Assembly (NCBI RefSeq): GCF_001565895.1
Contig: NZ_LSNE01000006.1
Span: 190,965 to 254,964, forward strand
Direction: 5' to 3'
Source of the DNA: Paraglaciecola hydrolytica
GTDB lineage: Bacteria; Pseudomonadota; Gammaproteobacteria; Enterobacterales; Alteromonadaceae
Length of the DNA stretch: 64,000 nucleotides
Position 1 is the first letter of the stretch. The number at the start of each line of letters is the position of its first letter. The position numbers and the translations under genes are program-made. The notes beneath the pieces are model-generated. The model saw nothing but the letters and a program-made list of their open reading frames with translations. It was not told the origin of the DNA and made no database searches. Of the stretch, positions 1 through 64,000 are shown piece after piece.

Positions 1-2
1 TA

Positions 3-1811
3 GCTGTGGGTATCGACTTAGGCACGACTAATTCATTAGTAGCCAGTGTACGTAGTGGTCAAGCGACCACTTTGGCCGATGAAAGTGGTCAACATTTGTT
101 GCCTTCTGTGGTGCATTATCAACAACATAACGTAGTGGTTGGGCAAGCCGCGGCAGCACAAGCTAGTTTAGATCCTATCAATACCATAGTGTCGGTTAAA
201 CGTTTTTTGGGTCGTGACCTGCAAGACATCAAAAAATCCTATGCCAACTTACCTTATGAATTTGTCGCGCCAGAATCAGCTGCGGTGCAATTGCAAGTTA
301 CTAGTGGAGTGGTAAATCCAGTACAGGTGTCGGCCGAAATATTGGCTGCCTTACGTCTGCGAGCTGAACATACTTTAGGTGATGAATTATCTGGTGCTGT
401 GATCACCGTCCCCGCCTATTTTGACGATGCCCAGCGCCAAAGTACCAAAGATGCTGCAACCTTAGCAGGATTAAACGTACTGCGTTTACTCAACGAACCA
501 ACGGCTGCCGCTATTGCCTACGGTTTAGATTCAGGTCAAGAAGGTTTGATTGCCGTTTATGACCTAGGTGGTGGTACTTTTGATATCTCGATTTTGCGTT
601 TACGCAAAGGCGTGTTTGAAGTATTGGCAACTGGTGGTGATTCAGCCCTAGGTGGCGACGATTTTGATATCTTGTTGGTGGAATATATACGCCAGCAAAC
701 AGGGTTGATGGGTGAGCTATCCAAATCTTTACATCGTACTTTGCTTGATATTGCGCGCTCTGCCAAAGAATCTCTAAGTAACAATGCAAGCATCAAGGTT
801 GAATTTAACGATGATCAAGGTAAAGCTCATAAGTTAACTATTGAGTTGGCGACCTTTGAAGGTTTAATTGCTGATTTAGTTAAAAATACCCTGCGTGCCA
901 GTCGCCGTGCATTACGTGATGCTGAACTGGAAAAAGAACACATTTTGGCGGTGGTCATGGTAGGCGGTTCTACCCGAGTGCCTTATGTACGCCAGCAAGT
1001 GGAAAGCTTTTTTGGTAAGGCACCTTTAACCTCTATCGATCCCGATAAAGTTGTGGCCATAGGCGCGGCGATCCAAGCCGATATCTTGGTGGGCAATAAA
1101 CCAGATTCCGACATGTTGTTACTTGATGTACTACCTTTGTCGCTGGGCATAGAAACTATGGGTGGTTTGGTCGAAAAAATCATTCATCGTAATACCACTA
1201 TTCCGGTAGCTAAAGCTCAGGAGTTTACAACCTTTAAAGATGGCCAAACCGCCATGATGGTGCACGTATTACAAGGTGAGCGTGAGATGGTGGCAGATTG
1301 CCGCTCTTTGGCTAAGTTTACCCTCACCGGTATTCCCCCAATGGCTGCTGGAGCCGCCCATATTCGCGTGACCTTTCAGGTTGATGCCGATGGTTTGCTT
1401 AATGTCACTGCCATGGAAAAGTCTACAGGTGTACAAGCGCACATAGTGGTTAAACCCTCATATGGCCTAGATGAACAGCAAATCACTCAGATGTTACAAG
1501 CGTCTATGCAACATGCTAAAAGTGATATGGCCGGACGCATGCTCAAAGAACAGCAAGTCGAAGCCGCCAGAGTAGAGGAAACCCTACGTGCGGCGATGCT
1601 CAAAGATGCTGAGACTTTATTAAATGCTGACGAAATAGCCCAAATCGAACAAGGTTTAACCATGTTGGCCGAAACCGCCCGCGGTGAAGATAAAGACGCC
1701 ATCAAAGATGCTATCGAAAAAGTGGATCAACTGAGCCAAACCTTTGCTGAACGCAGGATGGATCAATCTATTCGCCAGGCTTTTGCTGGTAAATCGGTTG
1801 ATATCATTTAA
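3..1811 (+). CDS. hscA: Fe-S cluster assembly chaperone HscA (5' end cut by window)
   Basis: Hsp70-class chaperone specialised for iron-sulfur cluster biogenesis; the family works with HscB to release clusters from the scaffold IscU. The visible 602 residues start inside the first phosphate-binding strand (GIDLGTTNS at visible residues 3-11). They contain the second phosphate loop ([11 protein letters not shown]), the adenosine motif (VGGSTRVP), a substrate-binding domain and a helical lid. The frame is open to the window edge (Ala and Val codons precede GIDLG), and the family is about 620 residues, so roughly 20 N-terminal residues lie outside. The GTG at position 6 is therefore not the start. 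fdx follows 49 bp downstream, as in the isc operon, so hscB is expected just upstream. Identification is secure. Confidence 0.96.
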
Positions 1812-1860
1812 AACTAATTATTGTCAGAAACTACTTAATGTTTAGAACAGGAACAACAGA

Positions 1861-2199
1861 ATGCCTCAAGTGATTTTTTTACCTCACCCAGAACTTTGCC
1901 CTGATGGCGCTGTATTTGAAGCAGATCAGGGCACATCAGTGCTGGATGTGGCCTTGTCTAATGGTATTGGCATTGAACATGCCTGCGAAAAAGTTTGTGC
2001 CTGCACTACTTGCCATGTATTGATCCGCGAAGGCTTTGACTCCTTAGATGAGGGAGATGAGTTAGAAGAAGATATGTTAGACAAAGCTTGGGGCTTAGAA
2101 CGCGACTCGCGTCTAGGTTGTCAGGCGATAATTAAAGATCAAGACCTAGTAGTCGAAATCCCCAGATATACCGTCAATCAGGTCAGCGAAGGGCATTAA
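1861..2199 (+). CDS. fdx: ISC-type [2Fe-2S] ferredoxin
   Basis: Adrenodoxin-like [2Fe-2S] ferredoxin that supplies electrons for Fe-S cluster assembly in the isc pathway. The 112-residue protein has the four ligand cysteines at C42, C48, C51 and C87, the same positions as in E. coli Fdx, plus a non-ligand C46. An AGGAAC ribosome site lies just before the ATG, and an intrinsic terminator follows, so fdx closes the operon. No iscX gene follows, although iscX ends the operon in E. coli; the next gene here is an unrelated small ORF. Confidence 0.96.
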   Translation: MPQVIFLPHPELCPDGAVFEADQGTSVLDVALSNGIGIEHACEKVCACTTCHVLIREGFDSLDEGDELEEDMLDKAWGLERDSRLGCQAIIKDQDLVVEIPRYTVNQVSEGH

Positions 2200-2228
2200 T
2201 TGCTTACTAAGCTATGAGTGAGTAACAA

Positions 2229-2254
2229 AACCAACAGAGCTGTTGGTTTTTTTA
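2229..2254 (+). terminator. Intrinsic terminator of the isc operon
   Basis: An ACCAACAG/CTGTTGGT inverted repeat is followed by a run of seven T, 30 bp after the fdx stop. Confidence 0.85.
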
Positions 2255-2368
2255 TAGCTGCAAAAAAAGACTCCCCATTTTTATGGGTTGTTAGAAGCCT
2301 CAAATTACCAGCATGTTTACCGCGTAAAACTTTCAATTAGCTTGAACAAAAATACATAAAGAAAATTG

Positions 2369-2384
2369 CTGGTTGTATATACAG
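2369..2384 (+). promoter_or_regulatory. LexA-like operator, box 1
   Basis: CTGGTTGTATATACAG fits the gammaproteobacterial LexA consensus CTGT-N8-ACAG with one mismatch in the left arm; the right half (TATATACAG) is perfect. It lies about 85 bp upstream of the small ORF at 2469, next to a second box of opposite polarity. Confidence 0.55.
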
Positions 2385-2392
2385 TTGTTGTG

Positions 2393-2408
2393 CTGTATAT
2401 TTAACCAG
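2393..2408 (+). promoter_or_regulatory. LexA-like operator, box 2
   Basis: CTGTATATTTAACCAG fits CTGT-N8-ACAG with one mismatch in the right arm; the left half is perfect. It is the reverse complement of box 1 with two mismatches, 8 bp away, so the pair also forms a long inverted repeat that could fold as RNA. Confidence 0.55.
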
Positions 2409-2468
2409 TGGTCGAAAGGCAAGCTAAGTAGAATCGAGACTAACTCGTTGTTATATATTGGAGATGAT

Positions 2469-2654
2469 ATGAACCATTCTCAGTGTAACCAACATAATGA
2501 AAACAAAAATTTTCAATCAACAGATTTTTCTGCACAATCTTCTCAACCAGTTGAGGATATTTTGAGCCGTATGGACAGATTACGTGCTTTGGCCAAGGTG
2601 CAAAATACCAAGTTAAATTCTACTAAACGTCGGCAATTTAGCTTTGCTTTTTAG
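2469..2654 (+). CDS. Small hypothetical protein behind LexA-like boxes
   Basis: 61 residues, not recognised. It is polar and Asn/Gln/Ser-rich in the first half, then has a short amphipathic helix-like stretch (VEDILSRMDRLRALAKV) and a basic, aromatic end (KRRQFSFAF). There is no signal peptide or membrane segment. The reading frame is open further upstream to a TTG at 2373, but that codon lies inside the first LexA-like box; the ATG at 2469 has a good GGAGA site 4 nt ahead and is preferred. It faces the convergent MFS gene. If the two boxes are real operators it would be a DNA-damage-induced small protein, but no function can be assigned from sequence. Confidence 0.6.
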   Translation: MNHSQCNQHNENKNFQSTDFSAQSSQPVEDILSRMDRLRALAKVQNTKLNSTKRRQFSFAF

Positions 2655-2718
2655 TGGTATGATTAGGGGTTGCGAGTTTGGTGAAAGAAATATTCAATAG
2701 AATTATGGTCAAAGGGCC

Positions 2719-3945
2719 TTAGTGTGTTTCTGCCAGTTTGTTATTGGTACATAACTCGGTAGCAGGTTCGGCTTGTTGTGTTATTCGTTTTATCTGACGG
2801 CTATATTCCCAAACCATGGCCCAAAGCCATACAGCACCTATTGGGATGATCCAAAACGCTGTGGTTATAGGGGCAAAGTTGGCCCAAAAACCTGTGCCAA
2901 AAGAAGCAAGTTGCACACCGATAGACGAGCCGATGACACACACTCCGGAAATGATAGGGCCATTGTCGCTGTCAATATCCATTGCGCTAGATAACATCAG
3001 TGGGAACAAACCACCTAAACCTAAACCTACCAACAGATTACCACATGCCATTAACTGAGGAGCTACAGCAAACTTAATCATAAAAGCTCCCAGTGCCATT
3101 ATGCTAGCAAGGATAATCATCAGTCGATGTGCAGAAAACCAACGTAGTAGTGACGAAAAGCCTAGACGACTGATTGCCATACCGGCGGTAAAAAACGCAA
3201 ATGTTAGACGAGCATCTTCACCACTGAAGCCACGACCTTCCTGAGCATAACTGACAAACCAATTAGCATTGCCAAATTCCACCGCGCCATAACCTAGTGC
3301 CGCTAACGCCAATAGTAAAAATACTGGCTGTTTTATCACACCCCGATAGGACAAGCTTTGTTTGCGCTTGATAGTATTGTGCGGTGCCAGTTTTTTGCCC
3401 TGATGAGCAACATGCCATGCATAGGCAGCCAATAAAACAATGGCAATAGCCAACCAGCGTAAAGGCCAGCGCCAGTCGTGCTCGAACAAATACAAAACCG
3501 AGATATACAATGGGGCAGCCAAAGTACCTAAACTGAACATAAAATCCATTAGCCCCATCATGTGTGAGCGTCGCTCTGCATGAAGTCTGGCAATCATAGT
3601 ATGGCCGATGGTAAATAGACTTGAGCAAATCAGTCCCAGCAAAAAGGCACCTAATAACAACCAAGCCCAGTGGTTAACACTTGATAGTCCCACAAGCAAT
3701 AACGCAACTAGCAGCGTCAGGCAGGCAAACAAAGACATAAAATCAAATTTCTGAATATATTTACCACCAATAAAGGCGCCGATTATTGAGCCTAAGGAAA
3801 TTAGTGTAAAAAAAGCACCACTAACTATTTCGCTCATAGCTAAACTGTTCGCCAGATCTGGCAATAGGATCCCCCATAAGATAAACACCATACCGAGTAG
3901 AAAAAAGCCGATAAAGATGACTGATGTGGCAAAGCGACGATCCAT
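2719..3945 (-). CDS. MFS transporter
   Basis: Major facilitator superfamily permease of 408 residues, predicted to carry a small solute across the inner membrane; the substrate cannot be told. About twelve hydrophobic segments are visible in two halves joined by a basic central loop (GKKLAPHNTIKRKQ). The first loop carries GGKYIQKFD, matching the MFS motif-A position. The frame opens nine codons earlier (to 3972), but the ATG at 3945 has a GGAGA site 6 nt upstream and begins a normal MFS N-terminus (MDRRFATSVIF). It resembles the FucP/TsgA-like side of the superfamily only loosely. It stands alone, convergent with the small SOS-like gene. Confidence 0.85.
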   Translation of the reverse strand: MDRRFATSVIFIGFFLLGMVFILWGILLPDLANSLAMSEIVSGAFFTLISLGSIIGAFIGGKYIQKFDFMSLFACLTLLVALLLVGLSSVNHWAWLLLGAFLLGLICSSLFTIGHTMIARLHAERRSHMMGLMDFMFSLGTLAAPLYISVLYLFEHDWRWPLRWLAIAIVLLAAYAWHVAHQGKKLAPHNTIKRKQSLSYRGVIKQPVFLLLALAALGYGAVEFGNANWFVSYAQEGRGFSGEDARLTFAFFTAGMAISRLGFSSLLRWFSAHRLMIILASIMALGAFMIKFAVAPQLMACGNLLVGLGLGGLFPLMLSSAMDIDSDNGPIISGVCVIGSSIGVQLASFGTGFWANFAPITTAFWIIPIGAVWLWAMVWEYSRQIKRITQQAEPATELCTNNKLAETH

Positions 3946-4422
3946 ATATTCTCCGAGTTGACAGGAAAGCATCCCTTGACGTTTAAGGTGTAACAGGGAT
4001 TAGTGGGTCATTGTATCCCTTGCAGTTAGAGAGTCATAGTGCTTAAAAAACATTCAAATATAAGCTGTATTTCATTGGTTAACGGCATGTAAAAGATTGT
4101 GATGGTACTTATGTGCAAGATGTTAGTGGCCTGCAAAAAAGTGGTTAAATTGAGCTAGCTTTTGTGGGTTTTGGTATTTTCTCACTTATAAAATTGCGTT
4201 ATTTCAGCTTGTGCTAGATGAAAAAAATTGGTGCTTGCAATAAAAAATTATAAACAAATAACTTAATCTCCAGCAGATTTGTTGAGCAACTGCCATAGGC
4301 AAGGTAAAAAACACCAGATATCGTGCAAGTTATTTAAGATTTTTAAGTATTTTTTTTAAAAGACCGTAAACTAAGCGACATCGTGTTGGGTAGCATGGTG
4401 CTGCCACTTGTTTAGGAATTTT
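3946..4422. other. AT-rich intergenic region, no gene seen
   Basis: This 477 bp stretch separates the divergent MFS and YehS-like genes and must hold both promoters. It is AT-rich with several A and T runs. I see no ORF with a ribosome site, no RNA gene and no clear operator. Confidence 0.6.
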
Positions 4423-4893
4423 ATGATTAATAACGATGTAATGCGTCGTGTTCGCTATATATTTGATTTTAGCGACAAGCAAATGATTGGTGTTTTTACC
4501 CAAGCTGATTATCCCGCTACCGTTGAACAATTACATGCTTGGTTACGCAAAGATGATGATCCTGCTTTTGTCGCGATTACCGACATACAGTTTTCACTGT
4601 TTTTAAATGGTCTGATTAATCTTAAGCGTGGAAAAAGAGAGGGTGTTGAAGCGCCAGTTGAAAGACGCTTAACTAACAACATTATTTTCATGAAATTGAA
4701 AATAGCGCTGAATATGCAAGCCGAAGAAGTATTAGAAGTGATGGCATTAAGTGGCTTTAAAATCAGCAAACCTGAACTCAGTGCGCTGTTCCGTAAACCT
4801 GAAAATCGTCAGTACCGTTTGTGTAAAGATCAAATCTTACGTAATTTCCTCAAGGGTGTGCAGATTAAAATGCGTGGGAATGGCGACGACTAG
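4423..4893 (+). CDS. DUF1456 family protein (YehS-like)
   Basis: 156 residues, the same length as E. coli YehS. The family consists of two similar DUF1456 halves; here they run about residues 5-70 (NDVMRRVRYIFDF, then WLRKDDDPAF) and 85-150 (NNIIFMKLKIALNM). The role is unknown. A TTG at 4408 extends the frame by five codons, but the ATG at 4423 has AGGA 5 nt upstream and gives the family-typical start MINNDVMRRVRY. Single gene, convergent with the patatin gene. Confidence 0.88.
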   Translation: MINNDVMRRVRYIFDFSDKQMIGVFTQADYPATVEQLHAWLRKDDDPAFVAITDIQFSLFLNGLINLKRGKREGVEAPVERRLTNNIIFMKLKIALNMQAEEVLEVMALSGFKISKPELSALFRKPENRQYRLCKDQILRNFLKGVQIKMRGNGDD

Positions 4894-4979
4894 TCGCTGC
4901 GCTTATTTATCGTTACGCGATTAAGATTATGTGCTGCGCATCCTAAGCATGCGTTGCACTTATAAAACTGCTTACTAAA

Positions 4980-4996
4980 CATGGCCGCAGGCCATG
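4980..4996. repeat. Perfect CATGGCC palindrome in a dyad-rich convergent gap
   Basis: CATGGCC-GCA-GGCCATG can form a 7 bp GC-rich hairpin in the 180 bp gap between the convergent yehS-like and patatin genes. The whole gap is richer in GC dyads (GCTGCGC, GCGCACAGCGC) than the neighbouring intergenic DNA. No T run follows on either strand, so it is not a standard intrinsic terminator. Confidence 0.5.
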
Positions 4997-5073
4997 CTCC
5001 GACGCGTAGCGATAATCTTTCAGACTTTTAAATGCGGCAGGAACTGCTAGTGCGCACAGCGCATACTTTGCTA

Positions 5074-6204
5074 TTAAATATCCAAAAATGTCCGTAACTC
5101 ATCCCGTCTATCCATACCATCCTGATAACCAAGTGCAATTAATTCGCGGCAAAATTCTTTTTCAAACAGCAGGTAGCTTAACAAACTCGAGTCGGCTTTA
5201 TCATGCAAACCCATCATTCGAAGTAGTACTTTGATCCCTGATGGCATGGCAGAAAAATGTTTGGCTGCCATTTCGTTAAAACTGATGCTGGGGTTAACTA
5301 ACATACAGTCAATGGTTTTGAGCTTGGTTTGCTGTTGTTGCTGATAGGTCATATGAGCGATGGTTTCATTGATACGATTCATGCGCTCTAAATCTGAGCG
5401 TAAGGTGTCGGCAAAAATGGTGTCGAGTAAGTGACCGGCGATGGCGATACTACTTGGAAAACGGCTCATGTCTTCAAAGCGTGACAAACGTTGAGGTTGT
5501 TCTACACCTATCACTAGGATCTTTCTGGCACCTAAATGGATGGCGGGGCTTAATGGTGACAGTTGATGGACAGAACCATCACCCAAATATTCGCCTTTCA
5601 TTTTGACCGGTGGAAAGAGTAAAGGAATAGCTGCTGAGGCCATTAGGTGTTCGGAGTTAATTGGACATGCAACGCCTCGGCGTTGTTCACGCACCCACCC
5701 TTGTAGTTCGTGATGTCCTTGAAAATAACTGATCGAATGGTGAGTAGTATAACTTGATGCGTTGACACATACAGCACGTAGATGGCCAGAGGCAACATTG
5801 CGATCGATACGATGAAAATCTAGGTAATGTCTTATTAGGCGGCGTAAAGGTTGGTTGTTAAGCAAGCTAGATGCGCGTCTTTGGTGTTGCTCAGATTGAA
5901 AGCTACGTAAAAAATTGCGGGACAGATGAAAAAATACATCACGTACGCCACTGTCATAGACTTGCCGAGTATGGAAATTATTCCACACCCATTCTAGTTT
6001 ACGAATACCCAAATGGTAACAAGAGGCATAACAGGCAAGGCCGGTGGCATTAAAGGCACCAGCTGAGTTGCCACATAAAATCGGAAAGGGTAGGCCTTGA
6101 TTGCGGCTTAGAAAACTGCCAATGGCTTTGAGTACACCTAATTGATAGGCTGCTCTGGCACCACCACCAGACAACAGTAAGGCATATTCATTACGTTCAG
6201 GCAT
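5074..6204 (-). CDS. Patatin-like phospholipase
   Basis: 376-residue patatin-family acyl hydrolase, predicted to cleave acyl ester bonds of phospholipids. The Gly-rich oxyanion loop is LLSGGGARAAYQLGV (about residues 9-23), the nucleophile elbow is GNSAG (residues 45-49), and the catalytic Asp is in LGDGSVHQ, completing the Ser-Asp dyad. There is no signal peptide, so it is probably cytoplasmic or membrane-associated. It starts 12 bp after the MBL-fold gene on the same strand, so the two are likely cotranscribed, with a GAGGAT site before the ATG. The substrate is not known. Confidence 0.88.
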   Translation of the reverse strand: MPERNEYALLLSGGGARAAYQLGVLKAIGSFLSRNQGLPFPILCGNSAGAFNATGLACYASCYHLGIRKLEWVWNNFHTRQVYDSGVRDVFFHLSRNFLRSFQSEQHQRRASSLLNNQPLRRLIRHYLDFHRIDRNVASGHLRAVCVNASSYTTHHSISYFQGHHELQGWVREQRRGVACPINSEHLMASAAIPLLFPPVKMKGEYLGDGSVHQLSPLSPAIHLGARKILVIGVEQPQRLSRFEDMSRFPSSIAIAGHLLDTIFADTLRSDLERMNRINETIAHMTYQQQQQTKLKTIDCMLVNPSISFNEMAAKHFSAMPSGIKVLLRMMGLHDKADSSLLSYLLFEKEFCRELIALGYQDGMDRRDELRTFLDI

Positions 6205-6216
6205 GGAAAAGGATCC

Positions 6217-7056
6217 TCACAAACAAAGACTCAAACCTTCTGCTGCGGCAAACAAGACAAGTTTGGCATCCACGATGTCGATAATTCCCTTACAATGCTG
6301 CTCGATTTTTTCAATTTCTTCATCGGTGCGAATGTGATCATGGCTATATAGAGCCATTTGTTTAGCGCGACTAGCCATGGCGAGTTTAACGGCTTCTTCT
6401 GCATCAGAATGGCCCCAACCTCTTTTGTATTGCATGTCTTCCATCATATATTGTGCATCGTGAATTATTAGGTCGGCATCACGAGAAAACTCAACCCATT
6501 CTAAAAATTCAGTGGATTTTTTATAAGGTGGATACAATTCGTTGTCGGTGATGTAAACGACTTTTTTGCCGTTCTCTTCAATAGAAAAGGAACTGCCACA
6601 ACCTGGGTGATTGATGCGTAAACGGCATATGCGGGCACTGCCTAGTGTCCAAGTGTCTGCACCTTGAGGTCTAGCAACAATCTTAATATTTGCCTTGAGG
6701 GTGGTGTAATCAACAGGAAAGTAACTGGCGCCCATTTGCCTGAGGATGGCATCATCTTCTGCTAAGGTTGTTTGCCCTGGAGTGATAAAAATATTACGTT
6801 CAGGTTGATAAATTGGTGCAAAAAAAGGAAAGCCCTGAATATGATCCCAGTGGTTATGGGTTAATAAAAGGTGGATATCATTGGTTTTTTTAATTAGCTT
6901 TTGACCGAGATTTTTAATGCCGGTGCCGGCATCTAGAATAATATCGGTGCCATCATCTAGCTCAACATGCACACAGGCCGTATTACCGCCATATTTAACA
7001 AATTCTGCTCCCGGTGAAGGACAAGATCCGCGTACCCCATAAAAGGTTACTTGCAT
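6217..7056 (-). CDS. Metallo-beta-lactamase-fold hydrolase
   Basis: 279-residue MBL-fold metal-dependent hydrolase. The metal-binding signature THNHWDH is present, followed by a His in INHPGCGSS, an Asp in YITDNE and a late His pair in LYSHDH; the early LDAGTGIKNLG strand-loop is also typical. The N-terminus (VTFYGVRGSCPSPG) and the YGGNTACV segment resemble the PhnP/cyclic-phosphodiesterase-like side of the family, but the substrate cannot be assigned. First gene of a probable two-gene unit with the patatin gene. Confidence 0.87.
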   Translation of the reverse strand: MQVTFYGVRGSCPSPGAEFVKYGGNTACVHVELDDGTDIILDAGTGIKNLGQKLIKKTNDIHLLLTHNHWDHIQGFPFFAPIYQPERNIFITPGQTTLAEDDAILRQMGASYFPVDYTTLKANIKIVARPQGADTWTLGSARICRLRINHPGCGSSFSIEENGKKVVYITDNELYPPYKKSTEFLEWVEFSRDADLIIHDAQYMMEDMQYKRGWGHSDAEEAVKLAMASRAKQMALYSHDHIRTDEEIEKIEQHCKGIIDIVDAKLVLFAAAEGLSLCL

Positions 7057-7233
7057 AATATATCTCTCTCAATCCGGTGCATTGTTCTGGCGTTTACATC
7101 ATCCAACTGATTGTAAAACAGTAACATTTTTCGTGCTTGTTAAAAGTATAATATTTTACGTTTTGGTATTCTCTCGACGAATTTTAAAATACCTATTACT
7201 AATTTCACGTCGTTTACAATCAGTTAGTAAAGC

Positions 7234-7266
7234 CGCGGTTTTATGTTTGTGAGTAATAAAACCGCG
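7234..7266 (-). terminator. Hairpin downstream of proS
   Basis: A perfect 11 bp inverted repeat (CGCGGTTTTAT / ATAAAACCGCG) with an 11-nt loop lies just beyond the proS stop. The tract after the stem on the minus strand is not strongly T-rich, so it may end proS transcripts or protect the 3' end. Confidence 0.5.
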
Positions 7267-7273
7267 TATTGTA

Positions 7274-8989
7274 TTAAAGGTTTTGCATAAAGTTAACGAT
7301 AGTGTCGATGTCTAACATCTGTTTTTCACCATTACGACGATTTTTATATTCAACTTTTTTCTCATCCAGATTACGCTCACCAATCACGATAGTGTGTGGA
7401 ATACCGATGAGTTCCATGTCGTTAAACATCACCCCAGGGCGTTCTTTTCTGTCATCGAGTAATACATCGATTCCTACTAATTTTAACTCAGTGTAGAGTT
7501 TTTCGGCGACTTCTTGTATGCGTGGTGACTTATGCATATTCATCGGGATGATTGCCACTCTGAATGGAGCAATTGCATCTGGCCAGATAATGCCATTTTG
7601 ATCATGGTTTTGTTCGATGGCGGCTGCCACGATCCGTGAAACACCTATGCCATAACAACCCATAGTGAGGATTTGAAACTTACCGTTTTCATCCAATACA
7701 CCACAATTCATGGCCTGAGAATATTTATTTCCAAGTTGGAAAATGTGCCCGACTTCGATACCTCGTTTGATTTCTAAGGTACCTTTACCATCGGGTGACA
7801 AATCTCCCGCTACTACATTACGAATATCTGCAACAGTGATGGCGCCTACGTCACGTGACCAGTTAACTCCGGTGTAATGGAAGTCGGTTTGATTGGCACC
7901 ACAGACAAAATCGGCCAAGTGAGCAGCACTGCGATCAACAATAAGCGGAATAGTTAAACCTACTGGACCAATTGAGCCTATGGTGCAAGCAAGGGCTGCT
8001 TCAATTTGTTGTTCGGTGGCCATGGTCAGTGGGCTGAAAACGACAGCTTGTTTCTCGGCTTTGACTTCGTTTAACTGGTGGTCGCCGCGTAATACTAGGG
8101 CAACTAAACCTTGTTGACCTTTGTCATCAGGTGTGCCGAGTACAATGAGAGTTTTAACCGATTGCTCAGCTGGTAAATTAAGATAAGTAGAGACTTCTTC
8201 GATAGTACGTTGTTTAGGTGTGGCGACTTTTTGTAAGTCTTGCCCAGCCGCGGGGCGTTCACCCACTGGTGCTAGTGCTTCGGCCATTTCAATATTGGCG
8301 GCATAGTCAGAGGCATTACTAAAAGCGATATCATCTTCACCTGATTCAGCCAGTACATGGAACTCGTGGGAGCCGGTGCCACCTATTGAACCGTTGTCGG
8401 CAATCACTGGGCGATAATCTAAACCAATACGCTCAAACACCTGGCAATAGGCTTGATACATGTCCTGATAGGTCTTTTCTAGACTGCTTTGATCCATGTG
8501 GAAAGAGTAGGCATCTTTCATGGTAAATTCACGGCCACGCATTACGCCAAAACGTGGGCGCACTTCATCGCGGAATTTGGTTTGGATCTGATAAAGGTTT
8601 AAGGGTAATTGTTTGTAACTACTAACTTCGTTCTTTACTAAAGCGGTAACCACTTCTTCGTGAGTTGGGCCCAAGACAAAGTCACGTTTGTTACGGTCGT
8701 GAAAGCGCAGTAATTCTGGGCCATATTGCTCCCAACGCCCAGACTCTTGCCATAAGTCTGCAGGTTGTACTACGGGCATCAAAATTTCAATTGAGCCAGC
8801 TTTGTTCATTTCGTCGCGCACTATTTCAGCGACTTTATTGAGGACCCGTAAACCTGTTGGAAGCCAGTTATAGAGGCCTGCTGCCACCTTACGCACCATA
8901 CCGGCACGTAACATTAATTGATGGCTGATTACTTCAGCATCGGCTGGGGTTTCTTTTTGCGTCGATAATAAATATTGGCTAGTGCGCAT
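7274..8989 (-). CDS. proS: Prolyl-tRNA synthetase
   Basis: Class II aminoacyl-tRNA synthetase charging tRNA-Pro. 571 residues, the bacterial type with an editing domain (INS, about residues 225-400) between motifs 2 and 3. Motif 2 is seen in [17 protein letters not shown], motif 3 in [15 protein letters not shown], and the anticodon-binding domain is at the C-terminus. The substrate loop [10 protein letters not shown] is intact. Monocistronic by its spacing. Secure. Confidence 0.97.
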
Positions 8990-9095
8990 GTTGTACTAAG
9001 TCTCAGATAATAAATTGAAAAAACGGTGGCCATTCTATCAGTAGGCTAACTAGGGCTAAAGGCAAAAATGGTGGATAATGGCAATTATTAGCTGG

Positions 9096-9800
9096 TTAAT
9101 CATGTGGCTGAATGTCTGCTACCTGACAACAACCATCAATAACCTGCCATTGAATATTAAGATTATACAAACTCATGCCATATACTTTGTTTGGCTCTGA
9201 ATCTGCTCGATAAGCTGGACGAGGATCTTGAGCCAGTACTTCAGTGATTAAGCTAGTTAATTTAGGATATTGCTGCGCAAAATGCTGGACTTGTTTTAAG
9301 GCGCGTGGTGAAAACGTCACCGCCATCAATTCGGGCGAACTATGGGCAAATCCTCCTTTGGCATTTGGCAGTGCATCGGCATAGGGTACATAGGGTTTAA
9401 CATCTAAAATAGGTGTGCCATCAAGTAAATCCATGCCACGTACATGCAACTCGAGTTTGCCTTGCTGATGCACTACTTTAACAAACTCGACCACCGACAA
9501 CCCCATATTGTTTGGTCTAAAGGTACTGCGAGTAGCCAATACTCCTGTTTTTTTATTACCTCCCAAACGTGGCGGACGCACCAGTGGTGACCAACCTTGC
9601 TCAGTGGTTTGATGAAACTGAAAAATCAGCCATACATGACTGAACTCGTCGATACCACGCAAGATATTAGGATCGTTAAATTCAGGCAAAAATTGAATGA
9701 TACCCAGAGCACTATTAACTAAACCGGGCTGACGAGGGATAGCAAACTTTTGTTTGTAGGGGGTGTGGATAATACCAATAGGCTGCTGAACTAGACTCAT
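9096..9800 (-). CDS. trmO: tRNA (adenine(37)-N6)-methyltransferase TrmO
   Basis: S-adenosylmethionine-dependent methyltransferase of the TsaA/YaeB beta-barrel family, which in E. coli adds the N6-methyl group on t6A37 of tRNA-Thr. 234 residues, matching E. coli TrmO. Conserved blocks seen: IGIIHTPYKQKF, FSHVWLIFQFH, RPPRLGGNKKTGVLATRSTF, RPNNMGLSVV, LLDGTPILDVKPYVPYAD. Divergent from serB across a 169 bp gap. Confidence 0.93.
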   Translation of the reverse strand: MSLVQQPIGIIHTPYKQKFAIPRQPGLVNSALGIIQFLPEFNDPNILRGIDEFSHVWLIFQFHQTTEQGWSPLVRPPRLGGNKKTGVLATRSTFRPNNMGLSVVEFVKVVHQQGKLELHVRGMDLLDGTPILDVKPYVPYADALPNAKGGFAHSSPELMAVTFSPRALKQVQHFAQQYPKLTSLITEVLAQDPRPAYRADSEPNKVYGMSLYNLNIQWQVIDGCCQVADIQPHD

Positions 9801-9969
9801 CTGATGTATTTAAGATTTTAGTTTTTTACGGATAATTCACACTATGTTTACGCAGCAGATTATTTAATTCAACTTAAAACATCTAGATTGAAAATAAGAG
9901 TACTAAGCCATGCATAGAAATCAGTGATTCCTTTAGTTAACATGCAAACAATTTTATAAGCCAGTTTTA

Positions 9970-11001
9970 ATGTTAAAGGATCTCTGCTCAGTGTTTGAAT
10001 TATCCCTATCGAGTACTCAACTGCTCTCTGCTCATTTTTTACAAGATTTGGTCGAGCATAAACATTTAAATCAATTTGTGCTTAGCCAGCAAACTTTAAG
10101 CGCCACGGAGCAAACAACTAGCACCGAACATAAGCTACTGACATTTACCGAGGGGCTAAATTTGCAGCAGCTTTTAGCAGTTGAACAAGGCTTGCAAGAT
10201 TACTTAAGTATTCAATATTGGCAGATAGTACAAGTTGCCGGTGTTGCTGGTTTTGCCTGTGCTGCTAGGGTTAAGTTGTTAACTCAAAATGAGATTAAAA
10301 CTGAGCTTGAACTAGTTGCAAACCAGCTTTGCCTTGAGTTGTGTTTGCTTGCACAAGTGCCATCTTTAAACGAGCCGGGTTTATTGGTCATGGATATGGA
10401 TAGCACGGTAATTGCCTGTGAATGTATTGATGATATCGCGACGTTAGCCGGTGTTGGAGCAGAGGTTTCAGCTGTCACAGCACAGGCTATGCAGGGCAAA
10501 TTGGATTTTGCCCAGAGTTTACGAACTCGAGTGGGCTGTTTAACTAACGCTGATGAAGCCATTTTGCAAACTGTGCGGAACGCCTTACCCTTAATGACGG
10601 GCGTAACGAGCTTGGTCAGGGTATTAAAACAACATAACTGGAAGCTGGCGATTGCCTCAGGAGGCTTTACTTATTTTGCAGATTATTTGGCTGAGCGCCT
10701 GGATTTGGATGCCGCCGTAGCCAATAAATTGGAAATAGTTGATGGTAAGTTAACGGGTAAGGTTAATGGCGGCATAGTCGATGCACAAGTTAAAGCACAA
10801 ACCTTGTTAGCCCTAGCCGAGCAATGGGCTATTCCTCATCGCCAAACTATCGCCATGGGCGACGGTGCCAATGACTTAGTGATGATGGCGGCTGCCTCTT
10901 TGGGTGTTGCCTTACATGCAAAACCCATAGTACGTCAGCAAGCTGATATCTCGATTCGTCGTGGCGGTTTAGATGCCTTGTTATGGGTGTTGGCGGCTTA
11001 A
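9970..11001 (+). CDS. serB: Phosphoserine phosphatase
   Basis: Last step of serine biosynthesis: hydrolysis of O-phospho-L-serine. The HAD-superfamily domain has the nucleophile motif DMDST (about residue 141), Ser in IASGG (motif II), a Lys (motif III) and GDGANDLVMM (motif IV). The 343-residue length includes an N-terminal regulatory region of about 135 residues, longer than minimal SerB proteins but common in gammaproteobacteria. No partner gene shares its strand. Confidence 0.95.
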   Translation: MLKDLCSVFELSLSSTQLLSAHFLQDLVEHKHLNQFVLSQQTLSATEQTTSTEHKLLTFTEGLNLQQLLAVEQGLQDYLSIQYWQIVQVAGVAGFACAARVKLLTQNEIKTELELVANQLCLELCLLAQVPSLNEPGLLVMDMDSTVIACECIDDIATLAGVGAEVSAVTAQAMQGKLDFAQSLRTRVGCLTNADEAILQTVRNALPLMTGVTSLVRVLKQHNWKLAIASGGFTYFADYLAERLDLDAAVANKLEIVDGKLTGKVNGGIVDAQVKAQTLLALAEQWAIPHRQTIAMGDGANDLVMMAAASLGVALHAKPIVRQQADISIRRGGLDALLWVLAA

Positions 11002-11190
11002 AGCTGGAGAGAATAAAAGCAGTGAATATTACCTAGATACTAGTTGAGAGGATTTAACTACAAGTAACAAAAATGCAAATACGCTAAATAATCGAATTTT
11101 ATATGTAGATTAAGCCATTGAATTTAGCTCAAAATTTGTTAGATTGACTAATAATGCTACCTGCAAAAAAGATAATTAGGGACGGCTGTC

Positions 11191-11631
11191 ATGCAAGGTT
11201 TTTTTTACGGTTTTGATAAAGTTAAAGTCATTCTCGGCACCTCGGTTTTTTACTTAGCTGCTCTGGCAATTATTGTGATCAGTATTTTGTATAGTCAAAA
11301 TAAGCCCTTTGTTAAAATGAGCGACTTTTATAAGGTTAGTGAACTAAATCCAGTCGAAAATGTGCCAGTGCAAGCAAGCTATAGAAGCAATAGCTCGCCA
11401 CTAGGATATAGCACCACCATAGATCTCGGAGCTGAAATTAGCTTTGAAGTTGTTGCTGCTATAGTAGGTGTTCTAATGCGCTCTAAAGATTTAGAGCCAG
11501 TTAGTATGATATTAAACTGTTCAAAGGTAGATTGTAGAGTTGAGTTTACGACGGTGGACGATAATCATCGAAAACTCGCTAATAGGGCAAATGATCAATT
11601 TCAGAGTTATTTACCACTAACATCTAATTAG
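11191..11631 (+). CDS. Hypothetical membrane-anchored protein
   Basis: 146 residues, not recognised. A single hydrophobic segment (about residues 15-35, ILGTSVFYLAALAIIVISIL) should anchor it in the inner membrane, with the rest likely periplasmic. The soluble part has two nearby cysteines (LNCSKVDCRVEF) that could form a disulfide. AGGGACGG precedes the ATG at good spacing, and a strong terminator starts right at the stop codon, which supports a real, independently transcribed gene. Confidence 0.7.
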   Translation: MQGFFYGFDKVKVILGTSVFYLAALAIIVISILYSQNKPFVKMSDFYKVSELNPVENVPVQASYRSNSSPLGYSTTIDLGAEISFEVVAAIVGVLMRSKDLEPVSMILNCSKVDCRVEFTTVDDNHRKLANRANDQFQSYLPLTSN

Positions 11632-11633
11632 CA

Positions 11634-11661
11634 AAAAGCCGTTCATTTGAACGGCTTTTTT
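11634..11661 (+). terminator. Intrinsic terminator
   Basis: AAAGCCGTTCA-TT-TGAACGGCTTT stem followed by T residues, immediately after the stop of the membrane-anchored hypothetical gene. Confidence 0.9.
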
Positions 11662-11838
11662 CGACACGTTGCTCAGAAATTTTAATCAAATCGTGCATCC
11701 CAATCAGCCGTTATTTTTTGTTCTGATTAAACCTAGCGCTTGTTATTTTGCACCGGCCCATTTAAACATGACTTTGTCGGCTTAGCTACCAGCCGACACG
11801 GACCTACTTAGGTTTTGGCTGGCTCATACTTGACAATA

Positions 11839-14385
11839 TTAGGTTTTAAGTAATTGCTCGATACCTACTTTTTGCAATTTATGTACGGCAGGAAACTTAT
11901 GGTTATCGGCAATTTTTTCTTCACTAAACTCATAACGTCGCATGACTTCATCGGTGATATCTACCAAATCACCAACTCCTATGACATTCCATAACTTTTC
12001 TTCAAGCAATTTGGCTTTATGTAAAGCGTAGACACCCACGTAATTTAATTCAGATTGCATTTTATCAATATCAGGACGGCCGGTTTTGGCAATAAAAACT
12101 TTGAGCGCAATAAATTGGCCATGTTGCATGGCCTGGGAAATAAACTGGCGTCTCTTTTCGTGTTTGATAAATTGCTCTGATACTAGGCTTTTAATTGAAT
12201 CAGCCAATGCTTCTTTGCTTGGGTCAAAGGCAATAAAAACTTCACGCATTATCGGTTTATCATTGGCCTTTAAACTGTCCATCGCCTTTGGAATAAAATC
12301 GTGTTTACTCATGGCGTTACGATATAAGGGATATAAGTTAAGGTGACCTGTTTCGGTTTTGTGATGCAGCAGGTTAGTTAAGCGGTTTGTGGTAGACCAC
12401 GTAGCTGTGGCATCGGGCACATAACCTAGCTCATCTTTACGCAGAAAATAGGCAATATTGACAATATTTCTGGCGCAAATGTTACGCAGGGCTTCACCTA
12501 TACCTGGTACTTCCTCTTCGTCCCGATAGGATTTGAGTTTGCTGCGATTCGCTTTAATCAGTGCATCAAAAAACTGTTTGGCGGTGGTATTTTTATCATT
12601 TATTAAGGCGTGCATATGCAAGACCGTCTGGTCTTTGGATAAAAACCTAACAAAATAAGGCAGCTCTGCCAGCACATATTTAGTGGTTACTTTTTGCAAA
12701 CTTGGAAAACTAACAGTTACCAAACTGTCTGGAGGTAAGTGGCAACGTGTGGTGAGTTCAACGCGCAAACCCTGAGTAGAGATATCTTCTGTATGCCCTT
12801 CAAATATGATGTCATCCACGGTAACGATAATGGGGGTGCGCAACAAAAAACGTGTTTCGCGGCGCTGATTAAAATACTTAAAGCGGTATACGGTAACATT
12901 ATCAGGCAAACGATTACGCGGATGCCCAAATATTTTTAGCTGCAAAAGTTGATCACGTTTGATTTTTAGACGTTGGTAATATTCCGTGCTGATATCGTCG
13001 GTAATGTTAGTCAGCAAGGCAATGTGTGATAGGTTTTTTAATCTCGACATCAAACGTGGGGCTGGCTTTTGATTTTGCCTTTTTACACTCTCATTGACGC
13101 TATTGGCAATCGACAGTGGGCGGTAGCTTTGCTCTGGAATGATATCGGTTAATTGCAGTTTATAGATACGCCAACTGGCTTTACGTGAACCATAAGCCAA
13201 AAATAAATGTTTCAACTGAGGATGAGCGTCGAGTTCTTGAATGCTGGCGGAGTAAAAATATATTTTTTCTCCTTTGACGTGATTAAAGACATAAATAAAG
13301 GTTTCTTGTTGACCTTTGGGCAGAGATAAACAATGTTTCAGCCGCGATTCTGATAATAGATAACCAATTTTCAGATCCTGAATTTCATTTGCCCAATATT
13401 GAATTTCTTCACGGTTACAATCATTGCCAAGGGCATATTTGGCGTGCAACCCTTCACTATTATGTTCGATAAAAACCGGTATCGAGGTGAAATTAGGAAT
13501 GTAATATTGTTCGTAAGTTTTATTCTGAATGGCATTAAAGGTATTGTCTAAATTCACCTTATAACGACGTTTGTTACCATGGATAAAACTTTCGAAAAAT
13601 TTATCGAAGGTTGGATTAGGCACTTCCTGCATACGTTTTAGAGTTAAACGTTGATCGTCTTTAGTACGCTCAATATTGCCGACGCAGTAAACGATGCCCT
13701 GACGTTTATCTAAAGAATACTCTTTTTCTAAACCGCGAAATTGCACTGTCAGTTTTTCACCCGCTTTGACTAAGTGTTCTTTACTGACCTTGACTTTTAA
13801 ACCACTGACCGATACATCAATAGTAGTGGCTTGCATGCTTTTGTTCAATTCAGTAAACATTTCGACATTAACCGAAAAGTTCATGCGCTCTTCGGTACGT
13901 TGCGGAAAATTGCCAAACTCAACCAAGGGCGCTAAATGGTTTTCCTTTTTGATCGGTAGGGGAGTGGCTTGTGCTTTTTTCTTACGTGCAGCTTGTTGTT
14001 CTCTTTTATGCATTACCCGAAAATTGTTTTCGGTATTGGTCACTGCTTCATATACACCTATGGTGTATTGCCCAAAAATTCTGACTTGACGTTCGTAAGT
14101 CTCTATCGCCACGTCATCTAAATAATGTTCACGACTTTCGTGGGTAAAAATACGACATTTTCCATCCACCAGACCACGTAAATCAATTAAACGAATACAC
14201 GGCCGCGCCAAACGTTTGAGCTCCATTTTGAGCAAAAAACGCTTTTGCGCGGGCACGCTAGCCGCAACTTGCAATAAGACCTGATTAAATTCAGGCTCAT
14301 TGATCATTGGCTTAAGTGCTTCAATTATGTCGTGATATTCTTCTAAGTCTTGGCTCATAACATCAGTTTGGTGTATTGTTGGCAT
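11839..14385 (-). CDS. Large protein with two PilZ domains
   Basis: 848 residues with two PilZ-type c-di-GMP-binding signatures. The first has RTEER at 163-167 and DVSVSG at 190-195. The second has RRETR at 508-512 and DISTQG about 25 residues later. Both carry the RxxxR and DxSxxG residues that bind c-di-GMP in the family, so both are predicted competent. The N-terminus (1-150) is charged and helical; the linker regions and the last 200 residues are not recognised. There is no signal peptide or transmembrane segment, so it is predicted cytoplasmic. A second ATG ten codons in (MSQDLEEY) is an equally possible start, since neither has a clear ribosome site. Confidence 0.85.
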   Translation of the reverse strand: MPTIHQTDVMSQDLEEYHDIIEALKPMINEPEFNQVLLQVAASVPAQKRFLLKMELKRLARPCIRLIDLRGLVDGKCRIFTHESREHYLDDVAIETYERQVRIFGQYTIGVYEAVTNTENNFRVMHKREQQAARKKKAQATPLPIKKENHLAPLVEFGNFPQRTEERMNFSVNVEMFTELNKSMQATTIDVSVSGLKVKVSKEHLVKAGEKLTVQFRGLEKEYSLDKRQGIVYCVGNIERTKDDQRLTLKRMQEVPNPTFDKFFESFIHGNKRRYKVNLDNTFNAIQNKTYEQYYIPNFTSIPVFIEHNSEGLHAKYALGNDCNREEIQYWANEIQDLKIGYLLSESRLKHCLSLPKGQQETFIYVFNHVKGEKIYFYSASIQELDAHPQLKHLFLAYGSRKASWRIYKLQLTDIIPEQSYRPLSIANSVNESVKRQNQKPAPRLMSRLKNLSHIALLTNITDDISTEYYQRLKIKRDQLLQLKIFGHPRNRLPDNVTVYRFKYFNQRRETRFLLRTPIIVTVDDIIFEGHTEDISTQGLRVELTTRCHLPPDSLVTVSFPSLQKVTTKYVLAELPYFVRFLSKDQTVLHMHALINDKNTTAKQFFDALIKANRSKLKSYRDEEEVPGIGEALRNICARNIVNIAYFLRKDELGYVPDATATWSTTNRLTNLLHHKTETGHLNLYPLYRNAMSKHDFIPKAMDSLKANDKPIMREVFIAFDPSKEALADSIKSLVSEQFIKHEKRRQFISQAMQHGQFIALKVFIAKTGRPDIDKMQSELNYVGVYALHKAKLLEEKLWNVIGVGDLVDITDEVMRRYEFSEEKIADNHKFPAVHKLQKVGIEQLLKT

Positions 14386-14472
14386 AATCTGCTGTGTATT
14401 AAAGGCTTATCGGCAAGTTGACTAAATAGTTGATCTAGCTTGCAAATAACACTTTTATTACGATCTTTTATG

Positions 14473-14611
14473 TATACCCAAAATTATTGGAATTGCACGG
14501 CGGCGGCAATTGAATGAGACCCCGTGAACTTAGTTCACTAAGAGCTATGCCGTTACAAATCATGGCGAATGAGTGCAGCCAACAAACGTGCGGTTTCAAG
14601 GATGAAGGGTA
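14473..14611. repeat. Intergenic repeat of Alteromonadales type (TATACCC...GGGTA)
   Basis: A roughly 139 bp block begins TATACCCAAAATTATTGG and ends GGATGAAGGGTA, giving imperfect terminal inverted repeats. The core is GC-rich (GCACGGCGGCGGCAATTGAATGA) with a central dyad CTTAG-TTCA-CTAAG. From memory this layout matches an abundant non-coding intergenic repeat in Alteromonas, Shewanella and Colwellia-like genomes. Only one copy is in the window. It sits between the divergent PilZ gene and radA. Confidence 0.55.
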
Positions 14612-14671
14612 GAGATGTAAAATACGTCAACCTGCATACAACAATCAACCCATATTGAGTATCTAATTAAC

Positions 14672-16036
14672 ATGGCAAAACGTAAAACTTCTTTTGTTTG
14701 CTCTGATTGTGGTGCCGAATTTCCACGTTGGCAGGGGCAGTGTAGCGATTGTCAGGCTTGGAACACTATTACTGAATTTGTTATTTCCGCCACTAAGTCT
14801 GTAGTAAGTAGAACTGGGGGAGGTTATTCTGGGCAGACCTTAGCTCAAGTCGAAAACTTGCAAGATATTGATTTGCAAGCCTTACCACGTATTTCTTCGG
14901 GTTTTAAAGAGTTAGATAGAGTCTTAGGCGGAGGCATAGTACCGGGGAGCGCCATGTTGATTGGTGGCTCGCCAGGAGCGGGTAAAAGTACCTTGTTATT
15001 GCAAGTGATGTGTTTGATGGCCAGTGGTCGTAGCGCCTTGTATGTGACCGGCGAAGAATCTTTGCAACAAGTAGCTATGCGTGCACAACGTTTGGGCTTA
15101 GCCAGAGATAAATTAAAATTATTGGCTGAAACCAATATTGAGGTGATTTGCGAACTTGCTTTACAACACAAACCTGAAATTATGGTCATTGACTCCATTC
15201 AGGTGATGCAAGTCGCCGATGTACAGTCTGCACCTGGCAGTGTTTCACAAGTGCGTGAAAGTGCCGCCTATCTAACTCGTTTTGCTAAACAGCATCATAT
15301 TGCGATGTTTTTAGTAGGTCATGTAACCAAAGATGGCAGTTTAGCCGGCCCCAAAGTACTAGAACACTGTATTGACTGTTCGATGATGCTCGAAGGTGAA
15401 AGTGACAGTCGTTACCGCACTTTACGTAGTCAAAAAAACCGCTTTGGTGCAGTTAATGAGCTTGGCGTATTTGCCATGACAGAAAAAGGCTTGCGCGAAG
15501 TGAGTAACCCTTCAGCAATTTTTTTAAGCCGTGCTGATGAGCAATCTCCCGGCAGCATCGTTATGGTGGTTTGGGAAGGTACTCGACCTTTGTTAGTGGA
15601 AATTCAAGCGCTGGTGGATTATTCACAAATGGCTAATCCACGGCGTGTAGCAGTGGGTTTGGAGCAAAATCGTCTCGCTATGTTACTGGCGGTACTACAT
15701 CGTCATGGCAATGTGCAAATGAACGATCAAGATGTATTTGCCAATGTGGTTGGCGGCGTTAAAGTTACAGAAACCAGCGCAGACCTTGCACTGTTGTTAT
15801 CCATAGTATCAAGTTTCAGAAACAAGCCCTTAGATCGTGAACTGATTGCTTTTGGTGAAGTTGGACTAGCGGGAGAAATTCGCCCAGTACCCAATGGTTC
15901 GGAGCGCATTAGTGAAGCGGCCAAACACGGTTTTAAACGTGCCATCGTACCTAAAGCCAATGTACCTAAACAAAAAATCCCTGGGATAGACGTTGTGGGT
16001 GTTGCGCGTTTAAGTGAAGCTTTAGACGCTTTGTAG
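14672..16036 (+). CDS. radA: DNA repair protein RadA
   Basis: RecA-like ATPase that promotes branch migration of recombination intermediates. 454 residues. N-terminal zinc finger C-x2-C...C-x2-C (residues 9-29, CSDCG and CSDCQ), Walker A GGSPGAGKST (about residues 94-103), the RadA-specific KNRFG motif, and a C-terminal Lon-protease-like domain (GLAGEIRPVPNGSERISEA). Single gene divergent from the two-PilZ gene and convergent with the small PilZ gene. Confidence 0.97.
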   Translation: MAKRKTSFVCSDCGAEFPRWQGQCSDCQAWNTITEFVISATKSVVSRTGGGYSGQTLAQVENLQDIDLQALPRISSGFKELDRVLGGGIVPGSAMLIGGSPGAGKSTLLLQVMCLMASGRSALYVTGEESLQQVAMRAQRLGLARDKLKLLAETNIEVICELALQHKPEIMVIDSIQVMQVADVQSAPGSVSQVRESAAYLTRFAKQHHIAMFLVGHVTKDGSLAGPKVLEHCIDCSMMLEGESDSRYRTLRSQKNRFGAVNELGVFAMTEKGLREVSNPSAIFLSRADEQSPGSIVMVVWEGTRPLLVEIQALVDYSQMANPRRVAVGLEQNRLAMLLAVLHRHGNVQMNDQDVFANVVGGVKVTETSADLALLLSIVSSFRNKPLDRELIAFGEVGLAGEIRPVPNGSERISEAAKHGFKRAIVPKANVPKQKIPGIDVVGVARLSEALDAL

Positions 16037-16094
16037 TTTTTCTGCCTAAAAATGTTAGACGTGACTTATATGAGTACCTAAGTTAACCCTATGC

Positions 16095-16463
16095 TTAGGT
16101 TGATTGGTTCTGTTTAATTAAGGCTTCTAAATCGAGTTGTAAAAGAGACTCATCACTAAGATTAAGTTCTATTAAACGCCGTAATTCAGTGACACTATCA
16201 ATATCAATTAATTCGCACTGAAATCCCAAAAACTCCTCATTGGCATGGCAAATCTTACCTTGCATGTTAATCGCTTTATCTAGACCTTCTAAGTTGAAAT
16301 TCAGATCATATAAGGCAGCGGGGTCTAATACAAAATCCTCAGGAGCATCAAGCAAGGCGCCTTTAAGCGACAAGTCTAGTACCTCGGTTTTCCATGTTTT
16401 AGTTGCTGTACTTAGCTCAGCCTGTGTCGAAAAAACAACACGGTTGAAGTTTCTACGCTCCAT
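16095..16463 (-). CDS. Single PilZ-domain protein
   Basis: 122 residues forming little more than one PilZ domain, a c-di-GMP-binding adaptor. The binding residues are at the very N-terminus (ERRNFNR, giving RxxxR at 3-7) and in DLSLKG. Such stand-alone PilZ proteins usually act by binding a partner after c-di-GMP is bound; none is encoded next to it. It is convergent with radA, on the far side of which the large PilZ gene lies. Confidence 0.88.
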   Translation of the reverse strand: MERRNFNRVVFSTQAELSTATKTWKTEVLDLSLKGALLDAPEDFVLDPAALYDLNFNLEGLDKAINMQGKICHANEEFLGFQCELIDIDSVTELRRLIELNLSDESLLQLDLEALIKQNQST

Positions 16464-16851
16464 TGCCCATACCTATTTAAGGATAATTGCTTTAAGAATA
16501 GCCTTTGTTACTGTTTATTGTCAGTAAAAAATATTCCATCTGAAGTTTGCAATTGATATGACTTTACAAAAGTGCAGATGCGCCACGTTTGTAAGTAAAA
16601 ATAGAGGTTCACCATGATGACTTACGTCAGGTAAATAAAGTAAGCATAATAGTCGGCACTAAGATCGCCAAAAGATACCATCTATAGTAGAGTTCTCTGT
16701 GAATTGATGAATGCGAGTGTAATTGAAGGTCGGTATTGATTTTAAGTAGTAGATAAACTCTTTTAAATCTTTATTATTCATAGGCTTACTTTCGAACATT
16801 ACACTTTGCTATAAAACTATTAAAAACCTCTCTATGGATGGGAAATCTTAA
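16464..16851. other. Intergenic region before the S9 peptidase, no gene seen
   Basis: 388 bp between divergent genes. A weak promoter-like pair TTACTT (16786-16791) and TATAAA (16810-16815) with 18 bp spacing could serve the peptidase. No RNA gene, repeat or small ORF with a ribosome site was found. Confidence 0.5.
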
Positions 16852-18831
16852 ATGAAAAAACTGCTATTAGGCCTATTACTTTGCATGACCTTTGTTGTTG
16901 GCGCGCAACCTTTACCTTTAAATGACTTTGTTAAATTTGGGGATTATCTCGACATCCAATTGTCTCCTGATGGGCTGCATATGCTTGCCCGATTACGCAC
17001 TAATAATCGAGTAGTACTGGTAGTAGTGAGAGCTGCTGATGGTGAAATAGTGGGAGGAATTACTCCTAACAATAACGACATTATCCATACGGCAAGTTGG
17101 GTCAGTAATGAGCGTTATGTCTATGAATTTGCTGAAAAACAAGTATATAACGAAGCACCCATTCCCCAGGGAGAATTGTATGCTGGTAACATTGACGGAA
17201 GCCTTGGGAAATTACTCTATGGCTATAGGGCCAGTGACCAAGGAACGGGCAGCAGAATTAATTATAAAAGTGATGATAGAGCGAGTCAGGACATTCTCAA
17301 TGTGTTGGAACATGACCCAGATAACATCTTGATCATTGAATATCCCTGGAGTAAAGATGGCCAGTATTGGTATGACGCTCGAACCAAACAGCCTGATATA
17401 AGTCTGTTAAATATCTACACAGGGAAAAAGAAAAAACTAGAAACTTTGCCTTATGGTGGAGCAAGAGCGATTGCTACTAATACAGGAGAAGTAAAGTTTA
17501 TTTCCTGGAAGGACGAGCAGAATGTGAGTCATGCTGCTTACCGTGAAAAGCAAGACCAGCCTTGGAAGTCATTAAAAGAAGCGTTTAATATTGAGACTGC
17601 GTTAATACCTTTTGCGATGAGCGATGATGGCAATAAAGCCTATTTTGTCGGAGACGTTGGAGATAAAGAAGTTCAAACAGTCTACGAACTAAATTTGCAC
17701 ACCGGGGAATATCTGCAGTTATTTGATGGCATGCAAACGGATATCGTTGATTGGATATACGATGCTAAAACTCGTGCTCCAGTGGTAGCTCTTTCCTATC
17801 CATCTAAACATCAGTATCACTATAGCAGTGCTACTAGTCAGACGGCAGAAGTCCATAAAATGTTGGCCACAGCCTTTGAGGGCCAAGAAGTGTTGATCAA
17901 AGGAACCAGTCATGACGGTAACTTTATTTTGTTTAGGGTTAGTAGCGATATTAATCCTGGTGAATACTATGTATTTGATTATAAAAATAAAGATGCAAAA
18001 TTTTTGTGGGCTAATCGTTCGTGGATCGATCCTCAGCAAATGCGACCTATGCAAACTGTCCAGTTTAAAACGAGTGATGGCCTAGTGATTAATGGTTACC
18101 TGACGATGCCATTACAAAAAGAAACGACTCAAAAAGTTCCATTAGTTGTGATGTTACACGGCGGACCACGTGCTCGAGATTATTGGGGGTACGATAATGA
18201 AGTACAAATGTTCGCTAACAATGGTTATGCGGTTTTGCAGGTAAATTTCAGAGGAAGTAGTGGTTATGGGGATGTATTTACCCATGCTGGTAACCAGTTA
18301 TGGGGCTCTAAGATCATAGATGATGTATTGCAGGCTACTCACTGGGCAACTGAAAATACTGCAATTGATGGGGCAAAAATGTGTGTATATGGTGCCAGTT
18401 TTGGTGGTTATGCTGCGTTGATGGCAGCCGTTAAAGAGCCTGGACTTTTTAAATGTGCTATCGGTTATGCTGGTATCTATGATTTGAATTATATGTACAC
18501 TGAAAGTGATATTAGTGATCTTTGGGGCGGTCCTGCCTATTTAGAAGACGCATTAGGCCATGACCAACAACAGCTTAATGACTTCTCGCCAATTAATCAC
18601 GTAGACAAAATTACTGCGGCTGTCATGTTGATCCATGGTGAAAAAGACCGTCGTGTGCGAGTTATTAATGCTGAAAAAATGGCCGAAAAATTAACTGCTA
18701 AGGGTAAAAAAGTGACTAGCATGAACTTTGGTTTAAGTGCTCATGGTGTTTATGATGAAAAAAGTAAGCTGAAATTGTACGAAGCGTTAATCGAGTTTTT
18801 GAATTCTCATATCGCACCTGCTAAGTCTTAG
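16852..18831 (+). CDS. Secreted S9-family prolyl oligopeptidase
   Basis: 659-residue serine peptidase of the prolyl oligopeptidase family. A Sec signal peptide (MKKLLLGLLLCMTFVVGAQP) predicts a periplasmic or exported enzyme. Residues about 25-400 form the beta-propeller-like region; the alpha/beta-hydrolase domain follows. The nucleophile lies in GASFGGYAA, the Asp in HGEKDRRV and the His in SAHGVYDE, so the triad is complete. Likely a peptide scavenger; specificity unknown. A hairpin after the stop suggests monocistronic transcription. Confidence 0.92.
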   Translation: MKKLLLGLLLCMTFVVGAQPLPLNDFVKFGDYLDIQLSPDGLHMLARLRTNNRVVLVVVRAADGEIVGGITPNNNDIIHTASWVSNERYVYEFAEKQVYNEAPIPQGELYAGNIDGSLGKLLYGYRASDQGTGSRINYKSDDRASQDILNVLEHDPDNILIIEYPWSKDGQYWYDARTKQPDISLLNIYTGKKKKLETLPYGGARAIATNTGEVKFISWKDEQNVSHAAYREKQDQPWKSLKEAFNIETALIPFAMSDDGNKAYFVGDVGDKEVQTVYELNLHTGEYLQLFDGMQTDIVDWIYDAKTRAPVVALSYPSKHQYHYSSATSQTAEVHKMLATAFEGQEVLIKGTSHDGNFILFRVSSDINPGEYYVFDYKNKDAKFLWANRSWIDPQQMRPMQTVQFKTSDGLVINGYLTMPLQKETTQKVPLVVMLHGGPRARDYWGYDNEVQMFANNGYAVLQVNFRGSSGYGDVFTHAGNQLWGSKIIDDVLQATHWATENTAIDGAKMCVYGASFGGYAALMAAVKEPGLFKCAIGYAGIYDLNYMYTESDISDLWGGPAYLEDALGHDQQQLNDFSPINHVDKITAAVMLIHGEKDRRVRVINAEKMAEKLTAKGKKVTSMNFGLSAHGVYDEKSKLKLYEALIEFLNSHIAPAKS

Positions 18832-18856
18832 TTTTTAAGGTTTGCTTTTAACGTTG

Positions 18857-18894
18857 ACCACCTCTGTATAAGAAGTACGAGGTGGTATGTTTTT
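18857..18894 (+). terminator. Intrinsic terminator of the S9 peptidase gene
   Basis: ACCACCTC/GAGGTGGT stem with a 14-nt loop, followed by ATGTTTTT, 25 bp after the stop. Confidence 0.75.
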
Positions 18895-18995
18895 ACTCAT
18901 TCTGCGTCATATCAGTCTTTTTTAATTTTTAATAAACTTTTCCGTCGGTATTTGCGACTTAGTTATTACGTAAGAAACAAGCCGACGCTAAATCC

Positions 18996-19339
18996 ATGTT
19001 AAAAATCATCGCTTTCGTCAGTGGTCTTATTGTTCAGACCAATATGTTTGCATCACAAGCGCAAACACCTGAATTTATGCTGGACTGTGCAGCTAATACT
19101 CGATGCAAAAACACTACAAAAAACGATTGCCTATTCTTGAACAAATCCAAAGTGATTCTATTGTCAGAATTATTCATCGCCCAAGATTTTAAAGCCATGC
19201 AGCAAACAACAGCGTCTACCTTGCTACAGCAACACCGCCCGCTGAAACAAAACAAATTAGTGAAAGTGAGTCTCCTGAAATCAAAGACTTTTGCGCTGGA
19301 ATTTCCGGTGCGTTAATGCATTTAGGGGATATTGCTTAG
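18996..19339 (+). pseudogene. Probable frameshifted remnant of a small exported protein
   Basis: An ORF of 106 codons (18996-19316) starts with a signal-peptide-like segment (MLKIIAFVSGLIVQTNMFASQAQ) but turns into an unprotein-like, Lys/Leu/Gln-rich sequence. Another frame carries more natural sequence over the same DNA. It reads LPILEQIQSDSIVRIIHRPRF from 19127, meets a TAA at 19190-19192, then continues with TPPAETKQISESESPEIKDF and ends FCAGISGALMHLGDIA at 19339. This suggests an exported protein broken by one frameshift near 19097-19112 and one stop. The family is not recognised. It could instead be an intact 106-residue orphan, hence low confidence. Confidence 0.35.
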
Positions 19340-19385
19340 ATGTTAAATTGGACAAGGCAGGCTGACCTGCCTTGTCAATTTGAGC

Positions 19386-21464
19386 TTAGTTAACTCGTTT
19401 GCTTAGTCTTAACAAAACCAAGAGAGATATTAAACTTAGCCAGCCAAGGCTGCCTCCGCCACCACTATTATTATTGGTGACAGGCGTTGTTGGGGGCGGT
19501 GTTGTCGTTACTTGATTTGGGGTAAATACCACATTACGTATATAAGCTTTATCGTCGCCGGCGACTGTGGCGGGATCTTTACGATAAATCCAGGTAATGA
19601 TGCTGTTGTCGGTTTCTAAATTGATTGTTGGAAAGTCCTCAAAAGCGACGCTACCAGAAATAAGATCTTGTAGTTCATTGTTCACATAGACATACAGGGC
19701 ATCATAGGGATCACTTGGATCTTCTTCATTTTCTTCGGAAGACACAGACCATTGAAAGTTAAATTTACCTTTACCTTGCACATAAGCACTTAGAATACTT
19801 TCTTGATTATGATCAATTGAGCCACTTTGCACACCACTGCTTGTGGAATTAGCAAGCCAAGGTTTGTTGCCACCAGAATACCAGCTAACACTATTGTTAT
19901 TAGTGCCTGCTACACCGGCTATATTAGTCGCCGTAGCGATAACTTGAGAGTTCAATGATGCACTACTGGTTGCCACCACATTATTATTGGCATTGATAGT
20001 GACAGTTGCACTGAGTTCCCCGGTTTGGTTGGCGTTTAAGTTGATGTTCAGGTCACAGCTAGCTCCTGCAGCTAAATTGGCGCATGTATTTGTACCTAAA
20101 CTAAAAGTGTTACTGCCGGTAATATTGAAGCTCAAAGCAACGCTGAAAGTAGAATTATTGACGACTTGTAAGGTGCTCGACTGGCTGACGCTAATAGGAG
20201 AGATGCCAAAGTCTTGTTTTTGTCTGATCGCAATACCGGTTTGCAGGGTATGCAACCATTCAGTAAATTCAGCCACACGAGTATATACTCCAGGATAATT
20301 GGGGTCAGCACAGCCTATGCCCCAACTAACGATACCTACTTGCTGGGGGCCCGTGCCGGTTTGCACAATTAAAGGTCCTCCGCTGTCACCCTGACACGAG
20401 CCTTTACCACTGGAGGGCTGGGTGGCGCAGATCATTCTGTCGGTAATTGATTGGCTGTTTATTTTAGTACGACATTGTGCGTTAGTTGCGAGATTTAGTT
20501 CGACCTGATGGAGTACATCAGGGAAATCAGCAGTGGGACCTTCTCCAGGCGCGTAACCCACTCTACCTCCCCAGCCAGCAACGATCGCAGGACTATTTTC
20601 AATGGCATATTGGTCGGTGGTTGTTTTGCTGGCAAGTTGCACTGCCGGTGCGTCAACTGTTTCAACTAGTTCAACTAAGGCGATATCATAATCTATGAGA
20701 TCCGCATCATATTGGGGATGGATATAAATATTAGCGATGCTGCTGGCGTTTTCTGCCCCATCGGATAAATCGTATTCACCGACATTCATTTTAAAAAACA
20801 TCGCATCGGCCGAGTCTACACAGTGGGCGGCGGTTAATACCCATTTGTCACCTAAAAAGGTCGCGCCACAACTAGAGTCTTGCTGAAGTTGGGTAGTGGC
20901 CGATACGGATACTTGGGCAATGGCGCCCTCTTGGGTTAATAATGTGAGACCATCCTCACGGGTAATGGCAACCACTGGAATAGTGCCATTAAAATCCTCA
21001 CCCAAAGTGCCAGATATTTCACCTACTTCATTGTTATAAATGATTGCCGCGATGCCGCCACCAGATTCGCAATTTAAGGCTTTTTCAGAAAAGTTGATAT
21101 CACCGCGTTCAATTAAACATACTTTAGCACTGGCATTGGCGCAGGTTGCTTCTCCTTTACCACAGGCGACTAAAGCACCCGTAGCGTTACCGGCAGGACC
21201 AAAGCTAAAAGCGGTGGTGCCATATGCTAAATCATCCACTCGCAAACTGGTTGATACACCTTGAAAAGTAACCACATAAGCAGTCATCCATGGCCAGTCG
21301 CTTGATAGAGCAGGCTGACCGCCAACTATTTGAGTTGAGGCTAAGTTTGTTTTGTTTTGTAAAGAGGGAGCATAAATTGAATCTGCTGCATACAGGCAAC
21401 TTGAAAAACAACTCAGACTACTTATTATGCTAAGTAAACCTATAAAACGACTACGTATTTTCAT
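19386..21464 (-). CDS. Trypsin-like protease with inserted PA domain and GlyGly-CTERM tail
   Basis: 692-residue exported serine protease. Signal peptide about 1-27; zymogen-type cleavage site IVGG at 46-49; chymotrypsin triad H214 (TAAHC), D260 (DYDIAL) and S361 (GDSGGP). Between the first strand (WPWMTAYV, 57-64) and the SCGATFLGDKWVLTAAHC strand, about 125 residues (68-192) form a PA-type domain, including CLIERGDINFSEKALNC and AAIIYNNE. After residue 410 come a beta-rich choice-of-anchor-like segment and a further beta domain. Then follow a Thr/Pro-rich spacer and the tail GGGGSLGWLSLISLLVLLRL plus basic end, a GlyGly-CTERM sorting signal. Known proteins of that class exit by type II secretion and are cut by rhombosortase. 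Confidence 0.9.
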   Translation of the reverse strand: MKIRSRFIGLLSIISSLSCFSSCLYAADSIYAPSLQNKTNLASTQIVGGQPALSSDWPWMTAYVVTFQGVSTSLRVDDLAYGTTAFSFGPAGNATGALVACGKGEATCANASAKVCLIERGDINFSEKALNCESGGGIAAIIYNNEVGEISGTLGEDFNGTIPVVAITREDGLTLLTQEGAIAQVSVSATTQLQQDSSCGATFLGDKWVLTAAHCVDSADAMFFKMNVGEYDLSDGAENASSIANIYIHPQYDADLIDYDIALVELVETVDAPAVQLASKTTTDQYAIENSPAIVAGWGGRVGYAPGEGPTADFPDVLHQVELNLATNAQCRTKINSQSITDRMICATQPSSGKGSCQGDSGGPLIVQTGTGPQQVGIVSWGIGCADPNYPGVYTRVAEFTEWLHTLQTGIAIRQKQDFGISPISVSQSSTLQVVNNSTFSVALSFNITGSNTFSLGTNTCANLAAGASCDLNINLNANQTGELSATVTINANNNVVATSSASLNSQVIATATNIAGVAGTNNNSVSWYSGGNKPWLANSTSSGVQSGSIDHNQESILSAYVQGKGKFNFQWSVSSEENEEDPSDPYDALYVYVNNELQDLISGSVAFEDFPTINLETDNSIITWIYRKDPATVAGDDKAYIRNVVFTPNQVTTTPPPTTPVTNNNSGGGGSLGWLSLISLLVLLRLSKRVN

Positions 21465-21862
21465 TATTGTTCCTAATTTACAACCCTACTTAGTGTTATT
21501 AATATTTTTGATGCTAAGTCACTAGGCATGTGATTTTATTCCATTATTGTAATTTTTGATTAAACATGGCTGTGACTATTTGCGAACGTGCATATTGTCC
21601 ATACGAACCAATTATCAACATAGACCACTGATCTATTAGATTTGTTGCGTTATACGGCTCACAAAACTAAAACCTGATGATTTTCTATTTTTACTGTTAA
21701 AGCAATGCTTTAGCAAAAACACTCCGAATTTAGCTACAAATATTATCTGTAAACAATCTCTGCCAAAAGTGCACTATGCTAGCTTGTGTCTGTGATTTAA
21801 GTTGCAGTAACAAGTAAGTATAAATGTTCATAGCCATCTGTTGATTTTTAGGGGACGCGAAA
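21465..21862. other. Intergenic region between protease and rof, no gene seen
   Basis: 398 bp holding the divergent promoters of the protease and the Rof-like gene. The only structure noted is a short palindrome TAAAGC-AAT-GCTTTA at 21698-21712, too small to call an operator with confidence. Confidence 0.5.
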
Positions 21863-22123
21863 ATGCCAAGCATTAATTGTGAAGCATATGATTATCTTGA
21901 AATTGCCTGTTTATATCACTACCAAGTTGTATTAGCGTTGCGTAATGGCACATCAATCTCTGGTAAGGCACTTAATGTGGGCGTGGTGATATTGAGTGAT
22001 ATTAAACAAGAAGCTATGTTAATTGAACAAGCAGATGGCGAATCAATTTGGTTGCCAACCAGTGACTTAGTTAATATGCAGGTGGATACTCCTGAATCTC
22101 AATTTACGTTTGTGAGTTTTTAA
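21863..22123 (+). CDS. rof: Rho-binding antiterminator (Rof/YaeO family)
   Basis: 86 residues, close in length to E. coli Rof, which binds the transcription terminator Rho and blocks its RNA binding. Family features are clear: NCEAYDYLEIACLYHY at the N-terminus, then a small beta-barrel (LALRNGTSISGKAL, AMLIEQADGESIWLPTSDL). An AGGGGA site precedes the ATG. Located upstream of the rplM promoter, separately transcribed. Confidence 0.85.
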   Translation: MPSINCEAYDYLEIACLYHYQVVLALRNGTSISGKALNVGVVILSDIKQEAMLIEQADGESIWLPTSDLVNMQVDTPESQFTFVSF

Positions 22124-22210
22124 TTATCGAGTTGATCTAGGCATCAAAAGTCAAAACGCCCTTGTCTTCAAATAATCTTTAAATATTCTCGCGTTTTTAG
22201 TTATCTTCTG

Positions 22211-22216
22211 TATAAT
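22211..22216 (+). promoter_or_regulatory. -10 element of the rplM-rpsI promoter
   Basis: A perfect TATAAT in the context TGTATAATCCGC. The -35 region is weak. The GC-rich discriminator directly after the -10 is typical of ribosomal promoters under stringent control. The predicted start near 22224 gives a leader of about 160 nt. The same 12-mer precedes sspA. Confidence 0.7.
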
Positions 22217-22237
22217 CCGCGACCTGCCCAGTTACCC

Positions 22238-22350
22238 CCACTTTGGGAAAGTGGAAGAATCAATCGACTCGAAGGGGTCAACGTATTGATTTTCAGCGGT
22301 TTCTGGCTGTTATTTTAAGGTTCAAACCTTGTCATAACTAGACAGAAACC
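22238..22350 (+). promoter_or_regulatory. Structured leader RNA of rplM
   Basis: Three successive hairpins can be drawn in the leader. The first is CCACTTT-GGG-AAAGTGG (22238-22254). The second pairs TCAAT with ATTGA (about 22260-22290). The third is a long interrupted stem at 22298-22350, where GGTTTCTG pairs with CAGAAACC, GTTAT with ATAAC and AAGGTT with AACCTT. It ends 34 nt before the rplM ATG. In E. coli L13 represses its own operon through the mRNA leader, so an autoregulatory role is a reasonable inference. Confidence 0.6.
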
Positions 22351-22384
22351 AAGTAACATTTATTAATTTTTTGGGTAAATTTAG

Positions 22385-22813
22385 ATGAAAACTTTTGTTG
22401 CTAAGCCAGAAACGGTAAAACGTGAATGGTTCGTGGTTGACGCCACAGACAAAACCTTAGGTCGCATGTGCACTGAGATTGCTAGCCGTTTACGCGGAAA
22501 GCATAAACCTGAGTACACTCCTCATGTAGACACAGGTGATTATATTGTTGTGATCAATGCTGAGAAAGTACGTGTTACTGGGAATAAAGCCCAAGGTAAA
22601 ATGTATTACTCACACACTGGTTATCCAGGCGGTCTTAAAGAGACTAACTTTGAAAAGTTACAAGCCCACAAACCAGAGATGATCATTGAAAAAGCGGTTA
22701 AAGGTATGTTGCCAAAAGGTCCTCTTGGACGTGACATGTTCCGCAAAATGAAAGTCTACGCTGGTCCTGAGCATAAACATGCTGCTCAACAGCCTCAAGT
22801 TTTAGACCTTTAA
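22385..22813 (+). CDS. rplM: 50S ribosomal protein L13
   Basis: 142 residues, the same length as E. coli L13, an early-assembly protein of the large subunit. Diagnostic stretches: [59 protein letters not shown]. Followed 12 bp later by rpsI; the two form the usual operon, here behind a strong -10 and a structured leader. Confidence 0.98.
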
Positions 22814-22825
22814 GGAGCATAACAC

Positions 22826-23218
22826 ATGGCAGATACTCAATATTACGGCACAGGCCGCCGCAAAACTTCTACCGCTCGTGTTTTTCTTCGTGCAGGTAGC
22901 GGAAACATTGTGGTAAACAAACGTCCTTTAGATGTATTTTTTGGTCGTGAAACAGCGCGTATGATCGTACGTCAACCTCTTGAGTTGTTAGAAATGACTG
23001 AGAAATTTGACTTGTACGTTACCGTTTCTGGTGGTGGTATCAGCGGTCAAGCTGGTGCAATCCGTCACGGTCTTACTCGTGCATTGATGGAATTCGACGA
23101 AACCCTTCGTCCAGCATTACGTACTGCGGGCTTTGTTACCCGTGATGCACGTAAAGTTGAGCGTAAGAAAGTTGGTTTACATAAAGCACGTAAGAAACCA
23201 CAATTCTCAAAACGTTAA
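22826..23218 (+). CDS. rpsI: 30S ribosomal protein S9
   Basis: 130 residues ending in the characteristic basic tail KKPQFSKR, whose last residues contact P-site tRNA in the ribosome. Start [17 protein letters not shown] and middle [19 protein letters not shown] are typical. An AGGAG site sits before the ATG; an intrinsic terminator follows. Confidence 0.98.
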
Positions 23219-23240
23219 TCGTTCGAGATACAGATTCAGA

Positions 23241-23266
23241 AACCCGGCCTATGCCGGGTTTTTTTT
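23241..23266 (+). terminator. Intrinsic terminator of rplM-rpsI
   Basis: AACCCGGC-CTAT-GCCGGGTT stem followed by a run of T, 22 bp after the rpsI stop. Confidence 0.93.
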
Positions 23267-23490
23267 GCTCTATTTTTAACCAACAAAGAATCAGTACTCG
23301 TTTTAAAATCGTTTAATTGTGGTAAGTATCAGTTATTCTTCAATTTATTGACGAAAGCCTTGTCTTTTGTGTGGGTTTTCTTTTATCATTTTCGGTTAAT
23401 AGCAAAACCATTACTTCTATTTTCGAGTGACTGTCATTGTTGCTCAAAACTAGCTAAGTGTAAGCAAATGCAACCCTCGGAGAAAATTGG

Positions 23491-24123
23491 ATGAGCGATG
23501 TATCTTTAGATGCGCATGATTCGTCTGGAACCGAAAATCAACCGCAAAACAATAGTCGCAGACGTTTTTTAACTGTTGCAACTTCTGTCGTGGGTGGTGT
23601 CGGTGTAGTTGGCGTGTCTGTGCCTTTTATAGGTTCTTGGAATCCTAGTATTAAAGCGAAAGCGGCTGGGGCTGATGTTGAAGCAGATATCAGTAAAATA
23701 GAACCTGGTCAGTTAATTCGCGTGATCTGGCGCAGTAAACCTGTGTGGATCGCCAGACGGACTCCAGAATTGTTAGCCTCACTGGCTAATGACGAAGATA
23801 AATTAAAAGATCCTAATTCCGAGCAGGAGCAGCAACCCGAGTTTGCTAAAAACCGTTATCGTTCTTTGAAAGAAGAATATTTGGTGTTAGTGGGTATTTG
23901 TACTCATTTGGGGTGTTCGCCACAACATTTAAAAGACGGCGCCTTTGAACAGTACGTTGAAGGTGTACCAGAAGGGTTTTTCTGTCCTTGTCATGGTTCT
24001 AAATTTGATATGGCAGGCCGAGTGTTTCAAAACGTGCCTGCACCACTCAACTTGGTCGTACCGCCGTATATGTTCCTTGATGACAATACTATCTTGATTG
24101 GTTCAGAAGAGGGGGCAGCATAA
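23491..24123 (+). CDS. petA: Ubiquinol-cytochrome c reductase Rieske iron-sulfur subunit
   Basis: Rieske [2Fe-2S] subunit of the cytochrome bc1 complex. 210 residues. Residues 20-50 hold a twin-arginine-type signal anchor (SRRRFLTVATSVVGGVGVVG). The cluster-binding loops are CTHLGCSP and CPCHGSKFD, with the intervening segment typical of proteobacterial PetA. A CTCGGAG site precedes the ATG. First gene of petABC; petB starts directly after its stop. Confidence 0.97.
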   Translation: MSDVSLDAHDSSGTENQPQNNSRRRFLTVATSVVGGVGVVGVSVPFIGSWNPSIKAKAAGADVEADISKIEPGQLIRVIWRSKPVWIARRTPELLASLANDEDKLKDPNSEQEQQPEFAKNRYRSLKEEYLVLVGICTHLGCSPQHLKDGAFEQYVEGVPEGFFCPCHGSKFDMAGRVFQNVPAPLNLVVPPYMFLDDNTILIGSEEGAA

Positions 24124-24124
24124 T

Positions 24125-25393
24125 ATGTGGAAAAACTTGATGGATTGGATCGAATATCGTCTACCAATCATGCGTGTGGCCAACATGCACGCCATTCAAT
24201 ACCCCGCACCGCGCAATATGAACTTCTGGTATATGTTTGGCTTCTTGGCCACCATAGTACTGGTAAATCAAATCGTTACCGGTATTTGGCTTACTATGAG
24301 CTACAACCCTACCGCAGAAGGTGCTTTTGCTTCGGTTGAGTACATCATGCGTGATGTAGATTATGGCTGGATGCTACGTTATATGCACAGTACCGGCGCT
24401 TCAGCGTTTTTTATTGTGGTTTATTTGCATATGTTCCGTGGCATGATTTATGGCTCTTACCAGAAACCTCGCGAGTTATTGTGGTTATTTGGTATGTTCA
24501 TTTATCTAGCACTGATGGCTGAAGCCTTCATGGGTTACGTATTACCTTGGGGACAAATGTCGTATTGGGGCGCACAGGTAATCGTATCGCTGTTTAGTGC
24601 CATCCCCGTCATCGGTCCTGATTTAGTCATTTGGATCCAAGGTGACTATGTAATCTCTGGTGCAACACTTAACCGTTTCTTTGCCTTACACGTTATCGCT
24701 TTGCCATTAGTCATCGTTATTTTGGTGTTTTTGCATATTGTGGCATTACACGAGGTGGGTTCAAACAACCCTGATGGCACCGATGTAAAACGTAAAAAAG
24801 GCTCGTTAAGCGAAGAAGAAAAAACCAAGTTTGTGATCCATGAGTACTACACTAGCAAGTACGACATCGTTGATGACATCGTGCCGTTTTTCCCGCATAT
24901 CGTATTGAAAGACTTAGTTGGATTCGCCTTCTTCTTATTGGCTTTCTGTTATGTGATGTTTTTCAATCCTGGCATGGGCGGTTACTTCCTAGAGCATCCA
25001 AACTTTGAGATTGCGAATAACCTAAAAACCCCTGAACATATTTTCCCTGTTTGGTACTTCACACCTTTCTACGCCATTTTGAAAGCTGTACCTGATAAAT
25101 TGGGCGGTGTTATTGCGATGTTTGCCGCAATTATTGCGTTGGCCTTGTTACCGTGGATTGATCGTGGAAAAGTTAAATCGTGGCGTTATCGTTGTGGTTT
25201 GCATAGATGGAATCTAATTGTATTTGCTGGCGTGTTTATTTTCTTAGGTTACTTAGGTGGTACGCCACAAGAAAACTGGAAAATTACCGCATCTCAAATC
25301 CTAACCATTATGTATTTTGGCTTTTTTGCACTGTTATTTATCTACAGCAAAAATGAAAAATGCCTACCAGTACCTGCGAGGATCACAGAATGA
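24125..25393 (+). CDS. petB: Cytochrome b subunit of bc1 complex
   Basis: 422-residue polytopic inner-membrane cytochrome b. Heme-binding histidines occur on two helices (RYMHSTGASAFFIVVYLHMFRG and FALHVIALPLVIVILVFLHI), and the Qo-site PEWY-class position appears as PVWYF. The frame extends nine codons upstream to a TTG inside petA, but the ATG at 24125, one base after the petA stop, gives the normal N-terminus MWKNLMDWIEYRLP. Overlaps petC by four bases (ATGA), indicating translational coupling. Confidence 0.97.
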   Translation: MWKNLMDWIEYRLPIMRVANMHAIQYPAPRNMNFWYMFGFLATIVLVNQIVTGIWLTMSYNPTAEGAFASVEYIMRDVDYGWMLRYMHSTGASAFFIVVYLHMFRGMIYGSYQKPRELLWLFGMFIYLALMAEAFMGYVLPWGQMSYWGAQVIVSLFSAIPVIGPDLVIWIQGDYVISGATLNRFFALHVIALPLVIVILVFLHIVALHEVGSNNPDGTDVKRKKGSLSEEEKTKFVIHEYYTSKYDIVDDIVPFFPHIVLKDLVGFAFFLLAFCYVMFFNPGMGGYFLEHPNFEIANNLKTPEHIFPVWYFTPFYAILKAVPDKLGGVIAMFAAIIALALLPWIDRGKVKSWRYRCGLHRWNLIVFAGVFIFLGYLGGTPQENWKITASQILTIMYFGFFALLFIYSKNEKCLPVPARITE

Positions 25394-26124
25394 AAAAACT
25401 AATTATCCTCTTATCTTTGCTGATGCCGATGAGCGTTTTTGCAGCAGGAGGCAATGTTCATCTTGATAAAGCAAATTATGATTTAACTGATAAAGCGTCT
25501 CTACAAAATGGTGCCAAACTGTACATGAATTACTGTTTAGGTTGTCATCAAATGCAATACCAGCGCTATCAACGAGCTTTTAACGATTTGGATATTCCAC
25601 TGGAGCTTGGCCAAGATAATTTGCAATTTACTGGCGAAAAGCCTGGCGATCATATTAAAAATGCCATGCCTGCTGAGTCGGCTGCTGCTTGGTTTGGTGC
25701 GCCACCTCCTGATTTGACTTTGGTCGCTCGGGTTCGTGGTGCTGACTGGATCTACACTTATTTACGTAGCTTTTATGCAGATGAAAGTCGTCCTTTTGGA
25801 GTAAATAATTTAGTGTTTCCAGAAGTGGGTATGCCTCATGTATTACAAGAGTTACAAGGTGTGCCTAGAAAAACCTTAGAACAACACATGGTCGATGGCC
25901 AGATGGTCGATCGCTATGTGGGTTTAAAGTCAGACGGTTCGGGTTATATGACCCCTGCAGAGTATGACGGCGCTGTACTGGATTTGGTCAACTACTTGGT
26001 TTATACCGGTGAGCCTACCCGTTTAGAGTCTGAAAGTATTGGCCGCTATGTATTACTATTTTTACTCGTATTGTTGGTATTAGTTTATTTGTTGAAAAAA
26101 GAATATTGGCGAGATGTACACTAA
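25390..26124 (+). CDS. petC: Cytochrome c1 subunit of bc1 complex
   Basis: 244 residues. Signal peptide MKKLIILLSLLMPMSVFAAGG, one c-type heme site CLGCH (about residues 45-49), and a C-terminal membrane anchor (YVLLFLLVLLVLVYLL) with a positively charged end. The start ATG overlaps the petB stop (ATGA). Completes the quinol:cytochrome c oxidoreductase of the respiratory chain. Confidence 0.96.
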   Translation: MKKLIILLSLLMPMSVFAAGGNVHLDKANYDLTDKASLQNGAKLYMNYCLGCHQMQYQRYQRAFNDLDIPLELGQDNLQFTGEKPGDHIKNAMPAESAAAWFGAPPPDLTLVARVRGADWIYTYLRSFYADESRPFGVNNLVFPEVGMPHVLQELQGVPRKTLEQHMVDGQMVDRYVGLKSDGSGYMTPAEYDGAVLDLVNYLVYTGEPTRLESESIGRYVLLFLLVLLVLVYLLKKEYWRDVH

Positions 26125-26153
26125 TTTGCCGGACTTTTTCGCAAAAAATAATG

Positions 26154-26159
26154 TATAAT
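26154..26159 (+). promoter_or_regulatory. -10 element upstream of sspA
   Basis: TATAAT in the context TGTATAATCCGC, identical over 12 bases to the rplM promoter. It lies 29 bp after petC, so sspA has its own promoter. No good -35 at 17 bp was found. Confidence 0.65.
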
Positions 26160-26176
26160 CCGCAAAATTTTTTTGT

Positions 26177-26201
26177 AAGGGGCGAATAGCCCCTTTCTTT
26201 T
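26177..26201 (+). terminator. Terminator/attenuator hairpin in the sspA leader
   Basis: AAGGGGC-GAATA-GCCCCTT followed by TCTTTT. It can end petABC read-through, but it lies about 10 nt after the predicted sspA start, so it would also act on sspA transcripts. Confidence 0.65.
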
Positions 26202-26246
26202 CAGTTTTTATCTATGTTGCCTGCCAATCAGAAGTTATTTAAGTCT

Positions 26247-26286
26247 CTGAACTGGCTTGGTTAAGTGTTATGTCTGCCTAGTTCAG
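26247..26286 (+). promoter_or_regulatory. Second hairpin in the sspA leader
   Basis: CTGAACTGGC pairs with GCCTAGTTCAG (one bulged T) around an open loop, ending about 15 nt before the AGGAGAG ribosome site of sspA. Confidence 0.5.
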
Positions 26287-26315
26287 ATATAGAGAGATAT
26301 TTAGGAGAGAGTTAA

Positions 26316-26948
26316 ATGGCTGTAGCCACCAATAAACGTTCAATCATGACGTTGTTTTCAGATACTATCGATATATACAGTCACCAGGCCAGGATCGTAT
26401 TGGCTGAAAAAGGCGTGGGTGTAGAAATTTGTTATACCGATCCTAATAATTTGCCAGAAGATCTCATTGACTTAAACCCTTACGGCACAGTTCCAACCTT
26501 AGTTGATCGTGAGTTGGTATTATATAACTCACATATCATTATGGAATATTTAGACGAGCGTTTTCCGCACCCACCATTGATGCCAGTTTATCCGGTATCT
26601 CGTGGTCAAAGCCGTTTAACCATGCACCGCATTCAAAATGACTGGTATGCCCTTGCTGAGCAAATTCTTAAAAGCAAAGGTGATGTTGAAGCTGCGCGTA
26701 ATGAGTTGCGTGAAGCCCTGCTGAGTCTTGCACCACTATTTGCTGAAACGCCATTTTTTATGAGCGAAGAATTCAGTTTAGTAGACTGTTATTTAGCGCC
26801 ATTATTGTGGCGTTTGCCTGCCCTTAAAATTGAACTAACGGGGAATGGCAGTAAAGATGTACGTAGTTATATGAAACGTATTTTCGAGCGTAGTTCGTTT
26901 AAAGCATCGTTAACCGATCAAGAACGCGAAATTCATAATCCTTTGTAA
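26316..26948 (+). CDS. sspA: Stringent starvation protein A
   Basis: 210-residue glutathione-S-transferase-fold protein that binds RNA polymerase in the stationary-phase and acid-stress response of E. coli. Typical segments: MTLFSDTIDIYSHQARIVLAEKG, LNPYGTVPTLVDRELVLYNS, IIMEYLDERFPHPPLMPVYP. It lacks GST catalytic features, as usual for the family. AGGAGAG ribosome site; sspB follows after 14 bp. Confidence 0.95.
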   Translation: MAVATNKRSIMTLFSDTIDIYSHQARIVLAEKGVGVEICYTDPNNLPEDLIDLNPYGTVPTLVDRELVLYNSHIIMEYLDERFPHPPLMPVYPVSRGQSRLTMHRIQNDWYALAEQILKSKGDVEAARNELREALLSLAPLFAETPFFMSEEFSLVDCYLAPLLWRLPALKIELTGNGSKDVRSYMKRIFERSSFKASLTDQEREIHNPL

Positions 26949-26962
26949 AATTTGTTAATGTT

Positions 26963-27361
26963 ATGACAGCTAATCAACCTTATTTATTACGTGCGTTTTA
27001 TGAGTGGATCGTGGATAACGATCTCACTCCCTATTTAGTCGTGAATGCTAATTACCCAGGTACGCAAGTGCCACAGGAGCATGTGCAGGACGGACAGATA
27101 GTGTTGAATGTTTCTCCTTCATCTACCGGTAAAATGCTGCTGGGTAATCATGAGGTGAGCTTTGATGCACGTTTTGGTGGAGTGGCGCGCAGCTTATTAA
27201 TACCCTGCAAAGCAGTACTTGCCATTTATGCCAAAGAAAATGGCGCAGGCACAGTATTTACGCCTGAAGATGATATTGATGCTGAAGAGCTAATAAGGGA
27301 TGAAGACGTTGTGACAACACCGACTAAAAAAGGTAAACCAACCTTAACCGTAGTCAAATAA
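26963..27361 (+). CDS. sspB: ClpXP protease specificity-enhancing factor SspB
   Basis: 132-residue adaptor that delivers ssrA-tagged proteins to ClpXP. The SspB fold is recognised by YLLRAFYEWIVDNDLTPYLVV, IVLNVSPSSTGKM and VSFDARFGGVARSL. An acidic linker precedes the short C-terminal ClpX-binding module (GKPTLTVVK). Cotranscribed with sspA and followed by an intrinsic terminator. Confidence 0.95.
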   Translation: MTANQPYLLRAFYEWIVDNDLTPYLVVNANYPGTQVPQEHVQDGQIVLNVSPSSTGKMLLGNHEVSFDARFGGVARSLLIPCKAVLAIYAKENGAGTVFTPEDDIDAEELIRDEDVVTTPTKKGKPTLTVVK

Positions 27362-27382
27362 ACTTAGGTTTTTACGTTTACG

Positions 27383-27409
27383 AAAAGGCAGCTGATAGCT
27401 GCCTTTTTT
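27383..27409 (+). terminator. Intrinsic terminator of sspAB
   Basis: AAAAGGCAGCT-GAT-AGCTGCCTTTT stem running into a T tract, about 22 bp after the sspB stop. Confidence 0.92.
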
Positions 27410-27508
27410 ATGCATGAGATTTAGCTAATCTGAACCAAATATCATTTTGAGTGACTACATATAAATGTAGACTAAGTGAGTCTGCAAAAAATACTTAGGA
27501 ATAGAGTA

Positions 27509-27742
27509 ATGCAATATAAAAGTTGGAAAATAAGTTTTGCTGCCTTAGTTGTTATTTTAAGTAGTTGTACTTCCCAAAGTGGTAGACAACTTGTGGGCAG
27601 TGCAATCGCTAATGCCGCCGATACACAAGTTCGATATACACCGTCCGCTTGCTATACCTTGCGACAGCAATGTGTTCAAGGGGATTATCAAGAATGGGAA
27701 ACCAGTGATAAAGAAATGGGCTGTTCGTGCAAAAAACTGTAA
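27509..27742 (+). CDS. Small cysteine-rich lipoprotein, hypothetical
   Basis: 77 residues with a lipoprotein signal (hydrophobic ISFAALVVIL then lipobox LSSC), so the mature form is about 55 residues attached to a membrane. It carries four further cysteines (ACYTLRQQC and GCSCKK), enough for two disulfides in the periplasm. The frame opens 11 codons earlier, but the ATG at 27509 has an AGGA upstream and starts the signal peptide correctly. Not recognised. The DUF192 gene follows 43 bp later on the same strand. Confidence 0.72.
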   Translation: MQYKSWKISFAALVVILSSCTSQSGRQLVGSAIANAADTQVRYTPSACYTLRQQCVQGDYQEWETSDKEMGCSCKKL

Positions 27743-27785
27743 TCTTGGCTTTCTGCATACCTGTTGACTTGATTAAGTATTGACT

Positions 27786-28214
27786 ATGAAAACTGCTTTT
27801 TTATTATTATTTTTATCCTTATGTTTGCCTCTTGCTGTTACCTCTGCCGAAAACATCTTTGGTACTGTGAGTGTTGAAGTTAAATCCAAGGTAGTAATGC
27901 TGGAATATGCCGATACCTTTGAACTGCGTAGCCAAGGTTTGATGTATCGTAAATCTCTATGTTCAGACTGCGGTATGCTGTTTTACTACGGCCAAAGCAA
28001 ACAAGGCAGCATGTGGATGCGTAATACTTTTATCCCTTTGGATGTGGCCTTTATCCGTAAAGATGGTGTGATTACCGATATTAAAGCCATGCAAGCTCAT
28101 GATGAAAATATTACGTCATCATCGCAAAACGTTTTATACGCATGGGAGATGAATCAAGGTTGGTTTGCTCATAACGGTATCGTTGTAGGTGATACCGTTA
28201 CTATCAGTGAATAG
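27786..28214 (+). CDS. DUF192 family protein, exported
   Basis: 142 residues with a signal peptide (MKTAFLLLFLSLCLPLAVTSA) and a DUF192 domain over the rest (ELRSQGLMYRKSL, MLFYYGQSKQGSMWMRNTFIPLDVAFI, VLYAWEMNQGWF). The function of the family is unknown. Two cysteines in SLCSDCGM are uncommon at that position. The frame begins two codons earlier with TTG; the ATG at 27786 is preferred because it starts the signal peptide. Confidence 0.88.
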   Translation: MKTAFLLLFLSLCLPLAVTSAENIFGTVSVEVKSKVVMLEYADTFELRSQGLMYRKSLCSDCGMLFYYGQSKQGSMWMRNTFIPLDVAFIRKDGVITDIKAMQAHDENITSSSQNVLYAWEMNQGWFAHNGIVVGDTVTISE

Positions 28215-28394
28215 ATCACGCTTTTATGGCTTAAAGTTAAGACGGATACGGGGTAATTAATCAAATACATTTGATATAAGCTATGCGAAAAAAAAGCCCT
28301 TGAAATAAATTTTTATTTTCTCTATTGGTACAAAACTGCTATTTTTATCGGCTATTTTTGAGGCAAGTAGTTTAACTTAAGTGAGGAAAGACCC

Positions 28395-29735
28395 GTGTTG
28401 AATGTAGCCAAATTTGGCGGTACGAGTGTGGCAAATTTTGCCGCCATGCAAAATTGCGCAAATATTGTAAAAGACAACGCCAATACCAAAGTGGTAGTGG
28501 TAAGTGCGTCTGCTGGTGTGACAAATTTGTTGGTTGATATAGCCCATACGGCAATGACCACAGAACAAACCTCAGCCAAAATTGCACAAATTAGTGATAT
28601 TCAGTTTGCCATCTTGCATGCCTTAAAAGATCCGCAAGAAGTCAGTGACAAACTAACAGAATTACTCGACTCCTTAAAAGAACTGGCTTTACATGAAGAG
28701 CTGTTGCATCGTCCTGATTTAAAAGATGCATTGCTGTCACATGGTGAGCGTTTATCTTCGTTGTTATTCAGTGCGGTACTCAAACAAAACGGTCTCAGTG
28801 CTAGTAATTTTGATGTACGAAAAATATTACGTACTGACAGCGAATACGGTCAAGCTGCACCACAACTCAGCGAAATAAAACAAGCGGCTCAGTGCTTAAT
28901 GTTACCTGAGTTAGCTAAGTCAGTATTAGTAACTCAAGGTTTTATTGGCAGTGATGAACACGGTAATACCACTACTTTAGGTCGTGGTGGTTCTGATTTT
29001 ACCGCGGCTCTTTTAGCTGAAGCACTCGACGCCGCGACTTGCGAAATTTGGACCGATGTTATCGGTGTCTATACCACCGATCCACGTATTACTAGTGCAG
29101 CTAAACCTTTGCCTGAATTGAGCTTTGAAGAAGCCGCTGAAATGGCAACCTTTGGTGCTAAGGTATTACATCCGGCGACGATGGAGCCAGCGTTAAGACA
29201 GAATATCAAAGTCTTTGTTGGTTCGAGCAAAGAGCCTGAGAAAGGCGGCACGTGGATAGTACGTGATTGTAAATCTGAACCTGCTTATCGAGCGATAACA
29301 CGTCGTAAAGATCAAGTAATGGTAACGGTTAAAACACCTAAAATGATGTTTGCCCAAGGCTTTTTACAAAAAGTGTTTACCATTATTGCCCAGCATAAGC
29401 TTAGTGTTGATTTAGTCACCACCTCTGAAATTTCGGTTTCTTTTACTTTAGATAATCCACCTAATTCGGTATTACAGCGTCTTAACCGTGAAACTATCGA
29501 AGAGCTGAGTCAGTTCTGTGATGTGTTGATGGAAGACAATTACGATTTAGTCACAGTAGTGGGTAACAACATGCACAGCGCTGCGGGTGTTTCTAGTAAG
29601 ATATTTACCGCTATTAGTGATTACAACTTGCGTATGATTTGTTATGGAGCCAATCCACACAATATGTCGTTTTTGGTGGGGAATGGTGATAGTACCGATG
29701 TGGTTAAAGTATTACACAAAGCTTTATTTGAATAA
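28395..29735 (+). CDS. lysC: Lysine-sensitive aspartokinase III
   Basis: 446 residues catalysing aspartate phosphorylation, the first step of the lysine/threonine/methionine pathway. The kinase domain carries KFGGTSVAN at the N-terminus and TTLGRGGSDFTAALLAEAL; C-terminal ACT domains (about 300-446) include SVDLVTTSEISVS and end RMICYGANPHNMSFLV, closely like E. coli LysC. The start is GTG with GAGGA 7 nt upstream. The 180 bp leader shows no lysine-riboswitch core, so regulation is probably by feedback only. Confidence 0.95.
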   Translation: MLNVAKFGGTSVANFAAMQNCANIVKDNANTKVVVVSASAGVTNLLVDIAHTAMTTEQTSAKIAQISDIQFAILHALKDPQEVSDKLTELLDSLKELALHEELLHRPDLKDALLSHGERLSSLLFSAVLKQNGLSASNFDVRKILRTDSEYGQAAPQLSEIKQAAQCLMLPELAKSVLVTQGFIGSDEHGNTTTLGRGGSDFTAALLAEALDAATCEIWTDVIGVYTTDPRITSAAKPLPELSFEEAAEMATFGAKVLHPATMEPALRQNIKVFVGSSKEPEKGGTWIVRDCKSEPAYRAITRRKDQVMVTVKTPKMMFAQGFLQKVFTIIAQHKLSVDLVTTSEISVSFTLDNPPNSVLQRLNRETIEELSQFCDVLMEDNYDLVTVVGNNMHSAAGVSSKIFTAISDYNLRMICYGANPHNMSFLVGNGDSTDVVKVLHKALFE

Positions 29736-29750
29736 TCATTAACACAGGAC

Positions 29751-29921
29751 ATGAAATCGGGCTCTGGAATTTATCAATCACCCTTAAGCAAGCTGTTTGC
29801 GCGCCAACAGGTGAAAGTAAAAGCCAAAAAACGCATGGCCGCTTTGTTGCTGACTTATGCAGAACAAGACCATCAGCGTATTGCCCAGTTGATCAAACAC
29901 TGGATAGAGCCTAAACCTTGA
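29751..29921 (+). CDS. Small basic protein downstream of lysC, hypothetical
   Basis: A 56-codon ORF starting 15 bp after lysC and ending just before a strong terminator, so it would share the lysC transcript. The product is basic and helical, with no membrane segment: KSGSGIYQSPLSKLFARQQ, then a Lys-rich stretch, then AALLLTYAEQDHQRIAQLIK and WIEPKP. The AGGA before its ATG is only one base away, which is too close for strong independent initiation; coupling to lysC is possible. Not recognised. The balanced amino-acid composition supports coding. Confidence 0.6.
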   Translation: MKSGSGIYQSPLSKLFARQQVKVKAKKRMAALLLTYAEQDHQRIAQLIKHWIEPKP

Positions 29922-29944
29922 TAGTTTTACTGTAAAACAGACAT

Positions 29945-29972
29945 AAAAAAACCGCCGTTTGGCGGTTTTTTA
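29945..29972 (+). terminator. Intrinsic terminator after the lysC unit
   Basis: AAAAAACCGCC-GTTT-GGCGGTTTTTT, with T runs on both strands, so it can also end the MCP gene read from the minus strand. Confidence 0.93.
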
Positions 29973-30007
29973 TTATATAAAAGTTATCTGCAATGAATAC
30001 TAGAAAT

Positions 30008-32032
30008 TTATACTCTAAACTGCTGCACAGAGTTCTGTAACTCTTCTGCCAAGCGAGCGACTTCCATGCTTGATTCCGATGTTTGGTGTGCGCCTATGGT
30101 GGTTTGTTCGGCGATACCTACTATGTTTTCGAGCTTTTCACTGATTTCTTGTGACACCACATTTTGCTCTTTAGCCGATTGTGAAATCTGACTACTTACA
30201 TCATAGGCTTTATGCACAGCATCAGTAATGAGTTGTAATGCGGCAGTAGCTTTTTCGGTTTGTGCCACACACAGGTTTGTTTGCTCTTTGCCTTGGTTCA
30301 TTACGGCCACGGCTTTTTCTGCACCCGCTTGCAGTACTTCAATCATCGAATTGATTTCCTGTGTAGACTTTTGCGTGCGACTGGCAAGTGTGCGTACTTC
30401 ATCGGCTACCACAGCAAAGCCTCTACCTTGCTCTCCAGCACGTGCAGCTTCAATGGCGGCATTAAGTGCTAACAAGTTAGTTTGGTCAGCTACACCACGG
30501 ATAACGTCGAGAATACCACCTATGCTAGCGCTGTCTTGATGCAGTTTATTAATTACATCTGCGGCTTGTTCCACATCTTTGGCCAATACCAGAATAGTCT
30601 TTTTGTTTTCTTCAGAGATAAGTTTAACTTTTTCTGCTTCATTATCAGCATGGCGAATTTGACTAAGAGTATGTTCAGCACTTTGGGTTACAACTTGTGA
30701 GGTACTGTGCATCTCATTGGTGGCAGCAGCAACTTGAGCTACCTGAGATTTTTGTTCTTGAATAGACTTGGTGGTTTGTGCGGTAACGGTAGAAGTTTGC
30801 TCTGCGGCGGCAGCTAGTTGCGCGGCACGTGAGCTAATTCCAGAGATCAGCGCTTTTAAGCTATTAATGAGGTTATTACAGTTTTTGGCTAATTCACCAA
30901 ACTCGTCGTCTTTAGAGTCATCCAGTTTACGTGTTAGATCACCAGACGAAACAATTTTAAGCATCTCGTTGACTTTTTGTAGCGGTCTAATGATCGCAAT
31001 CACAGTGAAATAAGCGATGCCTGCAGCAATAATGATTGAAACCAATCCAATTATCACCGTATTGGTGATCCCTGAACTAACAGATCCTGCAACTTGCTCT
31101 TTAGATTCGGACGTTTTTTCATCGGTGAGTTTAAGTAGTTCATCCAGTTTTTTAACTGCCTGACTGATATTTTCTTCCGATGCGACATAAGACTTAGTTG
31201 CTTGATTTTTGGCGTTAAGACGTTTGACTTGTGTTTGCAATAAACCGCTATTTGAAGAGACTGCGTTAAGTACACTATCCATCAAGCTGTAAATTTCATT
31301 TAACGTACCACTAGTGTCTTTACCTCCTGCAGCAGCTTGGATCTGAGCGACTTTGTCTTTGATTTGATTAACCACCAGTACTACTTCATTGCCTAGTGTA
31401 TCTGCTCGCACTAAAGTCGTTGTTTTAACGTACTCAGCGCCTACAGTAAGCAGAGACAATAAACTAGTTTCAAGGGTATTGCTGATCTCTGATGCCTTTG
31501 CCAGTTGTTTGTTGTCGGCCACAATATCCAAATCAGCGAAATCAAGAATGTATGTAGAGGTATCGTCAGCGTTATCTTCAATGTTACCCAGTAATTCCAT
31601 TACCTTGTTGGCATGATCTAGGCTAGCTTGTTGGTTATCAAAAATCGAGGTGACGTTAGTAATATAGTCACTGTAGATAGATTCGACTTCGACTAATGAA
31701 TTACGTAGTTCAGGATCTTTACTGACAATGGCAGTTAAAGAGCGTATTTCGTTATCAAAATTGGCTTTACTTTTTTCGAAGGAATTTTTTTTGTTTTTTA
31801 ACTCTTTTATATCCGTTTCGTAAAAAGCTTCGGTAGTTAAACGGCCCATATTTAAAAATGAGACTTTTAACTGGCTGCTACCTGCAACCGTGGGAATGGT
31901 GAGTGTATTAACTTGCTCGGTTGCGTTTTCGATAGATTTTAAGTTGGTGACGGCAACGATACCAAGTAAAAAAAGTAAAATAGTAATTAAAGCAAAACCG
32001 CCTACAACGCGCGTGGCTACTGTTATTTTCAT
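30008..32032 (-). CDS. Methyl-accepting chemotaxis protein
   Basis: 674-residue transmembrane chemoreceptor. First membrane segment about residues 7-28 ([20 protein letters not shown]). A long, mostly helical periplasmic sensor of about 300 residues follows, then a second membrane segment ([21 protein letters not shown]). A HAMP domain starts at [22 protein letters not shown], followed by the signalling domain with the hairpin tip [32 protein letters not shown] cut here into its key parts [19 protein letters not shown] and [15 protein letters not shown]. No CheR-tethering pentapeptide at the C-terminus. The ligand is unknown. Confidence 0.93.
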
Positions 32033-32044
32033 TTATTGGCCCTT

Positions 32045-32125
32045 AATTTAAGCTTAAACCACGGTAGTGTCCGTCCCACCCATGACTGGAATTTCAAACC
32101 CCGTATTGTATCAGCAAACTGATAC
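32045..32125. promoter_or_regulatory. MCP upstream region with dyad and GC-rich motif
   Basis: Between MCP and apaH. It holds a perfect dyad GTATCAG-CAAA-CTGATAC (32108-32125) and, nearer the MCP start, a GC-rich run GGTAGTGTCCGTCCCACC (about 32064-32081) unlike the AT-rich surroundings. The function is unknown; it could be an operator or part of a dispersed repeat. Confidence 0.35.
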
Positions 32126-32207
32126 TTAAAAAAATTTAAAAGATTACAAGTATAAAGTACTGTGATTTAGGGGATCTCGCAATCTTTTAACTATCGACCT
32201 CAAACGA

Positions 32208-33020
32208 TTAATCTTGAAAATTTATCGAATATTTTTTGCCATTTTGCACTTGCCACATTGTGAGTTGTTTACCCCAGATATACCCAGTATCTAGACCAAT
32301 GAGCTGCGTGTTATTGGTTTCACCTGCTAAGGTAGCCCAATGGCCAAAAATCAGTCTGCTATTAGGGCTTAGATTGTTGTTGGGGATCTCAAACCAAGGA
32401 GTGAGTTTTTTAGGTGCTTGACTGGGATGGTTTTTACAGTCTAATTCAAGTTTATTACTATCTTGCATATAGCGCATTCGAGTAAAAGCATTTATGCAAA
32501 AACGCCATCTGTCTTCATCCTTCAGGCTATCTTTCCATTTATCAGGTTTATTGCCATACATTTGTTTTAGATGAGACTGCCAGTTGGCACTTTGTAATAG
32601 GGCACTGCAATGCGCACTTAAATCTATTGCTTGGGATATTGACCACTGCGGATAAAGCCCAGCATGGCTAACCAAGGTATTGTCGTCTATTGCCAAGGCC
32701 AAGGGTTTGCTTCGTAACCAATGGATATAAGTAGCAATATTTTTATCAGCTAATAAATGATCCAGTTTATCACTGGCTTTAGCTTGACGAATGCCACTGT
32801 AAATGGCGAGTAAATGCAGATCATGGTTACCTAGAACTGTGTCGAATTGGGCGCCAAGTGAGTATAAATACTCGAGCGTTTCTAAGGATTGAGGGCCGCG
32901 TCCGATAAGGTCACCAACGGCGATTAGTTTGTCGTTGGCGGGATCAAAAGCGACACTATTCAACAGCTTTTTTAATCCTGTAAAACAGCCTTGAATATCA
33001 CCAACTATATAATCTGCCAT
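32208..33020 (-). CDS. apaH: Diadenosine tetraphosphatase, symmetrical
   Basis: 270-residue calcineurin-like phosphoesterase that splits Ap4A into two ADP and also decaps Np4-capped RNA in E. coli. Metal-binding motifs GDIQGC, GDLIGRGP and GNHD are in order at about residues 7, 36 and 64, with further His residues in SHAGLYP and FGHWA. Last gene of the lptD-surA-pdxA-rsmA-apaG-apaH run, 5 bp after apaG. Confidence 0.96.
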   Translation of the reverse strand: MADYIVGDIQGCFTGLKKLLNSVAFDPANDKLIAVGDLIGRGPQSLETLEYLYSLGAQFDTVLGNHDLHLLAIYSGIRQAKASDKLDHLLADKNIATYIHWLRSKPLALAIDDNTLVSHAGLYPQWSISQAIDLSAHCSALLQSANWQSHLKQMYGNKPDKWKDSLKDEDRWRFCINAFTRMRYMQDSNKLELDCKNHPSQAPKKLTPWFEIPNNNLSPNSRLIFGHWATLAGETNNTQLIGLDTGYIWGKQLTMWQVQNGKKYSINFQD

Positions 33021-33025
33021 GCAGA

Positions 33026-33403
33026 CTAATTCACAAGCTTTGGCACAACTAAGCTGAATACTTTTATACTGGCATCAAATAGTGTGCCGTCTGTGGCGCG
33101 CATTTCATAGTGGCCCTGCATACTGCCAAGCGGTGTTTCTAGGATCACACCACTGGTATATTCAAAACTGGCTCCGGTGGCAAGGAATGGCTGTTGACCG
33201 ATAACACCAGGACCATGCACTTCGGTTTTTTTACCATTGCCGTCAGTGATCAACCAATAACGATTCAGAAGTTGTACTTGTTGTGAGCCTTTATTACTGA
33301 TGGTGATATGGTAGGCAAAAGCAAATTTACCTTCATCTGGTGACTGGTCAGGTAAATAGCGGCTTTTTACTTCAACCGTTACATAATGTTCGTTATCACT
33401 CAT
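33026..33403 (-). CDS. apaG: ApaG protein
   Basis: 125 residues of the ApaG/DUF525 immunoglobulin-like fold, seen as [24 protein letters not shown] split by KSRYLPDQS, plus [26 protein letters not shown] and [11 protein letters not shown]. The molecular role is unknown, although the gene is linked to Ap4A phenotypes through apaH. Its ATG overlaps the rsmA stop by four bases. Confidence 0.95.
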
Positions 33404-34209
33404 GCATTTTGTTCCGCTTGGGTTGCTGCATCGGCCAATTGGGCAAATTGCTGCAAGCTGAGGTTTTCTGCCCGTAAATCAGGGTTGATACCCAGAGCGA
33501 TTATTTGTTGCTCGTTTAAACTGTCTCTTAGGCTGTTGCGTATGGTTTTACGGCGCTGGTTAAAGGCTTGAGCACAGACCTTATGTAAACTGTCTTCGCT
33601 TAATACGGATACCGGTCTGACTGCATGGGGAATTAAACGTACTACCGCCGAATCAACCTTAGGTGGTGGATTAAAGGCCTCAGGTGGTACATGCAATACG
33701 GGAATAACCTGACAGTGGTATTGAGCCATTACTGATAAACGCCCGTAGTTTTTGTTACCCGGCACTGCCGCCAGACGATTAACCACTTCTTTTTGCAACA
33801 TAAAATGCATGTCTTTGACTTGTGTAGCAAAAGAAAACAGGTGAAACATCAAAGGCGTAGAAATGTTATAGGGCAGGTTACCAAAAATTCGCAATGGGAT
33901 ATCTGCTTTTAACAAGCTTGAAAAATCAAATTTTAAAGCATCGGTTTCGATAATCGTTAGTTTACTGGCCATAAAGGGATGAGTACGTAAACGCGCTGCT
34001 AAGTCTCTATCGAGCTCAACTACTGTTAATGCCTCTATCTGCTCACAAACGGGTTCGGTTAATGCACCTAGACCAGGGCCGATTTCGACCAGATGTTCGC
34101 CATTTTGTGGATGAATGGCACTGACTATTTGGTCAATAACAAACATGTCATGTAGAAAGTTCTGACCAAAGCGTTTACGCGCAGTGTGGCCTAAATGCTG
34201 TTTACTCAT
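33400..34209 (-). CDS. rsmA: 16S rRNA (adenine(1518/1519)-N6)-dimethyltransferase
   Basis: 269-residue KsgA/RsmA methyltransferase that dimethylates two adjacent adenines in the 3' hairpin of 16S rRNA as a late assembly check. The SAM-binding motif is [11 protein letters not shown], the catalytic motif NLPYNIS, and the N-terminal [10 protein letters not shown] is diagnostic. Overlaps pdxA and apaG by four bases each, which indicates a tightly coupled operon. Confidence 0.97.
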
Positions 34210-35186
34210 TTTTTATTTACCAATGAAATTGCACTGTTAATGGCGTAAGCGAAGCTACCCGAGTCGGCCTGATTGCTGCCAGCAAAATCCAAGGCAGTGC
34301 CATGGTCTACTGAGGTACGGATGTAAGGTAAACCCAATGTTATATTAACCGAAGCGCCAAATCCTTTATATTTAAGCACCGGTAAACCTTGATCGTGATA
34401 CATGGCTAATACTGCATCGGCCTGAGCCAGATATTTGGGGTTAAAAATGGTGTCGGCGGGTAGGGCGCCACTTAATTTTATACCTTCTGTTCTGAGCAAG
34501 GCTAATGCTGGGTTAATCGTGGTGATTTCTTCGCTGCCCAAATGACCATCTTCGCCAGCATGGGGATTTAAACCGCAAACAAAAATATGCGGTTGTTTAA
34601 TGCCAAATTTCTCTTTTAAGTCGGTATTAACGATGCGGATCACCTGACACAAACTATCAATACTGATGGCATCTGCCACTTTATTTAGTGGAATATGGGT
34701 AGTAGCTAATACTACTCTTAGTCCTTCAGTGGCTAACATCATCACCACTTGTGGAGTATTACTTTGCTCGGCAAAAAACTCAGTATGACCGCTAAAAGGA
34801 ACGCCTGCCTGATTAATAATACCCTTATGCACAGGCCCAGTTACTATGGCCGCAAATTCACCTGCGAGGGTTCTTTGCCCAGCTTGAGTTAAGGTGGCTA
34901 ATACATAGTGGCTGTTGTTGACATTAAGTTGGCCTGCCACCACGGTTTCTGCGGTAAGAATATCCACACAATACAAATGACCTGCAGGTTGAGGAGCAGT
35001 ATGGTTTGGATCGTAGGGCAGTAGTGTTAAGGGTAAACCGAGCATCGCCGCACGTTGCTGCAACATCTGAGCATCAGCAAAAACAACTAATAATACGTCC
35101 CACTGCTGCTGAGCTAAGGTAATGATAAGGTCTGGGCCAATCCCGGCAGGTTCGCCGGGCGTAATGGCAAGTTTAACGGTGGACAC
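34206..35186 (-). CDS. pdxA: 4-hydroxythreonine-4-phosphate dehydrogenase
   Basis: 326-residue NAD-dependent enzyme of the deoxyxylulose-5-phosphate-dependent pyridoxal phosphate pathway. Signature regions: [13 protein letters not shown] at the N-terminus, [17 protein letters not shown] with a metal-ligand His, [14 protein letters not shown] and [12 protein letters not shown]. It directly abuts the surA stop, as in the E. coli operon. Confidence 0.96.
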
Positions 35187-36479
35187 TTAACTGTCTTTTT
35201 TAACTAACACGTCGATATAGGCACCAGCACGAATTTCTCTTAACCATGCATCGGTTTCTTCATTAAACTTACGTTGGTATAACAGTTGAGTCGCTTTGTC
35301 CTCTTTGACTTTTTCAGTGGCATCATCAACACGTCTTTCTAATAACTGCATTAAATGCCAACCATGTACGGTGCGCACGGGCTCACTTATTTCATTAACT
35401 TCCAAAGTGTTCAGGGTGTCGCGGAATTCAGGAACATAAGCACTTGGATCGGCCCAGCCTAATTCACCACCCTTCAAAGCAGAGCCTGGATCGGCTGAAT
35501 GTGCTTTGGCTAAGTCGGCAAACTCAGCTTCACCTGCCAATAGTTTTTGACGAAAATCTTTGAGCATTTGTTGGGCTTTTTCATCACTTAAAATGACTGA
35601 GGGTTTAATTAATATATGGCGCGAGTTAACTTCAGTGACTTCAACTTTTTCAATGCCACGAGTATCTATTACTTTTAGTACATGAAAACCTGCGCCGCTG
35701 CGGATAGGCCCAATTAGTTCGTCTTTTGCTCGGTTTTGCACGGCCTCAGCAAATAAGGTTGGCATCGAGTTAATGTTCATCCAGCCCATGTCACCACCTT
35801 CTAAAGCATTGGCACCAGAAGAAGACGCGGTAGCTATTTTGGCAAATTCAGAACCGTTGTTAAGCAACTCAATAACTTTTTGCGCTGTACCTTTGGCGGT
35901 TTCAATATCTGCATCAGTAGGATCATTCGGAAAAGCAATCAATATGTGGCCAAGGTGATATTCGGCTTCTTTACCACCTTGTTCATCAATCAACTTAACT
36001 AAGTTAGCAATTTCTTGCGGGGTAATATAAACGCGGCGACGTACATTGGCACGACGTACTTCACCGACAATTAATTCTTTGCGAATTTCTTCGCGATAAA
36101 CTTCGTAGCTCATGCCTTCCGACGTTACTTTTTCACGTAATTGAGCCAGTGTTAAATTATCACCTTGAGCAATGTTAGCTATAGTTTGATCCAATTGAGG
36201 ATCGCTAATCTGAATACCCATGCGCTCAGCTAATTGAGTTTGTAAACTGTCGATGATTAGGCGCTCTATGGCTTGGGTTCTAAGTGCCCGATCAGAAGGC
36301 AGGGTTTGATTGTTTTGTACGGCATTACGTTTAACCGCGGCGACGAGCTCTTCAATCTGACTTTCCAGAACCACACCCTGATCAACAATGACCGAAACAC
36401 TGTCAAGCATTTGTGGTGCGCTCTTAACACTGGTTGATAGAAGGATTCCTGCTAAAAAACTGACTACTATTAATTTCAT
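35187..36479 (-). CDS. surA: Periplasmic chaperone and peptidyl-prolyl isomerase SurA
   Basis: 430 residues. Signal peptide MKLIVVSFLAGILLSTSVKS, N-terminal chaperone domain (about 25-170), two parvulin domains (about 172-275 beginning YHLGHILIAFP, and 283-385 beginning SRHILIKPS) and a C-terminal helix. In E. coli it escorts outer-membrane beta-barrels, including LptD, the product of the gene before it here. Confidence 0.96.
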   Translation of the reverse strand: MKLIVVSFLAGILLSTSVKSAPQMLDSVSVIVDQGVVLESQIEELVAAVKRNAVQNNQTLPSDRALRTQAIERLIIDSLQTQLAERMGIQISDPQLDQTIANIAQGDNLTLAQLREKVTSEGMSYEVYREEIRKELIVGEVRRANVRRRVYITPQEIANLVKLIDEQGGKEAEYHLGHILIAFPNDPTDADIETAKGTAQKVIELLNNGSEFAKIATASSSGANALEGGDMGWMNINSMPTLFAEAVQNRAKDELIGPIRSGAGFHVLKVIDTRGIEKVEVTEVNSRHILIKPSVILSDEKAQQMLKDFRQKLLAGEAEFADLAKAHSADPGSALKGGELGWADPSAYVPEFRDTLNTLEVNEISEPVRTVHGWHLMQLLERRVDDATEKVKEDKATQLLYQRKFNEETDAWLREIRAGAYIDVLVKKDS

Positions 36480-36606
36480 GGTCTCTATTACTTTTAAGTT
36501 AATAACACGCCTAGGGCGGGCTTAGTTTAAAACAATTTTGCCAAAGCCTGCTGATCTTTTCTGTGTACATGCACCGTAAAGATAAACAGGCTAAAAACAA
36601 CTACTC

Positions 36607-38814
36607 TTAGTTGAGTAAGTATGGGCGGCGATAGCCGAATAATCCGTCGCTTAACATATCGCGTCCGGTGCTGTTGCCACCCATGCCTTTCAAAATAAAC
36701 TGCAAAGCAACACCGGATTCAAACTCGTTGGTGCTTTGTAATCCGTCTATGTCATATCTGTTACTCAAGTGCCGCTGTGCCACTATACGCAAGGCCCAAC
36801 AGCAAGATTCATACTGTAGACCAGTATATGACTCAACAGTTCGACGTTTAGTGACATCATGATACCAACGACCCACCCAATGCCAATTATTACTGATGGG
36901 CCAACTGGCTGTAATCCCAACTTGATTGATTTCTTCGCCCGATAATTCACGTACATAACGGTGGTTTATTTGCATCACGCGATCTTTAGACGAGGTATAT
37001 TCTAATGAAATACTGCTGCGTTCTACTTTATCAGTAACACTAGATATTTGTGTTTCAGTATGGGCGTACCATTTACTGCCTATTTGCCAATCTAATTCAG
37101 CGGCTAAGGCCGAACGGTCATTTTGTTCAAGTGCTGCTGCCAAACGATTATCCTGTAAATAGAAAATCTGACCAAAGCTCAAGGCAAATTGTTCCCGATT
37201 ATGTTCATCAAGAATACGTGTGGTTAAACCTAGGGTGAGCTGATTTTTATCACTAATGCGGTCAATGCCGGTAAATTTTTGGCCTCTGAACAAACCTTCA
37301 AAGTCGCTGAACAGACGCGTAGTATCGTACAAACCAATATCAGTTTGATCTTTGAAACTGGTATATAAATATTGAAATTTGGGCTCTAGGGTTTGCACGG
37401 TATTTTTTTGTAACCAACTTGCATCACGCTCAAACGCTAAGGCCCCGTAAATTCGTGTTTGGCCTAAAGTGCGCGATACTTTTTCACTGAGGTTAGTGTT
37501 TTCAATATTATCTTGGCGATAATAAGTTTGTAATAAAGTGGTTTCTGCTAAAAATTCACCCCAAGTCGTTTGATAAGGATAACGTAGGGTGGGGGCGAGA
37601 TGCAGACGAGTTGCTTTGGGGCTTAAGTCACTATTATTATCAAAATAAGCCAACTCTGAAGCTAAATCGAACTCAAAACCATAAGCCAATGGTTTTTCAT
37701 AATTGAGTTTCATTTCAGGTAAAGCACGGTAGCTATTAGCGTGTTCACCAAGTATTTCAAAATCACGAAATTGTAAATTAAAATCCAGTTGATCGTCGTA
37801 GTAGCTCAAGCCCAGTGTTTGATAAAGGTGAGTATCGGCGCGGTTATAATATTCTGATCCTAGATCAACTATGTAGTTACTGTCGCTTAAACCATTATAT
37901 TCGGCATTGATTTGCCAATTTTCGAAGATTTGTCCCTGGTGTACAAAGCGATAAAAGTAGCGATCTTCGCTACTGCCTGTTGCTCTGTCATTACCTAAAT
38001 ATTCAAAATCTAATTGCCCTGCATGGGCTTCGGTCAAATAACGAAATTCGGATTGTAATTGCACACCGCGGTCAGTCATCATGCGCGGGGCAAACGTCGC
38101 GTCCATATTTTCTGCGATATTCCAGTAATAAGGTTGAGCATAGGATAAACCAGTAGAGGTGGAACTGGATATTACCGGGTAAAGCAAGCCCGATTGGCGC
38201 GCATCGGTGACCGGAAACGAAAAATACGGTAAATACAATACGGGTACGCCTTTAAGATAAAAGCGTGCATGACTAACTTCGCCCCGCAATTGGTCAGGAC
38301 TTAAATTAATGTTACTGGCTTGAATACGCCAATCCTCTTGTCCTTCTGGACAAGTTGAAAAACTGACCTCGTTAAGTGCAATGCCAGCTTCTTGACTCAG
38401 TTCAATTTTTTGTGCCTTACCGCGTCCATTCATGGATGCCAACTGGTATTCGGTTTCGGTCATCTGCAAAGCGTTGGTTGATGTATTAAGGTAAACACTT
38501 TCGCTACTGACTTTTATCTGTAGATCTTGATAAGTCACTTGTCCACTCGCGTTTAAGGCTTGAGAGTTACGATCAACTTTAGCTTCATTGGCTTTAATCA
38601 TCGCCCCTGCGCTTTCGATTTCTACTTTGCCACTAAACTGCGCACGAGTGTCTTGCTGGATCTCAGTATGTTGGGCTTTTACTCTGATTTGCCCAGGCAG
38701 CAAATCATTTGTTGTGTTGATTGGTGGGATTGGAGCAAAACAAAGCTCCTGAGCGGCACTACTGGCACTTAGTAGGGCGAAAAAACACCAAAAAGAAGAA
38801 CGCTTTTTTTGCAT
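36607..38814 (-). CDS. lptD: LPS-assembly protein LptD
   Basis: 735-residue outer-membrane beta-barrel that inserts lipopolysaccharide together with LptE. Signal peptide (about 1-21), N-terminal beta-jellyroll (GQIRVKAQHTEIQQDTRAQF onward), then the barrel. Cysteines in ELCFAP, FSTCPEG and the C-terminal CC of YESCCWAL match the pairs that form inter-domain disulfides in E. coli. First gene of the operon, divergent from djlA. Confidence 0.95.
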   Translation of the reverse strand: MQKKRSSFWCFFALLSASSAAQELCFAPIPPINTTNDLLPGQIRVKAQHTEIQQDTRAQFSGKVEIESAGAMIKANEAKVDRNSQALNASGQVTYQDLQIKVSSESVYLNTSTNALQMTETEYQLASMNGRGKAQKIELSQEAGIALNEVSFSTCPEGQEDWRIQASNINLSPDQLRGEVSHARFYLKGVPVLYLPYFSFPVTDARQSGLLYPVISSSTSTGLSYAQPYYWNIAENMDATFAPRMMTDRGVQLQSEFRYLTEAHAGQLDFEYLGNDRATGSSEDRYFYRFVHQGQIFENWQINAEYNGLSDSNYIVDLGSEYYNRADTHLYQTLGLSYYDDQLDFNLQFRDFEILGEHANSYRALPEMKLNYEKPLAYGFEFDLASELAYFDNNSDLSPKATRLHLAPTLRYPYQTTWGEFLAETTLLQTYYRQDNIENTNLSEKVSRTLGQTRIYGALAFERDASWLQKNTVQTLEPKFQYLYTSFKDQTDIGLYDTTRLFSDFEGLFRGQKFTGIDRISDKNQLTLGLTTRILDEHNREQFALSFGQIFYLQDNRLAAALEQNDRSALAAELDWQIGSKWYAHTETQISSVTDKVERSSISLEYTSSKDRVMQINHRYVRELSGEEINQVGITASWPISNNWHWVGRWYHDVTKRRTVESYTGLQYESCCWALRIVAQRHLSNRYDIDGLQSTNEFESGVALQFILKGMGGNSTGRDMLSDGLFGYRRPYLLN

Positions 38815-39109
38815 AGAAAAGGTTTAGAATAGCCTAGGTTGCTTATCGCATTATTGTCAGTTGGCGATTTTAAGGGTTTCGACAGAATTTACCAGCAGAC
38901 TTGCAAAAAAAGCACAATATCTCTGATTGGACGTCTGTGTAGTGGGTAGTATTAAGTCAGACAATCAGCAAGATTGGACTAGCGTGAACCTTCGATGTTG
39001 ATCCAACAAGTAAGCTCACTGACTTGCAAAATCAGTTTTGAGACCCAGATAGTCATGCTAAATTACTTTTGCAACTCAAACTTAGTCACACAGGAAATAT
39101 AGCAGGCTT
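38815..39109. other. lptD-djlA divergent promoter region
   Basis: 295 bp between divergent genes, the same arrangement as in E. coli. I looked for a sigma-E-type lptD promoter and found nothing convincing. No ORF, RNA gene or repeat seen. Confidence 0.5.
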
Positions 39110-39958
39110 ATGATTGGTAGAATATTAGGTACTTTGTTTGGGTTTATGTTTGCGCGGATCCCTGGCGCTATCCTGGGTTATATTGTGGGTCATTTTTTTG
39201 ACAAAGGTTATAGTCAGGATTTTAATCAGATGGGCGGTTTTAGCCGCTTTTTTACTAGCCAAGATGAATTCAAACAACAAGCGATTTTTTTTCATACGCT
39301 GTTTTCGGTAATGGGGCATATCGCCAAAGCTGATGGTCAAGTGAGTGACGCAGAGATCCGTATGGCGAGTTCACTGATGGATCAAATGGGCCTTGATGGT
39401 GATACCCGTCGTGAAGCGCAAGAAGCATTTCGTGAAGGCAAGGCCGATGATTTCCCGCTTAAACAGGTTATTTTAGAGTTTAAAGACTCTTGTCATGGTC
39501 GCCGAGACATCTTGCAGGTTTACCTCGAAATACTCATTCAAGCGGCTTATGTAGATGGCAAATTGGATAAAGCCGAACAAAAAATTCTCGAAAACGTCGC
39601 TCATTATATGGGCTTTAAAGATAATGAATTATTGTATTTGTTATCAGTGTTTGAAGCCGAATTACGCTTTCGTGCAGGTCAAGGACATAGCCGTCAGCAA
39701 GGGCATTCTCGTCAGCAGCGCAATACCTCCTACTCTGCTCAACAGTCGTTAAATGATGCTTATAAAATTTTAGGTGTAACGGCCAGTGATGATGACAAAA
39801 GTATTAAAAAGGCTTATCGCAAATTAATGAGTGAAAATCATCCTGATAAATTAGTCTCAAAAGGTTTACCCAAACAAGCGCTGGAGCTGGCTAAAAATAA
39901 AACGCAAGATATCCAAGCAGCATACGAATTGGTGAAAGAAAAACGTGGGTTTCGCTAA
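39110..39958 (+). CDS. djlA: Membrane-anchored DnaJ-like co-chaperone DjlA
   Basis: 282 residues. One N-terminal membrane helix rich in glycine (LGTLFGFMFARIPGAILGYIVG), a central TerB-like helical domain (about 60-180, with ADGQVSDAEI and VDGKLDKAEQ), a low-complexity linker containing the repeat GHSRQQ twice, and a C-terminal J domain with HPD in SENHPDKLV. It stimulates DnaK at the inner membrane in E. coli. Confidence 0.95.
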   Translation: MIGRILGTLFGFMFARIPGAILGYIVGHFFDKGYSQDFNQMGGFSRFFTSQDEFKQQAIFFHTLFSVMGHIAKADGQVSDAEIRMASSLMDQMGLDGDTRREAQEAFREGKADDFPLKQVILEFKDSCHGRRDILQVYLEILIQAAYVDGKLDKAEQKILENVAHYMGFKDNELLYLLSVFEAELRFRAGQGHSRQQGHSRQQRNTSYSAQQSLNDAYKILGVTASDDDKSIKKAYRKLMSENHPDKLVSKGLPKQALELAKNKTQDIQAAYELVKEKRGFR

Positions 39959-40079
39959 CCTTTTTGGATATTGACGAGTACGGTTAAACTAAGTTTTTGT
40001 CGTTTCGATTAAGCTTATCTTCAGTTAAGGTTCATGCTTTTAACATCACAATCTCCTACAAGTTGAAAAGGAGAGTGTG

Positions 40080-40829
40080 ATGAATAAAGTAGCCATCTTA
40101 AGTTTAGCCTGTGTATTTTTTAATCCCTTTGTTAGTGCCCAATCTATTAGTAGCAAAAACAGTGAGTGGTCAGCCAGCTCAGTTGAAACCCAAAATGGCA
40201 TTAGCAGCCAATCCATAACAAAAAACTCAGTCAACAAATCTGTGTTAGCCACTAGCATGAGCACGTCGGCAAGTAGTGGGCAGTCTAAGTCACAGACTTT
40301 ACATTCACAAAGTGCAATTCATCTGCAGCAGCGCCCTATGTTAACTAATCTAGACAATGAGTTTTGGATCTACGATGCGTGGGTGACCTTACGTAACGAT
40401 ATTGATTACGACGGTTATGCTTATCGATTCAGCTTAGAATTTGATGCGGATACTGTGTATGAACATGCAGAGGTATATGCACGTTTGTATTTGACTCGTG
40501 GTGAAGTTTTTAAGGAATATCATACGACCTCAGTATTTAGTATTTTTGGGGAAAACACGGATGATAGTTTAATAGTGGATAGTGAGTTACTAAACGGATT
40601 TCCCACGGGGGATTACGAAATTTTAATCGAACTTTATGATACTTATACTGACGAAGTGGTTGCGATATTGGATGGTTATAGTGATCCCGATTTGTACTTA
40701 ATAACCTTAGAAAGTAAAGATTATGAATATACTAAGCCGGTAGTGGTGGTGCATGAAGGAGGGAGTATAAGCTACTTAAGTTTACTACTATTGCCTATTC
40801 TCGCGTGGCGAAAAAAGTGGTTTAGTTAA
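40080..40829 (+). CDS. Choice-of-anchor H-like secreted protein with GlyGly-CTERM tail
   Basis: 249 residues. Signal peptide MNKVAILSLACVFFNPFVSA, then about 70 residues rich in Ser/Gln/Asn, a beta-rich domain (about 95-225; WIYDAWVTLRNDIDYDGYAY, YARLYLTRGEVF, GDYEILIELYDTYTDEV), and a tail GGSISYLSLLLLPILAW plus RKKW. The tail has the Gly-hydrophobic-basic layout of GlyGly-CTERM proteins, and the domain resembles the choice-of-anchor H group of Shewanella-type genomes. Function unknown. GTG at 40077 is also in frame, but ATG 40080 has GGAG 6 nt upstream. Confidence 0.78.
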   Translation: MNKVAILSLACVFFNPFVSAQSISSKNSEWSASSVETQNGISSQSITKNSVNKSVLATSMSTSASSGQSKSQTLHSQSAIHLQQRPMLTNLDNEFWIYDAWVTLRNDIDYDGYAYRFSLEFDADTVYEHAEVYARLYLTRGEVFKEYHTTSVFSIFGENTDDSLIVDSELLNGFPTGDYEILIELYDTYTDEVVAILDGYSDPDLYLITLESKDYEYTKPVVVVHEGGSISYLSLLLLPILAWRKKWFS

Positions 40830-40851
40830 TTTTATAAATCAGTAGTGGATA

Positions 40852-41046
40852 TTAATCCTTAGGATCTTTATCCACTACTTCGGTTAAGACTTTTTGTACC
40901 AGTTTGACTCTGCCTTGTTTGACCAAGGCATCACGTAAAACATATTCGATTTGCGCATTTAAACTGCGCAAATCATCGTCCGCCCAGCGCTGTATCGCTG
41001 CCAGTACGTCTGTACTAATGCGCAAAGGGAAGGCTTTTTTAGTCAA
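40852..41046 (-). CDS. Arc/RHH-type DNA-binding protein
   Basis: 64 residues with a ribbon-helix-helix layout: strand FPLRIS, helix TDVLAAIQRWADDD, helix LNAQIEYVLRDALVK, then a short charged tail. Similar to Arc-family repressors. It is downstream of and cotranscribed with the SPFH gene (52 bp gap). No toxin ORF adjoins, so it is probably a local repressor rather than an antitoxin. Confidence 0.82.
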   Translation of the reverse strand: MTKKAFPLRISTDVLAAIQRWADDDLRSLNAQIEYVLRDALVKQGRVKLVQKVLTEVVDKDPKD

Positions 41047-41098
41047 AATAGTGTTCCTGTTTTGGTTGTATTAAATGCTTACATCAGCGAGTGGTCGC

Positions 41099-41956
41099 TT
41101 AATAAAGTGAACCACTATTTACTATGGGTTGCACGTTTCTATCACCGCATAATACGACCAGTAAATTACTCACCATCATGGCTTTACGCTCTTCATCTAG
41201 GTCAACCACATTTTTTTCTTTCAGACGATCCAGTGCCATTTCTACCATGCCCACAGCACCTTCAACAATTTTACTGCGTGCAGCAATAATCGCAGTGGCT
41301 TGCTGACGTTGTAACATGGCGCTGGCGATTTCTTGTGCATAAGCCAAATGACTTATTCTGGCTTCATGTACAGTTAATCCCGCCTTACCTAAACGCTCCT
41401 GAATTTCTTTTTTGAGTATTTCGGAGATGTGCTGCGGATGACTACGTAGGGCTATATCCTGACTTTCATCATCTTGTGGATCATACGCATAACTGCTGGC
41501 CATATTACGCAGAGCCGATTCACTTTGAATGGTGACATAACTAACATAATCATCTACTTCAAACATCGCCTCGGCAGAGTCAGTAACCGACCACACTACT
41601 ATCGTTGCTATCTCGATGGGGTTGCCCAAGTTGTCGTTTACTTTAATTTTGGCCGATTCAAAATTGCGGATCCGTAACGAAACGGTTTTACGCATATAGA
41701 ATGGGATAGTCCAACGTAAACCATTACGTTTTTCGGTGCCCACATAACTACCAAACAGGGTCATTACTTTGGCTTGGTTGGGTTGCACCATAAAAAAGCC
41801 ACCCCAACACACCAGTACAATCAAAGAACCAATAATTGCCACAATAGTTAGGGTTTGTGTGAACAGCATAAAGCTAAAACTTAATTGCAGTAAGGGTAGT
41901 ATTACAAAAAAAGCTAAATAACCATTTATTGAAAAACCGTTTTTTTCAGTCAGCAT
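41099..41956 (-). CDS. SPFH/band-7 domain membrane protein
   Basis: 285 residues. Two N-terminal membrane segments (about 12-32 and 35-58), then an SPFH domain (about 60-215; VQPNQAKVMTLFGSYVGT, EIATIVVWSVTDSAEAMFEV) and a C-terminal helical part (EIASAMLQRQQATAIIAARSKIVEGA). SPFH proteins oligomerise on membranes and scaffold other proteins; the partner is not known. The first gene of a two-gene unit with the RHH protein. Two GTGATAT repeats lie just upstream of its ribosome site. Confidence 0.88.
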   Translation of the reverse strand: MLTEKNGFSINGYLAFFVILPLLQLSFSFMLFTQTLTIVAIIGSLIVLVCWGGFFMVQPNQAKVMTLFGSYVGTEKRNGLRWTIPFYMRKTVSLRIRNFESAKIKVNDNLGNPIEIATIVVWSVTDSAEAMFEVDDYVSYVTIQSESALRNMASSYAYDPQDDESQDIALRSHPQHISEILKKEIQERLGKAGLTVHEARISHLAYAQEIASAMLQRQQATAIIAARSKIVEGAVGMVEMALDRLKEKNVVDLDEERKAMMVSNLLVVLCGDRNVQPIVNSGSLY

Positions 41957-42430
41957 TTTAAAACTCCATGTGATATCAAAGTGATATGTTATTGATTTAA
42001 TTTAGACGCAAATACACACAATGGCAAGTTAATTTTAATCAAGCTGCTTGGAAGCATTTAAATTTGTACAAAAATAGACAATAACGCCGATTAAATTAAT
42101 TACCTCTCTCTGTTTCTCTGCTCCAAAATGATCTTTCTGTGCACCTAGCTTGAACTTTTTGTCGCTATTTAGTGCGTGGAATTTATGCAAAAAAATAATA
42201 TGGACTATTTGGTCTGAATAAGTAGAAAGCGTTTAAATGTTGTGCAATTATCAGCCGTCACTTTATTTAATTAGAGGTGAATTATTAAAGTTCCACTAAG
42301 TAATTTGAATTTAGTTAGACCAAAGCTGTAGCTTGTTTTCTTACATTCATCTGGATGTAACAGAAGTACAAGAATATCGCAGGCTAAATAACAACAACCA
42401 GAAAACTGGCTAAACTAGTTAGGAGAAACG
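41957..42430. other. Long upstream region of the dockerin nuclease
   Basis: 474 bp, AT-rich, separating the SPFH gene from the nuclease. Apart from the GTGATAT repeats it holds one imperfect dyad TTACAT-TCATCTGG-ATGTAA (42341-42360) about 70 bp before the nuclease ATG. No ORF or RNA gene seen. Confidence 0.5.
41970..41987 (-). promoter_or_regulatory. Tandem GTGATAT repeats upstream of the SPFH-RHH unit
   Basis: GTGATAT occurs twice with start-to-start spacing of 11 bp, overlapping the region just before the ribosome site of the SPFH gene. RHH repressors of the Arc/MetJ type bind short tandem sites at about one helical turn, so this may be the operator of the neighbouring RHH protein. Confidence 0.45.
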
Positions 42431-45400
42431 ATGAAACTTAAATATCCAGCGTTGCTGGCACTTTTTATGGTGCCTGTGACGCAAGCAAGTGTGTTTATCA
42501 ACGAAATACATTACGACAATATTGGTGGTGATGTAGGTGAAGCAATAGAGATTGCCGCGACTGCGGGTACTGATTTATCGGGCATGAGCTTGGTATTGTA
42601 CAATGGTAACGGTAACAAACCTTACGGTTCGACCATCTCTCTATCGGGAATAGTCGCTGACCAGCAAGATGGATTTGGCACAATCTCGATAAGTTTTCCT
42701 TCAAATGGGCTGCAAAATGGCGATCCGGATGGTTTAGCGTTGATTGATGCCTCGGGAAATGTCATTCAATTTTTGAGTTACGAAGGAACAATAACTGCAA
42801 CTGATGGGCCGGCATTAGGCCTGACCAGTGTTGATATTATGGTAGCTGAAAACAACGACACGACGGCTATTGGAACCTCTTTGCAATTAGTCGGTACTGG
42901 CTCGGCGTATGAAAACTTTAGCTGGGCTGCCAGCAGTACCAGTTCATTTGGTAGTGTTAATACTGGGCAAAGCTTTACTGCTGGAGGTGATGGCGGCGAT
43001 ACTGGTGGTGATACAGGAGATACCATCAGTGGCAGCGTATGTACTAATTGCCCTGATCTGCTCAAAGTCAAAGATGCCAGTACTTTTAGTGCTCTTGATT
43101 ATTATGCGCGCGTCCAAACTGAGATTGATTTTAACTCCAGTGCTGCAGCGATAAAGACAGCAATTAATACGGTTATTTCACAAGACATAGTACAACTTAC
43201 TTATGCCGAAGTATGGACTGCATTAACTTATACCGATGAAGATCCTGCCAATACTGACAATGTGATTTTATGGTATACCGCTCGTTCTCAAGCTAAATCT
43301 ACTAATGGTAGTGGCGCGGCATCGACTAATCCTGACAATTGGAATCGTGAACATTCATGGCCAAAAAGCCATGGTTTTCCAAATGAAGGTCAGACCGCTT
43401 ATTCAGATATTCATCACTTACGTCCTAGTGACATCAGTGTTAATAGCTCACGTGATAACTTAGACTTTGATAACAGTGATTCGCCGCTATCTGAAAGTCC
43501 GCTGAATAGTATCGATGGTGACTCGTTTGAACCTCGCGACGACATCAAAGGTGATGTAGCACGTATGATGTTTTATATGGACACTCGTTATGAAGGTGCA
43601 GGTTCGGATAGCGTTGAAGACTTAGTCTTAGTCAACCGTATAACCTCTTCATCTGAACCTAATCTTGGTAAGTTGTGTACCTTAATCGCCTGGCATAACG
43701 CAGATGCCGTGGATGCCTCTGAACAACGTCGCAACGACAGAATTTATGAGTTACAGGGCAACCGTAATCCTTTCATTGATAATCCATCATGGGTCTCTAC
43801 TTTATATCCAGCGGATTCTTGTGATTCTGCAGGTGGTGGCGATACGGGAGGCGGAGACACTGGTGGTGGCGATACTGGCGGTGGTGACACTGGTGGTGGT
43901 GAGACCAACGGCAGTGCTCAGTTGATATTGAGTGGGATGATCGATGGACCTTTAACTGGCGGTGTTCCTAAAGCAGTAGAAATCTATGTAGCTGACGATA
44001 TTGCAGACTTGAGTCAGTGTGGCTTGGGGTTGGCGACAAACGGTAATCCGGGCAATGGGCAGGATTTTACCTTCCCCGCGGGTTCTGCTAGTGCAGGCAG
44101 TTTTATTTATGTTGCGTCTGAAACAACGGGGTTCACAGCATTTTTTGGCTTTGCACCTGACTACACTAATGGTGTTGCCAATTTTAATGGTGATGATGTC
44201 ATGGAATTATACTGTGATGGTGAGGTGATTGACGTTTTTGGCGAGATGGGGGTAGATGGCAGCGATACACCTTGGGATTATTTGGATGGTTGGGCTTATC
44301 GTAATGCCGAAACTGGCCCAGACGGTTCTACCTTTGTATTAGCAAACTGGAGCTTTAGTGGTATCAATGCATTAGATAACGAAAGTGATAATGCCAATGC
44401 CGCCACGCCTTTCCCAACAGCCACATTCTTTGCTTTGACTCCAGAAATTTTTATTTCTGAATATGTAGAAGGCTCTTCCAACAATAAAGCTATTGAGTTG
44501 TATAACCCCGGTGTTGCTGCCATTGATTTGGCGGCAGGTAATTATGTATTAACACGCTCTGCTAATGGTGGCAGCAACGTAGCGGATATTATCCTGTCAG
44601 GGGTGATTGCTGGAAAAGGCACTTATGTTATTGCCAATAATCAATCAGCAGCGGCAATTTTGGATGTAAGTGATCAAATCAGCGGTACAATCTCACATAA
44701 TGGCAATGATGCTTACATCTTATTTAAAGATGGTGTGGCTATTGATTCCTTCGGACAAGCCGGTTTTGATCCTGGCACACAATGGGGCAGCGGCACTAGC
44801 TCTACAGTGGCTAACACCCTAGTCAGAAAAGCAGCAGTAAAAGTAGGTGACCCTATTTTTGACGATGTTTTTGATCCTGCCCTTGAGTGGGAAGGATTGG
44901 GCAAGGACGTGTTTAGTTCATTAGGCAGTCATAACAGCGGCGGTGATACTGACGGTGAAGTCGTTGAATTAGGCCAGTGTGCGGATCCTGCAACTTTAAT
45001 CAGTGCTATTCAAGGCAGTGGTTTAGTGTCTCCAGTTGTGGGTGAGACACACGTTGTTGAAGCCATTGTTAGTGCATCCTTTACCAATCTAAGTGGTTTC
45101 TTTGTACAAGAAGAAGCGGCAGATATGGATGCAGATAGTCAAACTTCAGAGGGTTTATTTGTTTATTACTCTGGAACGTTGCCAGCCGTTGGCACAGTTG
45201 TAAGGTTGATCGGAAAAGTTGAAGAGTTCTATGAAAAGACCCAATTAAACGTCACTGAAGCGCCTTTAACTTGCGGTACAGATGTAGTTGTTGCAACGTC
45301 ATTTAGTTTACCATTTGCTGATGCCTTAGTACCTGAAAGCTTGGAAGGTATGTTGGTAAGTTCGAGCAGTGAATTGGTGGTTACTGATAACTACTCATTG

Positions 45401-46882
45401 GGTAAATATGGTGAGGTTGCCTTAGCTTCTCAACGTTTGTTTGTACCTACTAATCTCTTTGTAGCTGGCAGCGCTGAAGCTATTGCCTTAGCGGCACAAA
45501 ATGCCTTAAGTAAAATCACTTTAGATGATGCTATGAATGGTACATATCCTGATCCTGTTATTTATCCAACAGGCAACTTGTCAGCCGCCAATACCTTACG
45601 AGGTGGTGATACGGTGAGCAGTTTGACAGGGATTATGGATTATAGTTTTAACTTGTATCGCGTGCTCCCAACCGAATCTCCAACCTTTGTAGCTAGTAAC
45701 CCAAGAACGGCAGAGCCTGATTTAACTTTGGGTAACCTTACAATTGCCAGTTTAAACGTACTGAACTTGTTTAATGGTGATGGATTAGGTGGTGGATTTC
45801 CAACTGCTCGTGGTGCAACTAATGCTGCTGAATTAGAACGCCAGATGACAAAAACTGTTGCAGCCTTAGCCGCCATGGATGCTGATATTGTTGGTTTAAT
45901 GGAAATTGAGAATGATGGCTTTGGTGTTAATAGTGCGATTGCACAATTAACTGACAGATTAAATGCCGAAGTAGGTGCTAATACCTATACCTTTGTTAAC
46001 GGTGGTGGGGTTATTGGTACTGATGAGATTAAAGTGGCACTACTTTATAAACCTGGCAAGGTTTCAACAGTAGGTAGCTACAAAATCCTCAATAGCAGCA
46101 ACTCTGTTAGTGACGGTCAAGGCCCCTTATTCGTTGATAGCAAAAATAGGCCTGCTTTTAATCAAAAATTTGCATTAGTAGAAAATGGACAGGAAATCGT
46201 GGTGAGTGTTAACCACTTGAAATCCAAGGGGTCTACCTGTGGTGCAGGAGATGATGATACAACGACGGGTCAAGGAAGCTGTAATCTAACCCGGACTCGG
46301 GCGGCACAAGCTTTAACGACTTTCTTAGCGCAAGAATATGCAGACACACCAACATTAATCATTGGTGACTTAAATGCTTATGCTCAGGAAGATCCTATCT
46401 TAAAAATCAAACAAGCGGGTTATACCGACTTAGCTAATTTGTTCCAAGGTGCAGATGCTTATTCTTATGCCTTTGGTGGTGAATATGGCTATTTGGATCA
46501 TGCCTTAGCCAATGATCTTTTGTTAGACAAAGTGGTTGATACGGTTGAGTGGCATATCAACGCAGATGAACCCATTGCCCTTGATTACAACATTGAGGAT
46601 AAATCCATACAGCAACAAGGTGATTATTATGCGCCCGATGCCTACCGCATGTCAGACCATGATCCTGTGGTGATTGCCATCGACTTAAGTGCAGAGACTA
46701 TCAAAGGTGATTGGGATGGTGACGGTGATGTGGACAGTAATGATGTGCGCGGATTAGTTTTAGCCATCCAACAACGTTTACCCATCGACATGAGTTTTGA
46801 TTTAAATAATGACGGTGTAATTAATATCCTTGATTCACGTGTAATGGCTACCTTGTGTACGCGTGCTCGTTGTGCGGTTTAA
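42431..46882 (+). CDS. Secreted double nuclease (endonuclease I + ExeM/NucH) with C-terminal dockerin
   Basis: 1483 residues. Signal peptide 1-19. A first lamin-tail-like domain (about 21-185; VFINEIHYDN) is followed by an endonuclease I domain (about 202-466) with NREH at 305-308 and DIHHLRPSD from 326. Next come a (GGGDT)5-type linker at 468-492, two more lamin-tail-like domains (from about 495 and 671) and an OB-fold-like region (from about 848). The endonuclease/exonuclease/phosphatase domain of ExeM/NucH type starts near 1101, with MEIEN at 1157, GDLN at 1312 and SDHD at 1408. The end (1425-1483) has two dockerin-type calcium loops: DWDGDGDVDSND at 1427-1438 and DLNNDGVINILD at 1457-1468. 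Both nuclease active sites look intact. Probably degrades extracellular DNA. AGGAGA site before the ATG; a cohesin-like PEP-CTERM gene follows 34 bp later. Confidence 0.9.
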   Translation: MKLKYPALLALFMVPVTQASVFINEIHYDNIGGDVGEAIEIAATAGTDLSGMSLVLYNGNGNKPYGSTISLSGIVADQQDGFGTISISFPSNGLQNGDPDGLALIDASGNVIQFLSYEGTITATDGPALGLTSVDIMVAENNDTTAIGTSLQLVGTGSAYENFSWAASSTSSFGSVNTGQSFTAGGDGGDTGGDTGDTISGSVCTNCPDLLKVKDASTFSALDYYARVQTEIDFNSSAAAIKTAINTVISQDIVQLTYAEVWTALTYTDEDPANTDNVILWYTARSQAKSTNGSGAASTNPDNWNREHSWPKSHGFPNEGQTAYSDIHHLRPSDISVNSSRDNLDFDNSDSPLSESPLNSIDGDSFEPRDDIKGDVARMMFYMDTRYEGAGSDSVEDLVLVNRITSSSEPNLGKLCTLIAWHNADAVDASEQRRNDRIYELQGNRNPFIDNPSWVSTLYPADSCDSAGGGDTGGGDTGGGDTGGGDTGGGETNGSAQLILSGMIDGPLTGGVPKAVEIYVADDIADLSQCGLGLATNGNPGNGQDFTFPAGSASAGSFIYVASETTGFTAFFGFAPDYTNGVANFNGDDVMELYCDGEVIDVFGEMGVDGSDTPWDYLDGWAYRNAETGPDGSTFVLANWSFSGINALDNESDNANAATPFPTATFFALTPEIFISEYVEGSSNNKAIELYNPGVAAIDLAAGNYVLTRSANGGSNVADIILSGVIAGKGTYVIANNQSAAAILDVSDQISGTISHNGNDAYILFKDGVAIDSFGQAGFDPGTQWGSGTSSTVANTLVRKAAVKVGDPIFDDVFDPALEWEGLGKDVFSSLGSHNSGGDTDGEVVELGQCADPATLISAIQGSGLVSPVVGETHVVEAIVSASFTNLSGFFVQEEAADMDADSQTSEGLFVYYSGTLPAVGTVVRLIGKVEEFYEKTQLNVTEAPLTCGTDVVVATSFSLPFADALVPESLEGMLVSSSSELVVTDNYSLGKYGEVALASQRLFVPTNLFVAGSAEAIALAAQNALSKITLDDAMNGTYPDPVIYPTGNLSAANTLRGGDTVSSLTGIMDYSFNLYRVLPTESPTFVASNPRTAEPDLTLGNLTIASLNVLNLFNGDGLGGGFPTARGATNAAELERQMTKTVAALAAMDADIVGLMEIENDGFGVNSAIAQLTDRLNAEVGANTYTFVNGGGVIGTDEIKVALLYKPGKVSTVGSYKILNSSNSVSDGQGPLFVDSKNRPAFNQKFALVENGQEIVVSVNHLKSKGSTCGAGDDDTTTGQGSCNLTRTRAAQALTTFLAQEYADTPTLIIGDLNAYAQEDPILKIKQAGYTDLANLFQGADAYSYAFGGEYGYLDHALANDLLLDKVVDTVEWHINADEPIALDYNIEDKSIQQQGDYYAPDAYRMSDHDPVVIAIDLSAETIKGDWDGDGDVDSNDVRGLVLAIQQRLPIDMSFDLNNDGVINILDSRVMATLCTRARCAV
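43832..43906 (+). repeat. 15 bp tandem repeats encoding a GGGDT linker
   Basis: Five 15 bp units code for Gly-Gly-Gly-Asp-Thr, the last as GGGET. The units differ at third codon positions, so the repeat is maintained at protein level. It forms a flexible acidic hinge between the two nuclease halves. A shorter GGDT stretch lies before the endonuclease I domain. Confidence 0.9.
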
Positions 46883-46916
46883 CTTTGAATATCAAACATT
46901 AGTTGTAGGAAATAAC

Positions 46917-47456
46917 ATGAAAAAATTAATCGTAGTTTTAGCTTTTTTTATTGGTTTTAATGCCAATGCTGGTTTAATCAATGTAGATATCAGTAACCCA
47001 ACAGTATCTGTTGGTGGAACTACCGAACTAAGTATTTTGGGGGCGGGTTTTGATCCCTTCGATACCTTTGAGTTTCAACTTGAGTTTGATACCAGTTTAT
47101 TTAGTATCGATTTGGTTTCGATGGTAAGTGATTTAGGTGATGCATCAGATTTCATTTTTGAAGTTACCGAACAAAGTTATGGAATAGCCTTGTCTTTTAT
47201 AAATTTTGACTTGTTCACTAGCAGCGAGTTTATCGCAGCAAAGATCAATTTAACTGCTATTGCTAAAGGTTCAACAAGTTTTAATTTAGCTAATGTGATA
47301 GTGGAAGATTTTTATGGCCAAGGTCCGATTGATTTTGACATTGATGGACAATTACCTGCTGGCGTAGACGTTACTGGAGCTGTTCCTGCTCCCGCAACAC
47401 TTGGTTTATTCGCAGTGGCATTGACTGCTTTTGCTGGATTTCGTCGTAAAGCTTAA
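46917..47456 (+). CDS. Cohesin-like protein with PEP-CTERM sorting signal
   Basis: 179 residues. Signal peptide MKKLIVVLAFFIGFNANA. The body (about 20-150) reads VDISNPTVSVGGTTELSI, FEFQLEFDTSLFSI, IALSFINFD and AKINLTAIAKGSTSFNL, the strand pattern of cohesin-like domains. The tail is a PEP-CTERM signal, with VPAPATLGLF for the usual VPEP, a hydrophobic helix and FRRKA. Exosortase-processed proteins of this class end at the cell surface. The frame opens 18 codons earlier, overlapping the nuclease gene, but ATG 46917 has AGGA 6 nt upstream. Placed directly behind a dockerin protein, it is the likely anchor for it. Cohesin assignment is by pattern only. Confidence 0.75.
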   Translation: MKKLIVVLAFFIGFNANAGLINVDISNPTVSVGGTTELSILGAGFDPFDTFEFQLEFDTSLFSIDLVSMVSDLGDASDFIFEVTEQSYGIALSFINFDLFTSSEFIAAKINLTAIAKGSTSFNLANVIVEDFYGQGPIDFDIDGQLPAGVDVTGAVPAPATLGLFAVALTAFAGFRRKA

Positions 47457-47477
47457 TCAGTGAATTGATGAGTTAGA

Positions 47478-47512
47478 AAAAGGCGGTTGATGCAAATCAA
47501 CCGCCTTTTTTA
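47478..47512 (+). terminator. Intrinsic terminator of the nuclease/cohesin unit
   Basis: AAAGGCGGTTGA-TGCAAA-TCAACCGCCTTT stem followed by T residues; A/T runs on both sides also suit the convergent acyl-CoA dehydrogenase gene. Confidence 0.92.
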
Positions 47513-47541
47513 ATGTTAGCTCGTAGCTCGAATCTCACTAT

Positions 47542-49302
47542 CTATTGATAATCAAACTCATTGTCTGCTGGTGTTAACAAATCCTCTGCACCACTAAACA
47601 AATTAGCTTTAAAACCTTCTCGGCGTGGTAATAAACGTTTTAGATAAAATGCACAGGTATTGGCTTTTCCGCTTTTAATACTCGCAAAGTTAGAGTGTTG
47701 CGCACTATCAGCCATACTAAGCCACAATATGCCTAAGATTGAATAAGCACTGTAGTGCATATAATCGTAAGCAGCGCCTGCCAAATCAGATGGGTCTAAA
47801 GTAGTTATCAACTTAGAAGTGCTAAACCAATCATCCAAAATATTTTGTGCAAACTCTAAGCTTGCGGGAAGTTGAATGTCGGCAACTAACTTTTCTAGCA
47901 TCTTATGTGTGGCTGCTAACATCAAGCCATTGTCACGGGCTAATTTACGCGAGATCAGGTCCGCGGCTTGAATGCCGTTAGTGCCTTCATAGAGCTGAGC
48001 AATACGACTATCACGCATAAGTTGCTCCATGCCCCATTCACGGATATAACCGTGTCCACCAAATATTTGTATCCCTAAACTACTCACATCGGTACCAATA
48101 TCAGTCATGAACCCCTTACAAATAGGCGTTAAAAATGCGATGACTTTAGCTGCTTCATGGGCCTGTTCAGTATCACCATATTTTTCGATGTCCATTTGCT
48201 GTGCGTATAAATAGGCAAGCGCACGACATCCTTCCGTTAACGCTTTTTGTGTGAGTAACATTTTACGCACATCGGGTTGAAACATGATGCTATCAGCTTT
48301 TTTAGCCGGTTCAGCGACACCTTGTGGCGCACGGGATTGCAAACGCTCACGAGCATAACTTAAGGCTCCTTGATAGGATGCTTCGGCTATACCTAAACCT
48401 TGCAGACCAACCTGAAAACGCGCCTCATTCATCATTGTAAACATACAAGCTAGACCGCGATTTTCGTCACCCACGAGCCAGCCCCTTGCACCATCAAAAT
48501 TCATCACACAGGTAGGGCAGGCTTTAATGCCCATTTTCTTTTCGATACTGCCAACGGATACAGCGTTGGCTTCACCAAGAGAGCCGTCTGCTTTGGGTAA
48601 AATTTTAGGAACTAAAAATAAACTTATTCCTTTTACGCCAGCGGGAGCGTCAGGCAAGCGGGCGAGTACGAGATGGCAAATATTATCTGTCCAATCTTGA
48701 TCGCCGCCGGAGATAAAAATTTTGCTGCCGCTGATGCTATAACTACCGTCAGTATTGGGTTCAGCTTTGCTACTTAATAGACTTAAATCTGTGCCTGCAT
48801 GAGGTTCAGTTAAACACATGGTACCTGTCCATTCACCACTGATTAACTTCGCGAGATAGGTACGTTTTAGCTTGTCATCACCATGTTTATTCACCGCTAA
48901 TACGGCGCTTTCGGTTAACATGCAGACTAAGCGCCAGCTTAAATTGGCTGAGTTAAGCATTTCATGCACAGGTACGGCCATTGAATTGGGTAAGTCTTGG
49001 CCGTCATAATCGGCACTGCCCAACATGGCGTTCCAGCCATTAGCAATATATTCATGATAGGCACTAGCAAAACCGTGGGGGGTAGTGACTTTACCATCGA
49101 CTAAATGACAACTTTGTTCATCGCCTTCACGATTAAGAGGGGCAATAGCTTCTTGGGCAAATTTAGCTCCTTGATTAAGAATTTCGTTAACCAGTTCAGC
49201 GTCAAAATCCTCCAGACCAAGCGCTTGATAGTGCTTGCTGATATTCAACCAGTCATGCAACAAAAATTGCATATCAATTAAGGGGGCGTGGTATTGGGGC
49301 AT
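47542..49302 (-). CDS. Acyl-CoA dehydrogenase
   Basis: 586-residue FAD-dependent acyl-CoA dehydrogenase of the long, FadE-unlike form with a C-terminal extension, for fatty-acid beta-oxidation. Features: CLTEPHAGTDLSLL and KIFISGGDQDW for the FAD/middle domain, FQVGLQGLGIAEASYQGAL, and QIFGGHGYIREWGMEQLMRD with the catalytic Glu expected in YEGTNGIQA. The frame opens at a TTG seven codons earlier; ATG 49302 with AGAGA upstream is preferred. Stands alone; its partner beta-oxidation genes are not here. Confidence 0.92.
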   Translation of the reverse strand: MPQYHAPLIDMQFLLHDWLNISKHYQALGLEDFDAELVNEILNQGAKFAQEAIAPLNREGDEQSCHLVDGKVTTPHGFASAYHEYIANGWNAMLGSADYDGQDLPNSMAVPVHEMLNSANLSWRLVCMLTESAVLAVNKHGDDKLKRTYLAKLISGEWTGTMCLTEPHAGTDLSLLSSKAEPNTDGSYSISGSKIFISGGDQDWTDNICHLVLARLPDAPAGVKGISLFLVPKILPKADGSLGEANAVSVGSIEKKMGIKACPTCVMNFDGARGWLVGDENRGLACMFTMMNEARFQVGLQGLGIAEASYQGALSYARERLQSRAPQGVAEPAKKADSIMFQPDVRKMLLTQKALTEGCRALAYLYAQQMDIEKYGDTEQAHEAAKVIAFLTPICKGFMTDIGTDVSSLGIQIFGGHGYIREWGMEQLMRDSRIAQLYEGTNGIQAADLISRKLARDNGLMLAATHKMLEKLVADIQLPASLEFAQNILDDWFSTSKLITTLDPSDLAGAAYDYMHYSAYSILGILWLSMADSAQHSNFASIKSGKANTCAFYLKRLLPRREGFKANLFSGAEDLLTPADNEFDYQ

Positions 49303-49443
49303 AGTAATTCTCTTATGGTTCAAACAACTCTGACCAGTATATCTGTTTTTACGCTATGTTGCGGTAAACTAACTAATATTTGGTATAAGCTGCGGTGATA
49401 ACTAGATATTAATTGGCTAACATTGCACTGCAAAAATAAGTAA

Positions 49444-49941
49444 CTAATTTATTTGATTAAATAGTGCTCTAATTTCAATTAAATCAACATTATCTACCCA
49501 TTGTTTAGCACTTGTTTCAAAGGGATTAACCCCTTCAATTTTTGCAATTTTATGTTGGGCCCATTCTGGCACAGGGAAATCTTGGATTTGGCTGTCAAAA
49601 CCACTGGTAAGTATGCAATGGTAAATTTGCACGTGGTCACGGGTCTCGCCTAATTTTTCTGCGACTTCGACATTCAGCCCAGTGTTAAGCCACACTGCTT
49701 GATGGGCTGTACATTGCGCTGATTGATTGGCTTGTGATTTGCCAATAGGGAGTTGCCAACCAGAGTTATCAGATGCCACGGCCAGCAATTTACTGTCTAG
49801 CCTGATGATGCAGGCGGCGTTTGCTGGAGGAGCTGGAGTGTAAAGTTCGCTGCTCCGACACATGGGTTCAGCTACACGTATTTTACTGCAGCTAAACAGT
49901 ACAATACCGGTAAGTACAAAAATCATTAATCTATTATGCAA
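49444..49941 (-). CDS. Lipoprotein with a degenerate Nudix domain
   Basis: 165 residues. Lipoprotein signal (MIFVLTGIVL then lipobox LFSC, Cys18), so it is predicted to be membrane-attached in the periplasm. The rest resembles a Nudix fold: AACIIRLDSKLLAVASD, GWQLPIGKSQANQ and NTGLNV. The 23-residue Nudix box spacing is exact (Gly67 to Leu89), but the catalytic and metal-binding positions are replaced: E7 by Gln, R15 by Gln, E16 by Ala, E19 by Leu and E20 by Asn. It is therefore unlikely to hydrolyse nucleoside diphosphates and may be a binding protein. Divergent from the RND adaptor gene. Confidence 0.72.
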   Translation of the reverse strand: MHNRLMIFVLTGIVLFSCSKIRVAEPMCRSSELYTPAPPANAACIIRLDSKLLAVASDNSGWQLPIGKSQANQSAQCTAHQAVWLNTGLNVEVAEKLGETRDHVQIYHCILTSGFDSQIQDFPVPEWAQHKIAKIEGVNPFETSAKQWVDNVDLIEIRALFNQIN

Positions 49942-50076
49942 TTTATTAAGTACACTAAATTTGAATAAGGCTCATTATTACAGCTAACGTATTGTTTTTC
50001 AGCAGTAATTGTTTATGTCAGCGAAATAGCAATTTGCTTGCAGTTAATTTTCTTTACTAATTTTATAGGTCTATAC

Positions 50077-51141
50077 ATGTTAAAAGGATTAAAAGTCTCG
50101 CCATTATTTTTGGCTGCAGTGGCGTTTGTTGTTTTGGTTATTTATTTATATTTACCCAAAGAGCAAATAGTAAAAATGAAGTCTGAAGGACTGACTCCGG
50201 TTACTGTGCATACCATAAAAATAGAAGCCTTTCCCGTTACTGTAGAGGCATTAGGCACGGCGAAAGCCAACGAATCCGTGTTACTGACCGCCCAAACTAC
50301 AGATATCGTGCAGAGTATTAATTTTGATGACGGAGATGTGGTCAAACAGGGCCAGATACTGATTCAACTTAATGATAATGAAGAAAAAGCCCGTTTTAAT
50401 GAACTAGATATAAATTTGCAGGAAGCCAAACGCCAGCTAAAGCGTATCACTAATCTGGCGAAAGAAAGTGCTGCATCTGAACAGTTGCTTGATGAGCAGC
50501 AAGCTAAAGTTAAAGCGATTAAGGCACAAATGGATGTAGTCAATTCACAATTAGACGAATTACAGCTGCGGGCACCTTTTGATGGTGTATTAGGCATCCG
50601 TCAGATCAGTGTTGGTGCCTTACTCAAACCGGGTGATTTAGTGACTACTTTGGATGATATTGCGCTTGTGAAGCTTGATTTCAGTATTTCAGAAGCCCAC
50701 TTGCCTTCAGTAGCAATTGGTCAGCAAATTAGTGCTACATCAGTGGCATATCCTGATGAGGTCTTTACTGGCAAAATCGCGAGTATTGCTTCACGTGTGG
50801 ATCCCATTACTCGCTCTATTCCAATTCGAGCCAACATCAATAATAAACAATTAAAATTACGCCCTGGTATGTTGATGCAGGTCGAGTTACAAAAACTGAT
50901 GTTAGAAACCCTTGTTCTTCCTGAACATTCTTTAGTACCCGTGGAAGATAAACAGTTTGTATTTGTGATTGTTGATGGTGTGGCCAAACGCCAGCAAGTT
51001 GAAGTGGGTCGCAGACGTCCAGGTTTTGTGCAAATAATATCGGGTCTAGAGGTGGGTGATCAAGTCGTGGTAGAAGGAACCTTGCGTTTGCGAGATGGTT
51101 CTAAAATTAGAATTCTCGATTCCGCTAAAAAAGAGGGCTAA
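50077..51141 (+). CDS. RND efflux periplasmic adaptor subunit
   Basis: 354-residue membrane-fusion protein of the AcrA/MexE type that links an RND pump to an outer-membrane channel. N-terminal membrane anchor (SPLFLAAVAFVVLVIYLYL), biotinyl-lipoyl-like halves (SVLLTAQTTDIVQSI and LRAPFDGVLGIRQISVGALL) around a helical hairpin, then beta-barrel and membrane-proximal domains (RRRPGFVQIISGLEVGDQVV). Frame opens 13 codons earlier, but ATG 50077 has TAGGT 6 nt upstream. The pump gene follows after 3 bp. Confidence 0.93.
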   Translation: MLKGLKVSPLFLAAVAFVVLVIYLYLPKEQIVKMKSEGLTPVTVHTIKIEAFPVTVEALGTAKANESVLLTAQTTDIVQSINFDDGDVVKQGQILIQLNDNEEKARFNELDINLQEAKRQLKRITNLAKESAASEQLLDEQQAKVKAIKAQMDVVNSQLDELQLRAPFDGVLGIRQISVGALLKPGDLVTTLDDIALVKLDFSISEAHLPSVAIGQQISATSVAYPDEVFTGKIASIASRVDPITRSIPIRANINNKQLKLRPGMLMQVELQKLMLETLVLPEHSLVPVEDKQFVFVIVDGVAKRQQVEVGRRRPGFVQIISGLEVGDQVVVEGTLRLRDGSKIRILDSAKKEG

Positions 51142-51144
51142 GAC

Positions 51145-54100
51145 ATGCTTCTTTCTGATCTTTCAGTCAAACGCCCGGTTTTTGCCTCAGTTGTTAATTT
51201 ATTATTGGTGGTATTTGGCATTGTATCTGTGAGTTTGATGTCACTGCGTGAATACCCTGACATCGATCCGCCCATTGTTTCCATTAATACTAATTATCCC
51301 GGTGCTTCCGCTTCCATCATCGAAACCCGAATTACCCAATTACTGGAAGATAGGATCAGTGGGATTGAGGGGATCAAAAATATTAGTTCTAGTAGTAGCA
51401 ATGGTCGCTCCTCCATTAGCATCGAATTTAATTTATCCCGTAATATCGACGCGGCATCCAACGATGTACGTGAACGAGTCAGCCGTGCTTTAAATAATCT
51501 ACCGGATCAAGCAGAGCCTCCAGAGGTTTCCAAAGCGGGATCAAATGAAGACGTAGTGGTGTGGTACAACCTCAGAAGCGACAGCTTATCAGTACTGGAA
51601 CTGACCGATTATGCCGACCGTTATATTGTCGATCGTCTCTCCGTAGTGGACGGCGTAGCTAATATTCGTTTAGGGGGGGGGCGTAATTACGCGATTAAAG
51701 TGTGGCTTGATCGTAATGCTATGGCTGCACGTCAGATCACTGTGGCTGATGTTGAAAGTGTCATTCGTTCAGAAAACGTTGAATTACCTGCTGGCGAAGT
51801 TGAATCCATCAATCGTGATTTTGAAGTAAGAGTGGCGCGAAGTTTTTTGACACCGGAAGATTTTGCCAATCTAACCATTAAAGCCAGTGCCGATGGTTAT
51901 CTGGTGAAATTAGGCGAGATTGCTAAGGTGGAATTAGGTTCAGAAGACGATGAAGCCGAATTTCGTGGTGGTGGTGTGAATATGATTGGTTTAGGTATAT
52001 CCAAACAATCCAAAGCCAATACGTTAGAAGTGGCGCGTGCTGCCAAAAAAGCCATAGAAGAAATTGAACATACCTTACCGGATAACATTTTTATCGTACC
52101 CAGTTATGACTCGTCGATATTTATCGAGGCCTCTATTAACGAAGTATACGAAACGCTTGCCGTAGCTGTGTTGATGGTAGTACTGGTTATTTATGTATTT
52201 CTCGGTAACGTTCGCGCAACCTTGATACCGGCAGTGACTGTACCTGTGTCCTTGGTGGCTGCATTTATCGTGATGAACGCATTGGGTTTTTCGATCAACT
52301 TATTGACCTTGTTAGCCTTAGTACTGGCGATAGGGCTGGTGGTAGATGATGCTATCGTGGTGCTAGAAAATATTACTCGACGTATTGAATTGGGTGAGCC
52401 TCCGCTATTGGCCGCTTATCGCGGTGCCCGTGAAGTCGGTTTTGCGGTTATTGCCACCACTATGGTGTTGATCGCAGTGTTTGTCCCTCTGGTCTTTTTA
52501 GAAGGAAATATAGGCCGACTGTTTACTGAATTTGCACTGGCCATGGCTGCAGCTGTGGCATTTTCCAGCGTCACTGCATTAACACTCTCACCTATGATGT
52601 GTTCAACCTTATTAAAAAAACGTGAAGCCTCTACAGGTTTTGCACACTGGGTGGATACTCATTTTAAAAAAATTGAGCAACGTTATTTTAATAGTTTAAA
52701 CACCACCTTACATCAATCTTGGTGGATGGCGTTATTGGTGGCAATGAGTATTGCCGCACTGATCCAATTAGCTTATTTAATCCCCAGTGAGTTAGTGCCA
52801 AAAGAAGACCGAAGAAACTTTTTTATTCAGATACAAAGTGCGGAGGGAGCTAGTTTTGAGTCTAATTCTGCCAACGTCAAAAAAGTCGAAACCATATTAC
52901 TGAAATACTTGGATGCAGGTGAAGTAGAGCGAGTGTTGGTCAGAACCCCAGGCTTTGGTAACTCGGCTGGTATAGGGATTGTGGGCATGCCAATGAAAGG
53001 TGACTTTGAGCAATCTACCTTTGCGGTGATGGATAAAGTCAGTGCTGAGATGTCTGAAATACCGGACATTCAGGCTTTTGCAATAATGCGCAGCGGAATT
53101 TCGGGCGGTGGTATTGGGCGACCTGTACAGTTTGTACTCAAAGGTAATACTTACGAAGATCTGGTTAGTTGGCGGGATATATTGATCGATAAAGCCAGAG
53201 AAAATACCAATCTAGTGCGTGTAGATTCGGATTTCAAAGAAACCTGGCCGCAGTTATTGATTAATATTGATAAAGATCGTGCTGCTGATCTTGGCGTATC
53301 ATTTAGCGATATTGGTCGTACGCTGGAAACCATGTTGGGTCAACGCAGAGTCTCAACCTTCCTTGATAGAGGGCAAGAATATTATGTCATCATGGAAGGT
53401 AAAAAAGAGGACTATCGCAGTCCACAAAGTATCGACAACATTTATGTGCGTTCAAAAACCACTAATAAACTGATCCCACTGGATAATTTAGTCACGGTTG
53501 AGGAACGTGCCACGTCGTCAACTTTAAATCGTTACAACCGTATGCGAAGCATTACCATCAGCGCTAACCTCGCAGAAGGTTACACCGTGGGTGAGGCTTT
53601 GGAATATCTGCGTCACCTTGTTGACACTGAACTTCCAAGTGAGGTGTCAATTGATTACAAAGGTGAATCCCAGATGTACCAAGAGTCTGGTAGCTCGATC
53701 TTATTTATCTTTGCTTTAGCTCTAGCTATTACCTATTTAGTGCTGGCTGCGCAGTTCGAAAGTTGGATCCATCCCTTGGTCATTATGTTGACCGTACCAA
53801 TGGCACTGGTGGGGGCCTTGATCGGTTTATACTTTGCTGGCATGACCATGAATATTTACAGTCAGATTGGCTTGGTGATGTTAATTGGTTTAGCGGCTAA
53901 AAATGGCATATTGATTGTTGAGTTTGCGAATCAGTTACGTGATGCGGGTCTTGAGTTTGAAGAAGCTTTACGACGTGCTGCGACCCAACGTTTAAGGCCC
54001 ATAGTGATGACGGGGTTTACCACGGTGTTTAGTGCGTTGCCTTTGGTATTGGCCACAGGCGCAGGCGCCGAAAGTCGTACCGTTATCGGTATGGTTATAT

Positions 54101-54252
54101 TTGCCGGTGTATTACTGTCAGCGTTTATGACCTTGTACATCGTGCCAACCGCCTATTATTTATTGGCTAAAAATACTCGTTCACCAAATGAATTAGCGGA
54201 TAAAATTGAAAAACTTGAAGCTACAATCGTTTATAAAAAAGGTGACATGTAA
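51145..54252 (+). CDS. RND multidrug efflux permease
   Basis: 1035-residue inner-membrane proton-driven pump of the hydrophobe/amphiphile RND family. Twelve membrane segments in two similar halves; the proton-relay Asp pair is in LAIGLVVDDAIVVLENI and the paired Lys region in GLAAKNGILIVEFA. N-terminal KRPVFASVVNLLLVVFG and GASASIIETRITQLLED are typical. It contains a run of nine G at 51673-51681. No outer-membrane channel gene adjoins, so it probably shares a TolC encoded elsewhere. Substrate unknown. Confidence 0.94.
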   Translation: MLLSDLSVKRPVFASVVNLLLVVFGIVSVSLMSLREYPDIDPPIVSINTNYPGASASIIETRITQLLEDRISGIEGIKNISSSSSNGRSSISIEFNLSRNIDAASNDVRERVSRALNNLPDQAEPPEVSKAGSNEDVVVWYNLRSDSLSVLELTDYADRYIVDRLSVVDGVANIRLGGGRNYAIKVWLDRNAMAARQITVADVESVIRSENVELPAGEVESINRDFEVRVARSFLTPEDFANLTIKASADGYLVKLGEIAKVELGSEDDEAEFRGGGVNMIGLGISKQSKANTLEVARAAKKAIEEIEHTLPDNIFIVPSYDSSIFIEASINEVYETLAVAVLMVVLVIYVFLGNVRATLIPAVTVPVSLVAAFIVMNALGFSINLLTLLALVLAIGLVVDDAIVVLENITRRIELGEPPLLAAYRGAREVGFAVIATTMVLIAVFVPLVFLEGNIGRLFTEFALAMAAAVAFSSVTALTLSPMMCSTLLKKREASTGFAHWVDTHFKKIEQRYFNSLNTTLHQSWWMALLVAMSIAALIQLAYLIPSELVPKEDRRNFFIQIQSAEGASFESNSANVKKVETILLKYLDAGEVERVLVRTPGFGNSAGIGIVGMPMKGDFEQSTFAVMDKVSAEMSEIPDIQAFAIMRSGISGGGIGRPVQFVLKGNTYEDLVSWRDILIDKARENTNLVRVDSDFKETWPQLLINIDKDRAADLGVSFSDIGRTLETMLGQRRVSTFLDRGQEYYVIMEGKKEDYRSPQSIDNIYVRSKTTNKLIPLDNLVTVEERATSSTLNRYNRMRSITISANLAEGYTVGEALEYLRHLVDTELPSEVSIDYKGESQMYQESGSSILFIFALALAITYLVLAAQFESWIHPLVIMLTVPMALVGALIGLYFAGMTMNIYSQIGLVMLIGLAAKNGILIVEFANQLRDAGLEFEEALRRAATQRLRPIVMTGFTTVFSALPLVLATGAGAESRTVIGMVIFAGVLLSAFMTLYIVPTAYYLLAKNTRSPNELADKIEKLEATIVYKKGDM

Positions 54253-54255
54253 GTT

Positions 54256-54321
54256 ATACCAATACGAATGATAAGTGATGGACTGCGCTAATTAGGGCAG
54301 TTCATCAATGTCTAATACCAA
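54256..54321. repeat. MITE-like palindromic element
   Basis: A 13 bp imperfect hairpin (TGATGGACTGCGC, TAATTA loop, GGGCAGTTCATCA; 54276-54307) is flanked by the motif ATACCAA at 54256-54262 and 54315-54321 in the same orientation. It sits between the RND pump stop and the rpoD terminator. Confidence 0.45.
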
Positions 54322-54354
54322 CTTCATTAAATAAATTCATAGGCAAAAATTGTG

Positions 54355-54390
54355 TAAAAAAAGCCCCGCATTTGCGGGGCTTTTTGTATG
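54355..54390 (-). terminator. Bidirectional terminator at the end of rpoD
   Basis: AAAAAAGCCCCGC-ATTT-GCGGGGCTTTTT has runs of A and T on both flanks and lies just past the rpoD stop; it can also end the RND transcript from the other side. Confidence 0.93.
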
Positions 54391-54399
54391 GGCATTGAC

Positions 54400-56241
54400 T
54401 TAATCGTCTAAGAAGCTTTTCAGCTGTTCTGAACGACTTGGATGACGCAACTTACGTAAGGCTTTAGCTTCAATCTGACGAATACGCTCACGAGTAACAT
54501 CAAACTGTTTGCCAACTTCTTCTAGGGTATGGTCGGTGTTCATATCGATACCAAAACGCATACGAAGTACTTTGGCTTCACGAGCTGTCAAACCAGCTAA
54601 TACTTCTTGAGTCGCATCTTTCAAACTGCCACCTGTAGCAGAATCCAGCGGCTGAATAATCGTACTGTCTTCGATAAAGTCACCTAAATGTGAATCTTCA
54701 TCATCACCTATGGGCGTTTCCATTGAGATTGGCTCTTTGGCGATTTTCAACACTTTACGGATTTTATCTTCCGGCATCATCATGCGTTCTGATAATTCTT
54801 CAGGAGTGGGTTCGCGTCCCATTTCCTGTAACATTTGACGACTGATACGGTTAAGTTTGTTAATCGTTTCAATCATGTGTACAGGAATACGGATAGTACG
54901 GGCTTGGTCAGCAATTGAACGGGTAATTGCTTGACGTATCCACCACGTAGCATAAGTAGAAAACTTATAACCACGACGGTATTCAAACTTATCTACTGCT
55001 TTCATCAAACCGATGTTGCCTTCTTGGATCAAATCCAAGAATTGCAAACCACGGTTGGTGTATTTTTTAGCAATAGAGATAACCAAACGTAAGTTGGCTT
55101 CAACCATTTCTTTTTTAGCGCGACGAGCTTTGGCTTCACCAATCGACATGCGACGGTTAATATCTTTGATATCAGCAATACATAAACCAGTTTCATCTTC
55201 GACTTGGTTCATTTTACTGATACTACGCTCTAATTCTTCTTGATGAACTTTCATATCTTCTGCGTAAGGCAGAGTTGAATTCAAAATTTTGAACAACCAC
55301 TCGGTGCTGGTTTCATTGCCAGAAAACGCTTTGATAAAGTCTTTTTTCGGCATTTTTGCGTTCATCACACAGTGTTTCATCACTATGCGTTCTTGCACAC
55401 GAACGCGATCCATCATGCCACGCATGTTTTTAACCATGCGATCAAATTGTTTAGGCGTTAATCTAAATTCTTTAAAAATTTCACTCAGGTCGAAAATCTC
55501 GGCACGAGCATCTTTATGCGAACGGCCTTTTTTAGCGATGACATCTCGAGTTTTTTCATACTGATGACGTAAGGCTGTGAATTTCTCACGAGCTAGCTCA
55601 GGATCGGGGCCGGTATCTTCTTCATCATCGGCATCCGAATCTTCATCGTCATCACCATCATCATCTTCGTCATCCAATTCTTTTTCGGATAATTCAGAAC
55701 CAATATGAGTGGCTGTTGGTGCGATGTCTTGCTCGTTTGGATCAACAAAACCAATAATGATATCGCTAAGACGAATCTCTTCGGCCTCAAACATATCCCA
55801 TTGGTCGAGTAAATAAGTGATTGCTTCAGGGTATTCTGCAACAGAACACTGAACCTGATTGATGCCTTCTTCGATGCGTTTGGCGATGACAATTTCACCT
55901 TCGCGGGTCAAAAGTTCAACCGTACCCATTTCGCGCATATACATACGCACTGGATCAGTTGTGCGACCTATTTCGCTTTCAACCGTGGCCAAAGCCTGAG
56001 CAGCTGCTTCCGCAACTTCCTCATCGGTATCACTTTCTTGCATCAATAATTCATCGGCATCAGGGGCTGATTCAAAGACCTTAATACCCATGTCATTGAT
56101 CATGCGAATGATGTCTTCAATCTGGTCCGAATCGACTATGTCTTGAGGAAGGTGATCGTTAACCTCCGCAAAAGTCAAATAGCCTTGTTCTTTACCTTTA
56201 GCAATGAGGAGTTTTATCTGCGACTGCTTGCTTTGCACCAT
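54400..56241 (-). CDS. rpoD: RNA polymerase sigma factor RpoD (sigma-70)
   Basis: 613-residue primary sigma factor. Region 1.1 at the N-terminus, region 1.2 ([21 protein letters not shown] cut as [16 protein letters not shown]), a non-conserved acidic insert ([12 protein letters not shown], about residues 190-215), regions 2.1-2.4 ([20 protein letters not shown], then [15 protein letters not shown]), region 3 and region 4.2 ([19 protein letters not shown]). Last gene of the rpsU-yqeY-dnaG-rpoD run. Confidence 0.98.
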
Positions 56242-56387
56242 ATACCTTACACTTTTTGAATTGGTTGAAAACGCACCAAAATCAAAAGTGGAAATTGACT
56301 TGGCGCCAGTAATTAGCTGATTTGCTCGAGGGCGTTAGCGAATTAGCCAGTATAGCAGACTTCGCCTCTCTATCGCTATATGTTGGG

Positions 56388-58154
56388 TTACTTTTGTTCT
56401 TTTACAAGTAGATTGAACTCTTGTTTTTCTTCACTGGTTAAATTTCTTAGCCTAGATATTGACATTAGTTCGCTCATTCGGCTCTTTAAGTGCCAATCTA
56501 GCAGCCTAGTAAAACTATCTTGAAATACTTTAACCGGGTATTGTTCGGCAAAATCAGTATTGAGTAGTTTAGCTAAATGACTGCTTTGTGGATGATGGCG
56601 AAATTCTTCTAGAACCTGAGCTGTATTAGCCTGTGGGTGATTTTTGCAGAAGGCAAAGACTTCATTAAGCAGACTGATGCCGGCGATATTGGTTTCGGCT
56701 AAAAAAGCGGGATCAGCTGATGCACATTGCTTGGCTAAAGCTGGACTATCCAATAACAATCTAAGCATCATACGCACAGGCGACATGGTACTTTTATTGA
56801 GTGTAGACATATCCACTTTTTTAACATTACCATGGGAATTAGCTTTGGCTATGTCACGCTCTAGCTTGTGGCGATGATGTTCGCCCATGTGTGCACTAAG
56901 ATCAGAAGTCAAAATAGCGCGCTGATTGTCACCCACAATTTGTTCAATCAAAGGCATAGCCTGAGCTTTTAAAGCGGCTTTGCCTTCTGTACTACTAACA
57001 TGATGGCGCTGCAATAAATTTTCAAAAAAGAAACGTGAAAGTGGCATTGACTCGTTTTGCAGTTTGGCTTCAAAAGCGTCTTTGCCTATCTGGCGTACTA
57101 GTGTGTCGGGATCTTCACCGTCGGGTAAAAACAAAAACTTCATTTCAACCCCATCCTTAAGATAGGGCAGTGCATTTTCAAGGGCGCGCCAAGCAGCTTC
57201 ACGACCGGCCCTGTCTCCATCATAACAACAGATAATTTCATTGGTGGCACGAAATAACATCTGAATATGTTCAGCTGTAGTTGCTGTACCCAGTGATGCC
57301 ACAGCATAGTCAATGCCAAATTGGGCAAGGGCAACCACGTCCATATAACCTTCAACTATCATTACTCTAGCTAGATTGCGGTGTGCCTGTTTAGCCTGAT
57401 AAAAACCATAGAGTTCATGGCCTTTATGAAAAATGCGAGTTTCAGGTGAGTTGAGATATTTCGGACCGCCGTCTTCTAATACTCGCCCACCAAAACCGAC
57501 CACCCGACCACGTTTATCTCGGATCGGAAACATAATGCGATCACGGAAGAAGTCAAAACGTCGACGATTGTCGTTTTCGGTAATGAGTTTTAGATCTAAT
57601 AATTGTTGTTGTGCCTGCGGATTAGTACCAAAAGCACGTAACATGCCGTCCCATTCGGATGGGGCATAACCAATACCAAAAGCTTTAACGATATCACCGC
57701 TAAGTCCACGACCTTTGAGGTAGTTAACCGCTTTGTCTTTTTCACCATGGATTTTGAGTTGTTGCGCAAAAAACTTGGCGGCTTTTTCCATTAACTCGTA
57801 ATCGTCTTGAATCTGTTGTTTTTGCTGAGCAGTGGGAGCTGGGGCTGAATTCTCTTCGCGTGGAACCTCAATGCTATGATAATTTGCAAGTTCTTCAATC
57901 GCTTCAGGGAATTCTAAGCGGTCATATTCCATCAAGAATGAAATGACGTTGCCATGGGCGCCACAACCAAAACAATGATAAAACTGCTTATCTTGGCTAA
58001 CAGTGAAAGAGGGACTTTTTTCGTTATGAAAGGGACAGCAGGCTTGGTAATTACGACCGGCTTTTTTTAAACGCACACGGCTGTCTATTACTTCGACAAT
58101 GTCGCTGCGTGCGATCATATCGTCAATAAATTCGCGCGGGATACGGCCAGCCAT
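56388..58154 (-). CDS. dnaG: DNA primase
   Basis: 588-residue primase that makes RNA primers for replication. Zinc finger CCPFHNEKSPSF...FHCFGCG-type (C40, H43, C61, C64 region; here YHCFGCGAHGN), TOPRIM domain with VEGYMDVVALAQ and CYDGDRAGREAA, and a C-terminal helicase-binding domain. The frame extends 14 codons upstream, but ATG 58154 gives the conserved start MAGRIPREFIDDMIARSDIV and has a GAGTGG site. Between yqeY and rpoD on the same strand. Confidence 0.97.
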   Translation of the reverse strand: MAGRIPREFIDDMIARSDIVEVIDSRVRLKKAGRNYQACCPFHNEKSPSFTVSQDKQFYHCFGCGAHGNVISFLMEYDRLEFPEAIEELANYHSIEVPREENSAPAPTAQQKQQIQDDYELMEKAAKFFAQQLKIHGEKDKAVNYLKGRGLSGDIVKAFGIGYAPSEWDGMLRAFGTNPQAQQQLLDLKLITENDNRRRFDFFRDRIMFPIRDKRGRVVGFGGRVLEDGGPKYLNSPETRIFHKGHELYGFYQAKQAHRNLARVMIVEGYMDVVALAQFGIDYAVASLGTATTAEHIQMLFRATNEIICCYDGDRAGREAAWRALENALPYLKDGVEMKFLFLPDGEDPDTLVRQIGKDAFEAKLQNESMPLSRFFFENLLQRHHVSSTEGKAALKAQAMPLIEQIVGDNQRAILTSDLSAHMGEHHRHKLERDIAKANSHGNVKKVDMSTLNKSTMSPVRMMLRLLLDSPALAKQCASADPAFLAETNIAGISLLNEVFAFCKNHPQANTAQVLEEFRHHPQSSHLAKLLNTDFAEQYPVKVFQDSFTRLLDWHLKSRMSELMSISRLRNLTSEEKQEFNLLVKEQK

Positions 58155-58289
58155 TAAACCACTCTTTTTAATTCGAAGGGGTGAACATAATGCCACAGCA
58201 AGATGCTAGGACTAAGCCTAAAAACAAATAAACCGCAAAATAAGCTGAGTTATTGTTGCGGTTTATCGATGAATATTTGACTGTGGAGA

Positions 58290-58736
58290 TTAAGCGTTTA
58301 AGGTCGCTTTAATTTTCCCACTTAACAGGCCCATATCAACTCGCCCTTGTACCTTTGGTTTTAACCAAGCCATGACTTTACTCATGTCTTGCATACCAGC
58401 TGCTTGGGTTTCGGTGACTGCTTGAGCGACTAAAATAGATAACTCTTCGTCGCTTAGGGCTTGAGGCAAGAAATCTTGCAATACCTCAATTTCAGCTAGT
58501 TCGATGTCAACTAAGTCCTGACGCTTGGCTTGTTCAAATTGACTGGCTGCATCTTTTCTTTGTTTAACCATTTTGGTTAACAAAGCGATAATGTCGCTGT
58601 CATTGAGCTCAATACGCTCGTCAACTTCTCTTTGTTTCACACCAGCTAGAGCCATACGAATAGTGCCAAGGCGAATTTTGTCCTTGGCTCGCATAGCTTC
58701 TATTTGCGCATTTTTTAAATTATCTAACAAAGACAT
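58290..58736 (-). CDS. yqeY: GatB/YqeY domain-containing protein
   Basis: 148 residues, the YqeY fold shared with the C-terminal tRNA-binding domain of GatB. Conserved blocks: NAQIEAMRAKDKIRLGTIRM, KQREVDERIEL, FLPQALSDEELSILV, DMSKVMAWLKPKVQGRVDMG. The function of stand-alone YqeY is not settled. Lies between rpsU and dnaG, separating two members of the classical macromolecular-synthesis operon, an order seen in several gammaproteobacteria. Confidence 0.93.
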   Translation of the reverse strand: MSLLDNLKNAQIEAMRAKDKIRLGTIRMALAGVKQREVDERIELNDSDIIALLTKMVKQRKDAASQFEQAKRQDLVDIELAEIEVLQDFLPQALSDEELSILVAQAVTETQAAGMQDMSKVMAWLKPKVQGRVDMGLLSGKIKATLNA

Positions 58737-58818
58737 GATATGACTCGAAGAAAATCTGAAAATGATCTAGAAATAAAATATCACGAGACGCGTTAGTTCT
58801 AACGCGCCATCGGTGAGA

Positions 58819-59034
58819 TTAATATAATCTGATGCGGCGTGCGTTTTCGCGAGATAACTTTTTCAATAAACGCTTTTTAGCTGCTGCTTTTTTACGTTTA
58901 CGTTCCCACGTAGGTTTTTCAAAAAATTCACGACGACGAACTTCAGAAAGAACTCCTGCTTTTTCACATGAACGTTTAAAACGACGTAACGCAACATCAA
59001 AAGGTTCGTTCTCTCTAACTTTAACGATTGGCAT
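58819..59034 (-). CDS. rpsU: 30S ribosomal protein S21
   Basis: 71 residues, strongly basic, identical in layout to E. coli S21 ([20 protein letters not shown] split as [18 protein letters not shown], then [15 protein letters not shown] and a Lys/Arg-rich tail). GAGGTGAG ribosome site. First gene of the rpsU-yqeY-dnaG-rpoD unit, divergent from tsaD across 214 bp. Confidence 0.98.
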
Positions 59035-59248
59035 TAAAATCTCACCTCAAAATAAAAACTTGATTTGCCAGCTCATTTGTCAGCTAGCGCGGTTAAAAAT
59101 GGTGCGGAATTCTAATCATATCCGCATGTGATGTAAAGGCTTGATAACTTAAATATTCTATTTCTACCAAGAAATTTAAGTTAAATTTTGTGCTTGCGAG
59201 GCAAATCAGTACAATAGCGCCCAATTTGAGCAGTATTGGATAGTGCAA

Positions 59249-60262
59249 ATGCGAGTGTTGGGCATAGAAACCTCATGTGATGAAACAGGCGTGGCGATTT
59301 ATGATGAGGCTTTAGGTTTAATGTCTCATAAATTATATAGTCAGGTGAAGTTACACGCTGATTATGGTGGCGTTGTGCCTGAACTAGCCTCGCGGGATCA
59401 CGTACGCAAATTGTTACCTTTGATTAATCAAGCGATGGCTGAGGCCAATTGTCAGCCCAGTGATATTAATGGTATTGCCTTTACTAAAGGCCCTGGTTTA
59501 GTTGGCGCATTGTTAGTGGGGTCATCTGTTGCGCGTAGTTTAGCTTATGCGTGGAAAGTACCTGCGGTAGGTGTACATCATATGGAAGGGCATTTATTGG
59601 CACCTATGTTGGATGAGCCTGCGCCTGAATTTCCTTTTGTCGCACTATTAGTGTCGGGAGGTCATTCGATGTTGGTTAGTGTAAAAGGTATCGGCTCTTA
59701 TGAAATACTCGGTGAATCTGTTGATGATGCTGCAGGAGAAGCCTTTGATAAGACCGCTAAATTGCTCGGTTTAGATTATCCTGGTGGTCCGTTATTAGCG
59801 AAATTAGCCGATAGTGGCGAAGCGGGGCATTACCAATTTCCTCGTCCGATGACCGACAGGCCGGGTCTGGATTTTAGTTTTAGTGGCTTAAAAACCTTTG
59901 CAGCTAATACCATTCGAGCTGCAAACGATGATCCTCAAACTCGCGCCAATATAGCCTACGCATTTCAAGAAGCGGTGGTTGACACCTTAGTGATTAAATG
60001 TCGTCGCGCACTTAAACTAACCGGGCTTAAACGTTTAGTCATTGCGGGTGGAGTAAGTGCTAATAAGCAATTACGTGAATCACTGCAAGAAATGATGGTA
60101 AAGATGCAAGGCGAGGTGTTTTATCCACGCATGGAATTTTGTACAGATAATGGCGCGATGATCGCTTATGCCGGTTTACAACGTTTATGTGCGGGCGAAA
60201 GGGAACCCTTGTCTACTAAAGCACAACCTAGATGGCCACTGGATAGCCTCAATCCACTTTAA
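59249..60262 (+). CDS. tsaD: tRNA t6A37 threonylcarbamoyltransferase TsaD
   Basis: 337 residues, the length of E. coli TsaD, which transfers threonylcarbamoyl to A37 of ANN-decoding tRNAs. ASKHA-fold ATPase with [15 protein letters not shown], the metal-binding HHMEGH (about residues 111-116), VSGGHSMLV and [14 protein letters not shown] two codons earlier is in frame, but GGAT lies too close to it; ATG 59249 matches the family start [10 protein letters not shown]. Confidence 0.97.
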
Positions 60263-60268
60263 TTAATA

Positions 60269-60862
60269 TTAACTGTATTTCTGCCTTATTTTTGGTTCTT
60301 GCCCCTTAACGAGGCGGATTAAATTATCTTTGTGTCTGACGATAATAAGTACGGCGAGCATGGCGACCGGTAAAGCGTATGCCGCTTTGACAAACCATGT
60401 AATAAATGGGGCTAGGCTGACAGTTATGACCGCGGCTAACGAAGAATAACCACTGCAAAATAGTACTATTAGCCAAATGACGATCAACATCAAGGATAAA
60501 TCTAAACCTATAGGTAATAAGGCGCCAAAAGCAGTAGCTACGGCTTTACCACCAGAAAATCCAAAAAACACAGGGAAAATATGCCCTAGGCAAACCGCCA
60601 CGGCCACTAGGCCCAACTCGATGGGATTTAAGCCCAAAAAATAGGCGCCCCAAACTGAAACTGTACCTTTAAGAATATCAAACACCAATACCAATGCTGC
60701 TGGCAATTTACCGGCTATTCTTAGTACATTAGTGGCGCCCGGATTATGTGAGCCTTGTGTACGTGGATCATCCTTGCCAAACAAGCGACAAACGATAATG
60801 GCACTGGAAACAGAACCCACTAAATAGGCACAGGCAATAATTAAAATTGTCATTGCTGTCAT
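60269..60862 (-). CDS. plsY: Glycerol-3-phosphate acyltransferase PlsY
   Basis: 197-residue inner-membrane enzyme that acylates glycerol-3-phosphate with acyl-phosphate in phospholipid synthesis. The three family motifs are visible: [24 protein letters not shown] and the [10 protein letters not shown] loop. Five membrane segments. The frame is open 12 codons further upstream; ATG 60862 or 60853 fits the family length. Convergent with tsaD and divergent from folB. Confidence 0.94.
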
Positions 60863-60938
60863 ATACTTGTCTTGGGCAAAAAGGTTACAATTTAGCAAGA
60901 ATATATTAAAGCTCAGTAAAATACAGCGCGGATCAGCT

Positions 60939-61295
60939 ATGGATAAAATTTACATTGAGGGCTTAGAGGTGTTCTCGTTAATTGGTGTGTATGATTGGGA
61001 GAGGGTAGCTAAGCAAAGATTGTTAGTAGATGTAAGCTTATATACCGATCTGTCAAAGGCAGCCAGCTCCGATAAAGTCGAACACACAGTCAACTATGCC
61101 GAGGTCGCTAGTTGTATTGAATTGGTCGCAAGCAACAGTAAATTTGAGCTGATTGAAGCCTTAGCCAATGAAATGATCAACACCATCTTTATACAATTTC
61201 CGCTCCTAAAAGTTTGTCTTAAATTAAGTAAACCCGATATCTTGCCCAATGCGCGTAATGTTGCGGTAGAGTTCACGCGGGACAATCCAAATTGA
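60939..61295 (+). CDS. folB: Dihydroneopterin aldolase
   Basis: 118-residue folate-pathway enzyme that converts dihydroneopterin to 6-hydroxymethyl-dihydropterin. Typical segments: [40 protein letters not shown] and [18 protein letters not shown]. The frame extends 24 codons upstream into the divergent plsY start region; the ATG at 60939 (GGATCAGCT upstream) matches the family start. Its stop overlaps the folK start. Confidence 0.94.
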
Positions 61296-61807
61296 AGCAT
61301 TTAGCCTCTGGTCAGCACCTAATTTATATTAGTGTTGGCAGCAATATTGAACGTGAGAAACATACTAAAGCTGGATTACAGGCGATGTATGAGGTTTTTG
61401 GACATTTACAACTCTCTCGAGTGTATGAGAGTGAGTCAGTGGGCTTTGCCGGACATAATTTTTATAATCTAGTGGTTAAAGCTCAAACAAGCCTAAGTAT
61501 TGAACAAGTATGCCTAGCCTTAAAACAAATCGAAGATCAAAACAAAAGACAACGTGGTACCGCCAAGTTTTCACCACGAACCCTTGATTTAGATTTATTG
61601 TTATTTGACGATGTTGTAAGCCGAGATCCTGTTGAATTGCCCCGTTCAGAAATCTTGTTTAATGCTTTTGTATTACAACCATTGGCTGAAATAGCTGGTG
61701 AGCAAATTCACCCTGTGGTTGGCAGTACCTTTAGCACCCTGTGGCACGAATATGATAAATCCCAACAACAATTATGGCCGATTGAATTTACATGGAATGA
61801 AAATTAA
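61292..61807 (+). CDS. folK: 6-hydroxymethyl-dihydropterin pyrophosphokinase
   Basis: 171-residue HPPK, next step after FolB in folate synthesis. Conserved residues: [10 protein letters not shown] at the N-terminus, [23 protein letters not shown] (metal-binding DxD) and [12 protein letters not shown]. The start is TTG overlapping the folB stop as TTGA; no in-frame ATG occurs before the conserved core, so a TTG start coupled to folB termination is likely. Confidence 0.92.
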
Positions 61808-61809
61808 AC

Positions 61810-62610
61810 ATGACTTTATTTGAAATTATTATATTAGCGATAATTCAGGGTTTAACTGAATTTTTACCTATATCCAGCTCTGCTCATCTTATTTTACCTT
61901 CAGCTGTGTTGGGCTGGCACAATCAGGGTTTAGCCTATGATGTGGCCGTGCATGTTGGCAGTCTGTTGGCCGTGATGATTTATTTTCGTAATGACATTAG
62001 CAGATTGACTGTCGCTTGGTTCAAACATGGTTTAAGTAAACAACAAAGCACTGACAGTAAACTGGCTTGGTGGGTCGTACTTGCAAGCATTCCTGCTATT
62101 ATAATCGGTTTTTTACTGAAAGATTTTATTGAAGTCTATGGCCGTAGTGCACTAGTAATTGCCACCACAACTATCGTATTTGGTTTGTTGCTGTGGTATG
62201 CCGATAGAAAAGCCACGCTCGCCAAAAATATTACCCAGATTACCTGGAAAAATGCACTATTTATTGGTATTGCCCAAGCTATTGCGGTTATTCCCGGTAC
62301 TTCAAGGTCAGGCATCACCATGACGGCCGGCCTGATGTTAGGCCTTGATCGTGAAAGTGCCGCACGTTTCTCCTTTTTATTGTCTATTCCTGTCATTTTA
62401 GGCGCAGGTTTGTTAGCCACAGTAGATTTGCTGCAAAGCCCTGATCCCGTGCAGTGGTTGGAATTGTTATTAGGTGCGGCTTTTTCCTTTGTATGTGCCT
62501 ATGCTTGTATCTACCTATTTTTAGCCTGGATTTCACGTATTGGCATGTTGCCTTTTGTGATATATCGCTTGATTTTAGGCTCGTTATTACTACTGTATGT
62601 ATTTTTTTGA
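61810..62610 (+). CDS. uppP: Undecaprenyl-diphosphatase UppP
   Basis: 266-residue inner-membrane BacA-type phosphatase that recycles the lipid carrier for cell-wall synthesis. Motifs [17 protein letters not shown] (residues about 15-31) and [18 protein letters not shown] with its catalytic PGTSRSG are intact, with about eight membrane segments. Starts 2 bp after folK, so it is probably on the same transcript. Confidence 0.96.
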
Positions 62611-62629
62611 TTAAGGTAGACCACTCAAC

Positions 62630-62998
62630 ATGACTACTATTTTTAGTAAAATTATCGATAAATCTATTCCGGCAGACATTTTGTATGAAGATGAACTTGC
62701 CTTGGCATTTAAAGATATTAATCCACAAGCCCCTATTCATTTTTTAGTTATCCCTAAAAAAGCTATCGCTACAATTAATGACATTGAAGAAGCAGATAAA
62801 ACATTGGTAGGCCATTTATATTGGGTCGCGGCCAAGTTGGCTGCAGAGATGGGTTTTGCCCAAGATGGTTACCGTGCGGTCATGAACTGCAATGAACACG
62901 GTGGCCAGACGGTTTACCATATTCATTTACATGTGTTGGCGGGTAAAGCCTTAGGTTGGCCTCCTTATCAAGACAAGCTAAAACCTAAGCTGGTTTAG
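62630..62998 (+). CDS. hinT: HIT family purine nucleoside phosphoramidase
   Basis: 122-residue histidine-triad protein. The triad motif is HIHLHVL with the upstream GGQTVYH; the N-terminal part TIFSKIIDKSIPADILYED is the usual HinT start. Hydrolyses adenosine phosphoramidates in the family. Follows uppP by 19 bp and precedes a strong terminator. Confidence 0.95.
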   Translation: MTTIFSKIIDKSIPADILYEDELALAFKDINPQAPIHFLVIPKKAIATINDIEEADKTLVGHLYWVAAKLAAEMGFAQDGYRAVMNCNEHGGQTVYHIHLHVLAGKALGWPPYQDKLKPKLV

Positions 62999-63020
62999 AT
63001 AGAAAATAGATTAGCTAAAT

Positions 63021-63058
63021 AAAAAGCCCCAACATATAGATGATGTTGGGGCTTTTTT
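63021..63058 (+). terminator. Bidirectional intrinsic terminator
   Basis: AAAAAGCCCCAAC-ATATAGATGAT-GTTGGGGCTTTTTT between convergent hinT and the peptidase gene, with runs of A and T on both flanks. Confidence 0.95.
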
Positions 63059-63076
63059 AATATTAAATATTGAACT

Positions 63077-64000
63077 TTACAGCCCTAAGACTTGAATGCC
63101 TTGTTCAAAGTCAATATCCACCGGAATCGCGGCCTGGGTTAAACGTTCCAAGTCAGCCGCAAGCTGAGGCTTGATAATACCTTTATCGGCTACCAATTGA
63201 TTTACGCCGTCATAATTACCATCACCTTGTAAGGTTAGGATCAAGTTAGACAGAGCATCAACCGCCTCACTCATTTTATCCATATTAACCTGATACAAGC
63301 CTTGCTCATTGCGGCTAAAAGCTTGATGTTCGTTAAAAAAGTTAAAACGGATCATATTGGCTTTACCGTGGGCGGAGCTAGCGCCAAATCTTACTGAGCG
63401 AAAGATACCTGCCATAAAGGTCACATAATAGTCTTCTAGTTGACCTTCAGTAATCACGCCTTTGGCTAACAGTTGTTTTACCATATAGATACCTAGTATG
63501 TCGGCTTTGCCTTCTTCCAACGCTGAAGCATGTTCTTTTAAGGCTTGTCTGACGGTTTCTTCACTGCCTAATACAGTTTTGATACCTAAACCGTGAGCCA
63601 CTTCATGAAACATGGTATTGGCAAAAAAGGCGGTAAAGGTAATGTGTTTGCGTTGTTCTGCTACAATTAGTTCATCGGCAATGGGCAACATGATGTTGTC
63701 AAACTTGGCCTGCATGGCATTTTTAAGTTGCAGGCGACGTGTACCTTTTTGCAGTTGCACTTCTTCATCATTAGGCAGGTTGATGGCAATGGTTTTACTA
63801 CCTGCATTGGAGTGACCTGCATAATAAATTACATCATAGGCATTTAAGTCGGCGTCGGTTCCGGGCATCTGTGCTTTATATTGTTCAGCGACAGGCAAGC
63901 CTGTTTGCAGTTCAGGTAAAAATGCGGCGTATTTACTGAGCCTCTCGCTCCAACTCAAATCTTTAATTAATACATAGGCTTCAAAGGCTGCACGATAACC
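63077..64000 (-). CDS. DPP3-like (M49) zinc metallopeptidase, 5' part outside window
   Basis: The last 307 residues of a larger protein; the frame stays open and protein-like to the window edge (YRAAFEAYVLIKDLSW), so the TTG at 63958 is not the start. The zinc site HEVAH followed by GLG, and EEGKADILG about 40 residues later, fit the bacterial dipeptidyl-peptidase-3-related (peptidase M49) group, where His-Glu-x-x-His or a six-residue variant plus an EExxxD/E motif bind zinc. Predicted to cleave dipeptides from oligopeptides. Location cannot be judged without the N-terminus. Confidence 0.72.
   Translation of the reverse strand, partial: GYRAAFEAYVLIKDLSWSERLSKYAAFLPELQTGLPVAEQYKAQMPGTDADLNAYDVIYYAGHSNAGSKTIAINLPNDEEVQLQKGTRRLQLKNAMQAKFDNIMLPIADELIVAEQRKHITFTAFFANTMFHEVAHGLGIKTVLGSEETVRQALKEHASALEEGKADILGIYMVKQLLAKGVITEGQLEDYYVTFMAGIFRSVRFGASSAHGKANMIRFNFFNEHQAFSRNEQGLYQVNMDKMSEAVDALSNLILTLQGDGNYDGVNQLVADKGIIKPQLAADLERLTQAAIPVDIDFEQGIQVLGL

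Follow-up and report, generated by a model that had tools for sequence, protein, structure and literature searches.

A double nuclease gene in Paraglaciecola hydrolytica (Alteromonadaceae) is followed after 34 bp by a gene for a small protein with a PEP-CTERM tail, and the locus raises the question of whether the enzyme is retained outside the cell through its neighbour. The two genes lie in the window, by which we mean the whole 64,000 nt of DNA analysed (GCF_001565895.1, contig NZ_LSNE01000006.1, forward strand, 190,965–254,964). Cohesin and dockerin domains bind each other, and the initial annotation had read the pair as a nuclease ending in a dockerin and a cohesin-like anchor, closed by one terminator. 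The reading frames, their spacing and the terminator were found as it had described them, the terminator being absent from the output of a simple consensus scan. The features of the locus are as follows.

42431..46882, + strand: secreted double nuclease, 1483 aa, with Endonuclease I, lamin-tail and ExeM/NucH domains and a dockerin end (ORF and profile matches)
43148..43786, + strand: Endonuclease I domain, residues 240–452, REHSWP motif at 306 (PF04231, E 1.5e-41)
45056..46687, + strand: ExeM/NucH endonuclease domain, residues 876–1419 (NF033681, 618.6 bits, cut-off 300)
46694..46879, + strand: C-terminal dockerin domain, residues 1422–1483 (alignments A2 and A8, PF00404 at E<=1, PDB dockerins by profile)
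46709..46744, + strand: dockerin calcium loop 1, DWDGDGDVDSND, from residue 1427 (position check, conserved Asp columns)
46799..46834, + strand: dockerin calcium loop 2, DLNNDGVINILD, from residue 1457 (position check, conserved columns)
46856..46873, + strand: Cys-x4-Cys (CTRARC) ending the dockerin, candidate disulfide (both Cys invariant in A2, 19 rows, and, partly through selection of rows, in A8, 43 rows)
46917..47456, + strand: 179-aa single-cohesin protein (from ATG) with signal peptide and PEP-CTERM tail (ORF, profiles, AlphaFold2, Foldseek)
46971..47375, + strand: predicted cohesin beta-sandwich body (AlphaFold2 mean pLDDT 89.1; Foldseek best E 4e-7)
47379..47450, + strand: PEP-CTERM sorting signal, with VPAP, hydrophobic helix and RRK (TIGR02595 over cut-off)
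47476..47511, + strand: intrinsic terminator, 16-bp stem then T run, closing the gene pair (–24.5 kcal/mol, z –6.7)

The nuclease is the sole NF033681 match in its genome. It shares the ExeM/NucH catalytic module and a lamin-tail domain with Shewanella ExeM, and differs from ExeM, as described in the text of PMC6085458 examined, by carrying an Endonuclease I domain and by having a dockerin where ExeM has GlyGly-CTERM. A C-terminal GlyGly-CTERM was not found in the window nuclease by a full-length match to NF033680, the ExeM GlyGly-CTERM model, which scored 407 bits (cut-off 1300) with its best stretch stopping at 722 of 884. The C-terminus is instead a dockerin, type-I-like with two calcium loops. 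The D-x-[DN]-x-D-G-x-x-[DN]-x-x-D loops lie about 30 residues apart at the positions initially annotated, and their Asp columns are conserved over 43 rows. With PF00404 the nuclease scored 12.8 bits as a whole protein and 19.9 bits as an isolated domain, both below the cut-off of 22.9, so that the dockerin claim did not hold for the window sequence at the Pfam threshold; it held at E<=1, where all 19 aligned dockerin rows matched, the window row included, and some related dockerins exceed the cut-off (e.g., 28.8, 25.0, and 24.1 bits). The best PDB matches of the 43-row dockerin profile were the dockerins 2mte, 1daq, and 2y3n (E 3e-7 to 6e-7), followed by calmodulin-like EF-hands from about E 3e-6.

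The cohesin identity of the small protein was less direct. Neither PF00963, the Pfam cohesin model, nor a PDB sequence search gave a cohesin match to the window's 179-aa protein alone, and the identification is therefore based on other family members, the family profile and the fold. Among the 51 aligned members, 31 matched PF00963 at E<=1, the best of them at 1.7e-7, and the cohesin-family profile matched cohesin 3l8q in the PDB (E 1.1e-10). In alignment A3 one seed row, L001, was picked for adjoining a dockerin, and the remaining rows by similarity to the window protein. The best 50 of 65 Foldseek PDB matches (E<=0.001) to the AlphaFold2 model were cohesin, scaffoldin or cohesin–dockerin entries, with moderate TM-scores, which were about 0.5–0.6 by query and reached 0.77 by target. 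Profile and predicted structure together point clearly to a cohesin beta-sandwich fold, as the initial annotation had supposed. In NCBIfam the family matches PEP-CTERM models, which in the window protein cover the tail only (residues 151–178). For this tail TIGR02595 gave 18.7 bits against a cut-off of 16, while PF07589, at 19.9 bits, fell below its cut-off of 20.7. The genome also encodes an exosortase (E 1.4e-64), so that sorting tail and sorting enzyme occur together.

The pairing extends far beyond this locus. In the genome of P. hydrolytica, each of the four dockerin genes found has a cohesin-like neighbour, and the four cohesin-like matches are separate open frames of 194–221 aa. Profile searches for both domains in a family sample of 196 genomes placed 120 of 122 cohesin-like hits (89 + 5 + 26), distributed over 75 genomes, beside a dockerin gene, and the adjacency in homologues whose failure would have spoken against the annotated pair was thus observed when counted from the cohesin. 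Because the dockerin listing covered 150 places (the family holds at least that many), we went back to the DNA of the 28 cohesin hits that had no dockerin in it, and 26 proved to have one, the weakest accepted at E 7e-4; the remaining two are in G060 (L176) and G147 (L180, a broken fragment). Four of the five hits in other arrangements were viewed in DNA, where the dockerin of one proved weak (E 8e-3), and the fifth, on contig C10 of G160, was placed from coordinates only. Chance adjacency was rejected on these family-wide counts, and a general adjacency of PEP-CTERM genes was rejected since 3 of the 31 PEP-CTERM matches in the P. hydrolytica genome adjoin a dockerin gene. In a class sample of 369 genomes, both domains were found in 11 (co-occurrence Fisher p 1e-11), and all 11 carry cohesin and dockerin on the same strand at most 1.6 kb apart, P. 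hydrolytica by its listed loci; eight of these genomes lie outside the family, and all eight show the linkage within that distance. Ten of the 21 dockerin genomes in the class sample had no cohesin match, and six of the 17 cohesin genomes had no dockerin match.

The claim that the system is specific to nucleases did not survive the comparison, because the dockerin-bearing proteins also include proteases, porphyranases, a phosphoesterase and others. Mostly there is one enzyme per cohesin; at certain loci two or four dockerin enzymes are grouped around one. One cohesin of P. mesophila is flanked by a nuclease and a protease that are unrelated to each other and have dockerins 84% identical. A single cohesin may thus serve several enzymes.

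We consider it likely that the pair is a two-part, cargo-independent enzyme-retention system, consisting of a dockerin enzyme and an exosortase-sorted single-cohesin socket that would bind it. The first part would be an exported enzyme, here the double nuclease, that carries a dockerin with a C-x4-C ending in place of a C-terminal anchor of its own. The second would be the single cohesin encoded by the next gene, its PEP-CTERM tail processed by the exosortase of the genome, which would deliver it outside. The calcium-loaded dockerin would dock into the cohesin, either in the periplasm or outside, and the docked enzyme would be kept on the cell surface or within the exopolysaccharide matrix rather than being lost. 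As a somewhat bolder reading, which we still favor, Gram-negative marine bacteria would have a general plug-and-socket display, in which unrelated degradative enzymes with interchangeable dockerins use their own or shared exosortase-sorted sockets. At least two dockerin/cohesin classes would exist, possibly orthogonal within one genome (C6 and C5 versus C18 and C15), and the extracellular destination of an enzyme would be set by the clasp and could be changed by exchanging a tag of 60 residues.

The initial annotation had the clasp retain the nuclease on the cell surface. Fold and adjacency support the pair itself, whereas the enzyme could end up in either of two places, on the surface or in the exopolysaccharide matrix, of which PEP-CTERM proteins may come to form part, as discussed for PepA and flocs in the text of PMC9850573 examined. 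The pair might accordingly bind as proposed, the cohesin being joined to or mixed with exopolysaccharide after exosortase cleavage, and the enzymes would then decorate slime or flocs instead of the cell. An exosortase is found in 74 of the 75 cohesin-bearing family genomes, and in 102 of 105 dockerin genomes versus 48 of 91 others; the present evidence fits the surface as well as the matrix, and we regard release into the matrix as a real possibility, at somewhat less than even chances.

Retention, in either place, is to be weighed against a purely periplasmic role, in which the cohesin would bind its partner there only and chaperone the export of a large calcium-rich enzyme without anchoring it. 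One small partner gene almost always adjacent to a large exported enzyme would suit such an escort, but the cohesin protein bears a sorting signal, for which a chaperone confined to the periplasm would have no use, and at some loci one cohesin is common to several enzymes, which makes this role improbable.

Two further observations concern binding itself, the dockerin side of the count and a docking model. Among the 57 listed family dockerins without a listed cohesin, nine are clustered or paired with a known cohesin and the other 48 were re-examined; 24 of these, two of them broken frames, lack any recognisable cohesin over a distance of about 5 kb. Four of 11 named loci (L089, L093, L094, and L099) are of this kind, and G029 has five dockerin matches and an exosortase with no cohesin match. 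For docking we used L008, a relative in which the two genes naturally share a frame, translated across the intervening stops (12 paired and 22 single-domain rows); each domain of this tethered AlphaFold2 model was well predicted, and their relative placement was not fixed (pTM 0.56), an outcome that we take neither for nor against binding. That the genes merely move and duplicate as a unit, the cohesin having some other ligand, such as a polysaccharide or a further protein, and the dockerin a different partner, would agree with this docking result and with the 24 dockerins among the 150 listed that lack a recognisable cohesin neighbour, but is the least probable account, as the linkage persists whichever gene comes first, across cargo of unrelated kinds and in genomes beyond the family, and the two domains are known partners. 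Dockerin and cohesin distances correlate, between unrelated-cargo loci too (r 0.42, 1 of 5000 permutations; 3 of 57 pairs, L069, L071, and L077, were left out, their dockerin not being at the frame end and not recovered), which is weak evidence because linkage and shared descent alone could yield it.

Cellulosomes are type I/II cohesin–dockerin assemblies of Clostridia. The retention system proposed here resembles them in its cohesin fold, its PF00404-type dockerin and the mostly C-terminal position of the dockerin on the enzymes, and differs in that its small proteins each hold a single cohesin and bear an exosortase signal, and in having cargo beyond plant cell-wall enzymes. Its hosts are Gram-negative aerobes, unlike the Clostridia. 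A true cellulosome was rejected, as no scaffoldin or other frame with several cohesins was found among the four cohesin matches of the P. hydrolytica genome. A survey of cellulosome bacteria describes anchoring and single-cohesin proteins, of LPxTG, LysM and transmembrane-helix types (PMC11557425), which likewise couple a cohesin with either a sorting signal or a membrane helix; in the text examined, the terms proteobacteria, pseudomonadota, gram-negative and alteromonad have zero occurrences, and no pairing of one cohesin gene to each enzyme gene was found. PEP-CTERM/exosortase sorting as described in the examined part of PMC9850573 involves a similar tail, and P. hydrolytica has the exosortase, but what is sorted here is a cohesin encoded next to a dockerin enzyme. 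Methane-oxidising archaea with archaeosortases, for which dockerin and cohesin domains were counted in 2017 and a role outside the cellulosome was termed unknown (PMC5244752), similarly combine noncellulosomal cohesins and dockerins with exosortase-like enzymes; gene pairs and sorting-tagged single cohesins were not found in the text examined. No description of such a pairing of exosortase-sorted cohesins with dockerin enzymes was found in the literature searched. Sockets of this kind for secreted enzymes would offer a widespread, testable answer to the question of cohesin and dockerin function beyond the cellulosome, would account for the retention of large nucleases, proteases and polysaccharide-degrading enzymes in marine bacteria, would tie the PEP-CTERM system to cargo, and would supply enzyme display with new binding pairs that may be orthogonal.

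The dockerins of the proposed system also differ from those of cellulosomes in often adding C-x4-C. This CTRARC-type end, which the initial annotation had not mentioned, is common to many related dockerins, though not all, and is missing at the end of at least nine family dockerin genes. Alignments A7 and A8 were drawn from paired loci, and the Cys pair is invariant in A8 partly through the choice of rows, because L069, L071, and L077 are absent from that alignment. Judged from the sequence, the two cysteines may form a disulfide.

The double nuclease lies on contig C6 of the 5.2-Mb genome (window, positions 190965-254964) and is followed closely by the gene of a small protein, as listed here:

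42431-46882, + strand: double nuclease gene, encoding Endonuclease I, lamin-tail, ExeM/NucH and dockerin domains behind a signal peptide recognised by eye
46917-47456, 34 bp past the nuclease gene: small protein of 179 aa with a signal peptide, a beta body and a PEP-CTERM tail
After the small-protein gene: terminator with a 16-bp stem (z -6.7)

Endonuclease I was assigned by PF04231 (E 1.5e-41) and the ExeM/NucH endonuclease by NF033681 (618.6 bits against a cut-off of 300), the window nuclease being the only match to the latter model in its own genome. The lamin-tail domains lie within the protein and the dockerin forms its C-terminus, after the ExeM/NucH domain. The nuclease also carries REHSWP, SDHDPV, GDLNAY and other catalytic-type motifs. 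Upstream of and divergent from the nuclease gene is a membrane protein gene (41099-41956, - strand) with weak HflC/HflK matches. A Choice-of-anchor H family protein (40077-40829, + strand; NF038116, 6.7e-40) ends in GlyGly-CTERM (TIGR03501, 3.4e-5), and a rhombosortase-type signal is thus found close to the dockerin nuclease.

The dockerin-type calcium-loop repeats that the initial annotation had read at the nuclease end were confirmed. Both C-terminal loops match the calcium pattern, with the key Asp positions invariant or nearly so in an alignment of 43 rows built from paired loci, and PF00404 matched all rows of a 19-row alignment at E<=1. Searched against PDB, the dockerin profile retrieved solved dockerins best (~3e-7), followed by calmodulin-like EF-hands (from ~3e-6). 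NCBIfam returned no model for the window's dockerin domain; two enzyme models were matched, by 7 and 4 of the 43 rows. Past the second loop, rows of both alignments carry a Cys-x4-Cys motif, mostly CTRxRC, before which the Pfam match of the window dockerin stops (profile positions 1-50 of 57). The motif is not universal, being absent from the end of at least nine cohesin-adjoining dockerin genes (L165, L170, L171, L173, L175, L177, L178, L179 and L182).

The beta body of the small protein had been described as cohesin-like, with PF00963 named as the profile to search. Pfam gave no cohesin match for the window protein by itself, but PF00963 matched 31 of 51 aligned members, the window's row included, at E<=1 (best 1.7e-7); the PEP-CTERM match was found in 44 of the same 51. 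An AlphaFold2 model built with the 51 aligned rows (pLDDT 89.1, pTM 0.74) gave 65 PDB matches in Foldseek at E<=0.001 (best E 4e-7), at a sequence identity of 9-19% and with moderate TM-scores, and the best 50 of the 65 were cohesin, scaffoldin or cohesin-dockerin entries. One of these 50 is 3kcp, the title of which speaks only of 'multimodular components' and chain B of which is named a cohesin region in the profile search. By sequence, a 46-row profile retrieved solved cohesins (3l8q, E 1.1e-10). Because of the members' PF00963 matches, the Foldseek fold and this profile, the small protein is taken as a cohesin.

Similarity to the window's cohesin-like protein was found in 15 of 22 genomes of the genus, and a dockerin frame lies directly upstream in 18 of the 21 loci (L008-L028). 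The exceptions are L018/L028, which represent one broken cohesin-like gene (G008, contig C85) with the dockerin frame absent from the fetched stretch, and L020, a contig end. In the own genome, a cohesin-like gene adjoins each of the four dockerin matches, lying downstream of three and upstream of the one on contig C15; the C15 cohesin-like protein falls outside the genome's TIGR02595 matches, with a tail similar by eye. In a family sample of 196 genomes, dockerins were found in 105, cohesins in 75 and both in 72, against 40 expected (Fisher p ~1e-23); the cohesin genomes with no dockerin match are G060, G119 and G147. The adjacency of homologous pairs in relatives, on which the initial annotation had made its proposal depend, holds: 120 of the 122 family cohesin matches adjoin a dockerin gene, 89 following a listed dockerin in the same orientation with 68-965 bp between the domain ends, five in other arrangements and 26 of the last 28 in the fetched DNA.

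Searches with both profiles in a class sample of 369 genomes gave the dockerin in 21, the cohesin in 17 and both in 11; six genomes had a cohesin match with no dockerin match, and ten the reverse. In the ten two-domain genomes besides the own one, eight of which are outside the family, the domains lie on one strand, 74-1573 bp apart. The genes occur in either order: G273 and G509 have the cohesin gene ahead of that of an enzyme with the dockerin near its start. The two genes of G290 are separated by an extra small frame, whose tail looks PEP-CTERM-like by eye, and the cohesin of G285 is part of a 462-aa protein lacking such a tail. Cohesin-like domains in large proteins were also seen in two class members (L148 and L150) whose genomes had no dockerin match at the threshold used.

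Counted from the dockerin, on at least 150 family dockerins, 93 of the 150 listed were paired with a listed cohesin and nine belonged to clusters or pairs with a cohesin found separately. For the remaining 48, the fetched DNA contained a cohesin in 24 cases and none in 24, the latter including two broken frames (L216 and L231). Among 11 named loci, seven had a cohesin inside the fetched flanks and four (L089, L093, L094 and L099) had none. One genome, G029, has five dockerin matches and an exosortase with zero cohesin matches. Dockerins without a recognisable cohesin neighbour therefore have sockets that are distant or unrecognised, or else serve another role at times. L187, L190, L196 and L219 are dockerin genes of G029, the exosortase-encoding genome, with no recognisable cohesin nearby.

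Exosortase was present in 74 of the 75 cohesin-bearing family genomes (exception, G119), and in 102 of 105 dockerin-bearing versus 48 of 91 dockerin-less genomes; the three dockerin genomes lacking it (G038, G096 and G200) have no cohesin match. We consider it probable that the pair operates as follows. Both proteins, judged by eye from their signal peptides, would be exported, and exosortase would sort the cohesin, as known for PEP-CTERM proteins and supported by the co-occurrence. The dockerin would then dock on the cohesin in a calcium-dependent manner, as both domain families and the adjacency suggest, and the enzyme may in this way be retained on the surface or in the matrix. Docking prediction of dockerin and cohesin gave no confident placement. 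Our search of mostly open-access literature, in which PEP-CTERM itself is represented, found nothing linking dockerin or cohesin with PEP-CTERM, or dockerin with Paraglaciecola; the one paper found on dockerin or cohesin together with exosortase concerns archaea (PMC5244752).

A full-length scan of 17 dockerin proteins showed diverse cargo. Nucleases were found in the window and at L089 (lamin-tail and Exo_endo_phos domains; no cohesin neighbour), porphyranase-type enzymes at L100, L105, L106 and L111, peptidases at L096 (S8), L102 (M4) and L114 (M43), a calcineurin-like phosphoesterase at L101, five BNR_4 proteins at L103 (four) and L108, an F5/8-type protein at L113 and a BACON protein at L107. 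The four pairs of the own genome fall into two classes: C6 resembles C5 (63% dockerin and 37% cohesin identity) and C18 resembles C15 (46% and 31%), with lower values between the classes (dockerin 29-35%, cohesin 20-26%). Dockerin and cohesin distances correlate over 54 pairs (r 0.45, 0/5000 permutations), also when restricted to different cargo groups (r 0.42, 1/5000 permutations); linked inheritance could alternatively be the source of this correlation. At L096, from P. mesophila, one cohesin is flanked by a nuclease and a subtilase with dockerins 84% identical to each other and 52% and 58% identical to that of the window. On contig C9 of G192 (L103:2961-16163), a single cohesin gene lies amid the four dockerin-bearing BNR_4 enzymes, possibly a small multi-enzyme assembly. 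L104, with two dockerin genes and one cohesin, is of the same kind.
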